A DNA stretch of 64,000 nucleotides, taken from assembly GCA_013041925.1 (NCBI GenBank), contig JABDRB010000021.1:62001-126000 (forward strand), written 5' to 3'. The stretch is from Akkermansiaceae bacterium. Lineage in GTDB: Bacteria; Verrucomicrobiota; Verrucomicrobiia; Verrucomicrobiales; Akkermansiaceae. Shown here piece by piece: positions 1-64,000 of the stretch. Made by a program: the position numbers and the translations under genes. The notes under the pieces were generated by a model. The model did not search any database. It was not told the DNA's origin and saw nothing but the letters and a program-made list of their open reading frames with translations. Each line of letters begins with the position of its first letter. Within the stretch, counting starts at the first letter, position 1.

Positions 1-333
1 GACACCAGGGGTTTCATCAAACTCAGGGTGACCTGGGGTGATGCTGTGCAGCTTGCGGAAGGCTTTCACCTCATCGAGAGAGACGGCATAACCCGACAGA
101 TGGAGCCAGCTATAGATAAACATTGATCCATGACCGGCCGAAAGCACAAAGCGGTCGCGATTCAACCACTTCGGGGCATCGGGGTTATAACTAAGGCTTT
201 CACCGAAAAGAACGGCACCGATTTCGGCACAACCCAATGGAAGGCCAAGGTGACCTGATGAACATGCGTGAACGGCATCGATGGCAAGGCCTCGGGCCTC
301 GTTGGCAGCTTGAGCGAGAATTTCTTGATTCAT
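1..333 (-). CDS. tkt: Transketolase, N-terminal part (cut by window edge)
   Basis: The reverse strand reads an open frame from ATG at 333 to the window edge, 111 residues of the thiamine-diphosphate-binding N-terminal domain. Transketolase moves two-carbon ketol units between sugar phosphates in the non-oxidative pentose phosphate pathway, in the cytoplasm. Visible family marks are the start [15 protein letters not shown], the substrate/TPP region [11 protein letters not shown], and the segment [13 protein letters not shown] that leads into the cofactor site. The rest of the gene lies to the left of the window. It is divergent from hisG with about 170 bp between them. The family assignment is firm; its exact paralogue type cannot be judged from this part. 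Confidence 0.92.
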
Positions 334-505
334 GACGCGCGCAGAGTCTACGGATGTCCCCATTGCCGCAAGCCTGAATCCTGTCAAATCACCGTATCTG
401 ACGACTTTTTCACCCGAATGTCGGAAAATTATGCCCAATTGCAAAATTTCGCGTTGATTCTTGTGAGTTTGAAGCTACACAAGCCGCCCGTCACCACCTG
501 GTCCT

Positions 506-1381
506 ATGTCGAAAAAACTCAAAATAGCACTCCCGAAAGGCTCACTTCAGGATCCTACGATCAACCTTCTGAAGCAGGCTGGGTATAATGTGTATATGTC
601 CGACCGCGGTCTCCGTCCAAATTCCGACGATGGCGAGCTCGACATCTACCTGATCCGCGCACAAGAAATTGGACGTTATCTTGCCCAAGGGTTTATTGAT
701 TGCGGCATCACGGGACTCGACTGGGCATCGATGCACGAGGACAGCCTCGTCGATCTCGCCGAACTCCCCTACTCCCGCTCCACCGTCCGCCCGACCAAGT
801 GGGTGCTGGTTGTCCCCGATAACTCCCCGATTCAGAGTGTCAAGGACCTCGAAGGCAAACGCATCGCCACCGAAGGGGTGGAGATCACGCAGAACTACCT
901 CGATCAACACGGCGTCAACGCTGAGATCGAATACTCATGGGGCGCAACCGAGGTGAAAGTCCCCGACCTCGTCGACGCCATCGTCGATGTCACCGAAACC
1001 GGATCATCCATCCGTGCTAACAACCTCCGTATCGTCGACACCCTGTTGACGTCCTTCCCGCACTTCTACGCGTCCAAGAAATCCTACGAAGACAACTGGA
1101 AAATGAGCAAAATGGACCGCATGGTGCTCATGCTTAAAGCCGCCCTCGAAGCCCGGGGAAAAGTCGGCCTCAAGATGAACTTACCCGAAAAGTCCTTGCC
1201 TGCTGTGCTGGATAAACTACCTTCCCTGCGTCGGCCCACCGTTTCCCACCTCGCGGAAGACAGCTGGGTGGCCGTCGAAACCATCATCGAGGACTCCGTG
1301 GCACGCCACCTCATCCCCGACCTCAAAGAACTCGGAGCCGAGGGCATCATCGAATACCCACTCTCCAAGATCGTCCGCTAA
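506..1381 (+). CDS. hisG: ATP phosphoribosyltransferase, long form
   Basis: HisG catalyses the first step of histidine synthesis, joining PRPP to ATP. The 291-residue length matches the long HisG form, which carries a C-terminal ACT-like regulatory domain for histidine feedback and does not need HisZ. The N-terminus has the KGSL motif near residues 11-14, and the PRPP-binding loop TETGSS lies near residues 163-168. The C-terminal domain runs from about residue 215 and ends in EYPLSKIVR. No other core his genes flank it; the PHP-type histidinol-phosphatase lies 1.7 kb downstream. The start ATG at 506 fits the family N-terminus. Confidence 0.95.
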   Translation: MSKKLKIALPKGSLQDPTINLLKQAGYNVYMSDRGLRPNSDDGELDIYLIRAQEIGRYLAQGFIDCGITGLDWASMHEDSLVDLAELPYSRSTVRPTKWVLVVPDNSPIQSVKDLEGKRIATEGVEITQNYLDQHGVNAEIEYSWGATEVKVPDLVDAIVDVTETGSSIRANNLRIVDTLLTSFPHFYASKKSYEDNWKMSKMDRMVLMLKAALEARGKVGLKMNLPEKSLPAVLDKLPSLRRPTVSHLAEDSWVAVETIIEDSVARHLIPDLKELGAEGIIEYPLSKIVR

Positions 1382-1464
1382 AACACCCCCTCCATTTCCC
1401 CTTTTCTCAACACTCTCTATCTTCAGTAATCTGCTGACGAACTCAAACACGAACACCAAATACC

Positions 1465-1569
1465 ATGGGATGTCTCAAAAAACGTCGTAAGACAAAAATT
1501 AGTAAGCACAAGCGCAAGAAGCGCATGAAGGCAAATCGTCATAAGAAGCGCCTTCGTTACAAGTCCTAA
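1465..1569 (+). CDS. Small highly basic AURKAIP1/COX24-type protein (34 aa)
   Basis: This 34-residue protein runs from MGCLKKRRKTKISKHK to KKRLRYKS and is almost entirely lysine and arginine. The pattern KISKHKRKKRMKANRHKK is that of the AURKAIP1/COX24 domain, known from the mitochondrial small-subunit ribosomal protein mS38 and from short bacterial proteins. A role bound to the ribosome or rRNA is inferred from this family and from the charge; the sequence alone does not prove it. It lies 83 bp after hisG and is followed by a clear intrinsic terminator, so it probably ends the hisG transcript or has its own short one. It is too short for many gene callers. Confidence 0.75.
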   Translation: MGCLKKRRKTKISKHKRKKRMKANRHKKRLRYKS

Positions 1570-1601
1570 CGGACTTCGAACGTGTATTACACACACTCTG
1601 G

Positions 1602-1635
1602 AAAAGGGATACGACCTCGCGCCGTGTCCCTTTTT
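1602..1635 (+). terminator. Intrinsic terminator after the COX24-type gene
   Basis: The arms AAAAGGGATACG and CGTGTCCCTTTT pair with one mismatch across a short loop and run into a T tract (TTTTTCTG). It sits about 30 bp after the stop of the 34-residue gene, so it ends the hisG-side transcript before the convergent BNR-type gene. Confidence 0.8.
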
Positions 1636-1667
1636 CTGCGTACTTTTTCCTACTGCATTCGGGGTGT

Positions 1668-3029
1668 TTATTGCGCGTCAGCATCTGATGCGGTGAACCA
1701 ATGCAGCCTGAGCATACTGGGAGCAGGCAGCGGTGGTTGACGTGGGCGATCATGGTTGCGGCCCAACGTTTCCCACTGGAGGATCGAGCGCACGCCCCCC
1801 GCCGCCGTACGGCCGATGTCATTTGTCCGTCGGATCACCATACCTGGAAAATCACTCTGCACCTGGTTCAACGCAGCGGGATACTCCGGGACATGATCGA
1901 TTTTTTGATTGAGCGGTTTCAACGTTTTTTCATCGAAGACTAGGTGACCACTTCCATAATCACGATGGCGATAACGCATCGATAACACCCCAGGCTTCAA
2001 CCGCTTGAATCCACTGATACGGATACCGATAAACCCCATACTACCACGACCACTGAATTTGATCGGCTTGGCCCAGTCGGTCAGAACATGACGCCGCCAC
2101 TGCCCCGCCTCCGGACGCGTGACGTAGATCTGCATATCCCCATTCGCATCAGATTTGTGATAGCTGATCACCGGTTGTTTGTTGATGTCGAAAATAAGTT
2201 TGGCACCACCGTTGATGATACCGCCACCGCTTGGGATGGCATCGACCCAGAGTGCCTTGTTTCCTTGTTTAATCGGGAGGGTCACCATCTGCCCGAAGGC
2301 GGACTCCCAATGCACGAGATCCTTACTCCGCGCGTAGGACAGGTGATGGTTGGTGGCGCAATCCGGTGTGTCTCGCCAGACCCAGAAAGTATGAAACATG
2401 CCGTCAGGACCCAACACAGGCAAACTCGGGTAGGCATTCATTTTCCCCTCTCCGTCAAACAGGGGGGCATCGGTCAGTCGCGACCAACGGCGCGAGTGCG
2501 TGTCATACTTGTTGTAGATGTTGATTCCATTGCCAGCCCCCCCATGGCGGTAAGTGAATACCAGTGTGCCGTTATGATCGGTCATGAAACGTGGATAGGT
2601 CGCCCTGTTTTCCAACTTTCCAGTCATGGAAAACCGCTTCAGGGTGGTGATGTCCCGAGGTTTTTCCGTGCGAAAATAGATCAATTTCACGGCGTGCATA
2701 TTCCCAGACACGTGCAGGTGGCCATCGCGGTCAACCGCCATCGTGATGTAGTTATGCGAGTCCCACCCGACCTTGGTCGGCAGGACCTGAAACTGCCAGG
2801 TTTCTGAATCCACGGTGCGCATGCCAATGGTCATGCGACGTTGGTGGTCGTAGTATGCCACATACTGATGCTGGCCATCCGTCCATAAACAAAAACCAAC
2901 GGGAAAGCCCGCCGGCACCGTGGCGATATCGATTGATTTCTCAAGCTTGAACTGCGATGCGGCAGACGTCTGAGGACACGTGGCTACCACCACCAGCACA
3001 GCAACAACGAGAGATATCATCACATTCAT
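1668..3029 (-). CDS. Secreted BNR_4-type beta-propeller protein (putative polysaccharide lyase/glycosidase)
   Basis: This protein of about 453 residues has an N-terminal hydrophobic stretch (MISLVVAVLVVVATCPQTSAA) that fits a Sec signal peptide, so it is probably exported. The body shows recurring propeller-like strands with conserved segments such as GWDSHNYITMAVDRDGHLHVSGN, TYPRFM and TYRHGGAG. These resemble the BNR_4 group, which includes PL24/PL25 ulvan lyases and GH145-type enzymes acting on rhamnose-glucuronate linkages. The substrate is not determined by the sequence. A GTG start at 3050 is possible, but the ATG pair at 3032/3029 sits right behind a GAGGTG and gives a better signal peptide. 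It converges on the hisG transcript. Confidence 0.7.
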   Translation of the reverse strand: MNVMISLVVAVLVVVATCPQTSAASQFKLEKSIDIATVPAGFPVGFCLWTDGQHQYVAYYDHQRRMTIGMRTVDSETWQFQVLPTKVGWDSHNYITMAVDRDGHLHVSGNMHAVKLIYFRTEKPRDITTLKRFSMTGKLENRATYPRFMTDHNGTLVFTYRHGGAGNGINIYNKYDTHSRRWSRLTDAPLFDGEGKMNAYPSLPVLGPDGMFHTFWVWRDTPDCATNHHLSYARSKDLVHWESAFGQMVTLPIKQGNKALWVDAIPSGGGIINGGAKLIFDINKQPVISYHKSDANGDMQIYVTRPEAGQWRRHVLTDWAKPIKFSGRGSMGFIGIRISGFKRLKPGVLSMRYRHRDYGSGHLVFDEKTLKPLNQKIDHVPEYPAALNQVQSDFPGMVIRRTNDIGRTAAGGVRSILQWETLGRNHDRPRQPPLPAPSMLRLHWFTASDADAQ

Positions 3030-3120
3030 CATCACCTCTGATACTGCCACCTATAAGGAATCTTTCCAGCATTCTCTCTTTGGAGTTTAAAATTGATCCC
3101 ATCGCGATTACGATCGGTTT

Positions 3121-3915
3121 ATGCCTGCCGACTACCACAGCCACACACCGCTCTGCCATCATGCCGAAGGGACACCGGAGGAATTTGTGCAGGCCGCGAT
3201 CAAGGTAGGCCTGACGGAATGGGGAATCTCCGACCACGCACCGGTGCAGCCAGAACCCTTCGACGACTGGCGGATGTCCACAGATGACTTGCCCGCCTAC
3301 TTTGAGTGGATCGACCGCGCCCGCGCCGAGGCGGGCGGCGCGCTGCCCATCCGTGCGGGGTTGGAATGCGATTGGTTACCAGGCTGCGAGCCGTGGATTG
3401 CATCGCTCGCCGAGAAATACCCATGGGACTACCTGATTGGCTCCGTCCACTATCTCTCCGATTGGGATTTTGATAACCCAGCATGGCTCGAAAAATGGGC
3501 CCAAACCGACGTCGACGACGCATGGCTCCGCTACTGGAAAACCTATACCGAGATGGCGGCCAGCGGTCTCTTCGATATCCTCGCCCACCCAGACCTGATC
3601 AAAAAATTTGCTTATAAACCGACCGGTGACCTGCGCCGATTTTACCAACCCGCCATCGATGCCATCGCCACCGCCGACGGCGCGATCGAACTCAACACCG
3701 CAGGATGGCATAAACCCTGCAAGGAAGCCTACCCTGACATCGACTTTCTCGATCTCGCCCACTCCGCCGGCATCCCACTGGTGATCTCATCCGACGCCCA
3801 CCACCCGGATGAGGTAGCACGCGACTTTGACCAAGCCATTGCGCTGGCCAAACAGGCGGGCTACACCCAAACCCTGTTGCTCAACCAGCACCAACGAAGC
3901 TTCGAGGATCTATAA
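3121..3915 (+). CDS. hisJ: PHP-family histidinol-phosphatase (HisJ/HisK type)
   Basis: The product dephosphorylates L-histidinol phosphate in histidine synthesis, or a similar phosphomonoester. At 264 residues it has PHP metal-binding motifs in order: DYHSHTPLC near residue 4, ISDHA near 36, GLECDW, GSVHYL, DILAHPDLIK, and SSDAHHPDEV near the C-terminus. Together these form the trinuclear metal site of the HisJ/HisK family. The start ATG at 3121 places the HSH motif at the usual distance from the N-terminus. It is separated from hisG by the secreted propeller gene and converges on lgt with a 6-bp overlap of the two 3' ends. Confidence 0.9.
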   Translation: MPADYHSHTPLCHHAEGTPEEFVQAAIKVGLTEWGISDHAPVQPEPFDDWRMSTDDLPAYFEWIDRARAEAGGALPIRAGLECDWLPGCEPWIASLAEKYPWDYLIGSVHYLSDWDFDNPAWLEKWAQTDVDDAWLRYWKTYTEMAASGLFDILAHPDLIKKFAYKPTGDLRRFYQPAIDAIATADGAIELNTAGWHKPCKEAYPDIDFLDLAHSAGIPLVISSDAHHPDEVARDFDQAIALAKQAGYTQTLLLNQHQRSFEDL

Positions 3916-4896
3916 GGCGCCTACCTTTTTGTTTCGCCACAGTGCGAAGCCGATAAAGCCGATGCCTGCAACGATCATAAACGTCGAGTAAAACTGCCCC
4001 TTCGTCAGTGCCCCGATCATGGCGGAGTCGGGTTCACGATAACCTTCCACGACAATCCGAAACACCGCGTAAAACAAGAAAAAGAGACCGGTTAACATGC
4101 CGTGGGGTAATTGGGGAAACCGCACACGTGTCATGATCAGGATGGCAAACAACACCAGCCCTTCTAACAACGCTTCATAAAGCTGTGACGGATGGCGGGC
4201 CAGCAAGTAGCCGCCCAGCGTTTCTCTGAGTTCTGGGTTGTCACGGGCACGGTCGACAATGGCCGCATAATAAACCTCCCCCGCACCCAACTCTGGAGCG
4301 ACCTGCCTACACGCGTAATACGCCTCATGGATCGACGCTTGATCGTATTTCAAATCTTCATGCAGCGATGCGGGAAACTTCACCGCCCAGCTCACCCCGT
4401 GGGCGACCCGACCATACAGCTCACCATTGATAAAGTTTGCCATCCTGACCAAGCCCAGACCGACCGGGGCGACGACACAAAGACCGTCACCGACACCCGT
4501 CCAGGAAACTTTATTTTTTCTCGCATAAACGAGGGTAAAAATCATCAACCCGAGAATGCCGCCATGGCTCGCCATGCCGCCGTCCCAGACGCGAAAAACC
4601 ATTGCGGGGTCGGCCAGTAATGCGTCCCACCCCTTGAAGTTATCTTTAGGGATCTGATAAAAGAGGATATAGCCAAGACGACCGCCGAGAAACACGCCAA
4701 AAAACGCGGCGTAGGCAATGAAATCCGCCACTTTACTCTCGGGGAGGACCCAGAGGTTTTTCCTCGCCTGCCAACGAAGCAGGTAATAACCAAACACAAA
4801 GGCGAGCAGGTATCCTAGGCCATACCAGCGGAGTTTGATGGGCCCTACGACATCCAAGATCACGGGGTCCATGTTGTGAATATAAGTCGCTAACAC
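3910..4896 (-). CDS. lgt: Prolipoprotein diacylglyceryl transferase
   Basis: Lgt is an inner-membrane enzyme that transfers diacylglycerol from phosphatidylglycerol to the lipobox cysteine of prelipoproteins. The 328-residue protein has multiple hydrophobic segments and the family motifs IKLRWYGLGYL near the N-terminus, MASHGGILGLM, the signature GLVRMANFINGELYGR, and HPSQLYEALLEG. A longer periplasmic insertion after the signature (about residues 165-235) is present. The start is GTG at 4896, giving MLATYIHNMDPV, which matches related N-termini better than the internal ATG at 4872. Several lipoproteins in this window would be its substrates, for example the cytochrome c at 35.2 kb and the EEP protein at 49.7 kb. 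Confidence 0.95.
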   Translation of the reverse strand: MLATYIHNMDPVILDVVGPIKLRWYGLGYLLAFVFGYYLLRWQARKNLWVLPESKVADFIAYAAFFGVFLGGRLGYILFYQIPKDNFKGWDALLADPAMVFRVWDGGMASHGGILGLMIFTLVYARKNKVSWTGVGDGLCVVAPVGLGLVRMANFINGELYGRVAHGVSWAVKFPASLHEDLKYDQASIHEAYYACRQVAPELGAGEVYYAAIVDRARDNPELRETLGGYLLARHPSQLYEALLEGLVLFAILIMTRVRFPQLPHGMLTGLFFLFYAVFRIVVEGYREPDSAMIGALTKGQFYSTFMIVAGIGFIGFALWRNKKVGAL

Positions 4897-4940
4897 ACGA
4901 CCAACTCACACCAATATGCCGACTCTTGCAAGGGTTACGT

Positions 4941-6017
4941 TTACAGATACGCCGTCAAGGCATCCACCTCATTTTCATCGAGTCGCTGGACCAGAGCAAT
5001 GGAGAGATCCACCATCGCTACGTAATCGCGCACATCGATGATCGAGTTATGCGAGTGAATGTAGCGCGATGGTGTGCCCAAAACAATCGTCGGCACCCCA
5101 CGACCAGACAAATGGAATGCCCGCGCATCGGTGCCGCCACTACTGCGCACGGTCAGTTGATACGGAATCCCCTTTTCCTCAGCCACTTTCACGGTGAGAT
5201 CGACAAGTGCTGGGTTCATGATCGCGGTAGGATCTTGCAAACGAATCTGCACACCCTTCCCCATGGCGCCTTGGGAGGCGGACCGATTAAACCCCGGTGT
5301 GTCATCCGCAGGTGTCCCTTCCAAAACGATCGCCACATCCGGCTTCGACTGCACGGCCGCAGTGACCGCACCGCGCACCCCGACCTCCTCCTGCACGGTA
5401 CCACAAGCCACCAAGGTATTCGGGTGATGGTTCGCAGCAAGCGATTGCGTTGCCTGAATGGCACAGGCCATCCCGACCCGGTTATCAAAGGCTTTTGCCA
5501 TAAAAAGGTTGGGGTCATGCATCGGGGTAAAAGCTGTCAGCGGCACGATCGGGTCACCTATCCTGACGCCGATGTTTTTTTCAAGATCCACCCGACTGCT
5601 CGCGCCAACATCGATGAACATCTTATCAATGGACAAGACCTTGGACCGTTCGGAATCCGGCAGGAAGTGAGGTGGGGTCGATGCCACCACCCCGAGCACC
5701 TTACGCCCGTCCGCTGTCCGCACCGCCACACGCTGGGCCAGTAGCGTATGCGGCCACCATCCACCCAAGGTGACAAACTGGATAAACCCGTCGGGTGTGA
5801 TGTTTTGCACCCGGAATGCAACTTCATCCATGTGACCTGTCAATAAGACCCGTGGCCCCTCACCCGCCTCACAAAACACCGAGCCATTCCCATCGGTGCT
5901 GATCACCCCTAGGCCATCCAGCTCATCGGCAAAAATCGCCCGCACCTCATCCTCGAAGCCTGGAGCACCATGCGCATCCGTCAATTCCCGTAACAATCCA
6001 ATCGCTTTATCTTGCAT
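4941..6017 (-). CDS. M42 family metallo-aminopeptidase
   Basis: This is a cytoplasmic dinuclear-metal aminopeptidase of the glutamyl aminopeptidase/TET-like family, which trims peptides. The 358-residue protein shows the metal ligands in order: LLTGHMDEVAF, KAFDNRVGMA with the bridging Asp, the catalytic pair in VQEEVGVRGA, VLEGTPADDTPG, and the C-terminal HSHNSIIDVRDY. The family often forms large tetrahedral dodecamers. ATG at 6017 is chosen as start; a TTG three codons upstream is also open. It is divergent from the DAHP synthase gene. Endoglucanase annotations seen for this family are historical and not favoured. Confidence 0.9.
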   Translation of the reverse strand: MQDKAIGLLRELTDAHGAPGFEDEVRAIFADELDGLGVISTDGNGSVFCEAGEGPRVLLTGHMDEVAFRVQNITPDGFIQFVTLGGWWPHTLLAQRVAVRTADGRKVLGVVASTPPHFLPDSERSKVLSIDKMFIDVGASSRVDLEKNIGVRIGDPIVPLTAFTPMHDPNLFMAKAFDNRVGMACAIQATQSLAANHHPNTLVACGTVQEEVGVRGAVTAAVQSKPDVAIVLEGTPADDTPGFNRSASQGAMGKGVQIRLQDPTAIMNPALVDLTVKVAEEKGIPYQLTVRSSGGTDARAFHLSGRGVPTIVLGTPSRYIHSHNSIIDVRDYVAMVDLSIALVQRLDENEVDALTAYL

Positions 6018-6067
6018 GTCCGACAATTAGCAGAGCCTTTCTCAACTTGAAACTTGAAACTTACCCC

Positions 6068-7150
6068 ATGGAACTTATGTGTATCCGCATGGCTCAAGTC
6101 ACCGACCTTCACATCTCAAGCAATATCCCGCTCCCTGCACCCGCGCTGCTGCTCTCTGAAGTAGATCGCACTCCTGAACAGGCAGAATTTATGGCTGACT
6201 CGCGCCAGCACATCCGCAACATCCTCAACGGTGACGACCAGCGGCTTCTACTCGTCTGCGGCCCGTGCTCGATCCACGATGCCAAAGCTGGCGTCGAATA
6301 TGCCCACAAACTCGCCCAACTTGCCGAGCAGGTCAAACACCAGATCTATATCGTCATGCGTGTCTACTTTGAAAAACCACGCACCACCGTCGGTTGGAAG
6401 GGCCTCATCATGGACCCGAACCTCGATGGGTCCGACAACATCCCCGAGGGACTGCGCCAGGCACGCCTATTCCTCCGCGAGATCCTCGACATCGGACTGC
6501 CGACCGCCACCGAACTCCTCGACCCGATCACCCCACAATACATTGCCGACCTGATTAGCTGGTCTGCCATCGGTGCTCGCACGACGGAAAGTCAGACCCA
6601 CCGACAAATGGCGTCAGGTCTCTCGATGCCACTCGGGTTTAAAAACACGACCACTGGCGACCTTGTGGCGGCGGTCAATGCCATCAAGGCATCCAGCCAG
6701 CCGCAGACGTTTCTCGGCGTCAGCGAGTTGGGTGTGGCATCTGCCGTAACCACCTCGGGCAACCCCGACTGCCATATCATCCTTCGTGGCGGCGACAACG
6801 GACCGAATTACGGTGCAGACGATGTTGCGGTTACCACCGCACTTCTCGAGAAAAATGGGCTGCACCCATCCGTGATGATCGATGCCTCGCACGCAAACTG
6901 TGGCAAAAATCAGGAAAAGATGTCGGCCGTCTTCCATGAAATCGTCCGCCAACGTGCGGCAGGTAACAGCAACGTCATCGGAGCCATGCTGGAAAGCAAC
7001 CTCGTCGCCGGCAACCAAAGCTTCCCACAACCTAAAGAAGACCTCACCTACGGCCAATCTATCACGGACCAATGTATCGATTGGGAAACGACCGAAACCA
7101 CCATCCTGAAAGCGGCCGCCGACCTGAAGGACGCGGGCATCGCCGGCTAG
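6068..7150 (+). CDS. aroG: 3-deoxy-7-phosphoheptulonate synthase, class I (AroG type)
   Basis: This enzyme condenses phosphoenolpyruvate and erythrose 4-phosphate, the first step of the shikimate pathway. The sequence carries the hallmark segments CGPCSIHDAKAGVEYA, RVYFEKPRTTVGWKGL, GARTTESQTHRQMASGL, GFKNTTTGDL, CHIILRGG and MIDASHANCGKNQ, all typical of type I-alpha DAHP synthases. The N-terminal extension that holds the aromatic feedback site is present. ATG at 6068 is used; ATG at 6089 (MAQVTDLHIS) would give a length closer to E. coli AroG, and a TTG at 6047 is also open. No Shine-Dalgarno separates these choices. Confidence 0.95.
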   Translation: MELMCIRMAQVTDLHISSNIPLPAPALLLSEVDRTPEQAEFMADSRQHIRNILNGDDQRLLLVCGPCSIHDAKAGVEYAHKLAQLAEQVKHQIYIVMRVYFEKPRTTVGWKGLIMDPNLDGSDNIPEGLRQARLFLREILDIGLPTATELLDPITPQYIADLISWSAIGARTTESQTHRQMASGLSMPLGFKNTTTGDLVAAVNAIKASSQPQTFLGVSELGVASAVTTSGNPDCHIILRGGDNGPNYGADDVAVTTALLEKNGLHPSVMIDASHANCGKNQEKMSAVFHEIVRQRAAGNSNVIGAMLESNLVAGNQSFPQPKEDLTYGQSITDQCIDWETTETTILKAAADLKDAGIAG

Positions 7151-7198
7151 TTGCTGGGCAGCCCCCGACGCCACCCCATCTGGTCGCTTTGACACCCC

Positions 7199-7795
7199 AT
7201 GATTGCCCATCACACGTTCGCCGCCATTGATTTTGAGTCAGCGGGTGCGCAGCGTGGCATGACCGACGTCCCCGTCCAGATTGGCATGGCCACATGGTCG
7301 CAAAAATCGGGGCACGCCGACCCGTTTGTTTCTTTTATCCGCGCCGATCGCCCGATCACGTGGTCGGCTCAAAAAGTCCACGGCATCAGCAGCGACGACC
7401 TCTCCGAGGCACCTGCGTTGATGACATTATGGCCACATATCAAGGGGAGACTCTCGAACCGAATCGCCGTTGCCCACGGCCACGGCACAGAAAAACGCTA
7501 CCTCCGCGCGTTTCCCGCCCACGGGTTCGGCCCATGGGTCGACACCCTGCAGCTCGCGCGTGCCGCATGGCCGGAACTTCAATCACACGCCTTGGGCGAC
7601 GTTTGTGAGTCATTCCAACTCACGGGGAAAATCACGCAACTCATTGCTAAAAAAACATGGCACGATGCGCTCTACGACGCGACCGCATCGCTCGTCGTGC
7701 TCGAACACCTAATCAATCAATTTGACCTCGCCGAGTCCCCGGTCGATTTACTCCTGCACCCCGACACCACTGAGTGGCATCGATTCCGGAGGTAA
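7199..7795 (+). CDS. DEDDh-type 3'-5' exonuclease domain protein
   Basis: A single-domain exonuclease of 198 residues related to the DNA polymerase III epsilon proofreading domain. ExoI is AAIDFESAG near residue 9. ExoII is the segment VAHGHGTEKRYL, where the usual Asp is a Glu. ExoIII is the C-terminal HDALYDATAS with the His and Asp. QKVHGISSDDL is also typical of the family. It probably degrades or trims single-stranded DNA or RNA ends; the real substrate is not shown. It starts 48 bp after aroG on the same strand and converges on accA. Confidence 0.82.
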   Translation: MIAHHTFAAIDFESAGAQRGMTDVPVQIGMATWSQKSGHADPFVSFIRADRPITWSAQKVHGISSDDLSEAPALMTLWPHIKGRLSNRIAVAHGHGTEKRYLRAFPAHGFGPWVDTLQLARAAWPELQSHALGDVCESFQLTGKITQLIAKKTWHDALYDATASLVVLEHLINQFDLAESPVDLLLHPDTTEWHRFRR

Positions 7796-7817
7796 CGCAC
7801 ACGTGCAAAGCCATCGA

Positions 7818-8771
7818 TCACTCACCCTGCCATTCTCCGTATTGACGGAATTTGGCGTAGCGTTGATCAAGCAGTTCCTCGGTGCTGAGAGCTTGGAGTG
7901 ACTTGATTTGATTTGCCACAGCATGACGCAAGTTTTCCGCAGCCAGCTGATGGTCCTGATGCGCTCCACCTTTGGGTTCGAGGATCACCTCATCGATCAG
8001 GTTGAGTTTTTCGAGATCGGGAGCGGAAATCTTCATGGCCTCTGCGGCCTTGTGTGCGTGTTTGCGGTGTTTCCAGAGAATGGCGGCGCAGCCCTCCGGG
8101 CTAATCACAGAGTAATACGCATTTTCCATCATCAGGACACGGTCGGTCACCCCGATACCCAAGGCACCACCAGACCCACCTTCGCCTAACACAACAGCAA
8201 CAGTGGGTGTCTTCAGCAGCATCATCTCCCTGAGGTTGTATCCGATCGCCTCGGCAATGTTGCGCTCTTCCGCACCGATACCAGGAAACGCACCTGGGGT
8301 ATCAATCAGGGAAACAACGGGAAGTTGAAATTTTTCAGCCAGCTTCATCAGTCGCATCGACTTACGGTACCCTTCAGGGTGGGCGCTGCCGAAATTGCGT
8401 AACAGGTTTTCCTTGGTATCCCGGCCTTTTTGGTGCCCGATCACGACCACACGCTGCCCATTGAGCGTGGCGAACCCACCAGGCATGGCATGATCATCGC
8501 CAATGTGACGATCGCCGTGAAGCTCACAGAAGTCATCAAAGACATGGGAAATATAATCGAGCATAAACGGGCGATTAGTGTGGCGTGCGATTTGCACACG
8601 TTGCCATGACGTGAGTTCATCGTAAATACGGTTTCTCGTGTCGGCCAATTTTCCTTCGATGGCGGTAATTTCATCAGACATGTCAATGTTCTGCGTCTGC
8701 GCCTTATGCTTCAGTTTTTCGAGTTCGTGTTCGAGCTCGATGATCGGTTTTTCAAAATCAAGAGGTTTCAT
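7818..8771 (-). CDS. accA: Acetyl-CoA carboxylase carboxyltransferase subunit alpha
   Basis: AccA, with AccD, transfers the carboxyl group from biotin to acetyl-CoA to make malonyl-CoA for fatty acid synthesis. The 317-residue length and start MKPLDFEKPIIELE match the family. Conserved parts are HRPFMLDYI-like RPFMLDYISHVF, ELHGDRHIGDD, the glycine-rich LIDTPGAFPGIGAEERNIAEAI, and GEGGSGGALGIGVTDRVLMMENAYYSVISPE split across the acyl-CoA site. It lies just downstream of the LysM-protein gene on the same strand. Fatty-acid genes acpP, plsX and fabH are within 7 kb. Confidence 0.96.
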   Translation of the reverse strand: MKPLDFEKPIIELEHELEKLKHKAQTQNIDMSDEITAIEGKLADTRNRIYDELTSWQRVQIARHTNRPFMLDYISHVFDDFCELHGDRHIGDDHAMPGGFATLNGQRVVVIGHQKGRDTKENLLRNFGSAHPEGYRKSMRLMKLAEKFQLPVVSLIDTPGAFPGIGAEERNIAEAIGYNLREMMLLKTPTVAVVLGEGGSGGALGIGVTDRVLMMENAYYSVISPEGCAAILWKHRKHAHKAAEAMKISAPDLEKLNLIDEVILEPKGGAHQDHQLAAENLRHAVANQIKSLQALSTEELLDQRYAKFRQYGEWQGE

Positions 8772-8809
8772 GCTTAGGTAGTCGGTTGAGAGTATTCAGT
8801 AGCTTGGGG

Positions 8810-9691
8810 TCATTGCCTTATTTCGATGTCATTACTGGGTCGAAGCAACAAGGGCAGCTCCTCGACATCGGCTCGGCTGAGAAGAAATCCCATCGCCATG
8901 TCGTCTTGATTCTCATCGGAAACGGCACGGATGGCGAGGGATTTATCAGACAGTGTGATCACCTTGTTCGACCCCGTATATTCTTCCGCGTGACTCGGGT
9001 AAACCTTTCCTCCATGCCAACCACGGATGGAGTCGATTTTTAAGCGTTTCACCGCCGCCTTGCCACGGTAGGCAACTTTTTTCACTGGGTATTCTTTGAT
9101 AAATTCCTCACCGCGCCAGAGCGTGAGCGTTTTACGGCGAAGATCAATAACGACCCGCATCTCGAGCGGCATCACGGTCAGCTTATCACCCGGGTGGAGG
9201 CTGCGATGGTCCGCACGCATCAACTTACTGAGATGCACCAGGCTATCCATGGTTGTCTTGTTCTGCCGCACAATCCGTGTGAACGTATCCCCACTTTTCA
9301 CTTGAATCACACTCTTTCCCTTTTTCCAATCTGGATCGAGTAATCGGTCGACGTTGATCTCTCCGAGGATCTTGCGGGCTGCAGGGGCACACATCGCCGA
9401 TGGGTAGAAACTCACGATATACTTCAACTTTTCCTCAGCGGCCGCCATCGAGCCCATCGCGAGAAGATCCTTGGCTCGTTTAAAGGCCTTTTCACCCGGT
9501 TCGTTGTCCGCCTTGATCCCTTGCTCGGCTTTTTGTTTTAGATTCAGCTCAACCTGCCGTTGCTGCTCCATCACCGTGCCAGGCATTTCCGTAACCGTGC
9601 CAGTATATTCCTGCATCAGGTAGGCAGTCCCACCCATCGCACCTAGCACGAGCGATCCCGCAATGGCTTTGATAATGAGGATGATCCGCAT
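8810..9691 (-). CDS. Membrane-anchored LysM protein with a YkuD-like but degenerate C-terminus
   Basis: The 293-residue protein begins with one hydrophobic anchor or signal (about residues 4-25), then a helical charged stretch with a short TPR-like segment (about 60-110). A LysM motif follows near residues 128-175 (VKSGDTFTRIVRQ to LHPGDKLTVMP), expected to bind peptidoglycan. The C-terminal part (VVIDLRRKTLTLWRGEEFIKEYPV) resembles the start of an L,D-transpeptidase YkuD domain, but the catalytic SHGC-type motif is absent. It may therefore bind the cell wall without cross-linking it. It sits directly upstream of accA on the same strand. Confidence 0.7.
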   Translation of the reverse strand: MRIILIIKAIAGSLVLGAMGGTAYLMQEYTGTVTEMPGTVMEQQRQVELNLKQKAEQGIKADNEPGEKAFKRAKDLLAMGSMAAAEEKLKYIVSFYPSAMCAPAARKILGEINVDRLLDPDWKKGKSVIQVKSGDTFTRIVRQNKTTMDSLVHLSKLMRADHRSLHPGDKLTVMPLEMRVVIDLRRKTLTLWRGEEFIKEYPVKKVAYRGKAAVKRLKIDSIRGWHGGKVYPSHAEEYTGSNKVITLSDKSLAIRAVSDENQDDMAMGFLLSRADVEELPLLLRPSNDIEIRQ

Positions 9692-9755
9692 AATGGAAAT
9701 TTTAGCTGAAAAATGGGGTCAGACCACTGAAAAGACAGGCACCTCGGCAAACTCC

Positions 9756-10283
9756 TTAAAGCAACCCTTTCCTTTTAAAGTCAAACGCATTGATATCCGT
9801 CGATTTACCAATCATATCGATGGCAAACTTAAGCAGTGATATCTCCCACGCATCGTCCACCCCCTCCATCACGGCAAGCATCGGGTCACCAGTCGCTTTC
9901 ACCTCACTGAGCACACGATCACGGACGGCCTCGATGTTGTCGTGGATCAATTCTTCGCTGACCTTGGTGCGCTTAAACACAAACCCATACTGGAAAAAGA
10001 CAGGCTCGAGTTGCTTCTCCTTCAACCAATCGATAAATTCACCCGCCTTTTCCTGAAATCCATCGAGCTCGACACCCTGCATCCCATCTGGGCGGATAAT
10101 TTGAGGTTTTTGCGCATCCATTTCCCCTTGTCGAATACGGACCTGCCCGACGGAATCCATCGGCTCACTTAACATGGTAAACTTAAATCGTGTGGCACCA
10201 AAGGTGTCGATCCTTCGGTCCGGCTCGTGGATGAGTCGGGCCGTTTCCATCGCGTATTGAATGCTGTCCGGGGAATGCTGCAT
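9756..10283 (-). CDS. Conserved-looking protein of unknown function (175 aa)
   Basis: I do not recognise this family. The ATG at 10283 gives a soluble, charged protein of 175 residues starting MQHSPDSIQYAMETARLI; an upstream start at 10343 would overlap the probable leader and is less likely. No signal peptide or membrane segment is seen. It contains a mixed alpha/beta region ending in a helix (AWEISLLKFAIDMIGKS). It shares the strand with acpP upstream and the LysM gene downstream. The codon pattern is like that of its neighbours, which supports real coding. Confidence 0.6.
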   Translation of the reverse strand: MQHSPDSIQYAMETARLIHEPDRRIDTFGATRFKFTMLSEPMDSVGQVRIRQGEMDAQKPQIIRPDGMQGVELDGFQEKAGEFIDWLKEKQLEPVFFQYGFVFKRTKVSEELIHDNIEAVRDRVLSEVKATGDPMLAVMEGVDDAWEISLLKFAIDMIGKSTDINAFDFKRKGLL

Positions 10284-10371
10284 GGTTCGTTTGTCTGTTC
10301 TAATGATCTTAGGCGGAAAGCTCCATGTCCTTCCCCCACCCACTATTCATGGTAATGACCGAGCTGGCAAC

Positions 10372-10402
10372 AAAAAGGGCAGACCCGCAAAGAGTCTGCC
10401 CC
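10372..10402 (-). terminator. Intrinsic terminator after acpP
   Basis: On the reverse strand GGGCAGAC and GTCTGCCC form an 8-bp perfect stem with a short loop, followed directly by TTTTTG. It lies about 50 bp downstream of the acpP stop and separates acpP from the unknown gene that follows. Confidence 0.85.
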
Positions 10403-10452
10403 ATTTTAAAATTTATAGCAGAATTGGATATCTGTTATTTAACTTCTTCAGC

Positions 10453-10686
10453 TTAGGAAGCGCCATTCACATAGGTAACAACGTCACCTACACTCTGCAG
10501 TTTCTCAGCATCTTCGTCAGGAACTTCAATTCCAAACTCTTCTTCGAAGGCCATGACCAGCTCAACAGTGTCGAGAGAGTCAGCACCAAGATCTTCAATA
10601 AACTTGGCTTCGGGTTTTACTTGGTCGGCACTCACGCCGAGCTGCTCGACGATGATATCTTTTACTTTGGATTCGATGTCAGACAT
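10453..10686 (-). CDS. acpP: Acyl carrier protein
   Basis: This 77-residue acidic protein carries growing fatty acyl chains on a phosphopantetheine arm. The attachment serine is in the canonical [12 protein letters not shown] motif (Ser37). The start [17 protein letters not shown] is typical. An in-frame start 18 codons upstream is a poor candidate because family members begin at MSD. It has its own terminator downstream, so it is probably transcribed as a short, abundant message. Confidence 0.97.
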
Positions 10687-10775
10687 TATAGCTATTATGT
10701 TGTGGGTTGGTTGAGGATGATTTAGCCTCGCCGCGATCAATTGGCAATACCGAAATCACGATTTGTCATTAATTC

Positions 10776-11636
10776 TTAATTGTTGGACGGGTTCTGATCG
10801 AGCGCCTCGTCCGATTCCTCTTGTTCATCGACGACATATTCGACGACTTCACCTTTAAAGCGCTCCATCACGTAGGCCATAAGCTTCTCGGCTGGTGCTC
10901 CGTCTTCCACCTTAAACTGGCCATACACCATACCATCCAGCCTCGCCTTCTTGGTCTCCCCCGCATCGTTGTATTCGATAACCGCCAAGCCTTTGGTCTC
11001 CCACTTTCGTTTATCAATACGCCCCATCTCCGTGTAGGGGATGCGTCGACCGTCTTGCGTGTAAAGCGCCTCATCATCCGCACGGATACTGCGGCGCATC
11101 GTGCGAATCAGAAAAAAGAGGGTGATGATGATCAACAAGCCCGCCACAGCAGCCGCATAAAATTGCTCGCGGATCTTACCCGCATTCATCGCATGATCCC
11201 CTGGGTCCGCACTCCATTTTTTAGCCGCTGAATATTCTTCCCATAATTTCACCGCACCATTCTGCGCCCCCTTTTCGGACATGACGGCATAACCGTCCAC
11301 GAGGGAATCAGGCCACGCCATCTCGAGATCCGCCGCCTTCGGGAGAATGTCTCTGGCATCGCTGGGGAAGATGCATTTTTTAGCACCGGCATAGGACTTC
11401 CACGCCGCTTCGGTAAGCGACTCGTCATTTTCCATGTTTTGAAAATCCGTCCCCGCCTGCACAAAGTTTTTATGCATGTAGAACTGTAAGTTTTTCTCCC
11501 GATACCCCGACACACCGTCCTTGAGAAACAACACAGCAAAGATACTGAACATCATCAACATAGCCAAGGCACGAAAAAGGAACCACTTGGTAGGTTTGCA
11601 AATCGGGCCGTCTTGGGGTAGGGAGGGATCACTCAT
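10776..11636 (-). CDS. Two-helix membrane protein of unknown function
   Basis: A 286-residue protein with a hydrophobic helix near residues 20-40 (FRALAMLMMFSIFAVLFL) and another near 162-178 (AAAVAGLLIIITLFFLI), separated by a soluble, probably periplasmic, region with two cysteines at most. After the second helix comes a cytoplasmic domain with a beta-rich segment (RRIPYTEMGRIDKRKWETKG) that looks like a small PH-like fold, and an acidic tail. No known family is recognised. It lies upstream of acpP on the same strand with about 90 bp between. Confidence 0.6.
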   Translation of the reverse strand: MSDPSLPQDGPICKPTKWFLFRALAMLMMFSIFAVLFLKDGVSGYREKNLQFYMHKNFVQAGTDFQNMENDESLTEAAWKSYAGAKKCIFPSDARDILPKAADLEMAWPDSLVDGYAVMSEKGAQNGAVKLWEEYSAAKKWSADPGDHAMNAGKIREQFYAAAVAGLLIIITLFFLIRTMRRSIRADDEALYTQDGRRIPYTEMGRIDKRKWETKGLAVIEYNDAGETKKARLDGMVYGQFKVEDGAPAEKLMAYVMERFKGEVVEYVVDEQEESDEALDQNPSNN

Positions 11637-11725
11637 GGACTTGATAAAACGCAGCTTGCATACAAACGGGCCTGTCTAGAAGAAAAAAAACGGTGCAATA
11701 TGATCTCGCCTTGCCCTCTCACGCA

Positions 11726-11743
11726 GGTGAAACTTCTTTCACC
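11726..11743 (+). repeat. Small perfect inverted repeat upstream of selD
   Basis: GGTGAAA and TTTCACC flank a CTTC loop, a 7-bp perfect stem in the 5' region of selD, about 75 bp before its ATG. No T tract follows, so it is not a convincing terminator. It may be an operator or a leader hairpin. Confidence 0.4.
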
Positions 11744-11817
11744 CCTCCCACCCCCACCCTTCTCTGCCAGACCGACCCGACCATGTGCTGCATCCACAAA
11801 GATAACCATAACGCCTA

Positions 11818-12879
11818 ATGACTAAGGAAGACATCCGCCGACTAACCTCGCTCGCCTCCTGCGCGGGATGAGCCTCTAAACTCGATCCCGAGTCACTCAC
11901 GCAGGTTCTGCATGGGTTACCTCAATACCAAGATGATCGACTGCTCGTTGGCTCTGCCACCGCCGATGACGCTGGCGTGTTCAAAATCGACGACGAACGG
12001 GCGCTGGTGCAAACGACCGACTTTTTCACCCCCATCGTTGACGACCCGGTACTCTATGGGCGGATTGCTGCCGCCAACTCCCTGTCGGATGTTTACGCCA
12101 TGGGCGGGCGACCCATCACCGCTCTCGCCATCGCAGGCATGCCCACGGAATCCGTCGATCAAGATACGATCCGTAGCATCTTTCAAGGAGGGGCAGAAAT
12201 GTGCGTCGAGGCCAAGTGCTCCCTACTCGGTGGCCACACGATCAAAAACCCCGAGCCTATTTACGGACTCGCAGTCACCGGCATCGTCCACCCCGAACGC
12301 TACCTCGCCAATGCACACGCCCGCCCAGGTGAGCACCTCGTCCTGACCAAACCGCTTGGCAGCGGCATTATCTCCACCGGAATCAAACGCGGCCAATGCA
12401 GCAGCGACCTCGCCGCAACCGCCAGCATGCTGATGGCCACGCTCAATCACCCCGGAGCGACACTCGCCGAGCGCGGCTTAATCCGTTGCTGCACAGACGT
12501 CACAGGCTTCGGCCTCGGCGGCCACCTGATCGAACTCTGTAACGGTAGCTGCGTTTCTGCAGAAATCGACGCATCACTGCTGCCTCTGATGTCCCCCGAG
12601 GTGCTCGATCTCATCGATGCAGGTTGTGTCCCAGGTGGCAGTCATAAAAACCTCGACCACACAGCACCACACACCAGCTTTGCCTCCAACGTAACCGACG
12701 CCCAGAAACTCATCTTTGCCGACGCCCAAACATCCGGCGGACTTCTGCTCAGCGTGCCCGATGAAAACCTCGCCGCCGTCATGGAAACCCTCGAAGAAAC
12801 CTCAGCTCCCTGCGCGGTCATCATCGGAAAGACCATCCCCCGTCAGGCATTTGCGGTGCACGTCACCCACTCATCATAG
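11818..12879 (+). CDS. selD: Selenide, water dikinase with selenocysteine at the active site
   Basis: SelD makes selenophosphate from selenide and ATP, the selenium donor for selenocysteine and selenouridine. The reading frame from ATG at 11818 meets an in-frame TGA at 11869-11871 (residue 18) in the context SCAG-U-ASKLDP. This aligns with the catalytic Cys17/Lys20 region of E. coli SelD, with Lys21 kept three residues after the Sec. Beyond it the frame stays open and typical: SATADDAG, QTTDFFTPIVDDP, GRIAAANSLSDVYAMGG and GGHTIKNPEP. Length is 353 residues with Sec read through. Automatic calls would start at GTG 11977 and lose the catalytic region. A SECIS-like hairpin follows the TGA. Confidence 0.92.
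11869..11871 (+). other. selD: Recoded UGA (selenocysteine codon) of selD
   Basis: This in-frame TGA occupies the position of the catalytic cysteine of SelD. Coding similarity continues without a break on both sides, which is not expected for a true stop. Confidence 0.9.
11895..11917 (+). promoter_or_regulatory. Bacterial SECIS-like hairpin in selD
   Basis: Starting 23 bases after the UGA, the arms ACTCAC-GCAG and CTGC-ATGGGT pair (one wobble, one A/C mismatch) around a GTT loop. The apical GCAGGTTCTGC closely resembles the GCAGGTCTGC tip of the E. coli fdhF SECIS that SelB binds. Distance from the UGA to the loop (about 33 nt) is within the range described for bacterial SECIS elements. Confidence 0.75.
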
Positions 12880-12884
12880 CCACC

Positions 12885-13391
12885 ATGAAAAAACACCTCA
12901 CAATCGACCTCAATACGCTCCCCGAGGAAGGAAAAACCTTCTCCGGCGAGCTCGACGGCTCCATTTTCAGCTTCCCCGAAGAAACCATCCAAGCCGCAGG
13001 GCCGATGCTCTACGACGTCTATGTGCAGAAATTTGACAACGAAGTCCTCGTCCGAGGAAACCTTTCCGCACCCATCGAGTTCACCTGTGTCCGCACCCTC
13101 ATCCCCTTTATCCAAACCATTCGCGCGGATGATTGCAGCCTCTGCCTAGAAGCGACACAATCCCAAATCGACCTCGTTGATGCACTCCGGCAGGAAATCG
13201 TCATCCTCTTCCCCGACTACCCACGCTGCGACGAAGGTGATGAGGAGATCGAATGTAATTTGGATTCTCGCTATTTAGCAGTGGACAAACCCCCTATTGA
13301 TGATGTAAAGACCCCCTCCCGTGACGAAGCACCCAATCCTTGGGACGCTCTCGACGCCATACAGAATGACTCCACCGACGATGCGCAGTAG
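12885..13391 (+). CDS. DUF177/YceD-family protein
   Basis: YceD-type proteins are encoded just before rpmF in many bacteria, and a link to 23S rRNA accumulation has been described for the family. This 168-residue member shows the expected two-part domain: a leading beta-rich part, then the segment VRGNLSAPIEFTCVRTL, and near residue 105 the conserved LFPDYPRCDEG that often coordinates metal or structure. It begins 5 bp after selD and is followed by rpmF, plsX and fabH. It is probably co-transcribed with rpmF. The acidic tail ends in DSTDDAQ. Confidence 0.85.
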   Translation: MKKHLTIDLNTLPEEGKTFSGELDGSIFSFPEETIQAAGPMLYDVYVQKFDNEVLVRGNLSAPIEFTCVRTLIPFIQTIRADDCSLCLEATQSQIDLVDALRQEIVILFPDYPRCDEGDEEIECNLDSRYLAVDKPPIDDVKTPSRDEAPNPWDALDAIQNDSTDDAQ

Positions 13392-13488
13392 CCATCTCCC
13401 AGCGGAAAAAGCCATTCCAACACGTCACTCCACGGACCTTTCAATCCGCCGAACAATCACCTTAAAAACACCTTAACCAACTAATACC

Positions 13489-13671
13489 ATGGCTGTACCC
13501 AAGCGTAGAACATCTAAGATGAAACAGAAAATGCGTCGCGGCGCGAACCGCTGGCGCACCCCCCAACTCAAAACATGCCCGGAGTGCGAAAGCCGCGTTC
13601 CATCCCACATCGCATGCCCACACTGCGGAACCTATCGCGAGCGTCAGGTTCTGGAAGTGGACGCCCTCTAG
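13489..13671 (+). CDS. rpmF: 50S ribosomal protein L32
   Basis: The 60-residue basic protein begins MAVPKRRTSKMKQ, the hallmark of L32. It keeps the zinc-ribbon cysteines at residues 30, 33, 43 and 46 (CPEC and CPHC), so it is the zinc-binding C+ form. It acts in the large ribosomal subunit. It follows the DUF177 gene by about 97 bp and is closed by a strong palindromic terminator. Confidence 0.97.
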   Translation: MAVPKRRTSKMKQKMRRGANRWRTPQLKTCPECESRVPSHIACPHCGTYRERQVLEVDAL

Positions 13672-13701
13672 TAGGCACCCCCTCATCCCTATGACTTTGA
13701 T

Positions 13702-13735
13702 AAGCGGAATGCCTAGGCATTCCGCTTGTTTCATG
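13702..13735 (+). terminator. Terminator after rpmF
   Basis: AAGCGGAATGCCT and AGGCATTCCGCTT form a perfect 13-bp palindrome followed by TGTTTCAT. It ends the DUF177-rpmF message, or attenuates it before plsX, which starts 47 bp later. Because the palindrome is symmetrical it could work on both strands. Confidence 0.8.
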
Positions 13736-13781
13736 TCGGGCCATCACCTCAACCAGAGGATCAAATAAATATTTTCCAGCA

Positions 13782-14804
13782 ATGAATATCGCACTTGATG
13801 CCATGGGCGGAGACCACGCGCCCAAAGCCACCATCATCGGCGCACGTAATGCGCTCAAGCTCTACTCGGATATCGACCAAATCCTTCTCGTCGGCGACAC
13901 GCCCCAATTGGAGGTGGCGATGCAGAAATACAAGCTCACCGATCCCCGTGCGGTCATCGTGCATGCCTCCGACGTCGTCGAAATGGACGAGTCAGGCGCC
14001 AAGGCTCTGCGCAGGAAGAAAAAATCATCCATCGCCATCGCCACCGACTTGGTAAAATCAGGTAGTGCCGATGCCGTGGTCAGCGCAGGAAATACCGGAG
14101 CTGCGGTTGCCGCTGCCACCGTAAAACTGCGCACACTGAAAGGCGTCGAGCGCGCAGGCATCGCGTCTGCCATCCCCAACGAATACGGGATTTGCCAAAT
14201 CCTCGACGCCGGAGCCAACCCCGAGGCAAAACCCCAACACCTTGTCACCTACGCCATGATGGGTTCCGTTTACGCCCACAACGTGCTGGGGGTCGAAAAA
14301 CCAAAAGTCGGCCTGATGTCCAATGGTGAGGAAGACGAAAAAGGCACCACATTCACCAAGGAAACCTTCGCCCTGCTCAAGAACCTTGAGGCCACAGGCA
14401 GGGCACCATTTGAGTTTGTTGGCAATGTCGAAGGCCATGACCTCTTTGAAAGCGAGCTCGATGTCGTCCTCTGTGATGGGTTTACTGGGAACATCATTCT
14501 CAAAAGCTGCGAAGCCACCGCCAAAGCCATGTCAAAATGGCTGAAGCTCGAATTCAAACGCAGCCCATTCAGGATCATGGGTGCTGCCATCGCACGAGGA
14601 GCCTTCAAGGCGGTAAAGAAAAAAAGCAGCTACGAATACGTTGGTGGCTCACCGCTTCTCGGTGTCAATGGCGTTTGCATCATCGGCCACGGTGGCTCAT
14701 CCCCCCTCGCCATTCAAAATGCCATCCGAGTCGCCCGTGAAACCGTCAGCCTGAAAGTCAACCCACACATTGAGGAAGCGCTCGTCGAGATCAATCACCC
14801 CTGA
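13782..14804 (+). CDS. plsX: Phosphate acyltransferase PlsX
   Basis: PlsX turns acyl-ACP into acyl phosphate, the donor for PlsY in glycerophospholipid synthesis, and acts at the inner face of the membrane. The 340-residue protein starts MNIALDAMGGDHAP and has the conserved SAGNTGA, SNGEEDEKGT, FVGNVEGHD and DGFTGNIILK segments. The order rpmF-plsX-fabH is the widely conserved lipid-synthesis arrangement and supports the call. Confidence 0.96.
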   Translation: MNIALDAMGGDHAPKATIIGARNALKLYSDIDQILLVGDTPQLEVAMQKYKLTDPRAVIVHASDVVEMDESGAKALRRKKKSSIAIATDLVKSGSADAVVSAGNTGAAVAAATVKLRTLKGVERAGIASAIPNEYGICQILDAGANPEAKPQHLVTYAMMGSVYAHNVLGVEKPKVGLMSNGEEDEKGTTFTKETFALLKNLEATGRAPFEFVGNVEGHDLFESELDVVLCDGFTGNIILKSCEATAKAMSKWLKLEFKRSPFRIMGAAIARGAFKAVKKKSSYEYVGGSPLLGVNGVCIIGHGGSSPLAIQNAIRVARETVSLKVNPHIEEALVEINHP

Positions 14805-14886
14805 CTTACGTCATCTGCCTCCGGTTTATGCTGTTCATCCTCTGATTCCTGTCTAGATTCCCTCCAGCAAAACACTGTTTGACTTC

Positions 14887-15888
14887 ATGAGCGAATCCAC
14901 ATCTGTCATCCCCGTCACCATCGCCGGAACCGGTAGCTACCTCCCGGAAAAAATCCTCACCAACGCCGAGATCGCAAAAATGGTCGATACCAGCGACGAA
15001 TGGATCACCACTCGCACTGGCATCAAAGAACGACGGATCGCCGCCGATGATGAATTTACTTCCGATCTGGCCACCAAGGCCGCGGAACGCGCACTCGATC
15101 AAGCTAACATCAAGGCCGAAGACGTCGAGCTGATCATTGTCGCCACCATCACCCCAGACACCCCCACCCCCGCGACCGCTTGTTACGTCCAGACGAAACT
15201 CGGTGCCTACTCGGCCGTCGCGTTTGATATTTCCGCCGCCTGCTCTGGGTTCCTCTATGCGATGAAGCTCGCCAAGCGACTCATCTCAGACGGCGCATAC
15301 AAAAATGCCCTCATCATCGGTGCCGAGAAACTCTCATCCGTCACCAACTGGGAGGACCGCAATACCTGCGTTCTCTTTGGCGACGGTGCTGGCGCCGCCG
15401 TCTTGCGCCGATCCGAAGAAAACGAAGGACGAATCCTCGCTACCGAGATGGGAACCGACGGACGCCACACCCAACTCTTAGAGATCAAGGGGGGCGGGTC
15501 TGCTTGCCCGATCACCATGGCCAATGCCGACGACCACCTGCACACACTCACCATGCAAGGACGCGAGGTCTTCAAACTTGCGGTCAATGCCATGCGCACC
15601 GCCGCTGAAACGGCAATCGAACGCGCCGGCCTGACGGCCGACGACATCAAACTCGTCGTCCCCCACCAGGCAAACCTCCGCATCATCGATGCCATCGCCA
15701 GCCGACTCACCGTCCCTAACGAAAAGGTTTTTGTCAACCTGCACAAGTATGGTAACACGTCAGCCGCCGCCGTCGCCATTGCGCTGGACGAGGCACACCG
15801 CGAAGGACGTTTCGAGCGAGGCGACAACATCGTCCTCGTCGTCTTTGGCGCCGGCCTAACGTGGGCCGCCACCGCGATCGAGTGGTAA
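14887..15888 (+). CDS. fabH: 3-oxoacyl-ACP synthase III
   Basis: FabH starts fatty acid synthesis by condensing acetyl-CoA with malonyl-ACP. The catalytic triad is visible: Cys119 in ISAACSGFLYA, His260 in VPHQANLRI, and Asn290 in HKYGNTSAA. N-terminal GTGSYLPEKILTN and SDEWITTRTGI are typical. The 333-residue length is normal. It follows plsX by 82 bp. Confidence 0.96.
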   Translation: MSESTSVIPVTIAGTGSYLPEKILTNAEIAKMVDTSDEWITTRTGIKERRIAADDEFTSDLATKAAERALDQANIKAEDVELIIVATITPDTPTPATACYVQTKLGAYSAVAFDISAACSGFLYAMKLAKRLISDGAYKNALIIGAEKLSSVTNWEDRNTCVLFGDGAGAAVLRRSEENEGRILATEMGTDGRHTQLLEIKGGGSACPITMANADDHLHTLTMQGREVFKLAVNAMRTAAETAIERAGLTADDIKLVVPHQANLRIIDAIASRLTVPNEKVFVNLHKYGNTSAAAVAIALDEAHREGRFERGDNIVLVVFGAGLTWAATAIEW

Positions 15889-15977
15889 CACATCGGCTCG
15901 CTATCGACAGGACGCAAGTGGCCACATAGGTGACCGCAGAGTCACCGCATAGCCCATTCATTTTACGCCATCAAACC

Positions 15978-16289
15978 ATGCGCCAGTTCATCCTCACCAT
16001 CGGCACACTGGCCGCGGTCTTGATTTCGTGCTGGGATATTTTTCAAGGCATCTCGTCGATCCTCAGGAATGAATTAGAGGATTCCCTCTACCACCTCCTC
16101 CTGACCACGCCTATCTACCTATCATTGGCCGTCACTTTCGATTACGTCAACTCGCAGTTGCACACCGACTACCGACGGTTCAGGAAATCCATCTCACGAT
16201 CCAAGGGCACTCAAGGAGATATCCTTCACCCGCATTCCAAAGAGGTCGAGGACACCCCGTGGGAAGACGACTCGTCTCACACCCAATAG
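15978..16289 (+). CDS. Small membrane protein of unknown function
   Basis: A 103-residue protein starting MRQFILTIGTLAAVLIS, with one hydrophobic helix at the N-terminus (about residues 4-20) and a second near 45-60 (LLLTTPIYLSLAVTF). The C-terminal tail is polar and acidic. A GTG start at 15930 would add 16 residues of no clear value. No family is recognised. It is 90 bp after fabH on the same strand and might share its message. Confidence 0.55.
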   Translation: MRQFILTIGTLAAVLISCWDIFQGISSILRNELEDSLYHLLLTTPIYLSLAVTFDYVNSQLHTDYRRFRKSISRSKGTQGDILHPHSKEVEDTPWEDDSSHTQ

Positions 16290-16430
16290 ACCTCGACTTG
16301 TTTTTTGGTCGGTATCATTTTCATTTCTCGCGATATCGAGCTATGAAGATTTAAACCGTCTGACCATGCCAAGGCATGTGAAAATACCTCGCTTGCTTCT
16401 CCTGCAGCAGAGTGCCATAATCCGCCTACT

Positions 16431-17471
16431 TTGAAGCATGGGGCAATCAGCAGCGACTTCGGAACGCTTCCAGACGGCAACACGGTGCAGCAATACACCT
16501 TGGAAAACTCCTCAGGCATGCGCTGCAACATCATCACCTATGGGGGCATACTCACAGAGTGGTCATTCATCAACAAGCTGGGCACACGCACCGACATCGT
16601 ATTAGGTTGGGATCGCTTGGATGACTACCTTGCCAGCAACACATACTTTGGAGCTATTACGGGACGCGTCGCGGGTCGTATTTCAGGCGGCCACTTCTCC
16701 CTTGATAGCAAGGATTATCACCTTGCCATCAATGCCCCTCCAAACCATTTGCATGGGGGAAGCATCGGTCTGGATAAGCGATTGTGGAACGTACAAGCCG
16801 AGAGCAGATCCTCACTAAGCCTATCGTATTTCAGCCCCGATGGTGAAGAGGGCTACCCTGGCAATGTCACATTCATCGTCACCTACCGCCTGAGTGACGA
16901 GGGTGCCTTGAGTATCGAATACAGGGCAACAACGGATCAAGCCACCCCCATCAACCTCACCAACCACTCGTATTTCAACCTGTCAGGCGCTGGCGATGGT
17001 GACATCCTCGACCACCAACTCCAAATCTCCGCCCGTAGCTACTCGGAGACCGATTCATGCGGGACATTATTAACCAAAAGAAACATCGATCGGCACAATG
17101 GGTGTTCCTTTTTTGAACCGCGGACGATCCGAGAAGCGCTTGATGAAATCGCCCACCAGCATGGAGACAATTACTTTATCGATCGATCCACTCCCAAAGA
17201 CCTCATCGAGGTGGCCCGTTTACGGGAACCCATCAGCGGGAGATGCCTTACTGTAAGGAGCACCGAGGACTGCCTGCAGCTCTATCTCTCCAAATACCTC
17301 TCCGATGACATCATCGGAAAACAAGGGAAGAGCTACCCCCCATTTTCCGCAATCTGCTTGGAATGCCAAGGGTATCCCGATGGAATGAACACCCCTGAAT
17401 ACGGCAACCCCATCCTCCAACCCGAAGACGAGTATTACCAACAAACAGTCTATCAACTCTCACAACCATAA
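16431..17471 (+). CDS. galM: Galactose mutarotase (aldose 1-epimerase)
   Basis: This enzyme interconverts the alpha and beta anomers of galactose or other aldoses. The 346-residue protein has the family features FGTLPDGNTVQQYTL, YGGILTEW, FGAITGRVAGRI, the catalytic His in PPNHLHGG, and NLTNHSYFNLSG with the second His. The C-terminal catalytic glutamate region is LECQGYPDGMN-like (ICLECQGYPDG). The start is taken as TTG at 16431, since no ATG or GTG lies in frame before it and the family N-terminus aligns there. It precedes the Gfo/Idh/MocA gene by 31 bp, so the two are probably one operon. The galactose theme fits the beta-galactosidase at 22.4 kb. Confidence 0.9.
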   Translation: MKHGAISSDFGTLPDGNTVQQYTLENSSGMRCNIITYGGILTEWSFINKLGTRTDIVLGWDRLDDYLASNTYFGAITGRVAGRISGGHFSLDSKDYHLAINAPPNHLHGGSIGLDKRLWNVQAESRSSLSLSYFSPDGEEGYPGNVTFIVTYRLSDEGALSIEYRATTDQATPINLTNHSYFNLSGAGDGDILDHQLQISARSYSETDSCGTLLTKRNIDRHNGCSFFEPRTIREALDEIAHQHGDNYFIDRSTPKDLIEVARLREPISGRCLTVRSTEDCLQLYLSKYLSDDIIGKQGKSYPPFSAICLECQGYPDGMNTPEYGNPILQPEDEYYQQTVYQLSQP

Positions 17472-17502
17472 GTCACCTAACCCTTCCAACAACAACCCAT
17501 CG

Positions 17503-18627
17503 ATGAATACCGACGACCCATCAGGATATGGACTGAGCTCCGACAAAAAATCACACACCATCGAGCCTCCACGCATCCATTACTTACCACAGATCCCGAA
17601 GGATTTGTCCGTCCCCATTGCTTTGATTGGGACAGGTGGCATCTCAGAATACCATTTACAAGCCTACCAGGAACTGGGGCTCAATGTGGTAGCCCTCTGT
17701 GATCGCAACCTCGATGCCGCAATCAGTCGCCGCGACCAGTATTACCCCGACGCCGCCGTCTACACCGATTACCGTGAACTATTCGACAAACATGAGATCA
17801 AGGTGGCCGACATCACAACGCACCCAAGTGTCCGCACAGAAATCATCGAGGCCGCACTCATACGTGGCATTCATGTCCTGAGCCAAAAACCCTTTGTCAC
17901 CGATCTCGCCGACGGCCATCACCTTCGGGCATTGGCAAAAAAACATCATGCCATGTTAGCGGTCAATCAGAATGGCCGGTGGGCACCTCACTTTTCCTAC
18001 ATGAGAAATGCCATTGCTTCGGGACTGATTGGTGATGTTGTTTCTGTCGATTTCTCCCTGCAGTGGGATCAAACATGGATAGCGGGCATCCCCGCATTTG
18101 AATCAATGCATCACATGGTCCTCTTCGATTTTGCCATCCACTGGTTCGACATTCTCGGCACCTTCATGCAAGGGAATGACCCGACAATGGTTTACGCTGT
18201 CGCCCGCAAATCCCCAATCCAGACGTATCAACCACCAGCCTTGGCCTCCGTCTCGATCGCCTACCCGCACGCGGTCGCATCGATGTCATTGAATGCCCAC
18301 ACCCAACTCGGTGAAGAAGATACCACAACGATCGTTGGCACCCAAGGAACGCTAAGAAGCAGAGGTCCTGGGCTCAACGATCAACCTGAGATGGAACTCT
18401 ATCTCCCCGAGGGGCAAACCCAAGTCAGCCTGCAAGGGTCATGGTTCACCCATGGCTTCCAAGGGACCATGTGCGAATTGCTTTGTGCCATCGAAGAAAA
18501 CCGAGAACCGTCGAACCATGCCGAAAGCAGCATGAAAGCGCTCGAGCTTTGTTTTGCCGCAGTCAAAAGTGCCGAATCTGGCCAAGCGGTTTCGCCAGGT
18601 GATGTCACCCGCCTCAGCCAGTTTTAA
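17503..18627 (+). CDS. Gfo/Idh/MocA family NAD(P)-dependent oxidoreductase
   Basis: A 374-residue dehydrogenase-like protein. An N-terminal extension of about 40 residues is followed by a Rossmann fold with IALIGTGGISEYHLQAY as the nucleotide-binding loop. The usual EKP motif appears as SQKPFVTD. The catalytic region around residues 195-220 holds MHHMVLFDFAIHWFD, with the conserved His at the expected helix. The substrate is probably a sugar or inositol derivative, but it cannot be named. It lies directly after the mutarotase gene, and the 3' end overlaps the end of the convergent rodA by 4 bp. Confidence 0.88.
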   Translation: MNTDDPSGYGLSSDKKSHTIEPPRIHYLPQIPKDLSVPIALIGTGGISEYHLQAYQELGLNVVALCDRNLDAAISRRDQYYPDAAVYTDYRELFDKHEIKVADITTHPSVRTEIIEAALIRGIHVLSQKPFVTDLADGHHLRALAKKHHAMLAVNQNGRWAPHFSYMRNAIASGLIGDVVSVDFSLQWDQTWIAGIPAFESMHHMVLFDFAIHWFDILGTFMQGNDPTMVYAVARKSPIQTYQPPALASVSIAYPHAVASMSLNAHTQLGEEDTTTIVGTQGTLRSRGPGLNDQPEMELYLPEGQTQVSLQGSWFTHGFQGTMCELLCAIEENREPSNHAESSMKALELCFAAVKSAESGQAVSPGDVTRLSQF

Positions 18628-19817
18628 AACCCACCCAGGCGGAAAAACTTCCGACCTCGCACCTCTCCAGACGCGGATGTCATTGTGTTGCGGTGAATCC
18701 AAACGCTCTGCACCAGTCCCAATAAAAACATGACCATCACCACAAAGGTTCCCGAATAGCTCACCAACGGCAACGGGATACCCGTGATGGGTGTCATCAG
18801 CACACACATGCCAATGTTCTCAAAAATATGGGCAAACAACAACGCCACAACCGCTGTGGCAATAATCCGACCCGAGCTATCCCGACTGTAAAAGGCGATA
18901 AATAAACACTGAATGAGCAGGATCGCATAACCCGTCAGCAGCAATAGACTGCCGCGAAACCCCTGCTCCTCACCAATCACCGCAAAAATAAAGTCGTTGT
19001 GCGCCGTTTTCCATGGGATGTATTTTTTATCATGCAATGACCCACGTTGGCTCGTGGCATTCCACCCAATCCCCTTCCAACCAGCTTTGCCAATCGACGT
19101 TGAGACCCAGTAGGGGGCGTAGGCATCACCACTGATATCGACTTCGCGCCCGTCAAGCATGTTGAGATAGAGTTCGACACGTGCGGCACCACGTTCCGAG
19201 GCCTTGGGCATCACGATAAAATAGGCCAATGCGGTGCAGCCAAACCCGATGATGGCCATTAACACAAGATATCGATACGGAATGCCGCTAGCAAACATAA
19301 TGACCGCCGTCACGGGAAGCCACACCAGTGCCGACCCCATGTCCCCCATTTTGACTACGACTAAAAAAGGAATCCCCGCCAGCAGCGCAATAATCGCCAC
19401 ACGCACAAAGGGTAACCGGAAAAACGCATGGGTCCGTGGCAGATCCTGAAGCAGCGACCCCATCAGCACAATCCCCCCCGCGATACCTAACTGGGTCGGT
19501 TGGAACGATATACCAGCCAAGTTGATCTGGTGAACCTCGCTCCCCCCCATCATCGCCACCACCATCAACGCCAAACCCATCAAATACATCGGGATCCCCA
19601 ACCACCTAATCCACCGGTAATCAATCAGTGCCGTAACCAAAAATACAACACATCCTACCATGATCCACATTTTCTGACGCTCCGCATAATAACCACCACC
19701 CTGGGGTAAATGCCGAGCCGCACTCTCAATGGCATACACACCAAAAATCGCCAGCGCGAGCATCGTTAGCACGAGCAGCCAGTTCATTCCGAAAAATTTA
19801 CGCCATATCGGGTTCAT
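18624..19817 (-). CDS. rodA: Rod shape-determining protein RodA (SEDS glycosyltransferase)
   Basis: SEDS-family peptidoglycan polymerase of the inner membrane, working with a class B PBP in cell elongation. The 397-residue protein has about ten hydrophobic helices. It carries the family marks MGDMGSALVW, GWKGIGWN, HNDFIFAVIGEEQGF near residue 290 and the C-terminal TPITGIPLPLVSYSGTF. The last two place it in RodA/FtsW, and the local sequence fits RodA better. ATG at 19817 is chosen; a GTG lies one codon upstream. No mreBCD or pbp genes flank it here. It converges on the oxidoreductase gene. Confidence 0.9.
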   Translation of the reverse strand: MNPIWRKFFGMNWLLVLTMLALAIFGVYAIESAARHLPQGGGYYAERQKMWIMVGCVVFLVTALIDYRWIRWLGIPMYLMGLALMVVAMMGGSEVHQINLAGISFQPTQLGIAGGIVLMGSLLQDLPRTHAFFRLPFVRVAIIALLAGIPFLVVVKMGDMGSALVWLPVTAVIMFASGIPYRYLVLMAIIGFGCTALAYFIVMPKASERGAARVELYLNMLDGREVDISGDAYAPYWVSTSIGKAGWKGIGWNATSQRGSLHDKKYIPWKTAHNDFIFAVIGEEQGFRGSLLLLTGYAILLIQCLFIAFYSRDSSGRIIATAVVALLFAHIFENIGMCVLMTPITGIPLPLVSYSGTFVVMVMFLLGLVQSVWIHRNTMTSASGEVRGRKFFRLGGF

Positions 19818-19873
19818 CACATTCTAGGGGGCATCACCAATTTTACACTTCATCCCACACTCATCATCCCACG

Positions 19874-20482
19874 CTAATTTCCGTCACCACTAGGTGCGGA
19901 CGCGTTCAGCTCCTTGAGCGTTTTTGCCGTTATCTCCTTGGCATCTTTGAGATAAAGAAAAAACGAAACCTGATTCGTGTTTTTCCCCGACGTATCAAAC
20001 ACAAAATCAATCCGCTGCTGCTTTGAGACATCCTCTACTTTCATCCGAATTTCCTGCATTAACCCTTGCATGCTCGCCGCTTTCATTTGATCGACTTTCT
20101 GTTTTTCCTGTTTCGAGAATGTCCGCAATTCGTCTCTCAACATCTGTAACTCCTGATTCAGGATCAGGCCTTCTTGCTGTTTGCTCATTTTCAGCTCATC
20201 GCTCAAGTCATCTTGCTTCAGCTGGGTGACAAGGGATTGCAACATCCGGCGTATCCGGTTCATCGCCTCGGCCCGCTGGTGCTCCCCTATCTGAATCCGA
20301 GAATATTCCCGATCGAATCGCTTCTGTGCGGCGATCGCGCGGTGATACCCCTTAAACAGCTTCTGCATGTCCACCGTCGCCATTTTCGGGTTCTCTGCCA
20401 TGGCGACACCAGAAATCCCCCAGGCCATGGCGCCCAGCATCAACAGGGGCGAACACCATAACTTCAGCTGTCTCATCATCAT
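19874..20482 (-). CDS. OmpH/Skp-family periplasmic chaperone (paralogue 1)
   Basis: A periplasmic chaperone of the Skp type that holds outer-membrane proteins. It has a signal peptide (LLMLGAMAWGISGVAMA), then the family opening ATVDMQKLFKGYHRAIAAQ, and a long charged coiled coil to about residue 150, with a short beta/helical end (DFVFDTSGKNTNQVSFFLY). It is 203 residues from ATG 20482, which follows a GAAGAG at good spacing; an earlier ATG at 20488 is also open. It follows a closely similar gene (20690-21283) on the same strand, and a terminator separates them. The pair arose by tandem duplication. Confidence 0.85.
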   Translation of the reverse strand: MMMRQLKLWCSPLLMLGAMAWGISGVAMAENPKMATVDMQKLFKGYHRAIAAQKRFDREYSRIQIGEHQRAEAMNRIRRMLQSLVTQLKQDDLSDELKMSKQQEGLILNQELQMLRDELRTFSKQEKQKVDQMKAASMQGLMQEIRMKVEDVSKQQRIDFVFDTSGKNTNQVSFFLYLKDAKEITAKTLKELNASAPSGDGN

Positions 20483-20590
20483 TATCATCTCTTCTACAAA
20501 GTTGACCTACGTCTCGGACGTCCCAAGCGTCTAGCCGCCTCAACGTGCATGCTTTCCCGAAACACGTCAATCCCATCTCCCCATTGGTAT

Positions 20591-20631
20591 AAAAAAAGAC
20601 CCTCCCCGCCTATTAAACAGGGCGGGAAGGG
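20591..20631 (-). terminator. Intrinsic terminator between the two ompH genes
   Basis: On the reverse strand CCCTTCCCGCC and GGCGGGGAGGG pair with one mismatch around a ten-base loop and are followed by TCTTTTTTT. It ends the message of the upstream ompH paralogue, so the second gene probably has its own promoter. Confidence 0.88.
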
Positions 20632-20689
20632 CATGAAATAGTCAGGAGCGAAGTGCCTCACCTATCGGGCAGGCACATCAGGGGCATCC

Positions 20690-21283
20690 TTATTGCGCGG
20701 GCGCTACAGGGGCATCCTTATTGAGCTCGACCAAAAGACCCGCCGTGATGTCAGTGGCATCCTTCGTGTAAAGCAAGAAAGGCACCTGGTTGGCACTGAG
20801 GCCTGATTTATCAAGGACAAAATCAAAGTCCTCTTTTTTGGAATAATCGACGATACGCTTGCGGATCTCCTCAAGGATACCTTGCATACTCGCTTGTTTT
20901 TTTAACTCCAAAGCACGGGTGCGGCGGCCAAGAAACTCACGGCGTTCACGGTCCATCGCCTTCGCTTCATCGAGCTTCAACTGGAATTCGCGGGATTTCT
21001 CACGTTTGACGTTATCGGCCAGTGTCGGGTCTTCAATTTTCTTTTTGAGCCCCTGAAGCATCTCTTCAAGCGCGCGGATGCTGGCGAGGCGTTCATTGTT
21101 CTCCTTCTGGATACGGGCAAACTCTTCACTGAACTTCTGCTGCTCCTCGGTCGTGCGATGATACTCTTTGAAGAGCTTCTGCATATCAACCGTTGCGATC
21201 TTTAGCCGTTGCGCAGAGGCTGTCCCTACGGTGATTGCCGCGATAGCGCAGAACATGACGGAAAGTTTAAGGTAATTTTTCAT
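20690..21283 (-). CDS. OmpH/Skp-family periplasmic chaperone (paralogue 2)
   Basis: The 197-residue protein has a signal peptide (MKNYLKLSVMFCAIAAITVGTASA) and the opening IATVDMQKLFKEYHRTTEEQ, nearly the same as its neighbour. A long charged coiled coil follows, then DFDFVLDKSGLSANQVPFLLY. It is expected to bind unfolded outer-membrane proteins in the periplasm. The C-terminal NKDAPVAPAQ lies on a 28-nt duplicated stretch that continues after the stop codon (see findings). It is divergent from panC. Confidence 0.87.
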   Translation of the reverse strand: MKNYLKLSVMFCAIAAITVGTASAQRLKIATVDMQKLFKEYHRTTEEQQKFSEEFARIQKENNERLASIRALEEMLQGLKKKIEDPTLADNVKREKSREFQLKLDEAKAMDRERREFLGRRTRALELKKQASMQGILEEIRKRIVDYSKKEDFDFVLDKSGLSANQVPFLLYTKDATDITAGLLVELNKDAPVAPAQ

Positions 21284-21441
21284 AATAGCTTATAATAATT
21301 CGGTAGTAATTCGGGTGAGATAGAACGTGCGCGACAAGCAATCGGGTCTATAACTCGGGTGACGTGTCGCTCAGCGCACGACCAAGCTGCACCGATTCCG
21401 CTGCGGCGTCAATATCTATCCCATCCAATCCATCCTCCCAG

Positions 21442-22290
21442 ATGAAAATCATCACCCAGCCCGCCGACCTACCCGGATTTCTGAAAAATTTCTCCGCTCC
21501 CCGCATTCTTGTGCCAACGATGGGGGCGCTCCACGAGGGACACCTCACCTTGGTCCGGCACGCCCGACAGCTTGCCGGCGATTCGGGTTGCGTCATCCTC
21601 ACCCTCTTCGTCAACCCCACACAGTTTGATCGACCCGAGGACCTCAAACGTTACCCACGCACGCTTGAAAACGATATCCATCTCTGCGAAAGCCATGGCG
21701 TCGACGTTGTTTTTGCCCCCGAACCTGGCAGCATGTACCAGCCTGACCACTCCGTCTCGGTCGTTGAATCCGCGCTCAGCCATCCTCTCTGCGGAGCTAC
21801 CCGCCCCGGTCACTTCGATGGCGTCTGCACGATCGTGCTTAAGCTTTTCAATCTAACACAACCCGACACCGCCGTATTTGGCAAAAAAGATTATCAACAA
21901 CTGGCTGTGATCCGCCGAATGACACGTGACCTCAATGTCCCCGTTCACATCGAGGGGGTCGAGACCATACGCGAACCCAACGGCCTTGCGATGTCGTCAC
22001 GTAATACCCGCCTCACCCCGAAACAACATGCCGATGCCCCTCGTATTCGGCGCGCCCTTCTCGCTGCCCACAGCGCGCACGAGAATGGGGAAACCTCCGC
22101 TCAGACATTACTCGAGATCGCCCGCCAAGAAATCATGGCCACGCGCGAGGGCGCCGAGATCGATTACCTCGAACTTCTCGATGCCGATTCCCTGCAAGCC
22201 ATCGATCCTGTGACCGCCCCCGCCATCATCGCCACCGCCGTTTTCTACGATACCGTACGACTGATTGACAATATGGAGCTCACTGGATAA
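21442..22290 (+). CDS. panC: Pantothenate synthetase
   Basis: PanC joins pantoate and beta-alanine using ATP, the last step of pantothenate synthesis. The 282-residue protein shows VPTMGALHEGHLTLV (the HIGH-like motif), LFVNPTQF, PRTLENDIHLCESHGVDVVFAP, GHFDGVCTIVLKLFN, FGKKDYQQLAVIRRM and LAMSSRNTRL (KMSKS-like). ATG at 21442 gives the standard start MKIITQPADL; the open frame extends 26 codons upstream without family similarity. No panB or panD is adjacent. Confidence 0.96.
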   Translation: MKIITQPADLPGFLKNFSAPRILVPTMGALHEGHLTLVRHARQLAGDSGCVILTLFVNPTQFDRPEDLKRYPRTLENDIHLCESHGVDVVFAPEPGSMYQPDHSVSVVESALSHPLCGATRPGHFDGVCTIVLKLFNLTQPDTAVFGKKDYQQLAVIRRMTRDLNVPVHIEGVETIREPNGLAMSSRNTRLTPKQHADAPRIRRALLAAHSAHENGETSAQTLLEIARQEIMATREGAEIDYLELLDADSLQAIDPVTAPAIIATAVFYDTVRLIDNMELTG

Positions 22291-22361
22291 ATACGCCCCC
22301 GCTTAACACGCCTATCATTCCCCTCTCATATCCCTCTTACACCTTGCTTGGTCACGTGTGA

Positions 22362-25442
<3,081 letters not shown>

Positions 25443-25472
25443 GCACAAGCCACTTCACCTCAGCTCCCTTTT

Positions 25473-25703
25473 TTATTTTAGAATCCATTTAAGGTCAGCA
25501 ACTGATGGCACCTTGCCCACGATTTTCACTTCCCCATCGACCACCAGAGCCGGAGTCATCATCACTCCCAAAGCGATGATTTTATTGATGTCGGAGACCT
25601 TTTCCATTTCGTAGTCCAAGCCGAGTTCGCGCGCCGCAGATTCCGTCGATTCTGCGAGCTTTGTGCATTTGGGACATCCTGTACCGAGTATTTGTATGTG
25701 CAT
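25473..25703 (-). CDS. Small thioredoxin-fold redox protein (CPKC)
   Basis: A 76-residue thioredoxin/glutaredoxin-like protein of the redox-active disulfide protein 2 type. It has the active-site motif GTGCPKCTKL near residue 8-16, a cis-proline region MMTPALVVDG, and ends with VADLKWILK. Such proteins are encoded beside PF03773 permeases and ArsR regulators in metal- or arsenic-related operons. It starts 24 bp after the permease gene and is the last gene of a three-gene operon on this strand. Confidence 0.88.
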   Translation of the reverse strand: MHIQILGTGCPKCTKLAESTESAARELGLDYEMEKVSDINKIIALGVMMTPALVVDGEVKIVGKVPSVADLKWILK

Positions 25704-25727
25704 GCTTGTTTATTGGGTTGTTTTTTT

Positions 25728-27026
25728 TTAGAAGAAAGCGCCAAAAATCATTCCGCTGATCGTGGCCATCACCACCACGAGCCCGGTAAAAACCAGCGTC
25801 TTGGTCGTGCCCATGACACTCCGGATCACCAACATATTGGGCAAACTGAGTGCCGGCCCCGCCAGCAGCAACGCCAGCGCCGGTCCCTTGCCCATACCAT
25901 TGCCCATCAGCCCCTGAAGAATCGGAACTTCCGTCAACGTGGCAAAATACATAAAGGCGCCGGCAAACGACGCCACAAAGTTCGCACTCCATGAGTTCCC
26001 CCCCACGGCATGAGCAATCCACTCCGAGGGAATCAAGGCCTCGTGACCGACCCGTCCGAGCAGCGCCCCCGCCACCAACACTCCCACCAGCAACAACGGC
26101 ATAATCTGTCGCGCAAACCCCCAGGAGGAAGCAAACCAATCACCCACTTCACCCGACTCCATACTGGTCAACACCGACAACCCAATGACACCCGCCGCAA
26201 ATGCCCACCCCGGCTGCCCAGGAAAAAGAATAGCCAAGACCACCACCGGTAACGCCGCCAGTGACACCTTCCACCATCGCACCCGAAACCAGCCTACCAG
26301 CATCACCCCGAGAGACGCTGCACACACCGCGCCTACCATCCATTTCACCTCATAGACAGCGAACCAAATACCCGCCTCCTCGTCAGGCCGACTCCAGTTC
26401 ACCAACACCAACACCCCCACCATCGAAGCAAAATAAAGTGCATTCTGCCACAGCGGCCGTGACGGTTCCTCATCCCCCATCCCCGCCTGCATCGCCCGCT
26501 CCCGCTGCGCATCCTTGCGGAAAATGACGTCCATCAACACACCAATCACCACACTAAATACCACCGCCCCCACTGCCCGGGCAACCCCCAACTCCCAACC
26601 CAAAATACGCACCGTTAGAATCATCGCCAGCACATTAATCGCCGGGCCCGCATAGAGAAATGCCGTCGCCGGACCCAGTCCCGCCCCCATCCGATAAATC
26701 CCCGCAAAAAGGGGCAAAACCGTGCAGGAGCAAACGGCAAGAACCATACCCGAAACCGAGGCCACTCCATAGGCCAGCACCTTGTTGGCCTTCGCTCCCA
26801 GATACTTCATCACCGAGGCCTGACTCACAAACACGGCAATGGCTCCCGCAATAAAAAAGGCCGGAACCAAACACAGCAACACATGCTCACGCGCATACCA
26901 CTTCGCCAAATACAACGATTCCATCAGCGCATGATCAAATCGCTCCGACCCCACCGGCAGATAGAAAACCCCTAAAAACACCCCCACCATCAAAGCCAGA
27001 GCCTTCCATTCACGTTTCCATTTCAT
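25728..27026 (-). CDS. PF03773-type permease (ArsP/DUF318-like)
   Basis: A 432-residue inner-membrane protein with about ten hydrophobic helices in two related halves. The first half has AVCSCTVLPLFAGIYRMGAGLGPATAFLYAGPAINVLA across the core, and the second half repeats the pattern as FMYFATLTEVPILQGLM and LALLLAGPALSLPNM. The CSC motif in the core is typical and suggests binding of a soft metal or metalloid. The partner genes are arsR (upstream) and a CPKC thioredoxin (downstream). Export of an organoarsenical or other thiophilic ion is inferred from context only. Confidence 0.85.
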   Translation of the reverse strand: MKWKREWKALALMVGVFLGVFYLPVGSERFDHALMESLYLAKWYAREHVLLCLVPAFFIAGAIAVFVSQASVMKYLGAKANKVLAYGVASVSGMVLAVCSCTVLPLFAGIYRMGAGLGPATAFLYAGPAINVLAMILTVRILGWELGVARAVGAVVFSVVIGVLMDVIFRKDAQRERAMQAGMGDEEPSRPLWQNALYFASMVGVLVLVNWSRPDEEAGIWFAVYEVKWMVGAVCAASLGVMLVGWFRVRWWKVSLAALPVVVLAILFPGQPGWAFAAGVIGLSVLTSMESGEVGDWFASSWGFARQIMPLLLVGVLVAGALLGRVGHEALIPSEWIAHAVGGNSWSANFVASFAGAFMYFATLTEVPILQGLMGNGMGKGPALALLLAGPALSLPNMLVIRSVMGTTKTLVFTGLVVVMATISGMIFGAFF

Positions 27027-27035
27027 AGCGACACT

Positions 27036-27347
27036 TTATGGACAACCACAGAACCTTTCCGAGCCTATCACCGATTCGATACAGCTCATAAATTTGAGAA
27101 CACAAGGCACCTTCAACCTGTAAAACACTTTTTTCCCCCGCTTTTCATCCTCCACAATCCCCGCCTGCTTCAACACCGCCAAATGCTTTGAAACCGTGGA
27201 AAAATCCACCCCGACAGCGTCCACAAATTCACACACACAGCGTTCTCCTCCTTCCAACTGCTCAGCCATCCATAACCTCGTCGGATGCGATAACGCTTTT
27301 AACACATTTGCCTTCGCTAAATAGATCTTTTTATCCTTCGCATTCAT
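27036..27347 (-). CDS. ArsR/SmtB-family transcriptional regulator
   Basis: A 103-residue winged-helix repressor that starts MNAKDKKIYLAKANVLKALSHPTRLWMAE. The metal-sensing helix has ERCVCEF (Cys37 and Cys39), like the ELCVCDL motif of ArsR-type sensors, and a further cysteine pair lies at the C-terminus (FCGCP). It ends 10 bp before the permease gene, so ArsR, permease and thioredoxin form one operon. An inverted repeat overlapping a good promoter lies just upstream and is a likely site for autoregulation. The inducing ion is not certain; arsenite is a reasonable guess from the CVC motif. Confidence 0.9.
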   Translation of the reverse strand: MNAKDKKIYLAKANVLKALSHPTRLWMAEQLEGGERCVCEFVDAVGVDFSTVSKHLAVLKQAGIVEDEKRGKKVFYRLKVPCVLKFMSCIESVIGSERFCGCP

Positions 27348-27368
27348 CGTCGTCCCGATCCTTCTTAC

Positions 27369-27401
27369 TTGGCAAAATAGCCAAATGTTCACTCCTGTCA
27401 A
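27369..27401 (-). promoter_or_regulatory. Promoter and inverted-repeat operator of the arsR operon
   Basis: On the reverse strand TTGACA and TATTTT are 16 bp apart, a good sigma-70-like promoter. The -10 box lies within the inverted repeat TTGGC-N6-GCCAA (27369-27384), about 22 bp upstream of the arsR ATG. A repressor bound there would block transcription. Confidence 0.55.
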
Positions 27402-27665
27402 GGATTTCAGATCAGCGCATCATGGCCCACACCACATCACCCGTCGACTAACGAAAGGGGGGAAACCAGCAACAACTCGCGACGGCATCACAAGATCTGC
27501 ATCTTTCGGAACAAGATAGCGGAAGCCAGTCTCGGCATGTCTACCTATTGTGGTTAGGCTGAATAAGCGGGTTCACGGCATTTTTACACGACCATTAACC
27601 CCAACAAACAGCCTCCAACCTCACCAACCCCCAAAAAAACAACGAACCCACTCCCACTACAAACG
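27402..27665. other. Intergenic stretch without recognised features
   Basis: About 260 bp lie between the arsR promoter and the first universal stress gene. I see no open frame with coding character, no tRNA-like structure and no clear hairpin. It presumably carries the promoter of the usp pair. Confidence 0.5.
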
Positions 27666-28574
27666 ATGAAACATTTTAAAAACATGCTCCTCGGCGTCGA
27701 TTTCTCCGACTCCTCAGGCATGGCACTCAAACAAGCTCTCCCACTCGCCGAACAATCCAATGGAAAAATTACCGCCGTCTATGTGGCCGCCCCCGATGAA
27801 GTCGGTGAGTATGAACAATGGTATAAAATCGACCCCAACATCGCCCAAGAAAACCTCTGCGATGGATTGAAAAAATTTGTCGGCCATTATCTCGGCACCT
27901 CAGATCGGGTGGAATGCGAGGTCATTATCGGAGAGCCCTACGATGCCATTACCCACTACATCGAAAACAACGAAACCGACCTCATCGTTATTGGGAGCCG
28001 CGGCAACGACTCGCTGGCGAGGCATACGGGACACTTTGCCACCAAATGTGTGCGCCACTCCCCCATCCCCGTCTTGCTTGTTAGACGACAGGCCAAACAA
28101 TTTTTCAAGCGGGTGACCGCCTGTGTCGATTTCTCCCCAGCCTCGGAGGACGTAATTAAAACCGCCATGCAGGTGGCCTTGGACGAGGAGGCAGAACTTC
28201 ACATTGTCCATGCCGTCACCCCACCATGGCTGAGACCAAGCCACGTGATGTATACCCTCGAACCAATCGAGAGTAAGGACTTCCAGAAAGATTATATCAA
28301 CCTCCTACGCGACAAGTTAGAGGTGACAACATCCAGCATCCTTGATGGGGTCCCCCTTAAAACCACACTCAATGTTTTGGAACACGTCACCCCAGATATG
28401 GCAATCACACAATACCTTGTCGATCACCATTCCGATCTCGTCGTGGTGGGTCGACTGGGACACATCAGGAACATCATCTCACAATGTTTTATCGGCACGA
28501 CGGCCGAAAGATTAATCCGCCATAGCCCATGCTCCGTGTTAACGGTCCCCTGTGACCTCGAAGGATCTTCATAA
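27666..28574 (+). CDS. Universal stress protein with two UspA domains (1)
   Basis: The 302-residue protein holds two tandem Usp domains, about residues 3-142 and 148-297. Each begins with a Walker-like valine/aspartate strand (LGVDFSDSS; ACVDFSPAS). Each ends with the nucleotide-binding loop: VIGSRGNDSLARHTGHFA near 108, and VVVGRLGHIRNIISQCFIG near 258, where the second is less canonical. Such double-domain proteins bind ATP or AMP and help survival under stress or low oxygen. It is followed by a second usp gene 21 bp downstream. Confidence 0.9.
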   Translation: MKHFKNMLLGVDFSDSSGMALKQALPLAEQSNGKITAVYVAAPDEVGEYEQWYKIDPNIAQENLCDGLKKFVGHYLGTSDRVECEVIIGEPYDAITHYIENNETDLIVIGSRGNDSLARHTGHFATKCVRHSPIPVLLVRRQAKQFFKRVTACVDFSPASEDVIKTAMQVALDEEAELHIVHAVTPPWLRPSHVMYTLEPIESKDFQKDYINLLRDKLEVTTSSILDGVPLKTTLNVLEHVTPDMAITQYLVDHHSDLVVVGRLGHIRNIISQCFIGTTAERLIRHSPCSVLTVPCDLEGSS

Positions 28575-28595
28575 AAACCATCACATCCCATAATC

Positions 28596-29501
28596 ATGAA
28601 AACCCACACAAACACGCTCGTCGGTATTGATTATTCAGACAACGGCGTCAACGCACTCCGCGAAGCCGCTCGTGTTGCGCACTGGAACCAAGGAAACCTC
28701 CACGGCTTACACATCATTGAGGACGAGGTTATTTCCCTCTTCCGTGAACAAAAGGATTTCGATGAACTCAAGGTCATGCACACGGCCCTTACGCATTTAA
28801 AAGAATATGTGGAAGACATTCTCGGTCCTGATCACAGCTGCCAGTGTCGACTCCGAGTCGGTCATCCGTTTCACGAAATGCTCGATGAAATCCAATCCCG
28901 TCAGGCTGACCTACTCGTTCTCGGGTCACGGGGGCTTTCTGAAAAAACCCTCCACAACGTTGGATCACTGGCTCAACGATGTGTCCGTAAGGCCCCTACC
29001 CATGTCCTGCTCGTGCGCCAGAAACAAGATTCCCCCTACCAAAATATCATTGCCTGCACAGATTTCTCAAACACCGCCAATCGCGCGGCCCAGATCGCTG
29101 CGGATATGGCCATTCAGGATGGCGCCAGCCTAGAGCTTGTCCACTTTTACACCTATCCCATTTACCCCTATGGGGACGTCCGACTGGATCTCGATCCTGC
29201 TCCCGGCTTCATTGATTCCCTCATGGATAATCAAAAGAAAAAACTGAACCATCTCGCGAACAAGCTCCAGGCATCCCATCCGTCACTCGATATAAAAACC
29301 TCCATCGTTGAAGACTCCATCTCACACGCCATCGGCAATTACATCAAAGATTCTAAAGTCGACTTAGTGGTCTTGGGAACGCGCGGACGAACCGGATTGA
29401 AATCACTTTTTTTGGGAACCAAAGCCGAAAAAATCATCCGCGTGACACCGTGTTCGATTCTAGCCGTGAAGCCAGATGGCTTTCACTACGATCTTTCATA
29501 A
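28596..29501 (+). CDS. Universal stress protein with two UspA domains (2)
   Basis: A second 301-residue double Usp protein. The first domain starts LVGIDYSDNG and ends with VLGSRGLSEKTLHNVGSLAQ. The second starts IACTDFSNTA and ends with VLGTRGRTGLKSLFLGTKAEKI, a full G-2X-G-9X-G-S/T nucleotide-binding motif. The two neighbouring genes differ in detail, so they are older paralogues and not a recent copy. It forms an operon with 27666-28574 and converges on the TIM-barrel gene, with 8 bp between the stops. Confidence 0.9.
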   Translation: MKTHTNTLVGIDYSDNGVNALREAARVAHWNQGNLHGLHIIEDEVISLFREQKDFDELKVMHTALTHLKEYVEDILGPDHSCQCRLRVGHPFHEMLDEIQSRQADLLVLGSRGLSEKTLHNVGSLAQRCVRKAPTHVLLVRQKQDSPYQNIIACTDFSNTANRAAQIAADMAIQDGASLELVHFYTYPIYPYGDVRLDLDPAPGFIDSLMDNQKKKLNHLANKLQASHPSLDIKTSIVEDSISHAIGNYIKDSKVDLVVLGTRGRTGLKSLFLGTKAEKIIRVTPCSILAVKPDGFHYDLS

Positions 29502-29509
29502 CCCCGCCG

Positions 29510-30340
29510 TCATAATGTCATGTGGCTCAGGTAGTCGCGAGCTCCGCGGGCCTCGCTCATGGCCTGATGATAGTTCTCGCCGTGCCGACCTGAAAGCTCG
29601 AGGATCAGAGCACCGCGGAAGTTCCAATGCTCCAGCTGAGACAGCACTTGACGCCAATCGACGTGGCCCTCCCCAGGAGGAAGATGAGCATCGCTGTCGC
29701 CCCGGTTATCGTTGACATGCACCATTCTCAGGTGACTCGAGAGCTTGTGTACCACCGATGCGAGATCGCCCGCGAGATGGGCATGCCCCGTATCCAGACA
29801 GGTTCCCACATTATCACTCTCGGCAGACCCCATGATGTAGAGCATATCTCGGGTTCGTCCAAACAACAGGTGAGGAAGCATGTTTTCCAAAAGCAGAATC
29901 AGGCCAAGTTCATCGCAGCGTTTGGCAACGGTATTGACCGATTCACAAGCACGCTCGAGGTGGTCGTAAAACTCCTCGGCAGGTGGGCGACCTTCTCTTT
30001 CCGGACCAGGATGAAGCACGATGTGTTTGACCCCTAAAGTCGCTGCCGCCTCCGCCGCTTTGATTAATTCCTTCACCGATTTTTTTTTGATCTCATCATC
30101 CAAGGAGGTGATGTCAATATGATCCGCAAAGGGGGCGTGAAAGGAAAAAGGATCGAGTCCCACTTCTCTGATCCTACGGGCGGCGACTTTTACCTTTGCG
30201 TCGTCATGGTAGTCCAGATGCTTAGGAAACGAACACACTTCGATCATGCTGAACCCCCCGTCACGCACAACCTCGAGGATATCGAGGATGTCGGATTGAT
30301 AAAAACAGCCGGTTGATATTCCGATAGGCCAATCGCTCAT
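29510..30340 (-). CDS. Xylose-isomerase/endonuclease IV-like TIM-barrel protein
   Basis: A 276-residue AP_endonuc_2 (PF01261) family protein, annotated generally as sugar phosphate isomerase/epimerase. The metal and substrate ligands are all in place: FHAPFADH, HIVLHPG, LLLENM, CLDTGHAHLAGD, RMVHVNDNRGDSDAHLPPGEGHVDW (split here for the reader as HVNDN and DAHLPPGEG), and the late ILELSG glutamate. The set covers the positions of the nine zinc ligands of endonuclease IV as well as the four used by sugar isomerases, so the motifs alone do not choose between them. Its ATG overlaps the stop of the primase-like gene (ATGA), so translation is likely coupled. Confidence 0.8.
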   Translation of the reverse strand: MSDWPIGISTGCFYQSDILDILEVVRDGGFSMIEVCSFPKHLDYHDDAKVKVAARRIREVGLDPFSFHAPFADHIDITSLDDEIKKKSVKELIKAAEAAATLGVKHIVLHPGPEREGRPPAEEFYDHLERACESVNTVAKRCDELGLILLLENMLPHLLFGRTRDMLYIMGSAESDNVGTCLDTGHAHLAGDLASVVHKLSSHLRMVHVNDNRGDSDAHLPPGEGHVDWRQVLSQLEHWNFRGALILELSGRHGENYHQAMSEARGARDYLSHMTL

Positions 30341-31740
30341 AATAGTGTGTCTTTCTTGGTTGCGGCGAGTCTTTTTCGCCATGGTTTCAGATTACATCCC
30401 TGTGCATTAAAACAAAATCCCTGCTCCTGGGTGGACACGCAGTTGAAGTCCACAGACTCATCCAAACCCGTGGCAATTTGCCCGACAAATAGACGGGTGT
30501 AGAAATCCGCCCGCATTTCCGGAGAGTAAACATTCCAAACGCCGCTCCAGTCGTAACGAGCATCCTTGAAGACCCCCGCAATCATCGCCGCGATCTGGCG
30601 CGGACGTCCACCCAGAGCCAAGAGACATCGAACCACCAGCTTCATACCCGATGGCTTTAATAACAAATCATTCGGGTTCGCTACAATGTATGCCGCACAC
30701 GGTGGTAGATACTCCGTCACCCATGACATATCCAAATCCGTCGTCATCGGTATCTCATCATATTTCTGATGAAATCTCCGCAGAGGTGAATCCATATAGC
30801 GGCTGATCAATCGGCTCATCCCCTCCGACTGCTCGGGAATCCTTACACATGCACGATGCGCCAGCTCTTTGGTTTGATCTGCGGAATTTCTCATTCGTAA
30901 AGCGGTAGGCATGTCAACCTCATGCATCGGAATCGTAAAAATGGGGGGGATCGATTCCGCAATCCCCAAGGCTGCGGCCAAACCGCTTTTCCATGGTTTC
31001 AGATAATGGGTAAATGGCATCCGAATGACCCTTGTCCACAGCGGATCTCCATATTCAGAAATGTCAACCGAGATCATTTCGCGCGATCGGCCACCGCCCC
31101 CTACATTCACCGCTGTCATCTCCACAGGAACTTTACTTTCCGGAGCCGCGAACCTCTTGATCAGATGGGCAAGATATTCCATCACCAGACATAACCCATA
31201 AAAAGGAGGCTCCCATTTTTGAGAATACTCATGGAGTCTCAGCGAACTGAAAGGAATAGGGCTACCTTCGGGAGTATTTTTTGGCATCAATGCGGTAAGT
31301 TGCGCCAGGGCATCGGAATTTTGATCGATCCTCCACACAAAGTGATGCCCTTGACCCGTAAGAAGGTGAAGTGGCCTGATCCCACACTCGAGTAATTCTT
31401 GCTCAATCACATCAATCACAGGTTGTTGCAATGCAAAGGAACGCACAGGGTTCAAGTAACACTCCGCCGGCGAGTCAAAGTTGACATACTCAATATCAAG
31501 ATGCGCCAACAACGATTTTCGATCGAGCAAGGAACGGTCCATATCCCAGTCGTTGTCCATCAATACTGGCAAACGATCCACAGGTTCCATACACCCCGCT
31601 TGGATACGGCACCCATCCGCGTGGGTCACATACACCGCTGTCGCTTCGTCCAGCGTCTCACCGCCCAAAAACTCCAGAAACCTACGGTAAACGTGGGCAT
31701 CTGTATACACTCGGCTTATTGGTTCTTGCATCTGAATCAT
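30337..31740 (-). CDS. Putative PriS-PriL-like primase/polymerase-type protein
   Basis: No standard annotation is recognised. Numbered from ATG 31740 (467 aa), a first half carries the three motif types of archaeo-eukaryotic primases: LDIEY with Asp82/Glu84, LLTGQGHHFVW with His132 about 45 residues later, and MISVDIS with Asp226. The second half resembles the iron-sulfur domain of PriL: LPPC (Cys348), a hydrophobic helical stretch with LALGGRPRQI, FYTRLFVGQIATG, then DFNC (434), GFC (443) and GCN (449). This is inference from motif order and spacing, not from a search. Starts at 31785 and 31731 are also open. The 3' end overlaps the TIM-barrel gene, and dnaJ is divergent upstream. Confidence 0.5.
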   Translation of the reverse strand: MIQMQEPISRVYTDAHVYRRFLEFLGGETLDEATAVYVTHADGCRIQAGCMEPVDRLPVLMDNDWDMDRSLLDRKSLLAHLDIEYVNFDSPAECYLNPVRSFALQQPVIDVIEQELLECGIRPLHLLTGQGHHFVWRIDQNSDALAQLTALMPKNTPEGSPIPFSSLRLHEYSQKWEPPFYGLCLVMEYLAHLIKRFAAPESKVPVEMTAVNVGGGGRSREMISVDISEYGDPLWTRVIRMPFTHYLKPWKSGLAAALGIAESIPPIFTIPMHEVDMPTALRMRNSADQTKELAHRACVRIPEQSEGMSRLISRYMDSPLRRFHQKYDEIPMTTDLDMSWVTEYLPPCAAYIVANPNDLLLKPSGMKLVVRCLLALGGRPRQIAAMIAGVFKDARYDWSGVWNVYSPEMRADFYTRLFVGQIATGLDESVDFNCVSTQEQGFCFNAQGCNLKPWRKRLAATKKDTLL

Positions 31741-31918
31741 GCTTACAATTGCAACATAACCTAGGGCACGCCTCAGCCTCTGCATAACTTGTCACGTTCT
31801 CGGCAGCTCTTGGCAAGACACTCCGCCCAGGACCCATATCAATTGACGCACATCTGCCCTCAAGGGATGCATAGCATTCTCTATCATGCGGCATCATCCT
31901 AGTCTTTACCTCTTTGTT

Positions 31919-32872
31919 ATGAAGTTCCGTGACTATTATCAAACGCTCGACGTCTCCCGTGACGCGAGTCAGACGGAAATCCGCAAAGCCTTCCGTAAAC
32001 TCGCACGCAAGTATCACCCCGATGTCGCCAAGGACCCATCATCGGCCGAAGATCAATTCAAGGAGATCAACGAAGCCTACGAGGTCCTCGGCGATCCAGA
32101 GAAACGTAAGAAATACGATACGCTCGGCCATGATTGGAAACACCGCGAGCAAGGGGCTTCGGGTTCCGCCAGTGCGGCCAGCTTTGACCATCACTTCCAA
32201 GGCACCGGCTTCAGTGATTTTTTCGAGCAAATGTTCAGTTCCGGCGGGTATGGTCAGGCAGCGGATTTGCGTGGATTTGGATCCACATCTTCAGGTCATC
32301 GCAAACCCGTCCCTCAGCGTGGGCACGACACCCATGCCGATATCCTCGTGTCCTTGGATGAGGTCATCCATGGAACAGAACGCGCATTGAGCCTGCGCCA
32401 GATCAATCGCGAAACCGGTGCCAGCGAACTCAAAAAATCGCGCATCCGCATCCCCAAGGGGGTCAACGAGGGGCTCATGATCCGTTGTGCTGGACTCGGA
32501 GAACCTGGCTTCCATGGAGCCCCACCTGGCGACCTCTTTCTCCGTGTCCGCTTGGAAAAACACCCCATCTTCCGTGTCGTCAACGCCAACCTCTATTCCG
32601 ATCTACCACTGGCCCCTTGGGAGGCCATTTTGGGCACGGTGACCACGGTTCCGACACCCGATGGGGAGGTCCGAATCAAGATTCCGCCGATGACGGCGAA
32701 CGGCACAGAACTCAGGATCAAAGGGGAAGGACTGGTTCACGGTGATCAGGCCACCCGAGGCGACCTATACACTGTAGTGCAGATCACCAACCCCATTGCT
32801 CTTTCAGAAAAAGAAAAGGAACTCTGGAAACAACTCGCCGCCGCCTCGTCATTCAACCCCCGAACCCCGTAA
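31919..32872 (+). CDS. cbpA: DnaJ-family co-chaperone of CbpA type
   Basis: A 317-residue J-domain protein that stimulates DnaK and may bind curved DNA, as CbpA does. The J domain (about residues 4-70) has YYQTLDVSRDASQTEIRKAF and the HPD motif in YHPDVAKDP. A glycine/serine-rich linker follows, then two C-terminal substrate-binding domains (RIRIPKGVNEGLMIR; DLYTVVQITNPI). The cysteine zinc-finger of DnaJ is absent, as in CbpA. ATG at 31919 gives the family start MKFRDYYQTL. The cbpM-like gene is 24 bp downstream. Confidence 0.92.
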   Translation: MKFRDYYQTLDVSRDASQTEIRKAFRKLARKYHPDVAKDPSSAEDQFKEINEAYEVLGDPEKRKKYDTLGHDWKHREQGASGSASAASFDHHFQGTGFSDFFEQMFSSGGYGQAADLRGFGSTSSGHRKPVPQRGHDTHADILVSLDEVIHGTERALSLRQINRETGASELKKSRIRIPKGVNEGLMIRCAGLGEPGFHGAPPGDLFLRVRLEKHPIFRVVNANLYSDLPLAPWEAILGTVTTVPTPDGEVRIKIPPMTANGTELRIKGEGLVHGDQATRGDLYTVVQITNPIALSEKEKELWKQLAAASSFNPRTP

Positions 32873-32896
32873 CCCACCCCAGACAATCTCCAAGCC

Positions 32897-33223
32897 ATGA
32901 CCTATTGCTACCAACTCACCCGCATCTCCCGTAGCTCCCGATTCAGAGAACTCATGATCGACCTCAATGAAGCCGCGGAACTCTCCGACCTCCACCCTGA
33001 AATGATCGAGGAGTTCCTCCGTGGATCACTCATCCAAGGATTCAAGGACTCCCATGGTAAAATCTATTTCGATCAAGCTGGTATCTCCCGGCTCCGAAAA
33101 ATCGCCCAGCTTCAGCAACGCGAACACGCCAGCCTTCGAACCATCCGCTACATCATCGGACTTCTGGACTGCCTTGATGCCCGTGAACAAGAACTCCAAA
33201 CCCTGCGAGAGCTTCTCCGTTGA
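32897..33223 (+). CDS. cbpM: CbpM-type chaperone modulator
   Basis: A 108-residue MerR-like helix-turn-helix protein with IDLNEAAELSDLHPEMIEEFLRG and DQAGISRLRKIAQLQ, followed by a predicted helix. In other bacteria CbpM binds the J domain of CbpA and holds it inactive. Its position directly after cbpA supports that role. It is the second gene of the pair. Confidence 0.85.
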   Translation: MTYCYQLTRISRSSRFRELMIDLNEAAELSDLHPEMIEEFLRGSLIQGFKDSHGKIYFDQAGISRLRKIAQLQQREHASLRTIRYIIGLLDCLDAREQELQTLRELLR

Positions 33224-33346
33224 ACCCCGAATCAGGCCCAGTGAACGCAGCCACCTGAATCGTCTCTCTATCGTCTGACCAAAATGTGCATGATACATCA
33301 CAAAATGATCCTAGCGAATTCGCATTTCGTGCCTAGGATGCACGCT

Positions 33347-33646
33347 ATGAACGATGCCCCCATCAGAAAAAAAACGCCTCCCCAACAACGCAACATTCAC
33401 TTCTCCCTCCTCTCTCCGGTCAATAGCCGTGTCTACCTCACGGGGACCTTTAATGGCTGGTCGCCGAACTCCATTGAAATGGAACACACAGGCGACGGAC
33501 ACTTCCAGCAATCGATCGCACTCCCCAAAGGTCGTCATGAATACAAATTCATCGTGAATGACACATGGGTTGCCGACCCCACCTGCCCGCACTGGAAACC
33601 CAACGAACACGGCTCACTCAATAGCGTCATTCATATCCCTCACTAA
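33347..33646 (+). CDS. Stand-alone CBM48/AMPK-type glycogen-binding domain protein
   Basis: A 99-residue protein that is almost a single glycogen-binding domain: NIHFSLLSPVNSRVYLTGTFNGWS, the loop around residues 35-55, and YKFIVNDTWVADPTCP with the two conserved tryptophans. It has no catalytic part. ATG at 33347 (MNDAPIRKK) is chosen; the open frame starts at 33284. It sits 10 bp before glycogen synthase, so it may guide GlgA or another enzyme to glycogen. Confidence 0.85.
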   Translation: MNDAPIRKKTPPQQRNIHFSLLSPVNSRVYLTGTFNGWSPNSIEMEHTGDGHFQQSIALPKGRHEYKFIVNDTWVADPTCPHWKPNEHGSLNSVIHIPH

Positions 33647-33656
33647 ACTTCTTGCC

Positions 33657-35162
33657 ATGGGCACCCCACGTATCCTCATCGTCACCCCAGAAATCAGCTA
33701 TTTGCCAGAGAACCTAGGGAATATGGCACAGCACATGCGCGCCAAGGCAGGCGGACTGGCAGACGTATCCGCCTCCCTGGTCAGCGCCCTCTACCGCATC
33801 GGTGCCGACGTCCATGTCGCCATCCCCAACTACCGGCGCATGTTCAAGATCGAGGCATCCCAACTCATTGAGTCCGAACTCCGCCTCTATCACAGCAAAT
33901 TACCTGATGACCGGATCCATCTCGCTGAAGATCGCACATTCTATTATCGAGACCAAGTCTACAGCTCATACAGTCAGGAAAACCAGCACTCGTCGCTGGT
34001 TTTCCAACGTGAGGTGATCAATAATATCATCCCGCGCGTGCGTCCGGACATCATCCACTGCAATGACTGGATGACTGCGATGATACCCGCGATGGCGAGG
34101 CGCATGGGAATCCCCTCGCTCTTCACCATCCACAACATCCACACCGTCAAATTTCTACTCGAACACATCGAGGCATCAGGCATCGATACGGCCGAGTTTT
34201 GGCAGCATCTCTATTATGAATACCCCCCAGAGAGCTATGAACAGTGCCGATCCAACAACCCCGTCGACATGCTCGCCAGCGGTCTGTTTGCGGCACACTG
34301 GATCAACACCGTAAGCCCTAGTTTCCTCGATGAAATCGTCGAAGGCGAACACGCGGCCATTCCTCCCAGTATCCGCACCGAACTCCAAAACAAACGTCAT
34401 GCCGGCTACGCCTCCGGCATCCTCAACGCCCCCGACCCGAGCTACCATCCAGAATCCGACACGGCCCTCGTATCCAATTACAATTCCGATCACTTTGAGA
34501 AAGAGAAAAGTAAAAACAAAAAAGCCTTTCAAAAGCGTATGCGCCTCGATATCCGGCCAGACGCCCCCCTGTTCTTCTGGCCGTCCCGGCTCGACCCTAT
34601 GCAAAAAGGACCTGAACTTCTTTCTGGGATTCTCACCGAACTGGTTTCGGCCTACAAGGACGATTCGCTTCAGATTGCACTCGTCGCCGATGGCGAATAC
34701 CACGCCATTTTCCAAGATATCATCACCCTCGAAAACCTGCAGGGCTCGGTAAGCATTCAACCCTTTGACGAAAGCCTTTCGCGTCTCGGATTCGCGGCAT
34801 CTGACTTCATGCTGATGCCCTCGAAATTCGAACCCTGCGGACTCACCCAGATGATCGCCTTGAAATACGGCAGCCTCCCCATTGTTCGAGACACCGGCGG
34901 ACTGAAAGATACCGTGTCCCACCTCGATCCCAGTCAAGCACAAGGGAACGGCTTCGTTTTCGAAGACTACGACACGCAAGGGCTGAGATGGGCCATCGAC
35001 TGTGCCATGGACTTTTTCCATCGCCCCTCGAACAAAAAATCAGCTGAGATCCAACGGATCATGGCAGAGGCAACGACCCGCTTCACCCATGAACAAACCG
35101 CTGACCAATACGTCGCACTTTACGAAGAGATGTTAGGACGACCCTTGGAACCTGACGATTAA
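33657..35162 (+). CDS. glgA: Glycogen/starch synthase, GT5
   Basis: A 501-residue ADP-glucose (or UDP-glucose) glucosyltransferase that extends alpha-1,4-glucan. The nucleotide-sugar binding motif is KAGGLADVSASLVSAL near residue 24. The C-terminal GT-B motif has SKFEPCGLTQMIALKYGSLP, where the glutamates are spaced as in retaining GT5 enzymes, then VRDTGGLKDTV. Conserved HCNDWMTAM and FTIHNIHT are also present. ATG at 33657 gives the expected start. It follows the CBM48 gene and converges on a cytochrome gene. Confidence 0.93.
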   Translation: MGTPRILIVTPEISYLPENLGNMAQHMRAKAGGLADVSASLVSALYRIGADVHVAIPNYRRMFKIEASQLIESELRLYHSKLPDDRIHLAEDRTFYYRDQVYSSYSQENQHSSLVFQREVINNIIPRVRPDIIHCNDWMTAMIPAMARRMGIPSLFTIHNIHTVKFLLEHIEASGIDTAEFWQHLYYEYPPESYEQCRSNNPVDMLASGLFAAHWINTVSPSFLDEIVEGEHAAIPPSIRTELQNKRHAGYASGILNAPDPSYHPESDTALVSNYNSDHFEKEKSKNKKAFQKRMRLDIRPDAPLFFWPSRLDPMQKGPELLSGILTELVSAYKDDSLQIALVADGEYHAIFQDIITLENLQGSVSIQPFDESLSRLGFAASDFMLMPSKFEPCGLTQMIALKYGSLPIVRDTGGLKDTVSHLDPSQAQGNGFVFEDYDTQGLRWAIDCAMDFFHRPSNKKSAEIQRIMAEATTRFTHEQTADQYVALYEEMLGRPLEPDD

Positions 35163-35165
35163 TTT

Positions 35166-35639
35166 CTACGGTCCATAATACATGCCGTCATACTCAGGCT
35201 CATACTTGATGTAACAGGAGTCCAAAAACGCCACAACATCGATCAACTGAGCCACCGTCATCGTATCGTTCATCGATGGCATCGGCGAACCGGCATCGGA
35301 CCGTTTTTCTTTTGCAAGCGTTTCGAGATAATCCTTGGATATGACATGCTGCGGGTGAATGATCGACGTTACCAACTGCCCATAGGTTTTCACTTTATAA
35401 AACTCACCACCGAGGTGGATCTGCACCTTGGAGGGTTCTCGGACTTGCGGCAGAGTCTCGCCCGCGACGGAATGGCAACGGTGACATTCCATCCCCACAA
35501 ACACCACCTTCCCTCGCTCAATATCCCCCTCCGGCAAAACAAAGCCTTTGGCCATTTTCTTTTCCTTGCCGCCGCAGGCCACCAGCACCAACATTAAAAC
35601 CGTGACACCTGATTGCAGAATCCTTGTTGCCTTTTTCAT
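35166..35639 (-). CDS. Lipoprotein class I cytochrome c
   Basis: A 157-residue exported protein with a lipobox LVAC (Cys22) after a signal peptide, so it is probably anchored to a membrane through Lgt. One haem c site is present, CHRCH at residues 52-56, and a candidate axial methionine lies in the SPMPSMND segment near residue 118. It is likely an electron carrier. It converges on glgA with 3 bp between the stops, and nothing links the two functionally. Confidence 0.88.
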   Translation of the reverse strand: MKKATRILQSGVTVLMLVLVACGGKEKKMAKGFVLPEGDIERGKVVFVGMECHRCHSVAGETLPQVREPSKVQIHLGGEFYKVKTYGQLVTSIIHPQHVISKDYLETLAKEKRSDAGSPMPSMNDTMTVAQLIDVVAFLDSCYIKYEPEYDGMYYGP

Positions 35640-35837
35640 CTTTTCAATGGGTTGTTTACTCTCATGTGCAGTCTCTCATGGCATGAGCCAATCCCCTCAT
35701 CCTCTTTTGTCCTGTAATCGTCGTATCTTGCCTCCCTGCCACAGATGAGAACACCGGAGCTGATTCTCTCAACACACATCCACGGAGGATTCCCCATGTC
35801 CAGATGACAACTGTGCCATTTGGGTTTAGGTTGAATC

Positions 35838-36800
35838 ATGGAAATAACCTCCCAACAACTCAATCATCCATGGTTTGTTGCCGTATGGCCAGGCATGGGT
35901 AACGTGGCTGTCAGTGCGGGCTATTACCTGATGGCAAAGCTGCAAATGCGTCCATTGGCTGAATTCTACAGTAGGGAGCTTTTTGACCTCGATCACATCG
36001 AGGTGCACCAAGGGCTCATCAGCATCGGCAACCAGCCACGCAACCGCATCTTCGTTTGGTCAGACCCCAAGCAGCGTCACGACATCGTCCTCTTCATCGG
36101 TGAAGCGCAGCCACCCACGGGCAATTACTTGTTCTGCCGTAAACTCATGGATTATGCCAACGGTCTTGGAGTCGAAAAGTTGTTCACCTTTGCCTCCATG
36201 GCTACCGAGATGCATCCGGAACATGAGGCCCGCGTCTTTGGCGCAGCCACCGACAAAAAAACGCTGCACACACTGCAAAACCACCATCTCAATATCATTC
36301 AAGGGGGACAGATCAGTGGCCTCAATGGGACACTTCTTGGCGCGGCCAAAGAGCGCGGACTATCAGGTGCCTGCTTACTCGGGGAAATACCCCATATATT
36401 TTCTCAGCTCCCATTCCCCAAGGCCACCATGGCCATCCTCAAGGTGTTTACCAACATGGCCCATATCGATCTCGACCTCTCAGAGCTCGCTGGGCACGCC
36501 CAACAAATGGAAAGGGAGCTCGGTGGACTGCTCGCCCAAATCGAGAAAAAAATCTCACAACACCGCAACCAGCCGCCAGAGGAACCTTGGTCGATCGAGC
36601 CCGCCGTCACCATCGATGAAGAACAAGCACCCCGCATCAACGCCCAACAAAAAAAACACATCGAAAGGTTATTCAAACAAGCACTCGATGACCGATCAAA
36701 AGCTTATGAGCTGAAAGCCTTCTTGGACCGACTGGAGGTTTTTGACGATTACGAAGACCGATTCCTCGACTTGTTTCAAAAACCCGACGAGGATCGTTAG
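35838..36800 (+). CDS. PAC2-family protein
   Basis: The 320-residue protein belongs to the PAC2 group (proteasome assembly chaperone 2-like), common in bacteria and archaea with no settled role. Marks are WFVAVWPGMGNVAVSAGYYLMAKL at the N-terminus, PPTGNYLFCRKLMDYA near residue 95, and KLFTFASMATEMHPEHEARVFG. The C-terminal part is a long charged helix. It lies alone on its strand between the cytochrome and the AraC regulator. Confidence 0.8.
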   Translation: MEITSQQLNHPWFVAVWPGMGNVAVSAGYYLMAKLQMRPLAEFYSRELFDLDHIEVHQGLISIGNQPRNRIFVWSDPKQRHDIVLFIGEAQPPTGNYLFCRKLMDYANGLGVEKLFTFASMATEMHPEHEARVFGAATDKKTLHTLQNHHLNIIQGGQISGLNGTLLGAAKERGLSGACLLGEIPHIFSQLPFPKATMAILKVFTNMAHIDLDLSELAGHAQQMERELGGLLAQIEKKISQHRNQPPEEPWSIEPAVTIDEEQAPRINAQQKKHIERLFKQALDDRSKAYELKAFLDRLEVFDDYEDRFLDLFQKPDEDR

Positions 36801-36977
36801 TCACCCCCAAAGCCTGAGCGACGAACACCTTTTCTTCAGTTAGCTTCCTATCGTTTATCCTTGCCACCCTCCGCATCAAATGGGATAATACATATCGACG
36901 AAAAATCTTGAGTTAGCCCCCACCCCCTAACTCTGTAAATCTGAAGGTCAAAAAACCTCCATAACAACAGCCAACTC

Positions 36978-37904
36978 ATGGACTCACCAACGATACAAAC
37001 AGGAACACACGGCCCCGACCTCATCGAAAACCTCAAGCGATCTCCTTTTTACCAAGCCTGTCAGAATGCCTTCCGCGATGCGACCGATTTGCCGCTCACT
37101 GTGATTTCGGCACAGCACTCTGCCTTCAACCCATGCCACTCCAGCCCTCACCGGAACCCTTTCTGCCAAGGGATCAATGCATCACACGGAACATGCCGCG
37201 AATGTATCCGTGAGCAAGAGCACCTCTTATCTCATGCCGAGAAAAAAGCCTACACACACACCTGTTTCGCGGGTTTAACAGAGACCGCCGTCCCCTTGAG
37301 ACTGGGACACCAAACCATCGGATTCCTCAAAACAGGGCAAATACTCATCCATCAAATGAGCTCCGAACATGTGGCCCTCTTACGTCAAAAAATTGCAGCC
37401 TCTGGATACTCAGAGGCTGAATTAGATCATCTTTTTGAGCAATACAAACAGACACCCGTATTCGGTGAAACAAAATACGAAGCGATAATCACCCTGTTGA
37501 GTGTGATTTCACTTCAACTCACCGAGTTATTGAACCGTATCTTGCTGGAAAGCAAAACCAACGAGCCCGACATCATCCGCAAAGCCAAGGAACTCATCGC
37601 CGATCGGATTGATGAGAGAATATCACTTGGCGAAATATCCGATCAAGTCCACGTCAGTGTGTTTTATTTCTGCAAGCTCTTCAAACAATCCACGGGGATG
37701 ACGTTTACCGAGTATGTCAACCGACAACGTATCGAACTGGCCAAGGGGGAACTCAAAAATACGGAAAAACCCGTCACCGAAATCTCCTACTCCGTAGGGT
37801 TTCAATCGCTCTCCCAGTTTAACCGCTGCTTCCTTAAATACGCGGGTGAGGCACCCCGGGAATACCGCCAACATTCCCGCTCAAGCCTCAGCCTCGACTC
37901 CTAG
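36978..37904 (+). CDS. AraC-family regulator with an N-terminal PocR sensory domain
   Basis: A 308-residue transcription factor. The N-terminal PocR domain (about residues 20-170) holds a cysteine cluster (NPFCQG, GTCREC, THTCFAG) that is typical and may bind a metal or report redox state; AGLTETAVPLRLG is also typical. The C-terminal AraC double helix-turn-helix (about residues 205-300) has ISLGEISDQVHVSVFYFCKLFKQSTG and VGFQSLSQFNRCFLKYAGEAPREYR. It may act on the repeated sites found between it and hsp20, only 16 bp after its stop. Confidence 0.9.
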   Translation: MDSPTIQTGTHGPDLIENLKRSPFYQACQNAFRDATDLPLTVISAQHSAFNPCHSSPHRNPFCQGINASHGTCRECIREQEHLLSHAEKKAYTHTCFAGLTETAVPLRLGHQTIGFLKTGQILIHQMSSEHVALLRQKIAASGYSEAELDHLFEQYKQTPVFGETKYEAIITLLSVISLQLTELLNRILLESKTNEPDIIRKAKELIADRIDERISLGEISDQVHVSVFYFCKLFKQSTGMTFTEYVNRQRIELAKGELKNTEKPVTEISYSVGFQSLSQFNRCFLKYAGEAPREYRQHSRSSLSLDS

Positions 37905-37919
37905 GAAACCGGGTAAAAC

Positions 37920-37935
37920 TGGATATATGCACCTG
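37920..37935 (+). repeat. Outlying copy of the TGGAAATATGCACC motif
   Basis: TGGATATATGCACCTG matches the right arm of the inverted repeat at 38055-38103 in 14 of 16 positions and has the same orientation. Confidence 0.55.
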
Positions 37936-38054
37936 ACCGACCTGCTTGGTCTGGGTCGCTTGGGGGTCGGCCGTTTCGACCCCGCCCATCAACCGCCTGA
38001 TTCTGCAAGATTTGCAACGGCGGCAGCAAAAATTGCAGAGAATCGCATACACCA

Positions 38055-38103
38055 CTGGTGCATATTTCCACTATAGAGGTGGAAGGATGGAAATATGCAC
38101 CAG
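38055..38103. promoter_or_regulatory. 16-bp perfect inverted repeat upstream of hsp20
   Basis: CTGGTGCATATTTCCA (38055-38070) and TGGAAATATGCACCAG (38088-38103) are exact reverse complements with a 17-bp spacer. The element ends 46 bp before the hsp20 start. No T tract follows, so it reads as an operator for a dimeric regulator, perhaps the upstream PocR-AraC protein, rather than a terminator. Confidence 0.6.
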
Positions 38104-38149
38104 CAGGAAATCGACCAGCATCTAGTCACCTCCCCAACCCCCAATAACC

Positions 38150-38596
38150 ATGAACCGCCAATTAGCCCAATGGGACCCGATTAAGGAGCTCAACCAAGTA
38201 GGAAGCCGACTCTCCTCCTTCTTCTCAGGAAAAGAGGACTTGCCACTCGCTGGCCTGGAAGAATCCGACTGGAGTCCCGCCGTCGACATCTCCGAAGACA
38301 GCAGCGAATACCTCATCGTTGCCGACCTGCCCGAAGTCCATAAAGACGAGGTCAAAGTCGGTATTGAGGAGGGAACACTCCGTATCTCAGGCGAACGCAA
38401 AAGCGAATCCGAAGAAAAAGATGAAAAAAGGAAATTCCACCGCATCGAACGCCATTACGGAAGTTACCAAAGATCGTTCCGACTGCCCGAAAACATTGAT
38501 CAAAGTCATATCAAAGCGGACTTTTCCGATGGCGTTCTCCACGTGCATCTGCCCAAGCGAGATACCAAACCACAACAAGTCATCCCTGTGAAGTAA
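38150..38596 (+). CDS. Small heat-shock protein Hsp20
   Basis: A 148-residue alpha-crystallin chaperone that keeps unfolding proteins soluble without ATP. The alpha-crystallin domain covers about residues 40-135 (WSPAVDISEDSSEYLIVADLP; SFRLPENIDQSHIKADFSDGVLHVHLPK), and the C-terminal tail has an I-x-V/I-like element (VIPVK). The upstream 245 bp hold a striking inverted repeat. Confidence 0.93.
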   Translation: MNRQLAQWDPIKELNQVGSRLSSFFSGKEDLPLAGLEESDWSPAVDISEDSSEYLIVADLPEVHKDEVKVGIEEGTLRISGERKSESEEKDEKRKFHRIERHYGSYQRSFRLPENIDQSHIKADFSDGVLHVHLPKRDTKPQQVIPVK

Positions 38597-38727
38597 ACTC
38601 AAACGTCAGCCAAAAAAAGATCGGTCTCACTATCACATTTCCAGACTCATCCGACTCAGGAAGAGATGGTGGGAGCCCTTTTGAAACCATCCTTTTTTCC
38701 TGTTCTCCTATTGCCCCTTCATCCCTC

Positions 38728-39171
38728 GTGAAAAAGAAACTCATCATCCTCGCCAATTCCGAGAAGCTGTGTGCCTACCGTATGATCTCCCAAAATCTAC
38801 CTCCACACCAACACCACATCGAGAAGATCGAGACACACCGGCACCATCTCTCACCAGACCCCGCTGACATCACGGACGATGATGGCCGTTTTCCCAGCGG
38901 CGGCCTCCCCCATGGCGCGCCGATGAGACACGGTGAAGCCCACGGAAGATCATTAGAAAAAAAGAAACGCCTCCTCGATGAAATGGCATCAGCTATCTGT
39001 GACATCATCGCGCACGAGGAGTTTGACATCTGGAATCTCGCCACTCCTGCCGAACTATCCCTGCAACTCCTTAAGCGATTACCCATGCAGGTGCAGGTCA
39101 AACTTACTCGACTCAAAAAAGCTGATTACACGGGGCTTCCAACAAAACAAATAGAACATTTATTTGCATGA
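38728..39171 (+). CDS. PF10116 host-attachment-family protein
   Basis: A 147-residue protein resembling the family named after an attachment protein of Agrobacterium. It starts from GTG 38728 with KKKLIILANSEKLCAYRM. The middle is polar and histidine-rich. The C-terminal part, FDIWNLATPAELSLQLLKRLP and the late LTRLKKADYTGLPTKQIEHLF, is typical. Such genes often lie near hsp20 and usp genes in other bacteria. The present function is unknown. It converges on the M48 gene. Confidence 0.75.
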   Translation: MKKKLIILANSEKLCAYRMISQNLPPHQHHIEKIETHRHHLSPDPADITDDDGRFPSGGLPHGAPMRHGEAHGRSLEKKKRLLDEMASAICDIIAHEEFDIWNLATPAELSLQLLKRLPMQVQVKLTRLKKADYTGLPTKQIEHLFA

Positions 39172-39194
39172 CTTCGCCCTACCGGCAGTGCCAT

Positions 39195-41099
39195 TCACTC
39201 CCCCTTCACAAACGGCGGCACCGAACACCCGATGGCATCGGCCGTGGCTCGTAACAATTCAGCTTCTCGACTCTCCACGATGCCATCATACATCACCGCA
39301 AGACCGAGCATCCGCAGTAGTTGCTTTTTAACCAAGGGCGTCGACCAATTGAATTTCTCCAAGGCTGATTCCACATTCGCCAATCCACACTCGGAGGGAG
39401 GGGCCATCTGGATCCCCCAACCCGATTCCCCCATGGCAGCCGCGTAACCGCCTGCCATCTGGTCCTCACCTCCAACCGCGGCCATCGTTGTCACCAAGAC
39501 GTTCACCTCATGCTGCAGGGCTTCAATCCGGCGGTATTTAATCTTAGGGAAGGCATGTCGGCGGAAATGGGAATCGAGGTGTCGCTGCACGACACGCTGC
39601 AGCATGAATTCAAACAGATCCACCTGCCCGTCACTGGCAATGAGCCACTGGGTGATTTCGATAAAGCGATCGTATTCAGGCAGCGACAACCCCCTGAGCG
39701 TGGGGATGGACAAGTCGACCAAGGCTATTTTCTCGGATGAATGCAGGCTCGCCAACTGGCTATTCCAGTGCAGTGAAAGATCCCCAGCATCCTCACCGGC
39801 ACCCTTTTTGACAAACATGATCTCACCTTCACGGAGTTGATTATCCTCTGCCAACAACAACCCAAAGATCAGTGCCTGAGCCTCCTCTCGGTCATGGCAA
39901 GCATGGACCCACTCACGCTTGAGTCCGCTGCGGAGCATGTGACCCGTCTGAAGATCCACCTCGGCCGGCTCGCCCATCTGGTCGATCGTGTGACGCGAGA
40001 TGGGAGGTGGCGATACCGTCTGCCCACTGAACCCACTCACACGCGGGTCCCCGCCTCCCACAGAACGACCGGCGGCAACGTCCGGGATCTCACTCGGGGT
40101 AAACTCACCATCCCAACTTTTTTGAAGTGCCTTAATCCTCACATCCAGCGGTGGGTGCGTCGCCAATCCATAACTAAACATCCCACCGTCAGCAAAAAGA
40201 AGATGACTCGCTTCGGTCGCCTTGGCCGCATTCATTTTTGATCCATACTGCTGGCCACCAATCTTTTTCAAGGCCCCCGCAATCCCATCTGGGTCGCGCG
40301 TAAATTGCACCGCGGAGGCATCCGCAAGATACTCCCTCTGACGAGAAATGGCCGCTTGAATGAGTCGACCAAAAAACACGCCGATACTCCCGACAATCAT
40401 CAAGCTCACCCCAACAGCTACAATGGCAATGACAATTCCCGCACCGCCACCTTTGTCATTGCTCGAGCTGCGCACACGCACAAACCGCAGTGCTTCAAAC
40501 ATCATTCTACCAATCATCGAAATCATCAGAATGCCAAAAAGCAAGCCCATGAGCCGCATGTTGAGCCGCATGTCACCATTGAGAATATGGCTAAACTCAT
40601 GCGCCACAACACCCTGAATCTCAGATCGGCTGAGACGCTGGATACATCCTCGTGTCACCGCAACCACCGCATTCCCCGGCTCGGTCCCAGCAGCAAACGC
40701 GTTGATGCCCAACTCCTCATCCATGATCCAGATTTGAGGCACGGGAACACCAGAAGCGATCGCCATTTCCTCGACCACGTTAACAAGTCGACGCTCATCC
40801 GTATCGCGGGTATGGGGGTCAACCTGACGGGCTCCCATATCACGAGCGACAACTTCCCCGCCACCATTGAGTTGCATGGTTTTAAATAGACTTCCCATAC
40901 CCATCACGCCACCCGTGCCGATAGCGGTCGCCGTAAACACCCCAGGCATCCATGGGCTGGTTGCCCCGCCCGTGTATAACATCGCCAGAAAAACAATGCC
41001 GTAGACAGAGAGAATCACCCCGACGATCGCAAGGATGAAGTAGACGACCAACCACCGGGTCCGCCGCCGTGCATCATCCTGTGCATCAAAGAAGTTCAT
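39195..41099 (-). CDS. M48 (HtpX-like) membrane metalloprotease with C-terminal extension
   Basis: A 634-residue protein, about twice the length of HtpX. Two hydrophobic helices at residues 17-42 and 55-70 and a second pair near 183-202 and 222-245 embed it in the membrane. The zinc site is HEFSH at residues 167-171, and the third ligand is in REYLADASAV. The extra C-terminal half is predicted soluble, with a TerB-like stretch LGLAVMYDGIVESREAELLRATADAIG at the end. It likely cleaves damaged membrane proteins. It follows lemA on the same strand with 65 bp between, a known arrangement. Confidence 0.88.
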   Translation of the reverse strand: MNFFDAQDDARRRTRWLVVYFILAIVGVILSVYGIVFLAMLYTGGATSPWMPGVFTATAIGTGGVMGMGSLFKTMQLNGGGEVVARDMGARQVDPHTRDTDERRLVNVVEEMAIASGVPVPQIWIMDEELGINAFAAGTEPGNAVVAVTRGCIQRLSRSEIQGVVAHEFSHILNGDMRLNMRLMGLLFGILMISMIGRMMFEALRFVRVRSSSNDKGGGAGIVIAIVAVGVSLMIVGSIGVFFGRLIQAAISRQREYLADASAVQFTRDPDGIAGALKKIGGQQYGSKMNAAKATEASHLLFADGGMFSYGLATHPPLDVRIKALQKSWDGEFTPSEIPDVAAGRSVGGGDPRVSGFSGQTVSPPPISRHTIDQMGEPAEVDLQTGHMLRSGLKREWVHACHDREEAQALIFGLLLAEDNQLREGEIMFVKKGAGEDAGDLSLHWNSQLASLHSSEKIALVDLSIPTLRGLSLPEYDRFIEITQWLIASDGQVDLFEFMLQRVVQRHLDSHFRRHAFPKIKYRRIEALQHEVNVLVTTMAAVGGEDQMAGGYAAAMGESGWGIQMAPPSECGLANVESALEKFNWSTPLVKKQLLRMLGLAVMYDGIVESREAELLRATADAIGCSVPPFVKGE

Positions 41100-41164
41100 C
41101 AGAGCTAATGGACTGAGAAAATAGGCATCACACGCTAGAATAAGGCATGATAACCACGGACGGA

Positions 41165-41758
41165 TTAAAACTCCACTTTGATGGCATCACGCTCGCTCGC
41201 CTCAGCCACTTCAAACAATGTAGCTTGACCAAAGTTAAACATGCCGGCAATCACACTGGAGGGAAAAACTTCGGTCTGTGTATTATACGCCGTCACCGCG
41301 TCGTTGTAGGCTTGACGTGAAAAGGCGACCTTGTTTTCGGTCGAGGTCAATTCTTCGCTCACCTGCATCATGTTGCTGTTACTTTTCAAATCAGGATAAG
41401 CCTCGGAGAGAGCAAAGAGGCGCCCAAGGGCGTTGCCCAAACCGCCCTCAGCAGCCATCAGGGCACCCATCGACTCAGCATCTTCGGTATTCACACCCTG
41501 ACGCGCGGAGCTGGCCATGTTGCGGGCTTGGATAACGCCTTCTAGCGTCTCGCGCTCGTGTTTCATAAACCCCTTGGCCGTTTCCACCAAGTTGGGGATC
41601 AAATCGTAACGCCGCTTGAGCTGCACGTCGATTTGAGCAAAGGCATTCCGATAGCGGTTACGCAACTTGACGAGTCCATTGTATGCGCCCATCACCCAGA
41701 GGGCAACGATGAGGACAAGGACAACAAGCACAGCTAAAATAATAAATACGGCGGTCAT
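41165..41758 (-). CDS. lemA: LemA-family membrane protein
   Basis: A 197-residue protein with one N-terminal transmembrane helix (about residues 3-25) and a long helical bundle. The family marks are YNGLVKLRNRYRNAFAQIDVQLKRRYDLIPNLVET (in parts: LKRRYDLIPNL) and VAFSRQAYNDAVTAYNT. The function is unknown in bacteria. Its position before an M48 protease is common and suggests they work together at the envelope. Confidence 0.9.
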   Translation of the reverse strand: MTAVFIILAVLVVLVLIVALWVMGAYNGLVKLRNRYRNAFAQIDVQLKRRYDLIPNLVETAKGFMKHERETLEGVIQARNMASSARQGVNTEDAESMGALMAAEGGLGNALGRLFALSEAYPDLKSNSNMMQVSEELTSTENKVAFSRQAYNDAVTAYNTQTEVFPSSVIAGMFNFGQATLFEVAEASERDAIKVEF

Positions 41759-41921
41759 TTTTTAAAAAGTAGGTGGGTGGATCAATTTCTTCAATCAGAG
41801 AGGGGGAAGATTTTATCATCTCCATATCTCTCCGATCGAACGACTCCACCGTAGTCCAATCCCGTATCATTGCCATTACAAAAAAGATCAAGATTTATCA
41901 CCACTCAAGATCCAACCACAC

Positions 41922-44900
41922 TCATCGCATTTTCCGGAACAACCCCTTCATATCCTCCATCATCATATAAACGGACGGAACCAGCACCAAGGTGATGGTG
42001 GTAGCAAAGAGGATCCCAAAACCGAGTGAAACAGCCATCGGAATCAGGAAGCGGGCTTGCATATCGGTTTCCACTAACATCGGCATCAGACCGGCAAAGG
42101 TGGTCAGCGAGGTCAGCAGAATCGGGCGGAATCGGACTGCCCCAGCATTGCGAACAGCTTCAATCAATGTCCCCTCCTCCTTACGGTGCCTGTTTACATA
42201 CTCCACCAAAACAAGGCTGTCGTTCACCACCACACCAGCAAGTGCGATAATACCGCACATTGACATGATGCTGAGATCCATCCCCATAACAATATGGCCC
42301 ACCACGGCACCCACAATTCCAAATGGAATGACCGTCATCACAATGATCGGCTGAATGTAGGATTTTAAAGGAATCGCCATCAGAATGTAGATACCGAGCA
42401 AGGCAAAAATAAACTTGGTGCTCATCTCCGACATCGAGTCTTTCTGGTCTTTTTGTTCACCGAGATAATCCCAAGAAACACCAGGAAATTGAGAGGAAAG
42501 CGATTCAAGGACTTCCCGATTAAATCGGTCAACCACCTCATTGGCATTCGCCCGTGAACGATCGACATCGGCACTGATTTTAATCGCACGTTTGCGGTCA
42601 ACACGGTGGATCGATGCCGGCCCACGTTCAGGCCGGGAACGTGCCACCTCACCCAATGGAACCACCTCACCGCTAACCGACCGTAGTCGGACGTCTTCCA
42701 AGTTTTCAATCGACCGCCTTTCCGCAGCAGGATAGCGCACCATCACCTTCAATTCGTCACGTCCACGCTGGATCCGCTGGACTTCCTCACCGTAGAACGA
42801 CTGCCGAATTTGCTGAGCAACGGACTGCAAACGAAAACCCATCGCCTTACCTGCCGGAGAAATCTCTTCAAAAACGAGTTCGCGCTTCCCCTTGCGGTTA
42901 TCCGTCGAGATATCTTTTACCCCGGAGTATCCTGCGATCTGATCGGTAATGTGCTTTGCGGCATTTTCCAGCATCACCCGATCTCGGCCTGATATTTCGA
43001 TATCAATGGCGTTTCCTCCTGCACCTGTCTCTTGGCGAAAACTCAGTTCAACCACGCCTGGGATCAATCCAATTTCCTGTCGCCATTCGACAATAAACGC
43101 ATCCGCTGAGATGCTACGATCTGCCGCGGCGGACAACTCGACCGTTACCTCCCCGATGTTGCTACCCAGCGGAACCCTCCCAACACCAAATCCGGTCTGG
43201 AATGGCTGCGTTCCCGCCGATGCCAAAATGTGCACCGATACTGGATTGCCGTGAATATCCTTGTGCCGCGCACCCACGGTTTTAGCAGCTTTTTCCATCC
43301 GCATAATTTCGGCCTCGGTCGTGTTAAAAGGAACCCCCACAGGCATCTCCAGCTTCGCGGTCACCACATCACCTTCCACCTTCGGCATAAATTCAAAGGG
43401 AACCCACTTCCCCATCACCAACCCAACCACGATCATCAACATCGCAATAAAGGTCGCCCATACCGTGTAGCGGTGACGTAGACAACGCAACAGTGCAGGC
43501 CGGTAAACATGCTCAACAAATAACTCAAGCCCACCGGCCACCTTCCGCTGAAGCCGAAAAATGAAACCCACATTCGGGTCCGTGCTGTGAGGCTTCAACA
43601 AGGCCAAATGGGCAGGCAATACAAGCTTCGATTGAAGTAAGGAGAAGAGCAATACCGGAATAACAATCAGCGGTATATTAGGCCAGATTTTACCGCTGAC
43701 ACCGCTGAGCCCCAGCATGGGTGTAAACGCAGCGACCGTGGTCAAGACGCCAAAGATCACCACCGTTCCGACTTCGTGAGTCCCCCGCCAACTTGCTTCA
43801 CGTGGATGTTCACCACGCTGGATACGGCGATACACGTTCTCCCCGACAATAATGGCATCATCAACCACAATCCCCAACACGAGAATAAAAGCAAAAAGGG
43901 AGATCATGTTTATCGACACCCCGAGTTCTGGCATCAGCCAGATCCCTCCAGCAAAGGACACGGGGATCCCTAACGCCACAAGGAAGGCCAAACTTGGCCT
44001 AAGAAAAAGAGCAAGCACGATAAATACAAATACAAGACCTGTGGATCCATTGCGAATCAGCAAACTAAGTCGACCATCCAGTAACTTGCTGGCGTCATTC
44101 CAAAGTTCAATTTTCACCCCCTCGGGAAGTTGCCCCGGGGCAATATTTTCAATATAGTCGCGGACACCACCGGCAATCAACAACGTGTCCTGCTCACCCG
44201 TGCGGTAAACATTCACGAGCACGGTCCGCCGACCGTCAAAGCGGGAGCTTATATCCACATCCTCGAAACCATCGACCACCGATGCGACATCACGCAAAAG
44301 AAGCTGGGACCCGTCGGGTTGCGTGGTGATCACAATATCCTCAAATTCCTTCGTCGTGTAGCGCTTACCTTTCGCCCGTATAACCACTTCTCCTGCACTC
44401 GTCCGAATCGAGCCACTGGGAAGATCCAGCGAGGTGCGGCGAACGGCATCCGCCACCTCTTGCAGGCTGAGCTGGTGACTGCGTAATGTTTCCTCTGAGA
44501 CCTCAATGGATATCTCATAGGGCCTGACGGCGGTGAGTGTTGCCTTACTGATCTTGGCTGTTCCGCGCAGCATACGCATCAACTTCTCCTTCGCCCCTGC
44601 AAACCCCTCGGGGGGGGGCGACGGCTTATAATCTAACAACCCATCGCGGACAATCTCTCCAATTTCTCGCAAGGTCATTTCATCGACATCGGCCGACACG
44701 GCGATGCTCATCACTTGAATATCGATGCGTGCCTCTTCAAGCGTTGCCTTTTCCGCTTTTTCCGGAAAATTGGTAATTGCATCGACCTTGGTTTTGAGGT
44801 CACTCATCACCTCACGGACGTCGTAACCTGTTGCCACCTCCACAGTGACCGCGCCCATGGATTCTGCCGCGGTGGAGGTCACGCGCTTTATGCCATCAAC

Positions 44901-45122
44901 ATCAGAAATAGCATCCTCAAGCGGAAGTAAAATCCCATCTTCCACCTCCTCTGGAGTCGCATTGGGAAAGGGCACCTGAATCATCACCGCATCCAGCGAT
45001 ATATTAGGAAACACCTCTTTCTTCAGTTTAAACCAGGTGGTAAAACCCGCCACCAACACCAACAGCATCACAAAGTTGGCTGTGACATGGTTTTTACTGA
45101 ACCAGTGAATTGTTTTTTGCAT
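41922..45122 (-). CDS. RND efflux transporter, permease subunit
   Basis: A 1066-residue inner-membrane proton/drug antiporter of the AcrB type, with about 12 helices and two large periplasmic loops. The TM4 proton-relay aspartates are in FILVLGIVVDDAIIVGENVYRR. The motif GVPFNTTEAEIMRME opens the second periplasmic half. The C-terminal repeat IIALAGVVVNDSLVLVEYVNRHR is the matching TM10 region. The substrate cannot be derived. It is the last gene of the TetR-OMF-adaptor-RND operon. Confidence 0.93.
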   Translation of the reverse strand: MQKTIHWFSKNHVTANFVMLLVLVAGFTTWFKLKKEVFPNISLDAVMIQVPFPNATPEEVEDGILLPLEDAISDVDGIKRVTSTAAESMGAVTVEVATGYDVREVMSDLKTKVDAITNFPEKAEKATLEEARIDIQVMSIAVSADVDEMTLREIGEIVRDGLLDYKPSPPPEGFAGAKEKLMRMLRGTAKISKATLTAVRPYEISIEVSEETLRSHQLSLQEVADAVRRTSLDLPSGSIRTSAGEVVIRAKGKRYTTKEFEDIVITTQPDGSQLLLRDVASVVDGFEDVDISSRFDGRRTVLVNVYRTGEQDTLLIAGGVRDYIENIAPGQLPEGVKIELWNDASKLLDGRLSLLIRNGSTGLVFVFIVLALFLRPSLAFLVALGIPVSFAGGIWLMPELGVSINMISLFAFILVLGIVVDDAIIVGENVYRRIQRGEHPREASWRGTHEVGTVVIFGVLTTVAAFTPMLGLSGVSGKIWPNIPLIVIPVLLFSLLQSKLVLPAHLALLKPHSTDPNVGFIFRLQRKVAGGLELFVEHVYRPALLRCLRHRYTVWATFIAMLMIVVGLVMGKWVPFEFMPKVEGDVVTAKLEMPVGVPFNTTEAEIMRMEKAAKTVGARHKDIHGNPVSVHILASAGTQPFQTGFGVGRVPLGSNIGEVTVELSAAADRSISADAFIVEWRQEIGLIPGVVELSFRQETGAGGNAIDIEISGRDRVMLENAAKHITDQIAGYSGVKDISTDNRKGKRELVFEEISPAGKAMGFRLQSVAQQIRQSFYGEEVQRIQRGRDELKVMVRYPAAERRSIENLEDVRLRSVSGEVVPLGEVARSRPERGPASIHRVDRKRAIKISADVDRSRANANEVVDRFNREVLESLSSQFPGVSWDYLGEQKDQKDSMSEMSTKFIFALLGIYILMAIPLKSYIQPIIVMTVIPFGIVGAVVGHIVMGMDLSIMSMCGIIALAGVVVNDSLVLVEYVNRHRKEEGTLIEAVRNAGAVRFRPILLTSLTTFAGLMPMLVETDMQARFLIPMAVSLGFGILFATTITLVLVPSVYMMMEDMKGLFRKMR

Positions 45123-45161
45123 GGGATTAAATCACTTCATTGAAGCGTGTCAGTTCGTTCC

Positions 45162-46328
45162 TCATTCCGCCTCTCCTTCTTGCCTTAACTCCATCCCGGC
45201 GACGGGTGTTTCCACGGGACTGGTGATGACCTTAACACCATCATCAAGTCCTTCAGCAATAAGCACATGCTTGTTGAGAGTGCGGGCCACTTTCACGGGG
45301 ATGATGTTGAGTTTATTGTCAGCGGTGAGTGTCAGCAGTGTGTTATCAGACCGAAGCGCACTACGGGGAAGTTGGGTAACATCATGCATCACCCTCCCCG
45401 TGATTGAGGCGCTGACAAACAGACCTGGAAGAGGAAGACGATACGCACCGCCGCCGGCGTTCGGTTTGATCTCGACCACCAAATACATCGTCATGGTCTT
45501 GCGATCCACCAACCCCACACTACGTAGAATCAATCCTTTCCAGGCTCTTTCTTGACCACCAAACCTTGCCCGCAAGGCCACTTCCGTCCCCGTCACATCC
45601 CCCCGCTTCAAGTAACCCATCTCTTCCAACGTCACCGGAACTCGGACTTCAAAGGCGTCATTGGAGTAAAGATCAGCAAGCCGTGCCGCGGGCATGACAT
45701 AAGATCCTAGATCAGCATACGTCGCCTCCACGCGGCAATCATAGGGCGCGCGCAACTCAGTGCGCGCAAGGTCTCGTGCCGCCTTTTCCACAGCCGCTTC
45801 TGCAGCCACCACCCGCGCCTTAGCACTAACAATTTGCGGTTTACGCACGACTAAGCCTGACGGTTCCCCTCGTCCGTGTTTCAACCAATCGCGGCGCGCT
45901 TGATCGGCCCGCGCTTCCTCCTGAGCCAAAACCAGTGCAGCATCAGCCAGCGATGACTCCGCAGCCGCAAGCATGGACACGTAATCCGAGCGATCGATGG
46001 CGAGCATGATCTCATCCTGATCAAAAACACCTCCCGCTTTAAACCTCGGATCCACCCTCACAATCCGCCCCATCACCTCAGACGCCGCCTGAGTGCGACG
46101 GCGTGGCTCAACCTTGCCGTGAGTATCAACAAAAAGTGGCACGGTTCCAGACATCGCCTCAATCACCCTCACCACACCCACCACGCGAGGCGGAGCCACC
46201 CGATCAGCCACAGGTCCATTTTTTTCGAGATACTTCATCACCAGAAACCCGGCAACAAGCACGCCAACAATCGCCACCCCCTTGCTGCCGTAAACCCACG
46301 ATCTTGATTTTACTTTTTCTTCACTCAT
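45162..46328 (-). CDS. RND efflux transporter, periplasmic adaptor (MFP)
   Basis: A 388-residue membrane-fusion protein. The N-terminus has a hydrophobic anchor (VYGSKGVAIVGVLVAGFLVM). The middle has a lipoyl-like part (THGKVEPRRRTQAASEVMGRI), a coiled-coil hairpin (about residues 110-190), and a second lipoyl half (ELRAPYDCRVEATYADLGSYV). A beta-barrel domain follows. ATG at 46328 overlaps the stop of the outer-membrane gene (ATGAGTGA), so translation is coupled. It bridges the RND pump and the outer-membrane channel. Confidence 0.9.
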   Translation of the reverse strand: MSEEKVKSRSWVYGSKGVAIVGVLVAGFLVMKYLEKNGPVADRVAPPRVVGVVRVIEAMSGTVPLFVDTHGKVEPRRRTQAASEVMGRIVRVDPRFKAGGVFDQDEIMLAIDRSDYVSMLAAAESSLADAALVLAQEEARADQARRDWLKHGRGEPSGLVVRKPQIVSAKARVVAAEAAVEKAARDLARTELRAPYDCRVEATYADLGSYVMPAARLADLYSNDAFEVRVPVTLEEMGYLKRGDVTGTEVALRARFGGQERAWKGLILRSVGLVDRKTMTMYLVVEIKPNAGGGAYRLPLPGLFVSASITGRVMHDVTQLPRSALRSDNTLLTLTADNKLNIIPVKVARTLNKHVLIAEGLDDGVKVITSPVETPVAGMELRQEGEAE

Positions 46329-47775
46329 TCTTTTTTTTAATCGATTGGGGGGAGGTTGTAAATCCACCACCGAGGGCGAGATGTAAATCCACCCGGTTAT
46401 TCAAACTCATTCTCTGCAAGGCTAGATACTGAGACTCTAACTTAATTTTTCGCGTCTGTGCGGCAAACAGGGTCAACACATCACCATTGCCATCACGATA
46501 ATCCTCCTCAGAAGATTGGGCGGCATCACGAGCAAGATCACGCGCCTCGCGAAACCCTCGCCCGCGACGTTGCAACCATCGATCCGAGGCCAGTGCCTGC
46601 TCCACTTCACCAAAAGCCTGCAGCACCGTCTTCTGCAACGCGGCCAGCGCCTCGCGCTGGTTCGATCGGCGCACACGAACCTCACTTTTAATCCTGCCCC
46701 CTGTAAGGATAGGGTAAATCACACTGGCACCTATCGACCAGACCCCAAAGTCACTGTTGATGATTTGGCTCAACGCATCCGTGGTCGTGCCGCTCGATCC
46801 GGTCATTTTAAAACTAGGAAAAAAAGCAAGTTTTGCCTCCTTGATCCGCCTCGTTGTGACCACATACCGCCTCTCAGCGGCTAGGATATCAGGACGACGC
46901 AACAACAACTCCGATGGCAACCCAGATGGTGGCGACGACGGAATCCGTGGCAGACGTGCGCGACCAACCACCTTGGCCGAAGGGTATCGACCAGCTAACA
47001 ACTCTAGCTGACGACGCGCCAACTCCACCTCACCCTGCGTCGCGGATAGCTCCGCTTTGGCCGATGCCACATCCACCTGTGCCAGCCGAAGCTGTGCGGC
47101 GGATCCTCCCTCAGCTCTCATATCACGTTCGAATCGATCGCGCACCGCGGACTCCGTTTTTTGACGCAATCGCAGCGCCTCCTTGGCCAAAACAACCTGC
47201 GCATTCCCTTCCGCCACAGCAAACCACGCTTTGCATACTTGCGCAGCAAGCGAGGCACGGGCGGCGCGTAACTCATGCCCGCCGGCCTGCCACTCGGCAA
47301 TGGCAGCAGACCTCCCCGCACGCCCACGCCCCCAGATATCCGGTTCCCAAGCCACTTTAAAATCCATCCCATAACTCTCAGAAATCTGCGACCCCCCAAA
47401 GGGAAACCCAATAAAGTTAATCTTCTGTCGATTCCCTCCGAGGTTCAGTCCTAATTGTGGTTGAGCCAACGCTCCAGCAACACGCGCCGCCTCGCCCGCC
47501 CGAAGAACTCGTTCTGCGGCTATCTTCATATCTTTATTGTTGGCCAGCGCTTCATCAACAAAAGACGTCAACCGCCGATCCCCAAAGCGCGCTACCCAAC
47601 GAGCATCTACACCCGCTTTTGACGGCTTGCTCGCCGACCACCCGCTGGGCACTCCCTTCGAGACGACCCGCATCAACGATGCGGGCTCCTTAACCGCACA
47701 TCCACACCAAACCACTCCCATCAACATCAGCGTGCAGCAATAAGCCGACCCAACAGAAAACATTCGCCAACTCAT
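46321..47775 (-). CDS. Outer-membrane channel of the tripartite efflux system (NodT/OprM type)
   Basis: A 484-residue TolC-family lipoprotein. It has a lipobox-like WCGC after the signal peptide, then the two OEP repeats: one around residues 60-250 with DARWVARFGDRRLTSFVDEAL and one around 260-460 with LPSELLLRRPDILAAERR and FPSFKMTGSSG. These form the trans-periplasmic tunnel. The ATG overlaps the last base of the TetR stop (TGATG), so the four genes are one coupled operon. Confidence 0.9.
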   Translation of the reverse strand: MSWRMFSVGSAYCCTLMLMGVVWCGCAVKEPASLMRVVSKGVPSGWSASKPSKAGVDARWVARFGDRRLTSFVDEALANNKDMKIAAERVLRAGEAARVAGALAQPQLGLNLGGNRQKINFIGFPFGGSQISESYGMDFKVAWEPDIWGRGRAGRSAAIAEWQAGGHELRAARASLAAQVCKAWFAVAEGNAQVVLAKEALRLRQKTESAVRDRFERDMRAEGGSAAQLRLAQVDVASAKAELSATQGEVELARRQLELLAGRYPSAKVVGRARLPRIPSSPPSGLPSELLLRRPDILAAERRYVVTTRRIKEAKLAFFPSFKMTGSSGTTTDALSQIINSDFGVWSIGASVIYPILTGGRIKSEVRVRRSNQREALAALQKTVLQAFGEVEQALASDRWLQRRGRGFREARDLARDAAQSSEEDYRDGNGDVLTLFAAQTRKIKLESQYLALQRMSLNNRVDLHLALGGGFTTSPQSIKKKNE

Positions 47776-48416
47776 CACGCCCCCCCCTTTCCAGCATGAA
47801 AACCTGCATAACAAAAATCAATCATCCCCTGTAACTGCGCCTCGATATCCGGATCACCACACGCCCCCTGAGTAAGCTTCATCAACGCGTCACCATGCAG
47901 CAAGGTATGCGCCATCACCCCAAACGTATAATGCAACCGCCACAACATCGTCCCAACCGGAAGGTCAGGTTCAGCAGCATGAAGCGCCACCGTAAACGAC
48001 TCCGTCACTTTTTTAAATTGGGGCACAAGGGCATCGGGAAGATCTCCCTGCTGATCAATGATACATCGACCCATCAACTTAAAAAACAGCTGCTCACTCA
48101 TCTTGCTGCGCGTCACCCTCGTGAAAAACGGCCGCATAAAGGCTTCCAATATCTCCCTGAGCTCTGCCGTCCTCCCATTCACCGTGGCCAATTCCAACAT
48201 CCGTAATCGCTCCTCGTTCACCGGATTGACATATCGACATTGAATTTCCTCAAACAACCTCTCCTTACTCCCAAAATGGTAATTCACCGCGGCAATGTTC
48301 ACCTCCGCCGCCGTCGTGATATCTCGCAAGGAAACCGACTCAAAACCATGCTCGGCAAGCAAGCACTCCGTGGCTTCCAGAATACAGGTTTTAGTCGTTT
48401 TCTTCGACGCCATCAT
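47775..48416 (-). CDS. TetR-family regulator of the efflux operon
   Basis: A 213-residue repressor. Residues 6-55 form the TetR helix-turn-helix (ILEATECLLAEHGFESVSLRDITTAAEVNIAAVNYHFGSKERLF), and the C-terminal part resembles the DUF1956-type ligand domain. ATG at 48416 or the next codon is preferred over an open TTG at 48437. It is the first gene of the operon and probably controls it from the TTTAAA-flanked element just upstream. Confidence 0.92.
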   Translation of the reverse strand: MMASKKTTKTCILEATECLLAEHGFESVSLRDITTAAEVNIAAVNYHFGSKERLFEEIQCRYVNPVNEERLRMLELATVNGRTAELREILEAFMRPFFTRVTRSKMSEQLFFKLMGRCIIDQQGDLPDALVPQFKKVTESFTVALHAAEPDLPVGTMLWRLHYTFGVMAHTLLHGDALMKLTQGACGDPDIEAQLQGMIDFCYAGFHAGKGGA

Positions 48417-48460
48417 TAAAACACATGATTCAATCAATCGCTTCGAAAATCAAGCACGTT

Positions 48461-48479
48461 TTTAAAGCAATCGTTTAAA
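48461..48479. promoter_or_regulatory. Imperfect palindrome upstream of the TetR gene (possible operator)
   Basis: TTTAAAGCAATCGTTTAAA lies about 45 bp before the TetR start and about 70 bp before proC. The TTTAAA arms are exact; the centre is only partly symmetrical. The position suits an operator in the divergent promoter region. Confidence 0.4.
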
Positions 48480-48549
48480 AATGGCTTTTTTACCCCAAAT
48501 CCGATGCCGAGACTTGCCAGTCGCGGCATTTGCTGAGTAGTTTCTGCGC

Positions 48550-49356
48550 ATGGAAATCGGCTTAATTGGATGTGGAAGGATGGGCGGAGCCCTCATTGCA
48601 GGTATCGTTAAATCAGATGTCACCACCCCGTCACAGGTGTGGGCTTTCGACCCCTACCCAGAATCCCTCGCCGCATTGGTTGAGAAACTAAATATCCAAC
48701 CCGCATCGGACAACAAGGAGCTGACCAAGCAATCCCAAACCATTCTGCTCGCGGTCAAACCTCAGTATATCACCACGGTGTTGGCTGATATCAGCCCGGC
48801 CCTCACGTCCAAGCACCTACTCATCTCGGTTGCGGCCGGTGTCACCCTCGGAACCATGGAGGCAGCCTGCCCAGAAGGCACCCGCATCATCCGCGCCATG
48901 CCCAATACACCCGCGTTGATCGGACTAGGAGCCACCGGAATTGCCGCGGGAAGCCACGCATCAAGCTCCGACATCGACCTCGCCAAGAAGCTTCTGGAAT
49001 CGGCAGGCATCAGCTGCGAAACGACCGAACCCCAACTCGATGCCGTCACGGGACTCTCCGGCAGCGGCCCCGCCTATGTCTACACCTTTATCGAATCCCT
49101 CGCAGCTCAGGCTGAAAAAGAAGGCCTGCCCGCCAAAGACGCCCTTGAACTCGCCATCCAAACCGTCATTGGCGGCGCCCAGATGGTGCAACAAACCGGC
49201 ATGACGCCACGCGAACTCGTCAATCAAGTCACCTCCCCCGGCGGCACCACGCTCGCAGGTCTGGCGGCACTCACCGAACATGGATTTGAATCCAGCATCG
49301 CCGCCGGCGTCCACGCCGCTGCCGAACGCTCGCGAGAAATAGCCAAAGAATCCTGA
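48550..49356 (+). CDS. proC: Pyrroline-5-carboxylate reductase
   Basis: ProC reduces pyrroline-5-carboxylate to proline with NAD(P)H. The 268-residue protein has the Rossmann motif IGLIGCGRMGGAL, AVKPQYI, MPNTPALIGLGATGI and the signature around GLSGSGPAYVYTFIESL, and TSPGGTTLAGLAAL near the C-terminus. It is divergent from the TetR gene. The opposite-direction P5C dehydrogenase lies at the right edge. Confidence 0.95.
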   Translation: MEIGLIGCGRMGGALIAGIVKSDVTTPSQVWAFDPYPESLAALVEKLNIQPASDNKELTKQSQTILLAVKPQYITTVLADISPALTSKHLLISVAAGVTLGTMEAACPEGTRIIRAMPNTPALIGLGATGIAAGSHASSSDIDLAKKLLESAGISCETTEPQLDAVTGLSGSGPAYVYTFIESLAAQAEKEGLPAKDALELAIQTVIGGAQMVQQTGMTPRELVNQVTSPGGTTLAGLAALTEHGFESSIAAGVHAAAERSREIAKES

Positions 49357-49471
49357 AAGTTGCTTTTTACGCCAACGTAGATTATTATACACTGCTACGT
49401 CGATTCCATTTGCCAAACGGACATCTTGCTACTAGCTTCGCCCCTCACAACACCAACAACTACACATACAC

Positions 49472-49699
49472 ATGGGACCTCTCGGATATCCAGAAATGGT
49501 GGTCATCTTTTTGATCATCCTCCTCCTCTTCGGCGCAAAAAAACTCCCCCAACTCGCACGCGGGCTCGGTAAAAGCATGGGCGAATTTAAAAAAGCCAAA
49601 GACGAATTTGAACACGAAATCACGCGTGCTGAAGACGAAGTCACCGCGGCCCCCAAGGAAAGCCTGCCACGCGAAGACAAGGAGGACGACAAAGCTTAA
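49472..49699 (+). CDS. tatA: Twin-arginine translocase subunit TatA/TatE
   Basis: A 75-residue protein with one N-terminal helix (about residues 6-20, PEMVVIFLIILLLF), the FG hinge, and the amphipathic segment KKLPQLARGLGKSMGEFKKAK. The acidic tail is typical. It forms the Tat pore with TatC, which is not in the window. Likely Tat clients are not seen here. Confidence 0.93.
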   Translation: MGPLGYPEMVVIFLIILLLFGAKKLPQLARGLGKSMGEFKKAKDEFEHEITRAEDEVTAAPKESLPREDKEDDKA

Positions 49700-49737
49700 G
49701 CCCTTCCACAATACGCATCATTCGACCCCCTCGACTT

Positions 49738-50763
49738 TTGCCTTTCAAATTTGCCTCGACACTTCTCGGGGCATTTTTGTGTCTACTCGTCTCAGCCTGT
49801 AACGAAAAAAAAGCAACCCCCGATTGGGAGCAGTCGACGCCTCAGACCACCTCGAGCACCTCCACCCCCTCCCTCACCAAAGCGTCCGTCCCACCTGCGC
49901 AACAAGCGGCACGCTCCTCAACCTCACAGAAAAAACCCAAACATCAAGAGGTCCGGTTTCTCGCCTATAATCTGAAAAACTACCTGACGATGCATCGCTA
50001 CATCCATGGCAAGGCATCCCAAAGATTCAAACCCGACCAAGAAATTAACGCACTCATCCGCGTGATCAAAAGTGCCCGGCCGCACGTGCTCGGCGTTTGC
50101 GAAATAGGCAATGAGGCTGACCTGAAGGACCTCCAGAAACGCCTCAAAGCCGCAGGGGTTGATCTCCCACACACCCACCGTGTCCAGGGTGCCGATCGTG
50201 TTCGCGCCCTCGCCATCCTTTCCCGCTACCCCATCATCAACACCGCCGCCCCCCAAAAAATCGATTATTCACTCAATGGCCAACCTTTTCAACTCAGTCG
50301 CGGTGTCCTTGATACCACGATTCAGCTCCCCCAGCGCCGTGTCCGTTTTCTCGGTGTCCACCTCAAATCCAAACGACCTAGCCGTGGCGCCGATCAGGAG
50401 CTTATGCGCCGTAATGAGAGTGCCCTGCTCCGCAAACACATCGATGACATCCTGAACACAGACCCGAACACTCCGATTCTCGTCTACGGTGATTTTAACG
50501 ATACCCGACAATCTAAATCGATTGCCACCGTGCGCGGCCGCACCAGCAGCCCAAAACAGATGACCCCCATTGAGCTCACCGACTCACGAGGAGAAAACTG
50601 GACCCATAACTGGAAACGTGAAGATATCTACTCACGCTTTGATTATGCCATGACCAACCGCACGCTCACACCCGCCATCAATCAAGCGGATAGCCGCATC
50701 ATCGATCATCAGGACTGGGATCTCGCCAGTGACCACCGAGCCTTACTCATCCTCATCAAGTAA
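49738..50763 (+). CDS. Lipoprotein of the endonuclease/exonuclease/phosphatase fold
   Basis: A 341-residue protein read from TTG 49738, with a signal peptide and lipobox LLVSAC (Cys21) and a Ser/Thr/Pro-rich linker to residue 70. The EEP domain has FLAYNLKNYL, VLGVCEIGNEADL with the metal-binding Glu, LGVHLKSKRPSRG, YGDFNDTRQSK and SDHRALLILI near the end. Nuclease or phosphodiesterase activity on an extracytoplasmic substrate is inferred. It follows tatA by 38 bp. Confidence 0.82.
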   Translation: MPFKFASTLLGAFLCLLVSACNEKKATPDWEQSTPQTTSSTSTPSLTKASVPPAQQAARSSTSQKKPKHQEVRFLAYNLKNYLTMHRYIHGKASQRFKPDQEINALIRVIKSARPHVLGVCEIGNEADLKDLQKRLKAAGVDLPHTHRVQGADRVRALAILSRYPIINTAAPQKIDYSLNGQPFQLSRGVLDTTIQLPQRRVRFLGVHLKSKRPSRGADQELMRRNESALLRKHIDDILNTDPNTPILVYGDFNDTRQSKSIATVRGRTSSPKQMTPIELTDSRGENWTHNWKREDIYSRFDYAMTNRTLTPAINQADSRIIDHQDWDLASDHRALLILIK

Positions 50764-50776
50764 AAAGAAAACGCGG

Positions 50777-51358
50777 CTACTCCAAGGGCGTAACAGGAAC
50801 GGCTACCTTCTTGCCTCTTGCCTCCACACCCTCTGGCATCCAGTCTGGGTGCATCGGGCCCATGAAGGCATCCCCGTGAATTTTAACATTGGGGTTATCC
50901 AAATGATACTGCACAACCCTTAAAAACTTGTCTTTGTCCACCGACCCCTGAAACTCTTTCACCATCTTTCCACGACTGTAAATACGCATCGTGGGAACGT
51001 CCCGAGGTATATTTAACTCCGCCAGCAGGGGGGCGTTTTGCTCTGCGATCACTTTGGCTACGAGCACCTTAGCGGGCAGTCGCTTGATCGCTTGGTCCAA
51101 CTCAAGAACCTCACTCCTCGATGAGGCCGTCATCTCTTTTTGAACCGACATAATCACCAGCCGACCCGGCTCATGAATCACCTCATTAAACTCATCACCG
51201 TCAACCAACCTGATCTCCGCATAATCACCGCGAATCACCAACCGCTCAATCCCCGTTGCCATGGCCTTGATAAAAACAATGGCGCTATCACGTACAAACT
51301 TTGACGCAGGAAGCAGTAACGCCCCCATAACCAAAACAATGTAAATTACAGCTTTCAT
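50777..51358 (-). CDS. Exported thioredoxin-fold-like protein lacking CxxC
   Basis: A 193-residue protein with an N-terminal hydrophobic segment (VIYIVLVMGALLLPAS). The later part (VLVAKVIAEQNAPLLAELNIPRDVPTMRIYSRGKMVKEFQG) has the strand, cis-Pro (DVPTM) and final helix of thioredoxin, but the CxxC is not present. A redox role is therefore unlikely. It converges on the EEP gene. Confidence 0.65.
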   Translation of the reverse strand: MKAVIYIVLVMGALLLPASKFVRDSAIVFIKAMATGIERLVIRGDYAEIRLVDGDEFNEVIHEPGRLVIMSVQKEMTASSRSEVLELDQAIKRLPAKVLVAKVIAEQNAPLLAELNIPRDVPTMRIYSRGKMVKEFQGSVDKDKFLRVVQYHLDNPNVKIHGDAFMGPMHPDWMPEGVEARGKKVAVPVTPLE

Positions 51359-51563
51359 GTTTTCAAATCAACAGTTCCCGTTATTAAGTTAAATCTCACT
51401 AACGCTCATAAATTCGACTACCACCCTATGAAGTATTCTGAATTGTGCAAGATCTAAATTCCCCTAATCCATAAAATATAAGCGTCATCCCTTGCTTATC
51501 TTGGAAATTCATTGTCGATTCGCGGCTCGATTTCGCCATTTCGCTTGATAATTCGTGCCGCCT

Positions 51564-52871
51564 ATGCCATTTCCCGCGCGCATGGCCGACAAGAGCTTCC
51601 AATCCCTGCCCGGTTTCCGGGATTTCACCCCGCGTGACTGCGCGGTCCGAAACTATCTATTCTCCGTCTGGCGGAGCGTCGCGCATCGCTATGGATTTAC
51701 CGAGTATGAAGCCCCGATCGTCGAATCCACGGATCTCTATTTAAAAAAGTCAGGCGGTGAACTCACCACCCAACTTTTCCGGTTTGAAGACCAAGGCGGA
51801 CGTGACATCACCCTGCGCCCAGAACTCACCGCCTCCCTCGCCCGGATCGTCGGCGCCAACCAACGCAATTTCCCCAAACCTCTCAAGTGGTTCGAGATAG
51901 GCCCGTGCTTTCGTTACGAAAAACCACAAAAGGGCCGCGGACGCGAATTCATCCAATTTAATGCCGACATTATCGGCGAAGCATCGGCCAGCGCCGACGC
52001 CGAGCTCATCGCCCTCGCCATCGATACCATGCTCAGCCTCGGGTTCCAAGAAGGTGACTTTGTCATCCGCGCATCCGATCGCGAAAGCTGGCTCTCATTC
52101 TGCTCCGATCACAACATTTCCGATCCCGCCGCATTCCTTCCTCTGATTGACCGCTTGGAAAAACTCAAACCTGAGGCGCTCGACGAACAACTCGCTGCCT
52201 TTGGCGTATCACGCGCACAGGTGGACGCGTTCATCAACAACCCAGAAAATGCCTCACCCGCATTCTGCGCCATCCAAGACAACCTTGACGCTCGTGGGCT
52301 CGGACGCTTCCTTGAACTCGACCTCACCATCGTTCGCGGCCTCGCCTATTACACCGGTGCCGTTTTTGAAATTTTCGACATGAAAAAATCTATGCGAGCG
52401 GTAGCTGGTGGGGGACGTTACGACGGCCTACTCTCCACCCTCTCCAATGGTGCCGCGGACCTTCCCGCCACCGGATTTGCCATGGGAGATATGGTGATCC
52501 GTAACTTCATCGAGGAAACCCCCAATGCCCAGATGGAGATGGAAGCATGGATGGCTCGCAACCCCGCCTGTGACACCTACGTGGTCATCGCAGATGAAGC
52601 TCAGCGCAACAACGCGCTTGGTGTCATTTCCCTGCTCCGCAACGCAGGGATCCACACAGACTTCCCTATGACTCAACTCAATGTGGGCAAGCAGTTTAAA
52701 AAAGCCGAACAATCGGGTGCCCGCTTCGCCTTGGTCATCGGCGCCGAGTTCCCTGAAATGCAACTCAAAATCCTCTCTTCTCGTACCGAAGAAAAAATTC
52801 ACCCCAACACCCCTGTCGTCGAAGCTATTCAAAAGCACCTCGACTCACCCGACGGACCGTTAATCGCTTAA
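51564..52871 (+). CDS. hisS: Histidyl-tRNA synthetase
   Basis: Class II synthetase that charges tRNA-His. About 435 residues from ATG 51564; the frame is open to GTG 51555, and ATG 51582 also works. Motif 1 is the segment EYEAPIVESTDLYLKKSG, motif 2 FEIGPCFRYEKPQKGRGREF, the histidine-A region GLAYYTGAVFEIFD and motif 3 AVAGGGRYDGLL. It is followed by aspS, so the two tRNA-synthetase genes are likely one operon, an arrangement that is common. Confidence 0.96.
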   Translation: MPFPARMADKSFQSLPGFRDFTPRDCAVRNYLFSVWRSVAHRYGFTEYEAPIVESTDLYLKKSGGELTTQLFRFEDQGGRDITLRPELTASLARIVGANQRNFPKPLKWFEIGPCFRYEKPQKGRGREFIQFNADIIGEASASADAELIALAIDTMLSLGFQEGDFVIRASDRESWLSFCSDHNISDPAAFLPLIDRLEKLKPEALDEQLAAFGVSRAQVDAFINNPENASPAFCAIQDNLDARGLGRFLELDLTIVRGLAYYTGAVFEIFDMKKSMRAVAGGGRYDGLLSTLSNGAADLPATGFAMGDMVIRNFIEETPNAQMEMEAWMARNPACDTYVVIADEAQRNNALGVISLLRNAGIHTDFPMTQLNVGKQFKKAEQSGARFALVIGAEFPEMQLKILSSRTEEKIHPNTPVVEAIQKHLDSPDGPLIA

Positions 52872-52920
52872 CAACCACACACCTTACCCAACCCCTCCAT
52901 CCTTCTAACTAAAAAACTCA

Positions 52921-54747
52921 ATGAGAACTCATCACTGCAACGAACTTCACCACTCCAACATCGGCGAATCTGTCACCCTCATCGGCTGGGTTAATTCCAA
53001 CCGAGATCACGGTGGCGTCGCCTTTATCGACCTCCGTGACCGCGAGGGCATCACCCAGTGCGTCTTCCGCCCTGAGGAAAACATCAAGGCCGCTGAGATG
53101 GCCAAAGCTCTGCGCAGCGAGGATATGATCCAAGTCACCGGACTCGTCGAGGAGCGGCCTGAAATCGACGGGAAATCCACCATCAACCCAGATATGGCCA
53201 CTGGATCCATTGAGATCTCCGCGAGCCAACTCACCGTCATCAACAAGGCCGATGTCCTCCCGTTCCAACTCGACAAGGAACTCTCCAACGAGGACCTGCG
53301 CATGAAATACCGCTTCCTCGACCTCCGCCGTGAACGCATGACCCGCAACCTCCGTCTGCGCCACCGCATCACTCAGTCGACCCGTAATTTCCTCGACACA
53401 AATGGCTTCTGCGAAATCGAAACTCCCATCCTCTCGAAATCCACGCCAGAAGGAGCTCGCGATTTCCTCGTCCCCTCCCGGATGCAGCCAGGCAGCTTCT
53501 ACGCCCTGCCTCAAGCACCTCAGCAATACAAACAACTTCTGATGTGTGGTGGTATCGAAAAATACTTCCAAATCGCTCGCTGTTTCCGTGATGAAGATCT
53601 GCGCGCCGACCGCCAACCGGAATTCACCCAGATCGACGTTGAGGCATCTTTTGTCACGCCGGATGACATGCATGCCCTGATCGAAGGCCTGCTGGGAAAG
53701 GTGTTTAAAGAAACCCTCGGCGTCGATATCCCCGCCTCGTTTGACCGACTCACTCATGAGGATGCCATGAACACCTATGGCTCGGACAAACCCGACCGCA
53801 GATTCGGCTACCACCTCACCGAGCTCAGTGAAGAACTCAAAGACTGCGAGTTTCGTGTCTTCTCCGGTGCCATTGCCAACGGCGGCGTCGTTAAGGCCAT
53901 CAACGCCAAAGGCTTCGCTGGCGCAACTCAAGGGCAGATTGAAAAACTCACCCAGACCGCCATTGAAGCGGGTTCAAAAGGTCTCGCCTACATTCAGGCA
54001 CGCGACACCGACCGCTCAACCTGGCGATCCCCCTTCGTCAAGCGGATGACCGATGCGGAAGTCGAGGCCCTGCGGGAAAAACTCAACATCGAACCTGGCG
54101 ACCTCATCCTCTTTGGTGCCGGCGAATGGGAATCCGTCTGCGAGGTTCTCGGCCGCATCCGCTTGGAATGTGCCAACCTCCAAAACATCCTCGAAGGAAA
54201 CGAGGAGCTCAACTTCCTCTGGGTCACCGAGTTCCCATTACTCGGCTACGACGAAGAAGAAAATAAGTGGAATGCCGTGCACCACCCGTTCACCCGACCT
54301 CTCCCCGAGGACGAAGCAAAACTCATCGACGCCACAACCGCAGAAATCGATGACGAAAGTCAACGCTACGCCGGCCTCCGCGCCCAAGCCTATGATGTCG
54401 TCCTCAATGGTTACGAGCTCGGTGGCGGATCCATCCGAATCCACGAGGCCGACCTCCAAAGCTCCATGTTCACGGCGCTCGGCGTCACCGAGGAGGAAAA
54501 GGTCAGCATGTTCGGACACATCCTCGATGCCTTTAAGTTCGGCGCGCCACCTCACGGCGGCATCGCGCTCGGCCTCGACCGACTCGCCATGCTCGTCTGT
54601 GGAGAACAATCGATCCGCGAGGTCATCGCCTTCCCCAAAAACAACAAAGGCATGGACATCATGTCGTCATCCCCCGCCAGCGTGGACGCCCTGCAACTAC
54701 GCGACCTCCGTATCCAGTCTACCGTAAAAGCAAAACCCACTTCTTAG
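52921..54747 (+). CDS. aspS: Aspartyl-tRNA synthetase
   Basis: Class II synthetase of the bacterial type (608 residues) that charges tRNA-Asp. The N-terminal OB domain has VTLIGWVNSNRDHGGVAFIDLRD. Motif 2 is FQIARCFRDEDLRADRQPEFTQID, then the bacterial GAD insertion (about residues 285-425), and motif 3 GIALGLDRLAMLVCG. The end EVIAFPKNNKGMDIMSSSPASV is typical. It follows hisS by 49 bp and is closed by a terminator. Confidence 0.97.
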   Translation: MRTHHCNELHHSNIGESVTLIGWVNSNRDHGGVAFIDLRDREGITQCVFRPEENIKAAEMAKALRSEDMIQVTGLVEERPEIDGKSTINPDMATGSIEISASQLTVINKADVLPFQLDKELSNEDLRMKYRFLDLRRERMTRNLRLRHRITQSTRNFLDTNGFCEIETPILSKSTPEGARDFLVPSRMQPGSFYALPQAPQQYKQLLMCGGIEKYFQIARCFRDEDLRADRQPEFTQIDVEASFVTPDDMHALIEGLLGKVFKETLGVDIPASFDRLTHEDAMNTYGSDKPDRRFGYHLTELSEELKDCEFRVFSGAIANGGVVKAINAKGFAGATQGQIEKLTQTAIEAGSKGLAYIQARDTDRSTWRSPFVKRMTDAEVEALREKLNIEPGDLILFGAGEWESVCEVLGRIRLECANLQNILEGNEELNFLWVTEFPLLGYDEEENKWNAVHHPFTRPLPEDEAKLIDATTAEIDDESQRYAGLRAQAYDVVLNGYELGGGSIRIHEADLQSSMFTALGVTEEEKVSMFGHILDAFKFGAPPHGGIALGLDRLAMLVCGEQSIREVIAFPKNNKGMDIMSSSPASVDALQLRDLRIQSTVKAKPTS

Positions 54748-54774
54748 CGCGGCTTGTTCCTCCGTCTCTTACCA

Positions 54775-54816
54775 CCCCAGGCGTGATCCAACGATCGCGC
54801 CTGGGGTTTTTCTTTT
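54775..54816 (+). terminator. Terminator after aspS
   Basis: CCCCAGGCG and CGCCTGGGG form a nine-base-pair stem with a moderate loop, followed by TTTTTCTTTT. It lies 27 bp after the aspS stop and before the GH115 gene. Confidence 0.9.
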
Positions 54817-54890
54817 TTCCTGTTTCAATAACTCTGCGGCATCTCAGTTTGCAATTTACAGAACGGGCAAAGAATCATACAGAAAATGGC

Positions 54891-57827
54891 ATGAAATTAT
54901 TTCTCATCTGTCTGTTTCTGATGCTGCATTTCGCTCCCGTCAGCTTGGGTGGCACGCAACGCATCGTCACTGATCATGCTGAATCGACGAAACGCAGCGA
55001 AAATGATTTCAACCTCGTTACCAACAACTCAATTGCAGACATCCTCGTTGACCCCCATGACAGCAAAACCGTGCTTCTGGCCGCCCGGTTATTCTCGGAG
55101 GATATAACAAGAGTCTGCGGAAAAAAAGCACCGATCAAGGAGAGCTCGCTCTCACTTTCACCCCTCTGCGTCATCGTCGGATCCATTGATCACAACAGCA
55201 CGATCAAGAAGCTGATCAAAAATCAAAAAATCGATGTCAGTGAGATCAAAGGCCAATGGGAAAGCTGCCTGATTCAGGTGGTTGACAACCCGATGAAGGG
55301 CATCAAAAAAGCACTCGTCGTGGCGGGCTGCGACCGCAGGGGGACCGCCTACGGGTTAATGGAAATATCCCAACAGATGGGGGTATCTCCTTGGTACTAT
55401 TTTGCCGACGTGCCCGTCAAAAAACGCGATTCCATCCGTATCAAATCGGGCCGGTTTATCCAGAAGTCCCCCTCCGTCAAATACAGGGGGATCTTCATCA
55501 ACGATGAAATGTGGGGACTCAGACCTTGGGCTCAATACACTCAGGCACCCGAAGAAGGAAAAGGAATCGGGCCATCCACTCACCGGAAAATTTTCGAGCT
55601 CATGATGCGACTCAAGGCAAACATCCTTTGGCCCGCCATGCACCTGCATACCATCCCCTTCAACACCTACCCGGAAAACAAAGTCGTGGCCGATGAATAC
55701 GGCATCGTCATGGGAGCCTCTCACATCGAACCGATGCTCAGAAACAACATGCCCGGCGCGGAGTGGGACAAGGAATACCCGAACGAACCATGGGACTACG
55801 TCAAAAATAAAACCCATATCTACAAATACTGGGAAGACCGGGTGAAGGAAAATGGGAAATACGAGAACATGTATACCATGGGCAAACGAGGAAAGGATGA
55901 TGAAGCAGGATCAGACATCACCGTCAAAGTCCTCGAAGAAATCTTTGCCGACCAAAGAACCATCCTGAAAAAGTGGGTCAACAAGGATGTCACCCAAGTC
56001 CCCCAGGTCCTGATCCCCTACACCGAGATCCTCGGCCTTTATAACCAAGGCATGAAGGTCCCCGATGATATGATCATCTGCTGGCCTGATGACAACTTCG
56101 GCAACATCCGCCAACTGCCCAACAAAAAAGAACAAACACGCTCTGGCGGGTCCGGCATCTATTATCACTTCCAGTGGCTCAACGGCGCCACCACCGCCTA
56201 CCCGTGGCTCTACACCACACCCTTGGCCCTGACGTGGTCGGAGATGAAAAAAGCCTACGATTACAACGTCCGCGACCTTTGGATCGTCAATATCGGCGAT
56301 ATCAAACCCGCGGAAATCGGGATGGAATATTTCATGCAAATGGCTTGGGATATCTCTGACTTCCAAGAAAACAATCCATCCAAATTCCTCAAAGACTGGG
56401 CGACACGAGAATTTGGCCAACCCTACGCAGATCGGATTGCCGCCATCATGAGCAAGCATTATGAGTTAGGCTACGCACGCCGACCCGACAATATGATCAT
56501 GTATAAAGGCAAAACTAAAAAATACAGCTACGATTGGTTTAGCACCTCAAACTACAACGATGAAGCGCAACAACGGATCGACGCCTACGATCAACTCATT
56601 CAGGAAACCGACGCCGTTTACGCGTCACTCCCAGACTCGATGAAAGATGCCTTTTTCCAAATGGTCGCCTACAATGTCAAGGGGGCTGGGCTGCATAATA
56701 AAAAAGCCATTTACGCGCAAAAATCCCACGCCTACGGCCAGCAAAACCGAGCGAGCGCGGCAACCTATTCGGCCATGGCGCAACAGGCGGAAAATGATAT
56801 TTACAAGCTCATCAACCACTACAACAAGGAGCTGGTCACCGTGGGTGCCAAATGGGATCACATGGCGTCCCTACCCGGTCCATGGGGGATGCAGTGGCAG
56901 CAATGGGCGATGCCTCCGTTAAGCACATACACCGCCAATGGCGAACCCGAGATGAAACTCACCACCGAAGGTGGCGACCCCTCAAAACTTCCCACCATCA
57001 GCATCTACAACAACGACAAACGCTTTATCGACCTGTATAACACAGGCAATGGCGTGGTTTACTGGTCGGCGGATGTTTCCCACGATTGGATCAAGCTGAC
57101 GGCCCCCTCAGGCTCCATGCGTGCCGAACAACGAGTCTGGGTCAGCATCGACTGGGCCAAAGTTCCACAAGGCCAGAACATCGATGGAGCCATTACCTTC
57201 AACTGGACATCCACCGCCACCGATAATGGCACACCCTACACCGTCAATCTCAGTCTGTTCAACCCGGCTCATCCATCCCTAGCATCCGTCAAAGGGTATG
57301 CCGAAAGCAACGGCTACATCTCGATAGAAGCAGAAAACTACTCGAGAAAATCAGATCAACAACACGCATCTTGGCATACCCTCGAGGGACTCGGCCGGAC
57401 CGGCGATTCCGTCACCATCCTGCCCACCAACATCCCAAGCCATGTTCATATCGATGAAATTATCCGCCAATCCCCATCGCTAGAATACGATCTTTATACC
57501 TTTACAAAAGGGGCCGCCACAATCGATTTCAACTGCGTCCCATCCAACCCGATCAATGCCGACTACCGCTTGCGCCTCGCCATGGCCATCGATAACAACC
57601 CTCCTGTCATTGTCTCCCGTAAAGTTTCCAGAAGCGTGATGGACAACCTCATGATCCTTCAAGGCTCACTGAACTTAAAATCTCAAGGCCCACACACACT
57701 GAAAATTTGGATGGTCGACCCCGGCCTGACGATTGATAAAATCATCATCAATACTGGCGGAGTCAAAAAATCCTACCTCGGACCACCTGAATCAGTCTAC
57801 CACAACCGTCGGCCAGCAACAAACTAA
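54891..57827 (+). CDS. Secreted GH115 alpha-glucuronidase
   Basis: This large exported enzyme of 978 residues has a signal peptide (MKLFLICLFLMLHFAPVSLGG) and the GH115 core. Typical motifs are KYRGIFINDEMWGLRPWAQ, the metal/sugar loop RLKANILWPAMHLHTIPFN, VVADEYGIVMGASHIEPMLRNN, and ENGYISIEAENYSRK at the C-terminal domain. GH115 enzymes remove (4-O-methyl-)glucuronic acid from xylan-type chains. ATG at 54891 is preferred to an upstream open frame that starts within the terminator. It is the only xylan-type enzyme in the window, so the genomic setting does not confirm its substrate. Confidence 0.92.
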   Translation: MKLFLICLFLMLHFAPVSLGGTQRIVTDHAESTKRSENDFNLVTNNSIADILVDPHDSKTVLLAARLFSEDITRVCGKKAPIKESSLSLSPLCVIVGSIDHNSTIKKLIKNQKIDVSEIKGQWESCLIQVVDNPMKGIKKALVVAGCDRRGTAYGLMEISQQMGVSPWYYFADVPVKKRDSIRIKSGRFIQKSPSVKYRGIFINDEMWGLRPWAQYTQAPEEGKGIGPSTHRKIFELMMRLKANILWPAMHLHTIPFNTYPENKVVADEYGIVMGASHIEPMLRNNMPGAEWDKEYPNEPWDYVKNKTHIYKYWEDRVKENGKYENMYTMGKRGKDDEAGSDITVKVLEEIFADQRTILKKWVNKDVTQVPQVLIPYTEILGLYNQGMKVPDDMIICWPDDNFGNIRQLPNKKEQTRSGGSGIYYHFQWLNGATTAYPWLYTTPLALTWSEMKKAYDYNVRDLWIVNIGDIKPAEIGMEYFMQMAWDISDFQENNPSKFLKDWATREFGQPYADRIAAIMSKHYELGYARRPDNMIMYKGKTKKYSYDWFSTSNYNDEAQQRIDAYDQLIQETDAVYASLPDSMKDAFFQMVAYNVKGAGLHNKKAIYAQKSHAYGQQNRASAATYSAMAQQAENDIYKLINHYNKELVTVGAKWDHMASLPGPWGMQWQQWAMPPLSTYTANGEPEMKLTTEGGDPSKLPTISIYNNDKRFIDLYNTGNGVVYWSADVSHDWIKLTAPSGSMRAEQRVWVSIDWAKVPQGQNIDGAITFNWTSTATDNGTPYTVNLSLFNPAHPSLASVKGYAESNGYISIEAENYSRKSDQQHASWHTLEGLGRTGDSVTILPTNIPSHVHIDEIIRQSPSLEYDLYTFTKGAATIDFNCVPSNPINADYRLRLAMAIDNNPPVIVSRKVSRSVMDNLMILQGSLNLKSQGPHTLKIWMVDPGLTIDKIIINTGGVKKSYLGPPESVYHNRRPATN

Positions 57828-57855
57828 GCGCCACCCGCACTTCCCACGTTTCCGG

Positions 57856-58899
57856 TCATGCGAGAGACTCGCACGAACGCTCATGCTGGGGAGAGAATCG
57901 CAGCACATGGCAGACATACACGCATCCTCCCAATAACACCAAGGCGCCAAACTGATGCAGCGTAGCCAGTGAAACCGGCACATAAAAAATCAAGGTGAAC
58001 ACCCCAAGGACAAACTGAATCATCACCACCAGCAGGAGAAACTCAAAACCTCTCCGCTGCCTCAAATTCAATGACACACGCCTTGATTGCCACCACATCA
58101 CCCCAATAGCCATGAGCACCAGGTAGGCCGTGACTCGATGGATAAACTGTATCGCGATTCCATTCATCAACACACTGTGCCCCATGCCCGGCGGCACCCA
58201 ATACTCGCCCATCTTCGGAAAGGTGTTAAACATATACCCCGCCTTCAGCCCCGCCACCATCGCACCTAAGGCCACCTGGAACATCACTAGGAATAGCAAA
58301 GCGATCGAGGCCCTACGAAACGGCCCCTCCTCCACCTTGCGTGGACAGCCGTCGCGAAAATGCAATGCCTGCCAAAGGGTTGCGCCAAACAACAAAAAGG
58401 CCAAGCTCAGGTGCGCCGTTAACCGGAAATGACTCACATGCGGATCCTTCACCAAGCCACTCTTCACCATATACCAACCAAGCACCCCCTGTAGCCCACC
58501 CAAAACGAATAACACCAACAACTTCCACACCTGCGCACCCCTCACTTTGCGCCGAATCACAAAATAAAGGAAGGGCAGCAAAAAAACAAAACCCACCGTC
58601 CGACCTATCAACCGGTGCACATACTCCCACCAGAATATCGATTGAAACTCAGCCATACTCATCCCCGCATTCACCAGCCGATACTCTGGCGATTTCTGAT
58701 ACTGCGCAAACACCTCCTCCCACTGCCCGTCATTCATCGGCGGCAATGTGCCCATCACCAGATCCCATTCCGTAATCGATAACCCCGACCCCGTCAATCG
58801 AGTCAAGCCACCAACCACCACCATCACCGCAATAAAAAAAGCACAGACAAACAGCCACCTCGCCACCTGCCTCGCTGATGCCTCATTTTCTTCTTCCAT
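57856..58899 (-). CDS. ctaA: Haem A synthase (COX15/CtaA family)
   Basis: An inner-membrane protein of 347 residues that oxidises haem O to haem A for cytochrome c oxidase. It has eight hydrophobic segments. The N-terminal part has VVVGGLTRLTGSGLSITEWDLVMG. Paired histidines for haem are in FWWEYVHRLIGR and VSHFRLTAHLSLAF, and later GIAIQFIHRVTAYL and ATLHQFGALVLL. ATG at 58899 is preferred over an upstream open extension. It is near a hemF-like gene on the same strand, 86 bp away. Confidence 0.93.
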   Translation of the reverse strand: MEEENEASARQVARWLFVCAFFIAVMVVVGGLTRLTGSGLSITEWDLVMGTLPPMNDGQWEEVFAQYQKSPEYRLVNAGMSMAEFQSIFWWEYVHRLIGRTVGFVFLLPFLYFVIRRKVRGAQVWKLLVLFVLGGLQGVLGWYMVKSGLVKDPHVSHFRLTAHLSLAFLLFGATLWQALHFRDGCPRKVEEGPFRRASIALLFLVMFQVALGAMVAGLKAGYMFNTFPKMGEYWVPPGMGHSVLMNGIAIQFIHRVTAYLVLMAIGVMWWQSRRVSLNLRQRRGFEFLLLVVMIQFVLGVFTLIFYVPVSLATLHQFGALVLLGGCVYVCHVLRFSPQHERSCESLA

Positions 58900-58985
58900 G
58901 CGCAACTGCATACACCCATGAGCGAAAAACACCAAGTTTCAATCGTCAAAGAGAACAGAGATCCACTTTAGGATGAAAACCCCCA

Positions 58986-59999
58986 CTATCGATGATTCTC
59001 CACCGTCGGCGGCGTTACTCCCCCCGTCGCTTGCAGCTTGATCGCTTCAGGATACGCATGGTAATGCGCCCTGACCACACTCGCAATCGCCACCTTGACC
59101 GCATCATCCACCCGACTGGTCACACCCTCAGTCAATACATCAAGCAAGCCATCCAGCAACGCCCACTGAGGAGCTGGCAGCCTGCCTCGCCACGACGCCA
59201 GCATGGCCCGGTCAACATGCGATGGCAGCGACCCCATAATCCCTAGGTCATTTTGATCATGCACTAAAAGACCCGATGTCGTCCCCCGATCCAGCGTCAA
59301 CACCTGAAAAAAATACAACGTGTGGTAGGCGAGTTGCGCCGCACGGTCCGACTCAGAAACGTCCACGTGAGCAACGATACCATTCCGCAGAATCGTCACA
59401 TAAGCCTCAATCGCCGCACGCCCGAGCGCTCGAGCCAGATCACGATCCTCCTGCGCATCGTCACTCGAATACCCTTCCAAATAAAAATGCGCTACACCAC
59501 GGTGCCGACCCAGAGCGGGGATATAAAAATACCGATCCCCCTGCGCCGATGCCTCATCATACTGAGCTGGTGCGACCCGCTGTAAGCACCTCCGGAATGC
59601 CTCCGTGTCGGACTCATTTTCAATCGAGGGGTTCAAATCCGCCATCATCCGCCAATAGCCATGACCCGACTTCATCTCAGTCCAGCTGATATGCATATGC
59701 ATCGACGGAGCATAGGGATTGCGCGGGTGGATAATCGTCGATAATGCCGTTGCCGATCCGAGCTTTTTCTCCGGCAAATCATCATAATAAATCTGGGAAA
59801 CATTCACCGAAGCTCGATCAAAAAAATCATTCCCCCCACTCGAAAAACGATTTCCACCACCATGCCTCCCCTCGTCTCTCAGCCAGGTCGACTCGTCAAA
59901 ACTCACCCCAACCGCAACCCCCTCAAGCTCCTTGACAAACAAAGCCTGCAAGCCCAAAACGAGCTCCATGGCCCACTGCGCACGTGGTAATCCTGACAT
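58986..59999 (-). CDS. hemF: Oxygen-dependent coproporphyrinogen III oxidase-like protein
   Basis: A 337-residue HemF-family protein that decarboxylates coproporphyrinogen III in haem synthesis, if the assignment holds. Family segments are visible: GGGNRFSSGGNDFFDRASVNVSQI, STIIHPRNPYAPSMHMHISW, VAHFYLEGYSSDD, and near the C-terminus TLDRGTTSGLLV. The second half is more divergent than usual. It starts MSGLPRAQWAMEL. It lies upstream of ctaA on the same strand, in a haem-related pair. Confidence 0.85.
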   Translation of the reverse strand: MSGLPRAQWAMELVLGLQALFVKELEGVAVGVSFDESTWLRDEGRHGGGNRFSSGGNDFFDRASVNVSQIYYDDLPEKKLGSATALSTIIHPRNPYAPSMHMHISWTEMKSGHGYWRMMADLNPSIENESDTEAFRRCLQRVAPAQYDEASAQGDRYFYIPALGRHRGVAHFYLEGYSSDDAQEDRDLARALGRAAIEAYVTILRNGIVAHVDVSESDRAAQLAYHTLYFFQVLTLDRGTTSGLLVHDQNDLGIMGSLPSHVDRAMLASWRGRLPAPQWALLDGLLDVLTEGVTSRVDDAVKVAIASVVRAHYHAYPEAIKLQATGGVTPPTVENHR

Positions 60000-60039
60000 C
60001 CCCCCACCCTAATCACTCCTTCCCACACTGCAACCCTCA

Positions 60040-60342
60040 TTACGCGTCGCCCACCTGCCTTTGGCCGTCATTATCTACAATCCACGTTATCTCAAACTCA
60101 AGAGGGTAGTGGTAATCATGGTCAAACTCAGGTAAATCAATATCCAAACAGGTCAACGATCCACCATGCATAGGCTGTATATTTTCTCGAGTCGGCCTCA
60201 TCAGTAAAATATTCTCATGATAAAACCCACAAACAATACAAATTGTGAAGAAACTACCACAATCAGTGATCGCTCCATTAGCTGACCGGATATAAAAATG
60301 ATAATATCCCCTCTTACCTGTCGCATCCGAAGATGCTAGCAG
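60040..60342 (-). pseudogene. 5'-truncated, AT-rich ORF of unknown function (gene remnant)
   Basis: The reverse frame is open from CTG 60342 to a TAA at 60040-60042, 100 residues. It has no ATG, GTG or TTG before residue 48 (ATG 60201). It reads like coding sequence: KRGYYHFYIRSANG, CGSFFTICIVCGFYHEN, PEFDHDYHYPLEFEIT and WIVDNDGQRQVGDA. A TGA precedes the CTG. Base use is clearly more AT-rich than the neighbours, which suggests horizontal origin. Either it is the C-terminal remnant of a gene cut by the ferredoxin-P450 region, or it begins at a rare start codon. No family is recognised. The rest of the 369-bp gap (60000-60368) shows nothing else. Confidence 0.45.
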
Positions 60343-60368
60343 TCATTGAAACCACGCCACCCATCAAC

Positions 60369-60683
60369 ATGCCCACAGTCACCTTTATCACCCCAGACGG
60401 CAAACAAACCGTCATCAAAAACACCGATGGCACCCTAATGGATATTGCCACGGAAAACAGTATCGAAGGCATCGAAGGCGCCTGTGGCGGCGTCTGTTCA
60501 TGCGCTACCTGCCACATCCACGTCACCCCCGAATGGATCGAACGCGTCGGCCCAGCCGACGAAACGGAACAAGACATGCTCGAGTTCGAAGAAGCCACCC
60601 ACCCAGGAAGCCGCTTCAGCTGCCAAGTTGAACTCACCCCCGACCTCGATGGACTCATTGTCGAAGTAGCCCCCCTCTCCTAG
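60369..60683 (+). CDS. [2Fe-2S] ferredoxin
   Basis: A 104-residue adrenodoxin/putidaredoxin-like electron carrier. It starts MPTVTFITPDGKQTVI and has the cluster cysteines in EGACGGVCSCATCHIHV plus the fourth in SRFSCQVEL. The conserved acidic stretch ETEQDMLEFEE is the usual partner-binding surface. ATG at 60369 is used. It sits 52 bp before the P450 gene, so it most likely delivers electrons to that P450. Confidence 0.94.
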   Translation: MPTVTFITPDGKQTVIKNTDGTLMDIATENSIEGIEGACGGVCSCATCHIHVTPEWIERVGPADETEQDMLEFEEATHPGSRFSCQVELTPDLDGLIVEVAPLS

Positions 60684-60735
60684 CCATTCTGGTCGTTTAG
60701 CTCCCCGTCCACGACGCCTCCAACCACTCAACCCT

Positions 60736-61887
60736 ATGTCCCATTGTCCCTATCACGACCCCTTTAAAGATGCCCGCAAAAAAGGCCCCGTGCTCCCAAC
60801 CCAATTCGATGGTGAACCCGTGCCCATGATCCTCGGCCTCAAAGACGTCCGCAAAGCCGCGCGCGACTTTAAAACCTTCAGCTCCAACGCCCCGTTCCGC
60901 ATCCCGATCCCCGCCGAGGAAGATGTCCGTAGCGTCCGACAATTCCCGCTCGAAGTCGACCCACCCGACCACACCGACTATCGAAAAATCGTCGAACCCT
61001 TTTTCAAGCGTCCGACCCAGCCAGAATACATCACTCGAGTGGAAAACCTCATCGGCGAGATCCTCACCGACGCCTGCCAACGTGATTCCATCGAAATCGT
61101 GCGCGAGTTCGCCATCCCACTGCAATCGCGCGCACTCACCTATCTACTCAACATGCCCGAATCGGAGGCCAACGTCTGGATTCAATGGGGCACCCATGTC
61201 TTCCGCGATGAAAGCGGTGTCTCCAAAGGAGCCGAGATGGAAGCTTACTGCCATCAACTTCTCGACTCCGCCGCTGCAAACCCAGGTGACGACTTTTTCT
61301 CCGCCCTCGTCCAAGCCGAGTTCCAAGGGCGCCCCCTGACCCGTGACGAAATGTTAGGATTCGCCAACATCACCTTCGCCGGTGGCCGCGATACCATCAT
61401 CAATACCGTAGCCGTTGTCATCGCCTACATCGCCGAACACCCAAGCGCCCTTGATACCTTGCGCGAAAACCCCAAAATGATCCTCACCGCCACCGAGGAA
61501 CTCATCCGCTTCACGACCCCACTCACCCACATCGGCCGCGTCTGCCCGGTCGATACCGACGTCCATGGCAAGACCGTCAAAGCCGGCGACCTCGTCTCGC
61601 TCTGCTGGGCATCTGCCAACTTCGATGAAACCGTCTTCGACTCTCCTGAGGAGGTCAGAATCGACCGTAAACCCAACCCGCATATTGCCTTTGGCAATGG
61701 CACTCACAACTGCCTAGGAGCCCCCCATTCCCGACTCCTCGTGCGCACTCTGCTACGCAAACTCTGCGAACTCACCTCGTCGGTCAAACTCATCGAAGCC
61801 ACGCCCAAGGTGGAACAAGAAGCCGACTACGAACGCAACAATGCCTACGAGTCGCTGACCGTGCAGATCACTCCCTCATCTCCCTAG
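60736..61887 (+). CDS. Cytochrome P450
   Basis: A soluble bacterial P450 of 383 residues. The I helix has FAGGRDTIINT with the conserved Asp-Thr pair. The ExxR is in EELIRFTTPL. The haem loop is FGNGTHNCLGAPHSR, with Cys326 as axial ligand. No membrane anchor is present, so it uses a ferredoxin, which is encoded directly upstream; a ferredoxin reductase is not in the window. The substrate is unknown. Demethylation of O-methyl sugars by ferredoxin-P450 systems is known in marine polysaccharide degraders and would suit this setting, but this is only inference. Confidence 0.94.
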   Translation: MSHCPYHDPFKDARKKGPVLPTQFDGEPVPMILGLKDVRKAARDFKTFSSNAPFRIPIPAEEDVRSVRQFPLEVDPPDHTDYRKIVEPFFKRPTQPEYITRVENLIGEILTDACQRDSIEIVREFAIPLQSRALTYLLNMPESEANVWIQWGTHVFRDESGVSKGAEMEAYCHQLLDSAAANPGDDFFSALVQAEFQGRPLTRDEMLGFANITFAGGRDTIINTVAVVIAYIAEHPSALDTLRENPKMILTATEELIRFTTPLTHIGRVCPVDTDVHGKTVKAGDLVSLCWASANFDETVFDSPEEVRIDRKPNPHIAFGNGTHNCLGAPHSRLLVRTLLRKLCELTSSVKLIEATPKVEQEADYERNNAYESLTVQITPSSP

Positions 61888-62020
61888 CTCTCATCATGCT
61901 CATTCATCCTACAGCTGTCATCTCAAATGACCCACATCCTTCCTCATTGACAATAAATCCACCACTGATCAACGTCAACCCGACCAATCGCCCCAACCTA
62001 ACAATCAAAATCTAACCATC

Positions 62021-62383
62021 ATGATTCACCAAGACACCTGCTGCACCATCGTTCCCTACTTCAACGTCCAAGACGGCCAGCTTGACGTATTCAAAGACCT
62101 CTGCACTCGACTCATCAGCCAAACCCAGGAGGAACCAGGATGCCTCTACTATGGATTCAGCTTCGACGGCAATACCGTCCACTGCCGCGAAGGCTACGTG
62201 AATGCGGATGCCCTGCTTGCCCACGTCCAAGCCGTCGGACTCATGATCGAGGAAGCCCTCAAAATTTCCGAAATCGCCCGACTCGAGGTGCATGGCCCCG
62301 CTACAGAACTCGCCAAGCTCAAAGAACCCCTCGCCGAACTCAACCCCCATTATTTCACTCTCGAGTGCGGGTTCCGCAAGTAA
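62021..62383 (+). CDS. Antibiotic biosynthesis monooxygenase (ABM) domain protein
   Basis: A 120-residue ferredoxin-like dimeric barrel protein of the YgiN/ABM kind. It starts MIHQDTCCTIVPYFNV and has the characteristic SQTQEEPGCLYYGFSFDGN and CREGYVNADALLAHVQAVG. Cofactor-free quinol or aldehyde oxidation is known for some relatives, but the role here is not clear. It follows the P450 by about 130 bp and may belong to the same transcription unit. Confidence 0.78.
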   Translation: MIHQDTCCTIVPYFNVQDGQLDVFKDLCTRLISQTQEEPGCLYYGFSFDGNTVHCREGYVNADALLAHVQAVGLMIEEALKISEIARLEVHGPATELAKLKEPLAELNPHYFTLECGFRK

Positions 62384-62420
62384 GCCCTTACGCGAACATC
62401 ACACCCTGTAATCAAAAAAC

Positions 62421-62455
62421 AAAAAGCCCGGCCCACCCATAAGATGAACCGGACT
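62421..62455 (-). terminator. Terminator after the porin gene
   Basis: On the reverse strand GTCCGGTTCATC and GGGTGG-GCCGGGC form a hairpin that includes several G-T pairs and is followed by TTTTTG. It lies about 30 bp after the porin stop. Confidence 0.75.
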
Positions 62456-62484
62456 TCATTGTTGAGTCGTTTGATGTTGTTCAA

Positions 62485-63219
62485 TTAGAACTTCACAGAA
62501 GCACTCACACCGAAGACAAATTCGCCATCTTCTTTAAGTGGAGCCACGGCGGTGGCATCAAGAGCATCGAATCCCTCACTGTAAGTCACAAAAGGAGTTA
62601 CGACCAGGTTATCCGTTGCTTGGTAAGGAAGAGCCACTGTGATGTATGCGTGGTTCCAGTCGCTACCCGTTGCAATGATGTTGTCCCAATAATCAAAGGA
62701 GTAGGCAACCCCCACGGTGACATCAACCTTGGTTTTATCACAAAGATCCCATGCTTTGTTCCAGCTGAGCTCGGCATAGGTGCCGTCCAGCAAATCAAGG
62801 TCATGCGCAATGTAGAGGTTAACGTTACCACCTGTAAGCGGGCACTCGGTCCCAATGTTCAGGTAGATTTCATCGGTATCAAGGCCGCTCAGTAATACAT
62901 TACTCAGTTCCTGATACTGATATCCCACCTCAAGGGTATAACACTCAGCGGTGTAACGAACACCAGCGCGATAGCGGTTGTGATCAACGCTGGTATCGCT
63001 CAAGGTGTTGATGCTCGCTCCTGCTACCAAGGAGAACTGGTCATTCAATCCGTAAGAAAGGTCAAGCGCTGCATCGAATGTGTTATCGGTGTCAGCACCA
63101 CCTAAAAGCAAACTTGCTCCATCCGCAAGAATTCCGTTAGCTCCACGGTAGTTGAATTGACTGTTATAGGTAAGACTAAGCTCACCTTCGAGTCCGGCGT
63201 AGGCGGGGGCAGCAAGCAA
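62485..63219 (-). CDS. TorF-like outer-membrane porin with a broken signal peptide
   Basis: A 244-residue beta-barrel protein whose alternating strands end in aromatic C-terminal VFGVSASVKF, the mark of outer-membrane proteins. It begins in the middle of a signal peptide (LLAAPAYA followed by GLEGELSLTYNSQFNYRG). In this frame an upstream TAA leaves only TTG at 63219. An ATG at 63245-63247 that overlaps the putA stop would give MLIIK and then, after a one-base shift, FLKFLLAAPAYA, a signal peptide of reasonable form. A frameshift or mis-called start is therefore likely. Function is a general or substrate-specific porin; relatives are called TorF family. Confidence 0.7.
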   Translation of the reverse strand: MLAAPAYAGLEGELSLTYNSQFNYRGANGILADGASLLLGGADTDNTFDAALDLSYGLNDQFSLVAGASINTLSDTSVDHNRYRAGVRYTAECYTLEVGYQYQELSNVLLSGLDTDEIYLNIGTECPLTGGNVNLYIAHDLDLLDGTYAELSWNKAWDLCDKTKVDVTVGVAYSFDYWDNIIATGSDWNHAYITVALPYQATDNLVVTPFVTYSEGFDALDATAVAPLKEDGEFVFGVSASVKF

Positions 63220-63246
63220 AAACTTAAGAAACCTTGATTATTAACA

Positions 63247-64000
63247 TCAACCTGCCAATCCGTTCAAAATCGTTTCAGCTGACGGGATCACATTGCCATA
63301 GCGGTGGGTGGTCTCACTCACCGCCTGCTCGCGCAAGCAGGTCAGCAACTCGAGTCGACCATTCGCAAGCGGGTTACTGGTGATCGTCTGAAGTGATCCA
63401 TTGTTTGCCACGCGTTGAAGGTCGGTGCTAGGCGAGAGAACACGGAGGATGCCGTAGTTAGCCGCACACTTCGGTAGACGCGCGATGAGAGCCGCCTCAC
63501 TTTCCTCGATGATGTTAAAGGGAAGAGCCTTCGTGAAGGCTGTCTTCTCACTCACGCTGATATCAATCTCGGAGCCGCAGGTGGTTGCCGCAAGGCAGAC
63601 TTGAGCAAGCTGCAGATCACTCATGCCCGTGGCACGCAGGAGGATACGATCGTGGGCCCGGTAGCGGAAGTGGTTACTCTCGCCGTGGAGCTGCGATGGA
63701 TCGTGTTCGATAGAAAATTCTTCCCTCCACCAGCGAGCGTAACTTCCTGCAGTGGCTTGCAGCGTTTCTGTCTCATCGGGCAGTAGACGGGATACGCTTT
63801 CGAGTAGAGGTTGGACCGTATCCATCACGGCGGCTGTTTCCTTGGGTAGTGCCATTTCTGACCACGTTGCCATGATCGAAACATAGTTAGGACCACCCGC
63901 CTTGGCACCAGGACCAAAACAGGATTTCTTCCATCCTCCAAACGGCTGGCGCTGCACGATGGCACCAGTGGTGCTCCGGTTGATGTAGGCATTACCCACC
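63247..64000 (-). CDS. putA: Delta-1-pyrroline-5-carboxylate dehydrogenase/PutA, C-terminal part (cut by window edge)
   Basis: The reverse frame covers the last 250 residues or so of an aldehyde dehydrogenase of the P5C dehydrogenase group. It begins VGNAYINRSTTGAIVQRQPFGGWKKS at the edge, which is the C-terminal part of the PutA/RocA active-site region, and goes on GPGAKAGGPNYVSI. It oxidises glutamate semialdehyde to glutamate. The C-terminal 200 residues are the PutA-type extension. It cannot be told whether a proline dehydrogenase domain is fused upstream. Its TGA overlaps an ATG (TGATG) at the porin side. Confidence 0.88.
   Translation of the reverse strand, partial: VGNAYINRSTTGAIVQRQPFGGWKKSCFGPGAKAGGPNYVSIMATWSEMALPKETAAVMDTVQPLLESVSRLLPDETETLQATAGSYARWWREEFSIEHDPSQLHGESNHFRYRAHDRILLRATGMSDLQLAQVCLAATTCGSEIDISVSEKTAFTKALPFNIIEESEAALIARLPKCAANYGILRVLSPSTDLQRVANNGSLQTITSNPLANGRLELLTCLREQAVSETTHRYGNVIPSAETILNGLAG

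Follow-up and report, generated by a model that had tools for sequence, protein, structure and literature searches.

We found that two overlapping genes from an Akkermansiaceae bacterium encode a predicted primase-type DNA polymerase and a protein resembling endonuclease IV, and that the two genes remain together across nine phylum labels. The pair looks like an unnamed DNA repair module, although this remains an inference from sequence and predicted structure and no activity is known for either protein. The genes lie on the reverse strand of the window, by which we mean the whole 64,000-nucleotide stretch analysed (GCA_013041925.1, contig JABDRB010000021.1, positions 62,001 to 126,000). An earlier note had proposed, from the sequence alone, that a primase-like protein with PriS-like and PriL-like parts is paired here with an endonuclease IV-like TIM barrel, possibly as a repair or gap-filling module. 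Our analysis confirms the observation and supports this interpretation with the corrections given below.

Two overlapping genes and their conserved motifs

Both open reading frames are present, and the features of the locus are as follows.

30337..31740 (-), AEP (archaeo-eukaryotic primase)-like primase-polymerase gene, 467 aa, predicted Prim-Pol domain plus PriL-like C-terminal domain; first gene of the pair
30856..31740 (-), predicted Prim-Pol catalytic domain, about residues 1-295
31486..31500 (-), motif I LDIEY (D82, E84)
31333..31356 (-), motif II GQGHHFVW (H133)
31063..31074 (-), motif III ISVD (D226)
30340..30855 (-), C-terminal helical domain like the PriL Fe-S domain, residues 296-467
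30697..30705 (-), PPC with C348, first of four predicted cluster cysteines
30394..30441 (-), C434-x8-C443-x5-C449, distal three predicted cluster cysteines
29510..30340 (-), endonuclease IV-like TIM barrel (PF01261), 276 aa from the ATG at 30340
30337..30340 (-), ATGA stop-start overlap of the two genes, which suggests translational coupling

An upstream in-frame ATG at 31785 would extend the AEP-like protein to 482 aa. The partner open reading frame spans 29510-30382 (-) and encodes 290 aa, however its likely start is the ATG at 30340 (MSDWPIG...). The partner ATG could be called in 58 of 77 paired loci, and 31 of these 58 show the exact 4-nt overlap. The motifs are as the note described, except that D82 and H133 are separated by 51 residues and not by about 45. 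The FYTRLFVGQI segment lies between PPC and the distal cysteines. Promoter and terminator scans did not exceed shuffles.

We found 83 relatives and kept 80 loci (designated L; genomes are designated G). The family alignment of 75 rows omits eight of these loci (L021 and L022, duplicates of L002 and L003, which were used instead, and L036, L054, L082, L085, L090 and L092, which are broken or cut) and adds the window, L002 and L003. We found that D82, H133 and D226 are invariant in 75 of 75 sequences, as are G129, G131 and W136, while position 84 is E in 73 and D in 2. Both genes are under purifying selection in the pairs compared. For the AEP, dN was 0.027 and dS 0.62 between L073 and L100, and 0.031 and 0.53 between L057 and L058. 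For the partner, the values between L057 and L058 were 0.019 and 0.97.

Predicted folds of the two proteins

The AEP-like protein matched no Pfam family at E <= 10 and no NCBIfam family, and the window's genome has no PF01896, PF04104 or PF21686 match. Searches against solved structures with phmmer or with a profile of the 75-row alignment gave no link. Two further profiles, one of them built without the 7 members lacking an intact cysteine tail and 4 near-duplicates, gave only BT_2263 lipoprotein and sorting nexin chains at E 0.55-1.4, which we treated as chance. We examined an AlphaFold2 model (pLDDT 86.2, pTM 0.90). Using VIA-align, the closest structures were mycobacterial Prim-PolC (6sa0, Z 16.3 over 256 residues) and LigD polymerase (2fao, 15.0), above CAPP (12.3), PriS (11.6) and RepB' (8.3). 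The top 34 rows, all from entries on primases, polymerase alpha-primase or Prim-Pols, have Z 9.5 or more, and the rows to LigD polymerase and PriS lie within model residues 1-315. The full-length Foldseek match was only E 5e-3. Matches in BFVD were spread over phage and viral primases and unnamed proteins, the best at E 5.1e-4 with TM-scores of 0.31 or less for that row. Taken as a prediction, the fold is Prim-Pol.

The evidence for the PriL-like part is modest. The C-terminal domain modelled alone (pLDDT 92.3) best matched the human PriL 4Fe-4S domain (3q36_B) with a Z of only 5.3 over 108 aligned residues; the next row was 2.5 and the Foldseek E was 8.2. PF04104 did not match the window protein, matched 3 of 75 members weakly (best E 0.0096) and matched none of 10 C-terminal domains searched alone. 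However, the cysteines come and go as a set. C348 is present in 69 of 75 members, and 67 of these 69 have C434, C443 and a further cysteine within 12 residues. The exceptions are L065 (C434 to S) and L072 (tail lost). None of the 6 members without C348 has the distal set, although L087 and L089 each keep one lone tail cysteine. On a tree of 73 of the 75 rows the losses fall in at least four places. This sequence pattern is consistent with four cysteines acting as one site, although no cluster has been shown.

The partner matched PF01261 (E 2.3e-44). Nine positions that likely correspond to the endonuclease IV metal ligands (H82, H124, E166, D197, H200, H222, D231, H233 and E262 in 290-aa numbering) are invariant in 75 of 75 sequences and align with the same residues of the endonuclease 4 chain 5zhz. 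The best solved-structure match was MJ1311 (3wqo, 1.7e-32), listed as uncharacterised, followed by 5zhz (9.3e-14), and many ketose epimerases also matched. The partner is far below the Nfo cut-offs (TIGR00587, 42.4 of 129.65 bits; NF002198, 43.4 of 244), and its best NCBIfam model is CbiR, a cobamide phosphodiesterase, whose cut-off it also does not reach (52.5 of 105 bits). The metal-ligand set is therefore not specific to DNA. Of its 12 PF01261 paralogues in the same genome ten were scanned; seven best matched sugar isomerase, epimerase or dehydratase models and three matched nothing at E <= 1e-10. The partner is the genome's only hit to the nfo model. In 17 of 18 AEP-positive genomes the nfo-model hits lie next to the AEP gene, and none of the 18 has an Nfo over the cut-off. 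Since Nfo over the cut-off is rare in these genomes (4 of 98), its absence from AEP genomes is not significant (p = 1). In PADLOC the partner had a hit to PDC-M70B (1.1e-4) and the AEP had none.

Pairing and genomic neighbourhood

We found the partner directly downstream of the AEP gene in 77 of 80 loci, and two of the other three end at the contig edge. This count includes a partner fragment in L072, a contig-cut partner in L098, and L092, whose AEP frame is interrupted; the 80 loci also overlap the 18 AEP-positive genomes, so the two sets are not independent. The remaining locus, L069, has a UDG-superfamily gene whose frame overlaps that of the AEP, on a 9.1-kb contig with two Ku genes and a LigD Prim-Pol fragment. 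In L034 both parts lie in one reading frame, however this is a single metagenome contig in which one indel error could create the fusion. The two proteins show correlated divergence (r 0.76 over 70 pairs; 0 of 1000 permutations reach it), which shared descent alone can give, and the two genes show joint decay in G345. Related AEPs without the partner in the stretches retrieved do exist (G592, G489, G563, G527, G606, G847, G145 and G133), so the AEP fold does not need it. Members occur in strains whose records are not labelled as metagenome assemblies (L070, L073 and L100).

The neighbours of the window pair, which is flanked by Usp and DnaJ genes, are two Usp genes, DnaJ, MerR_2, starch synthase, ArsP permease and an ArsR regulator. 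Elsewhere, repair-type neighbours were Fpg in L075, a second PF01261 gene with what may be an endonuclease IV motif in L081, and an HHH_8/HHH_5 protein in L025 with clustered homologues in L030, L044 and L061. Most neighbourhoods show no recognised repair gene: the motif scan found one in 3 of 80 loci, besides the HHH proteins in 4. Clustering of the neighbours, in which no ligase profile was run, revealed no recurrent ligase next to the pair. Clusters of antisense frames were dismissed as reading frames opposite the pair.

Interpretation and comparison with known systems

With moderate confidence, we favour the view that the pair is a chromosomal repair module acting on abasic sites and single-strand gaps. 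The endonuclease IV-like enzyme would cut the phosphodiester bond at an abasic site, or clean a blocked 3' end, with a three-metal centre. The coupled Prim-Pol would then bind and fill the short gap, its PriL-like domain would help hold the primer-template or the 5' end of the gap, and the cell's ligase would seal the nick. The polymerase and cleavage activities, the Fe-S cluster, a physical complex and the order of steps are inferred, and a role under stress or in stationary phase is only suggested by neighbours. A precedent exists, as Prim-PolC with endonuclease IV and LigC reconstitutes excision repair (PMC5663958). More tentatively, and somewhat less likely than not, the two proteins could work as one unit (in one genome perhaps as one protein) in an excision-repair pathway separate from Ku/LigD and LigC, making short, perhaps ribonucleotide-containing, patches in non-growing cells. 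This would show a primase architecture, catalytic domain plus Fe-S domain, recruited for base excision repair in bacteria.

Other explanations appear less likely. The pair might instead restart or bypass stalled replication, with the AEP re-priming or carrying out translesion synthesis past abasic sites, as human PrimPol does, and the TIM barrel later processing the lesion. Motif I is D-x-E, as is probably also the case in human PrimPol, and PriL-type Fe-S domains belong to priming enzymes (PMC3973330, PMC5862659). However, the closest structures are the gap-filling Prim-PolC and LigD polymerases, human PrimPol (7jlg) ranked only 25th by Foldseek (E 1.7), no recurrent helicase-like third gene appeared among neighbour clusters judged by eye, and six of 75 members lack the cysteine set yet keep the partner. 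We consider it similarly unlikely that the TIM barrel acts on a small molecule as a phosphodiesterase or sugar isomerase, CbiR-like or epimerase-like, while the AEP makes or modifies a nucleotide product, which would make the pair metabolic or signalling. The CbiR, MJ1311 and epimerase matches favour this view, whereas the pairing with a polymerase-fold protein in 77 of 80 loci, the absence of a cobamide gene among the eight window neighbours scanned, and the UDG-superfamily gene beside Ku and LigD as the one substitute neighbour seen do not. The sugar-isomerase alternative, which the note had also raised, is disfavoured but not excluded.

Two further possibilities seem very unlikely. The AEP might be a mobile-element replication protein with the partner as a passenger. 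However, the window protein, the only query used, had no match in plasmid or phage records by tblastn or in viral contigs by peptide pattern, although integrated elements were not mapped in the other genomes. In PHROGs the AEP had one ten-residue match at E 0.14 and the partner had none. The genes around the window pair are stress or metabolic genes, and the family is clustered by phylum label (12 changes over 9 groups against 18.7 in shuffles). A role of the AEP in end joining with Ku and LigD, with the nuclease trimming ends, is favoured by the occurrence of Ku in 9 of 18 AEP-positive and 6 of 80 AEP-negative genomes (p 8.6e-5, not corrected for kinship) and by the L069 contig. In contrast, the window's own genome has no Ku and no LigD Prim-Pol match, 8 of the 18 AEP-positive genomes, some of them incomplete, have neither, and the motif scan saw Ku only in L069 of 80 loci.

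No paper describing this pair was seen in the openly licensed literature searched (the papers consulted included PMC4538821 and PMC3828134), so a description elsewhere is not excluded. In the papers consulted, the bacterial AEPs with cellular repair roles are LigD in end joining and Prim-PolC in mycobacterial excision repair (PMC5862659, PMC5663958). Our data add a family, without a Pfam or NCBIfam model, that combines a predicted repair-type Prim-Pol with a PriL-like domain and travels with a nuclease-like partner, and that bears on how the PriS-PriL primase architecture arose.

The partner shares the PF01261 TIM barrel and the nine metal-ligand positions with endonuclease IV but lies outside the Nfo subfamily as NCBI defines it. 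Its closest solved-structure and NCBIfam relatives are MJ1311 and CbiR, the latter acting on cobamides (PMC7733943). The note did not know a name for PriS-like and PriL-like parts in one bacterial chain outside an obvious phage or plasmid setting, however such fusions are not unprecedented: plasmid PolpTN2, Nanoarchaeum equitans and the Bacillus provirus phBC6A51 are named as examples (PMC3973330). PolpTN2 and other PriS-PriL fusions likewise have an AEP domain followed by a four-cysteine PriL-like domain in one chain. PolpTN2 is plasmid-borne, its motif II His is not conserved and its PriL-like region extends over both PriL domains (PMC3973330, PMC5862659), whereas here only a part like the C-terminal Fe-S domain is seen, the motif II His is kept and the partner is a nuclease-like gene. 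Mycobacterial Prim-PolC of the LigC complex, which works with an endonuclease IV in reconstituted base excision repair (PMC5663958), is the best structural match of the AEP. The AEP differs in having no sequence match to LigD_Prim-Pol PF21686, in its extra PriL-like C-terminal domain, and in being coupled to the nuclease-like gene, whereas Prim-PolC is described with LigC.

The predicted Prim-Pol protein and its C-terminal domain

The two genes described in the earlier note are both present on the minus strand. The downstream ORF most likely starts at an internal ATG, so that the two genes overlap by ATGA. In the window the pair stands alone, divergent from a DnaJ-domain gene and convergent with a universal stress protein (Usp) gene, as follows.

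30337-31740, minus strand, upstream gene of the pair, encoding 467 residues
29510-30382, minus strand, downstream ORF of the pair, most likely starting at the ATG at 30340
31886, the divergent DnaJ-domain gene
27666-29501, two tandem Usp genes next to the pair, the nearer of which ends at 29501 and is convergent with it

A MerR_2 regulator, starch synthase, ArsP permease and ArsR regulator lie beyond. None of the eight neighbours examined (25728-35162) is a phage or plasmid gene by Pfam.

The large protein has no Pfam or NCBIfam match at E <= 10 and no convincing solved-structure relative by sequence. To determine how widely it occurs we searched 98 related genomes, the window's own included, and found it in 18. 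We then carried out a profile search of genome contigs with a 17-row alignment and found 83 relatives, of which 80 were kept as loci. In a 75-row alignment of the family D82, H133, D226, E229, R237, Y246 and K248 are invariant, and motif I position 84 is E in 73 and D in 2. An AlphaFold2 model (pLDDT 86.2, pTM 0.90) aligned best, using VIA-align, with Prim-PolC of Mycobacterium smegmatis (6sa0_A, Z 16.3, 3.7 A, 256 residues), followed by LigD polymerase domains (14.2-15.0), the CRISPR-associated Prim-Pol (12.3), archaeal PriS (11.6) and RepB' (8.3). Foldseek alone gave the same leaders, however at a weak E-value (5e-3). The large protein is an AEP by motifs and predicted fold.

We next modelled the C-terminal domain, residues 296-467, alone (pLDDT 92.3). 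We found one VIA-align match above the rest, the human PriL 4Fe-4S domain (3q36_B, Z 5.3, 108 residues), while the next row is 2.5. A Z under 8 can mean only a common arrangement, and Foldseek lists this match only at E 8.2. PF04104 matches 3 of 75 members at best E 0.0096, and none of ten isolated C-terminal domains. The strongest sign is evolutionary. Of the 69 members with C348, 67 have C434, C443 and a further cysteine close behind; the exceptions are the members at loci L065, in which C434 is replaced by serine, and L072, in which the tail is lost. In contrast, none of the six members without C348 has the distal set: L094, L095, L096 and L099 have no tail cysteine at all, and L087 and L089 have one each. 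On the tree these six lie in at least four places. A further genome, G217, shows the same joint loss when read by eye. Thus a four-cysteine metal or Fe-S site is likely, and a PriL origin is plausible.

The TIM-barrel partner and its pairing with the AEP gene

The partner is a PF01261 TIM barrel (2.3e-44). Nine positions that appear equivalent to the endonuclease IV metal ligands are invariant in 75 of 75 sequences and line up with those of an endonuclease 4 chain (5zhz). However, the partner does not reach the Nfo models (42.4 of 129.65 bits for TIGR00587), and CbiR scores highest but also under its cut-off (52.5 of 105). The window's genome has 13 PF01261 regions. We scanned ten of the other 12 against NCBIfam at E <= 1e-10 and found that seven match sugar isomerase, epimerase or dehydratase models best and three match none. 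The partner is the only hit of that genome to the nfo model. Across the 98 genomes, the nfo-model hits in 17 of the 18 AEP-positive ones lie beside the AEP gene, while the eighteenth, G087, has none at E <= 0.001. One genome, G062, carries two copies of the AEP gene (G062:C16 and G062:C8), each with an nfo-model hit beside it. None of the 18 has an Nfo over the cut-off, but only 4 of 98 genomes do, so that absence is not significant.

To determine if the pairing is conserved we asked what lies downstream of the AEP gene in the 80 loci. We found a partner match directly downstream in 77, including a fragment in L072 and a contig-cut copy in L098. Of the other three, L082 and L090 end at the contig edge and L069 lacks the partner. 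The partner ATG could be called in 58 of the 77, and of these 31 have the exact 4-nt overlap and 10 an 8-nt one. In locus L034 both genes are one open frame, seen again as a 781-residue frame in a search of the genome; however, this is one metagenome contig and an indel error is possible. Distances among AEPs and among partners correlate (r 0.76 over 70 pairs; 0 of 1000 permutations reach it), though shared descent alone can do this. Further intact pairs were read in G217 and in another genome, G667. In genome G345 (locus L123) both genes look broken together: the AEP frame departs from the family before its tail, the partner is reduced to a fragment, and the ORFs beside them look transposase-like by eye.

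Neighbouring genes and distribution

The exception is informative. In L069 the AEP is followed, with overlapping frames, by a UDG-superfamily gene (PF03167, 3e-9), and the same 9.1-kb contig carries two adjacent Ku genes and a LigD Prim-Pol fragment (2-514, 2993-4850). The genome of L069, G460, has no strong partner match elsewhere (best 1e-15), though it may be incomplete, and has a second, distant AEP match. In other loci repair-type genes lie near the pair, namely Fpg in L075, a further PF01261 gene with a possible endonuclease IV motif in L081, and a protein with an HHH_8 and an HHH_5 domain in L025 (10940-11794, by Pfam) and in L030, L044 and L061 (by clustering). The last of these is downstream of the pair, and in L025 a cation-transporting P-type ATPase lies between. 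Stress genes recur in places. We found a Usp cluster in 13 of 80 loci, with Usp-like genes also beside the pair in the close relatives L021 and L022, as well as Hsp20 in G217 and an S30AE (ribosome-hibernation-type) gene overlapping the AEP frame in G667. By Pfam the S30AE gene in locus L137 (5533-6087) has a cold-shock domain and overlaps the AEP frame upstream, and a similar gene by eye lies at the same place in L081 (3-578). Most neighbourhoods show no recognised repair gene, so this is supporting evidence only.

By record titles the 72 titled tree rows fall in nine phylum labels: Verrucomicrobiota 53, Planctomycetota 6, Acidobacteriota 5, Thermodesulfobacteriota 2, Fibrobacterota 2, and one each of Myxococcota, Omnitrophota, Latescibacterota and Gemmatimonadota. 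Metagenome labels can be wrong, and L034, labelled Planctomycetota, nests among Verrucomicrobiota. The family is sparse. We found it in 10 of 387 sampled genomes of the window's phylum and 9 of 395 of L069's, which are lower bounds because of a limit on scoring, yet include distant kin without the partner. In L069's phylum sample a related 502-aa AEP subfamily (L138 in genome G592, L139 in G489, L140 in G563 and L141 in G527) keeps the cysteine motifs by eye but has Asn where motif II has His (GQGYNF), has no partner in the stretches examined, and sits next to a conserved 393-394-aa protein. A more distant AEP-like subfamily of about 430-455 aa (L124 in G145, with two divergent copies, L125 in G133, L142 in G606 and L143 in G847) has D-x-E, a Gly-Gly/Cys-His motif and an I/F-D-N motif III, without the four-cysteine pattern by eye and without the nuclease partner in the stretches examined.

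With a single query protein, no relatives were found in the plasmids, phages or viral contigs searched. Ku occurs in 9 of 18 AEP-positive against 6 of 80 AEP-negative genomes, and LigD Prim-Pol in 10 against 6, counts that are not corrected for kinship. However, the window's own genome (98% complete) shows neither, so the pair probably does not depend on end joining there.

Proposed mechanism and comparison with known systems

The precedent is the mycobacterial LigC system, in which Prim-PolC fills 1-3 nt gaps preferring ribonucleotides, endonuclease IV is the most useful end-processing enzyme in the reconstituted reaction, and expression peaks in early stationary phase (PMC5663958). Here the same two activities would be encoded side by side, with a PriL-like domain added to the polymerase. 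We therefore read the pair as a gap-repair or base-excision module, in which every catalytic step is inferred: incision or 3'-end cleaning by the TIM barrel, gap filling by the Prim-Pol, and sealing by the resident ligase.

PriS-PriL fusions are known, in PolpTN2, Nanoarchaeum equitans and the Bacillus provirus phBC6A51 (PMC3973330), and so is an AEP in excision repair. We found no report of this family or of its nuclease pairing in searches of openly available papers. The pair would work like Prim-PolC with endonuclease IV, but by score it is a member of neither named family.
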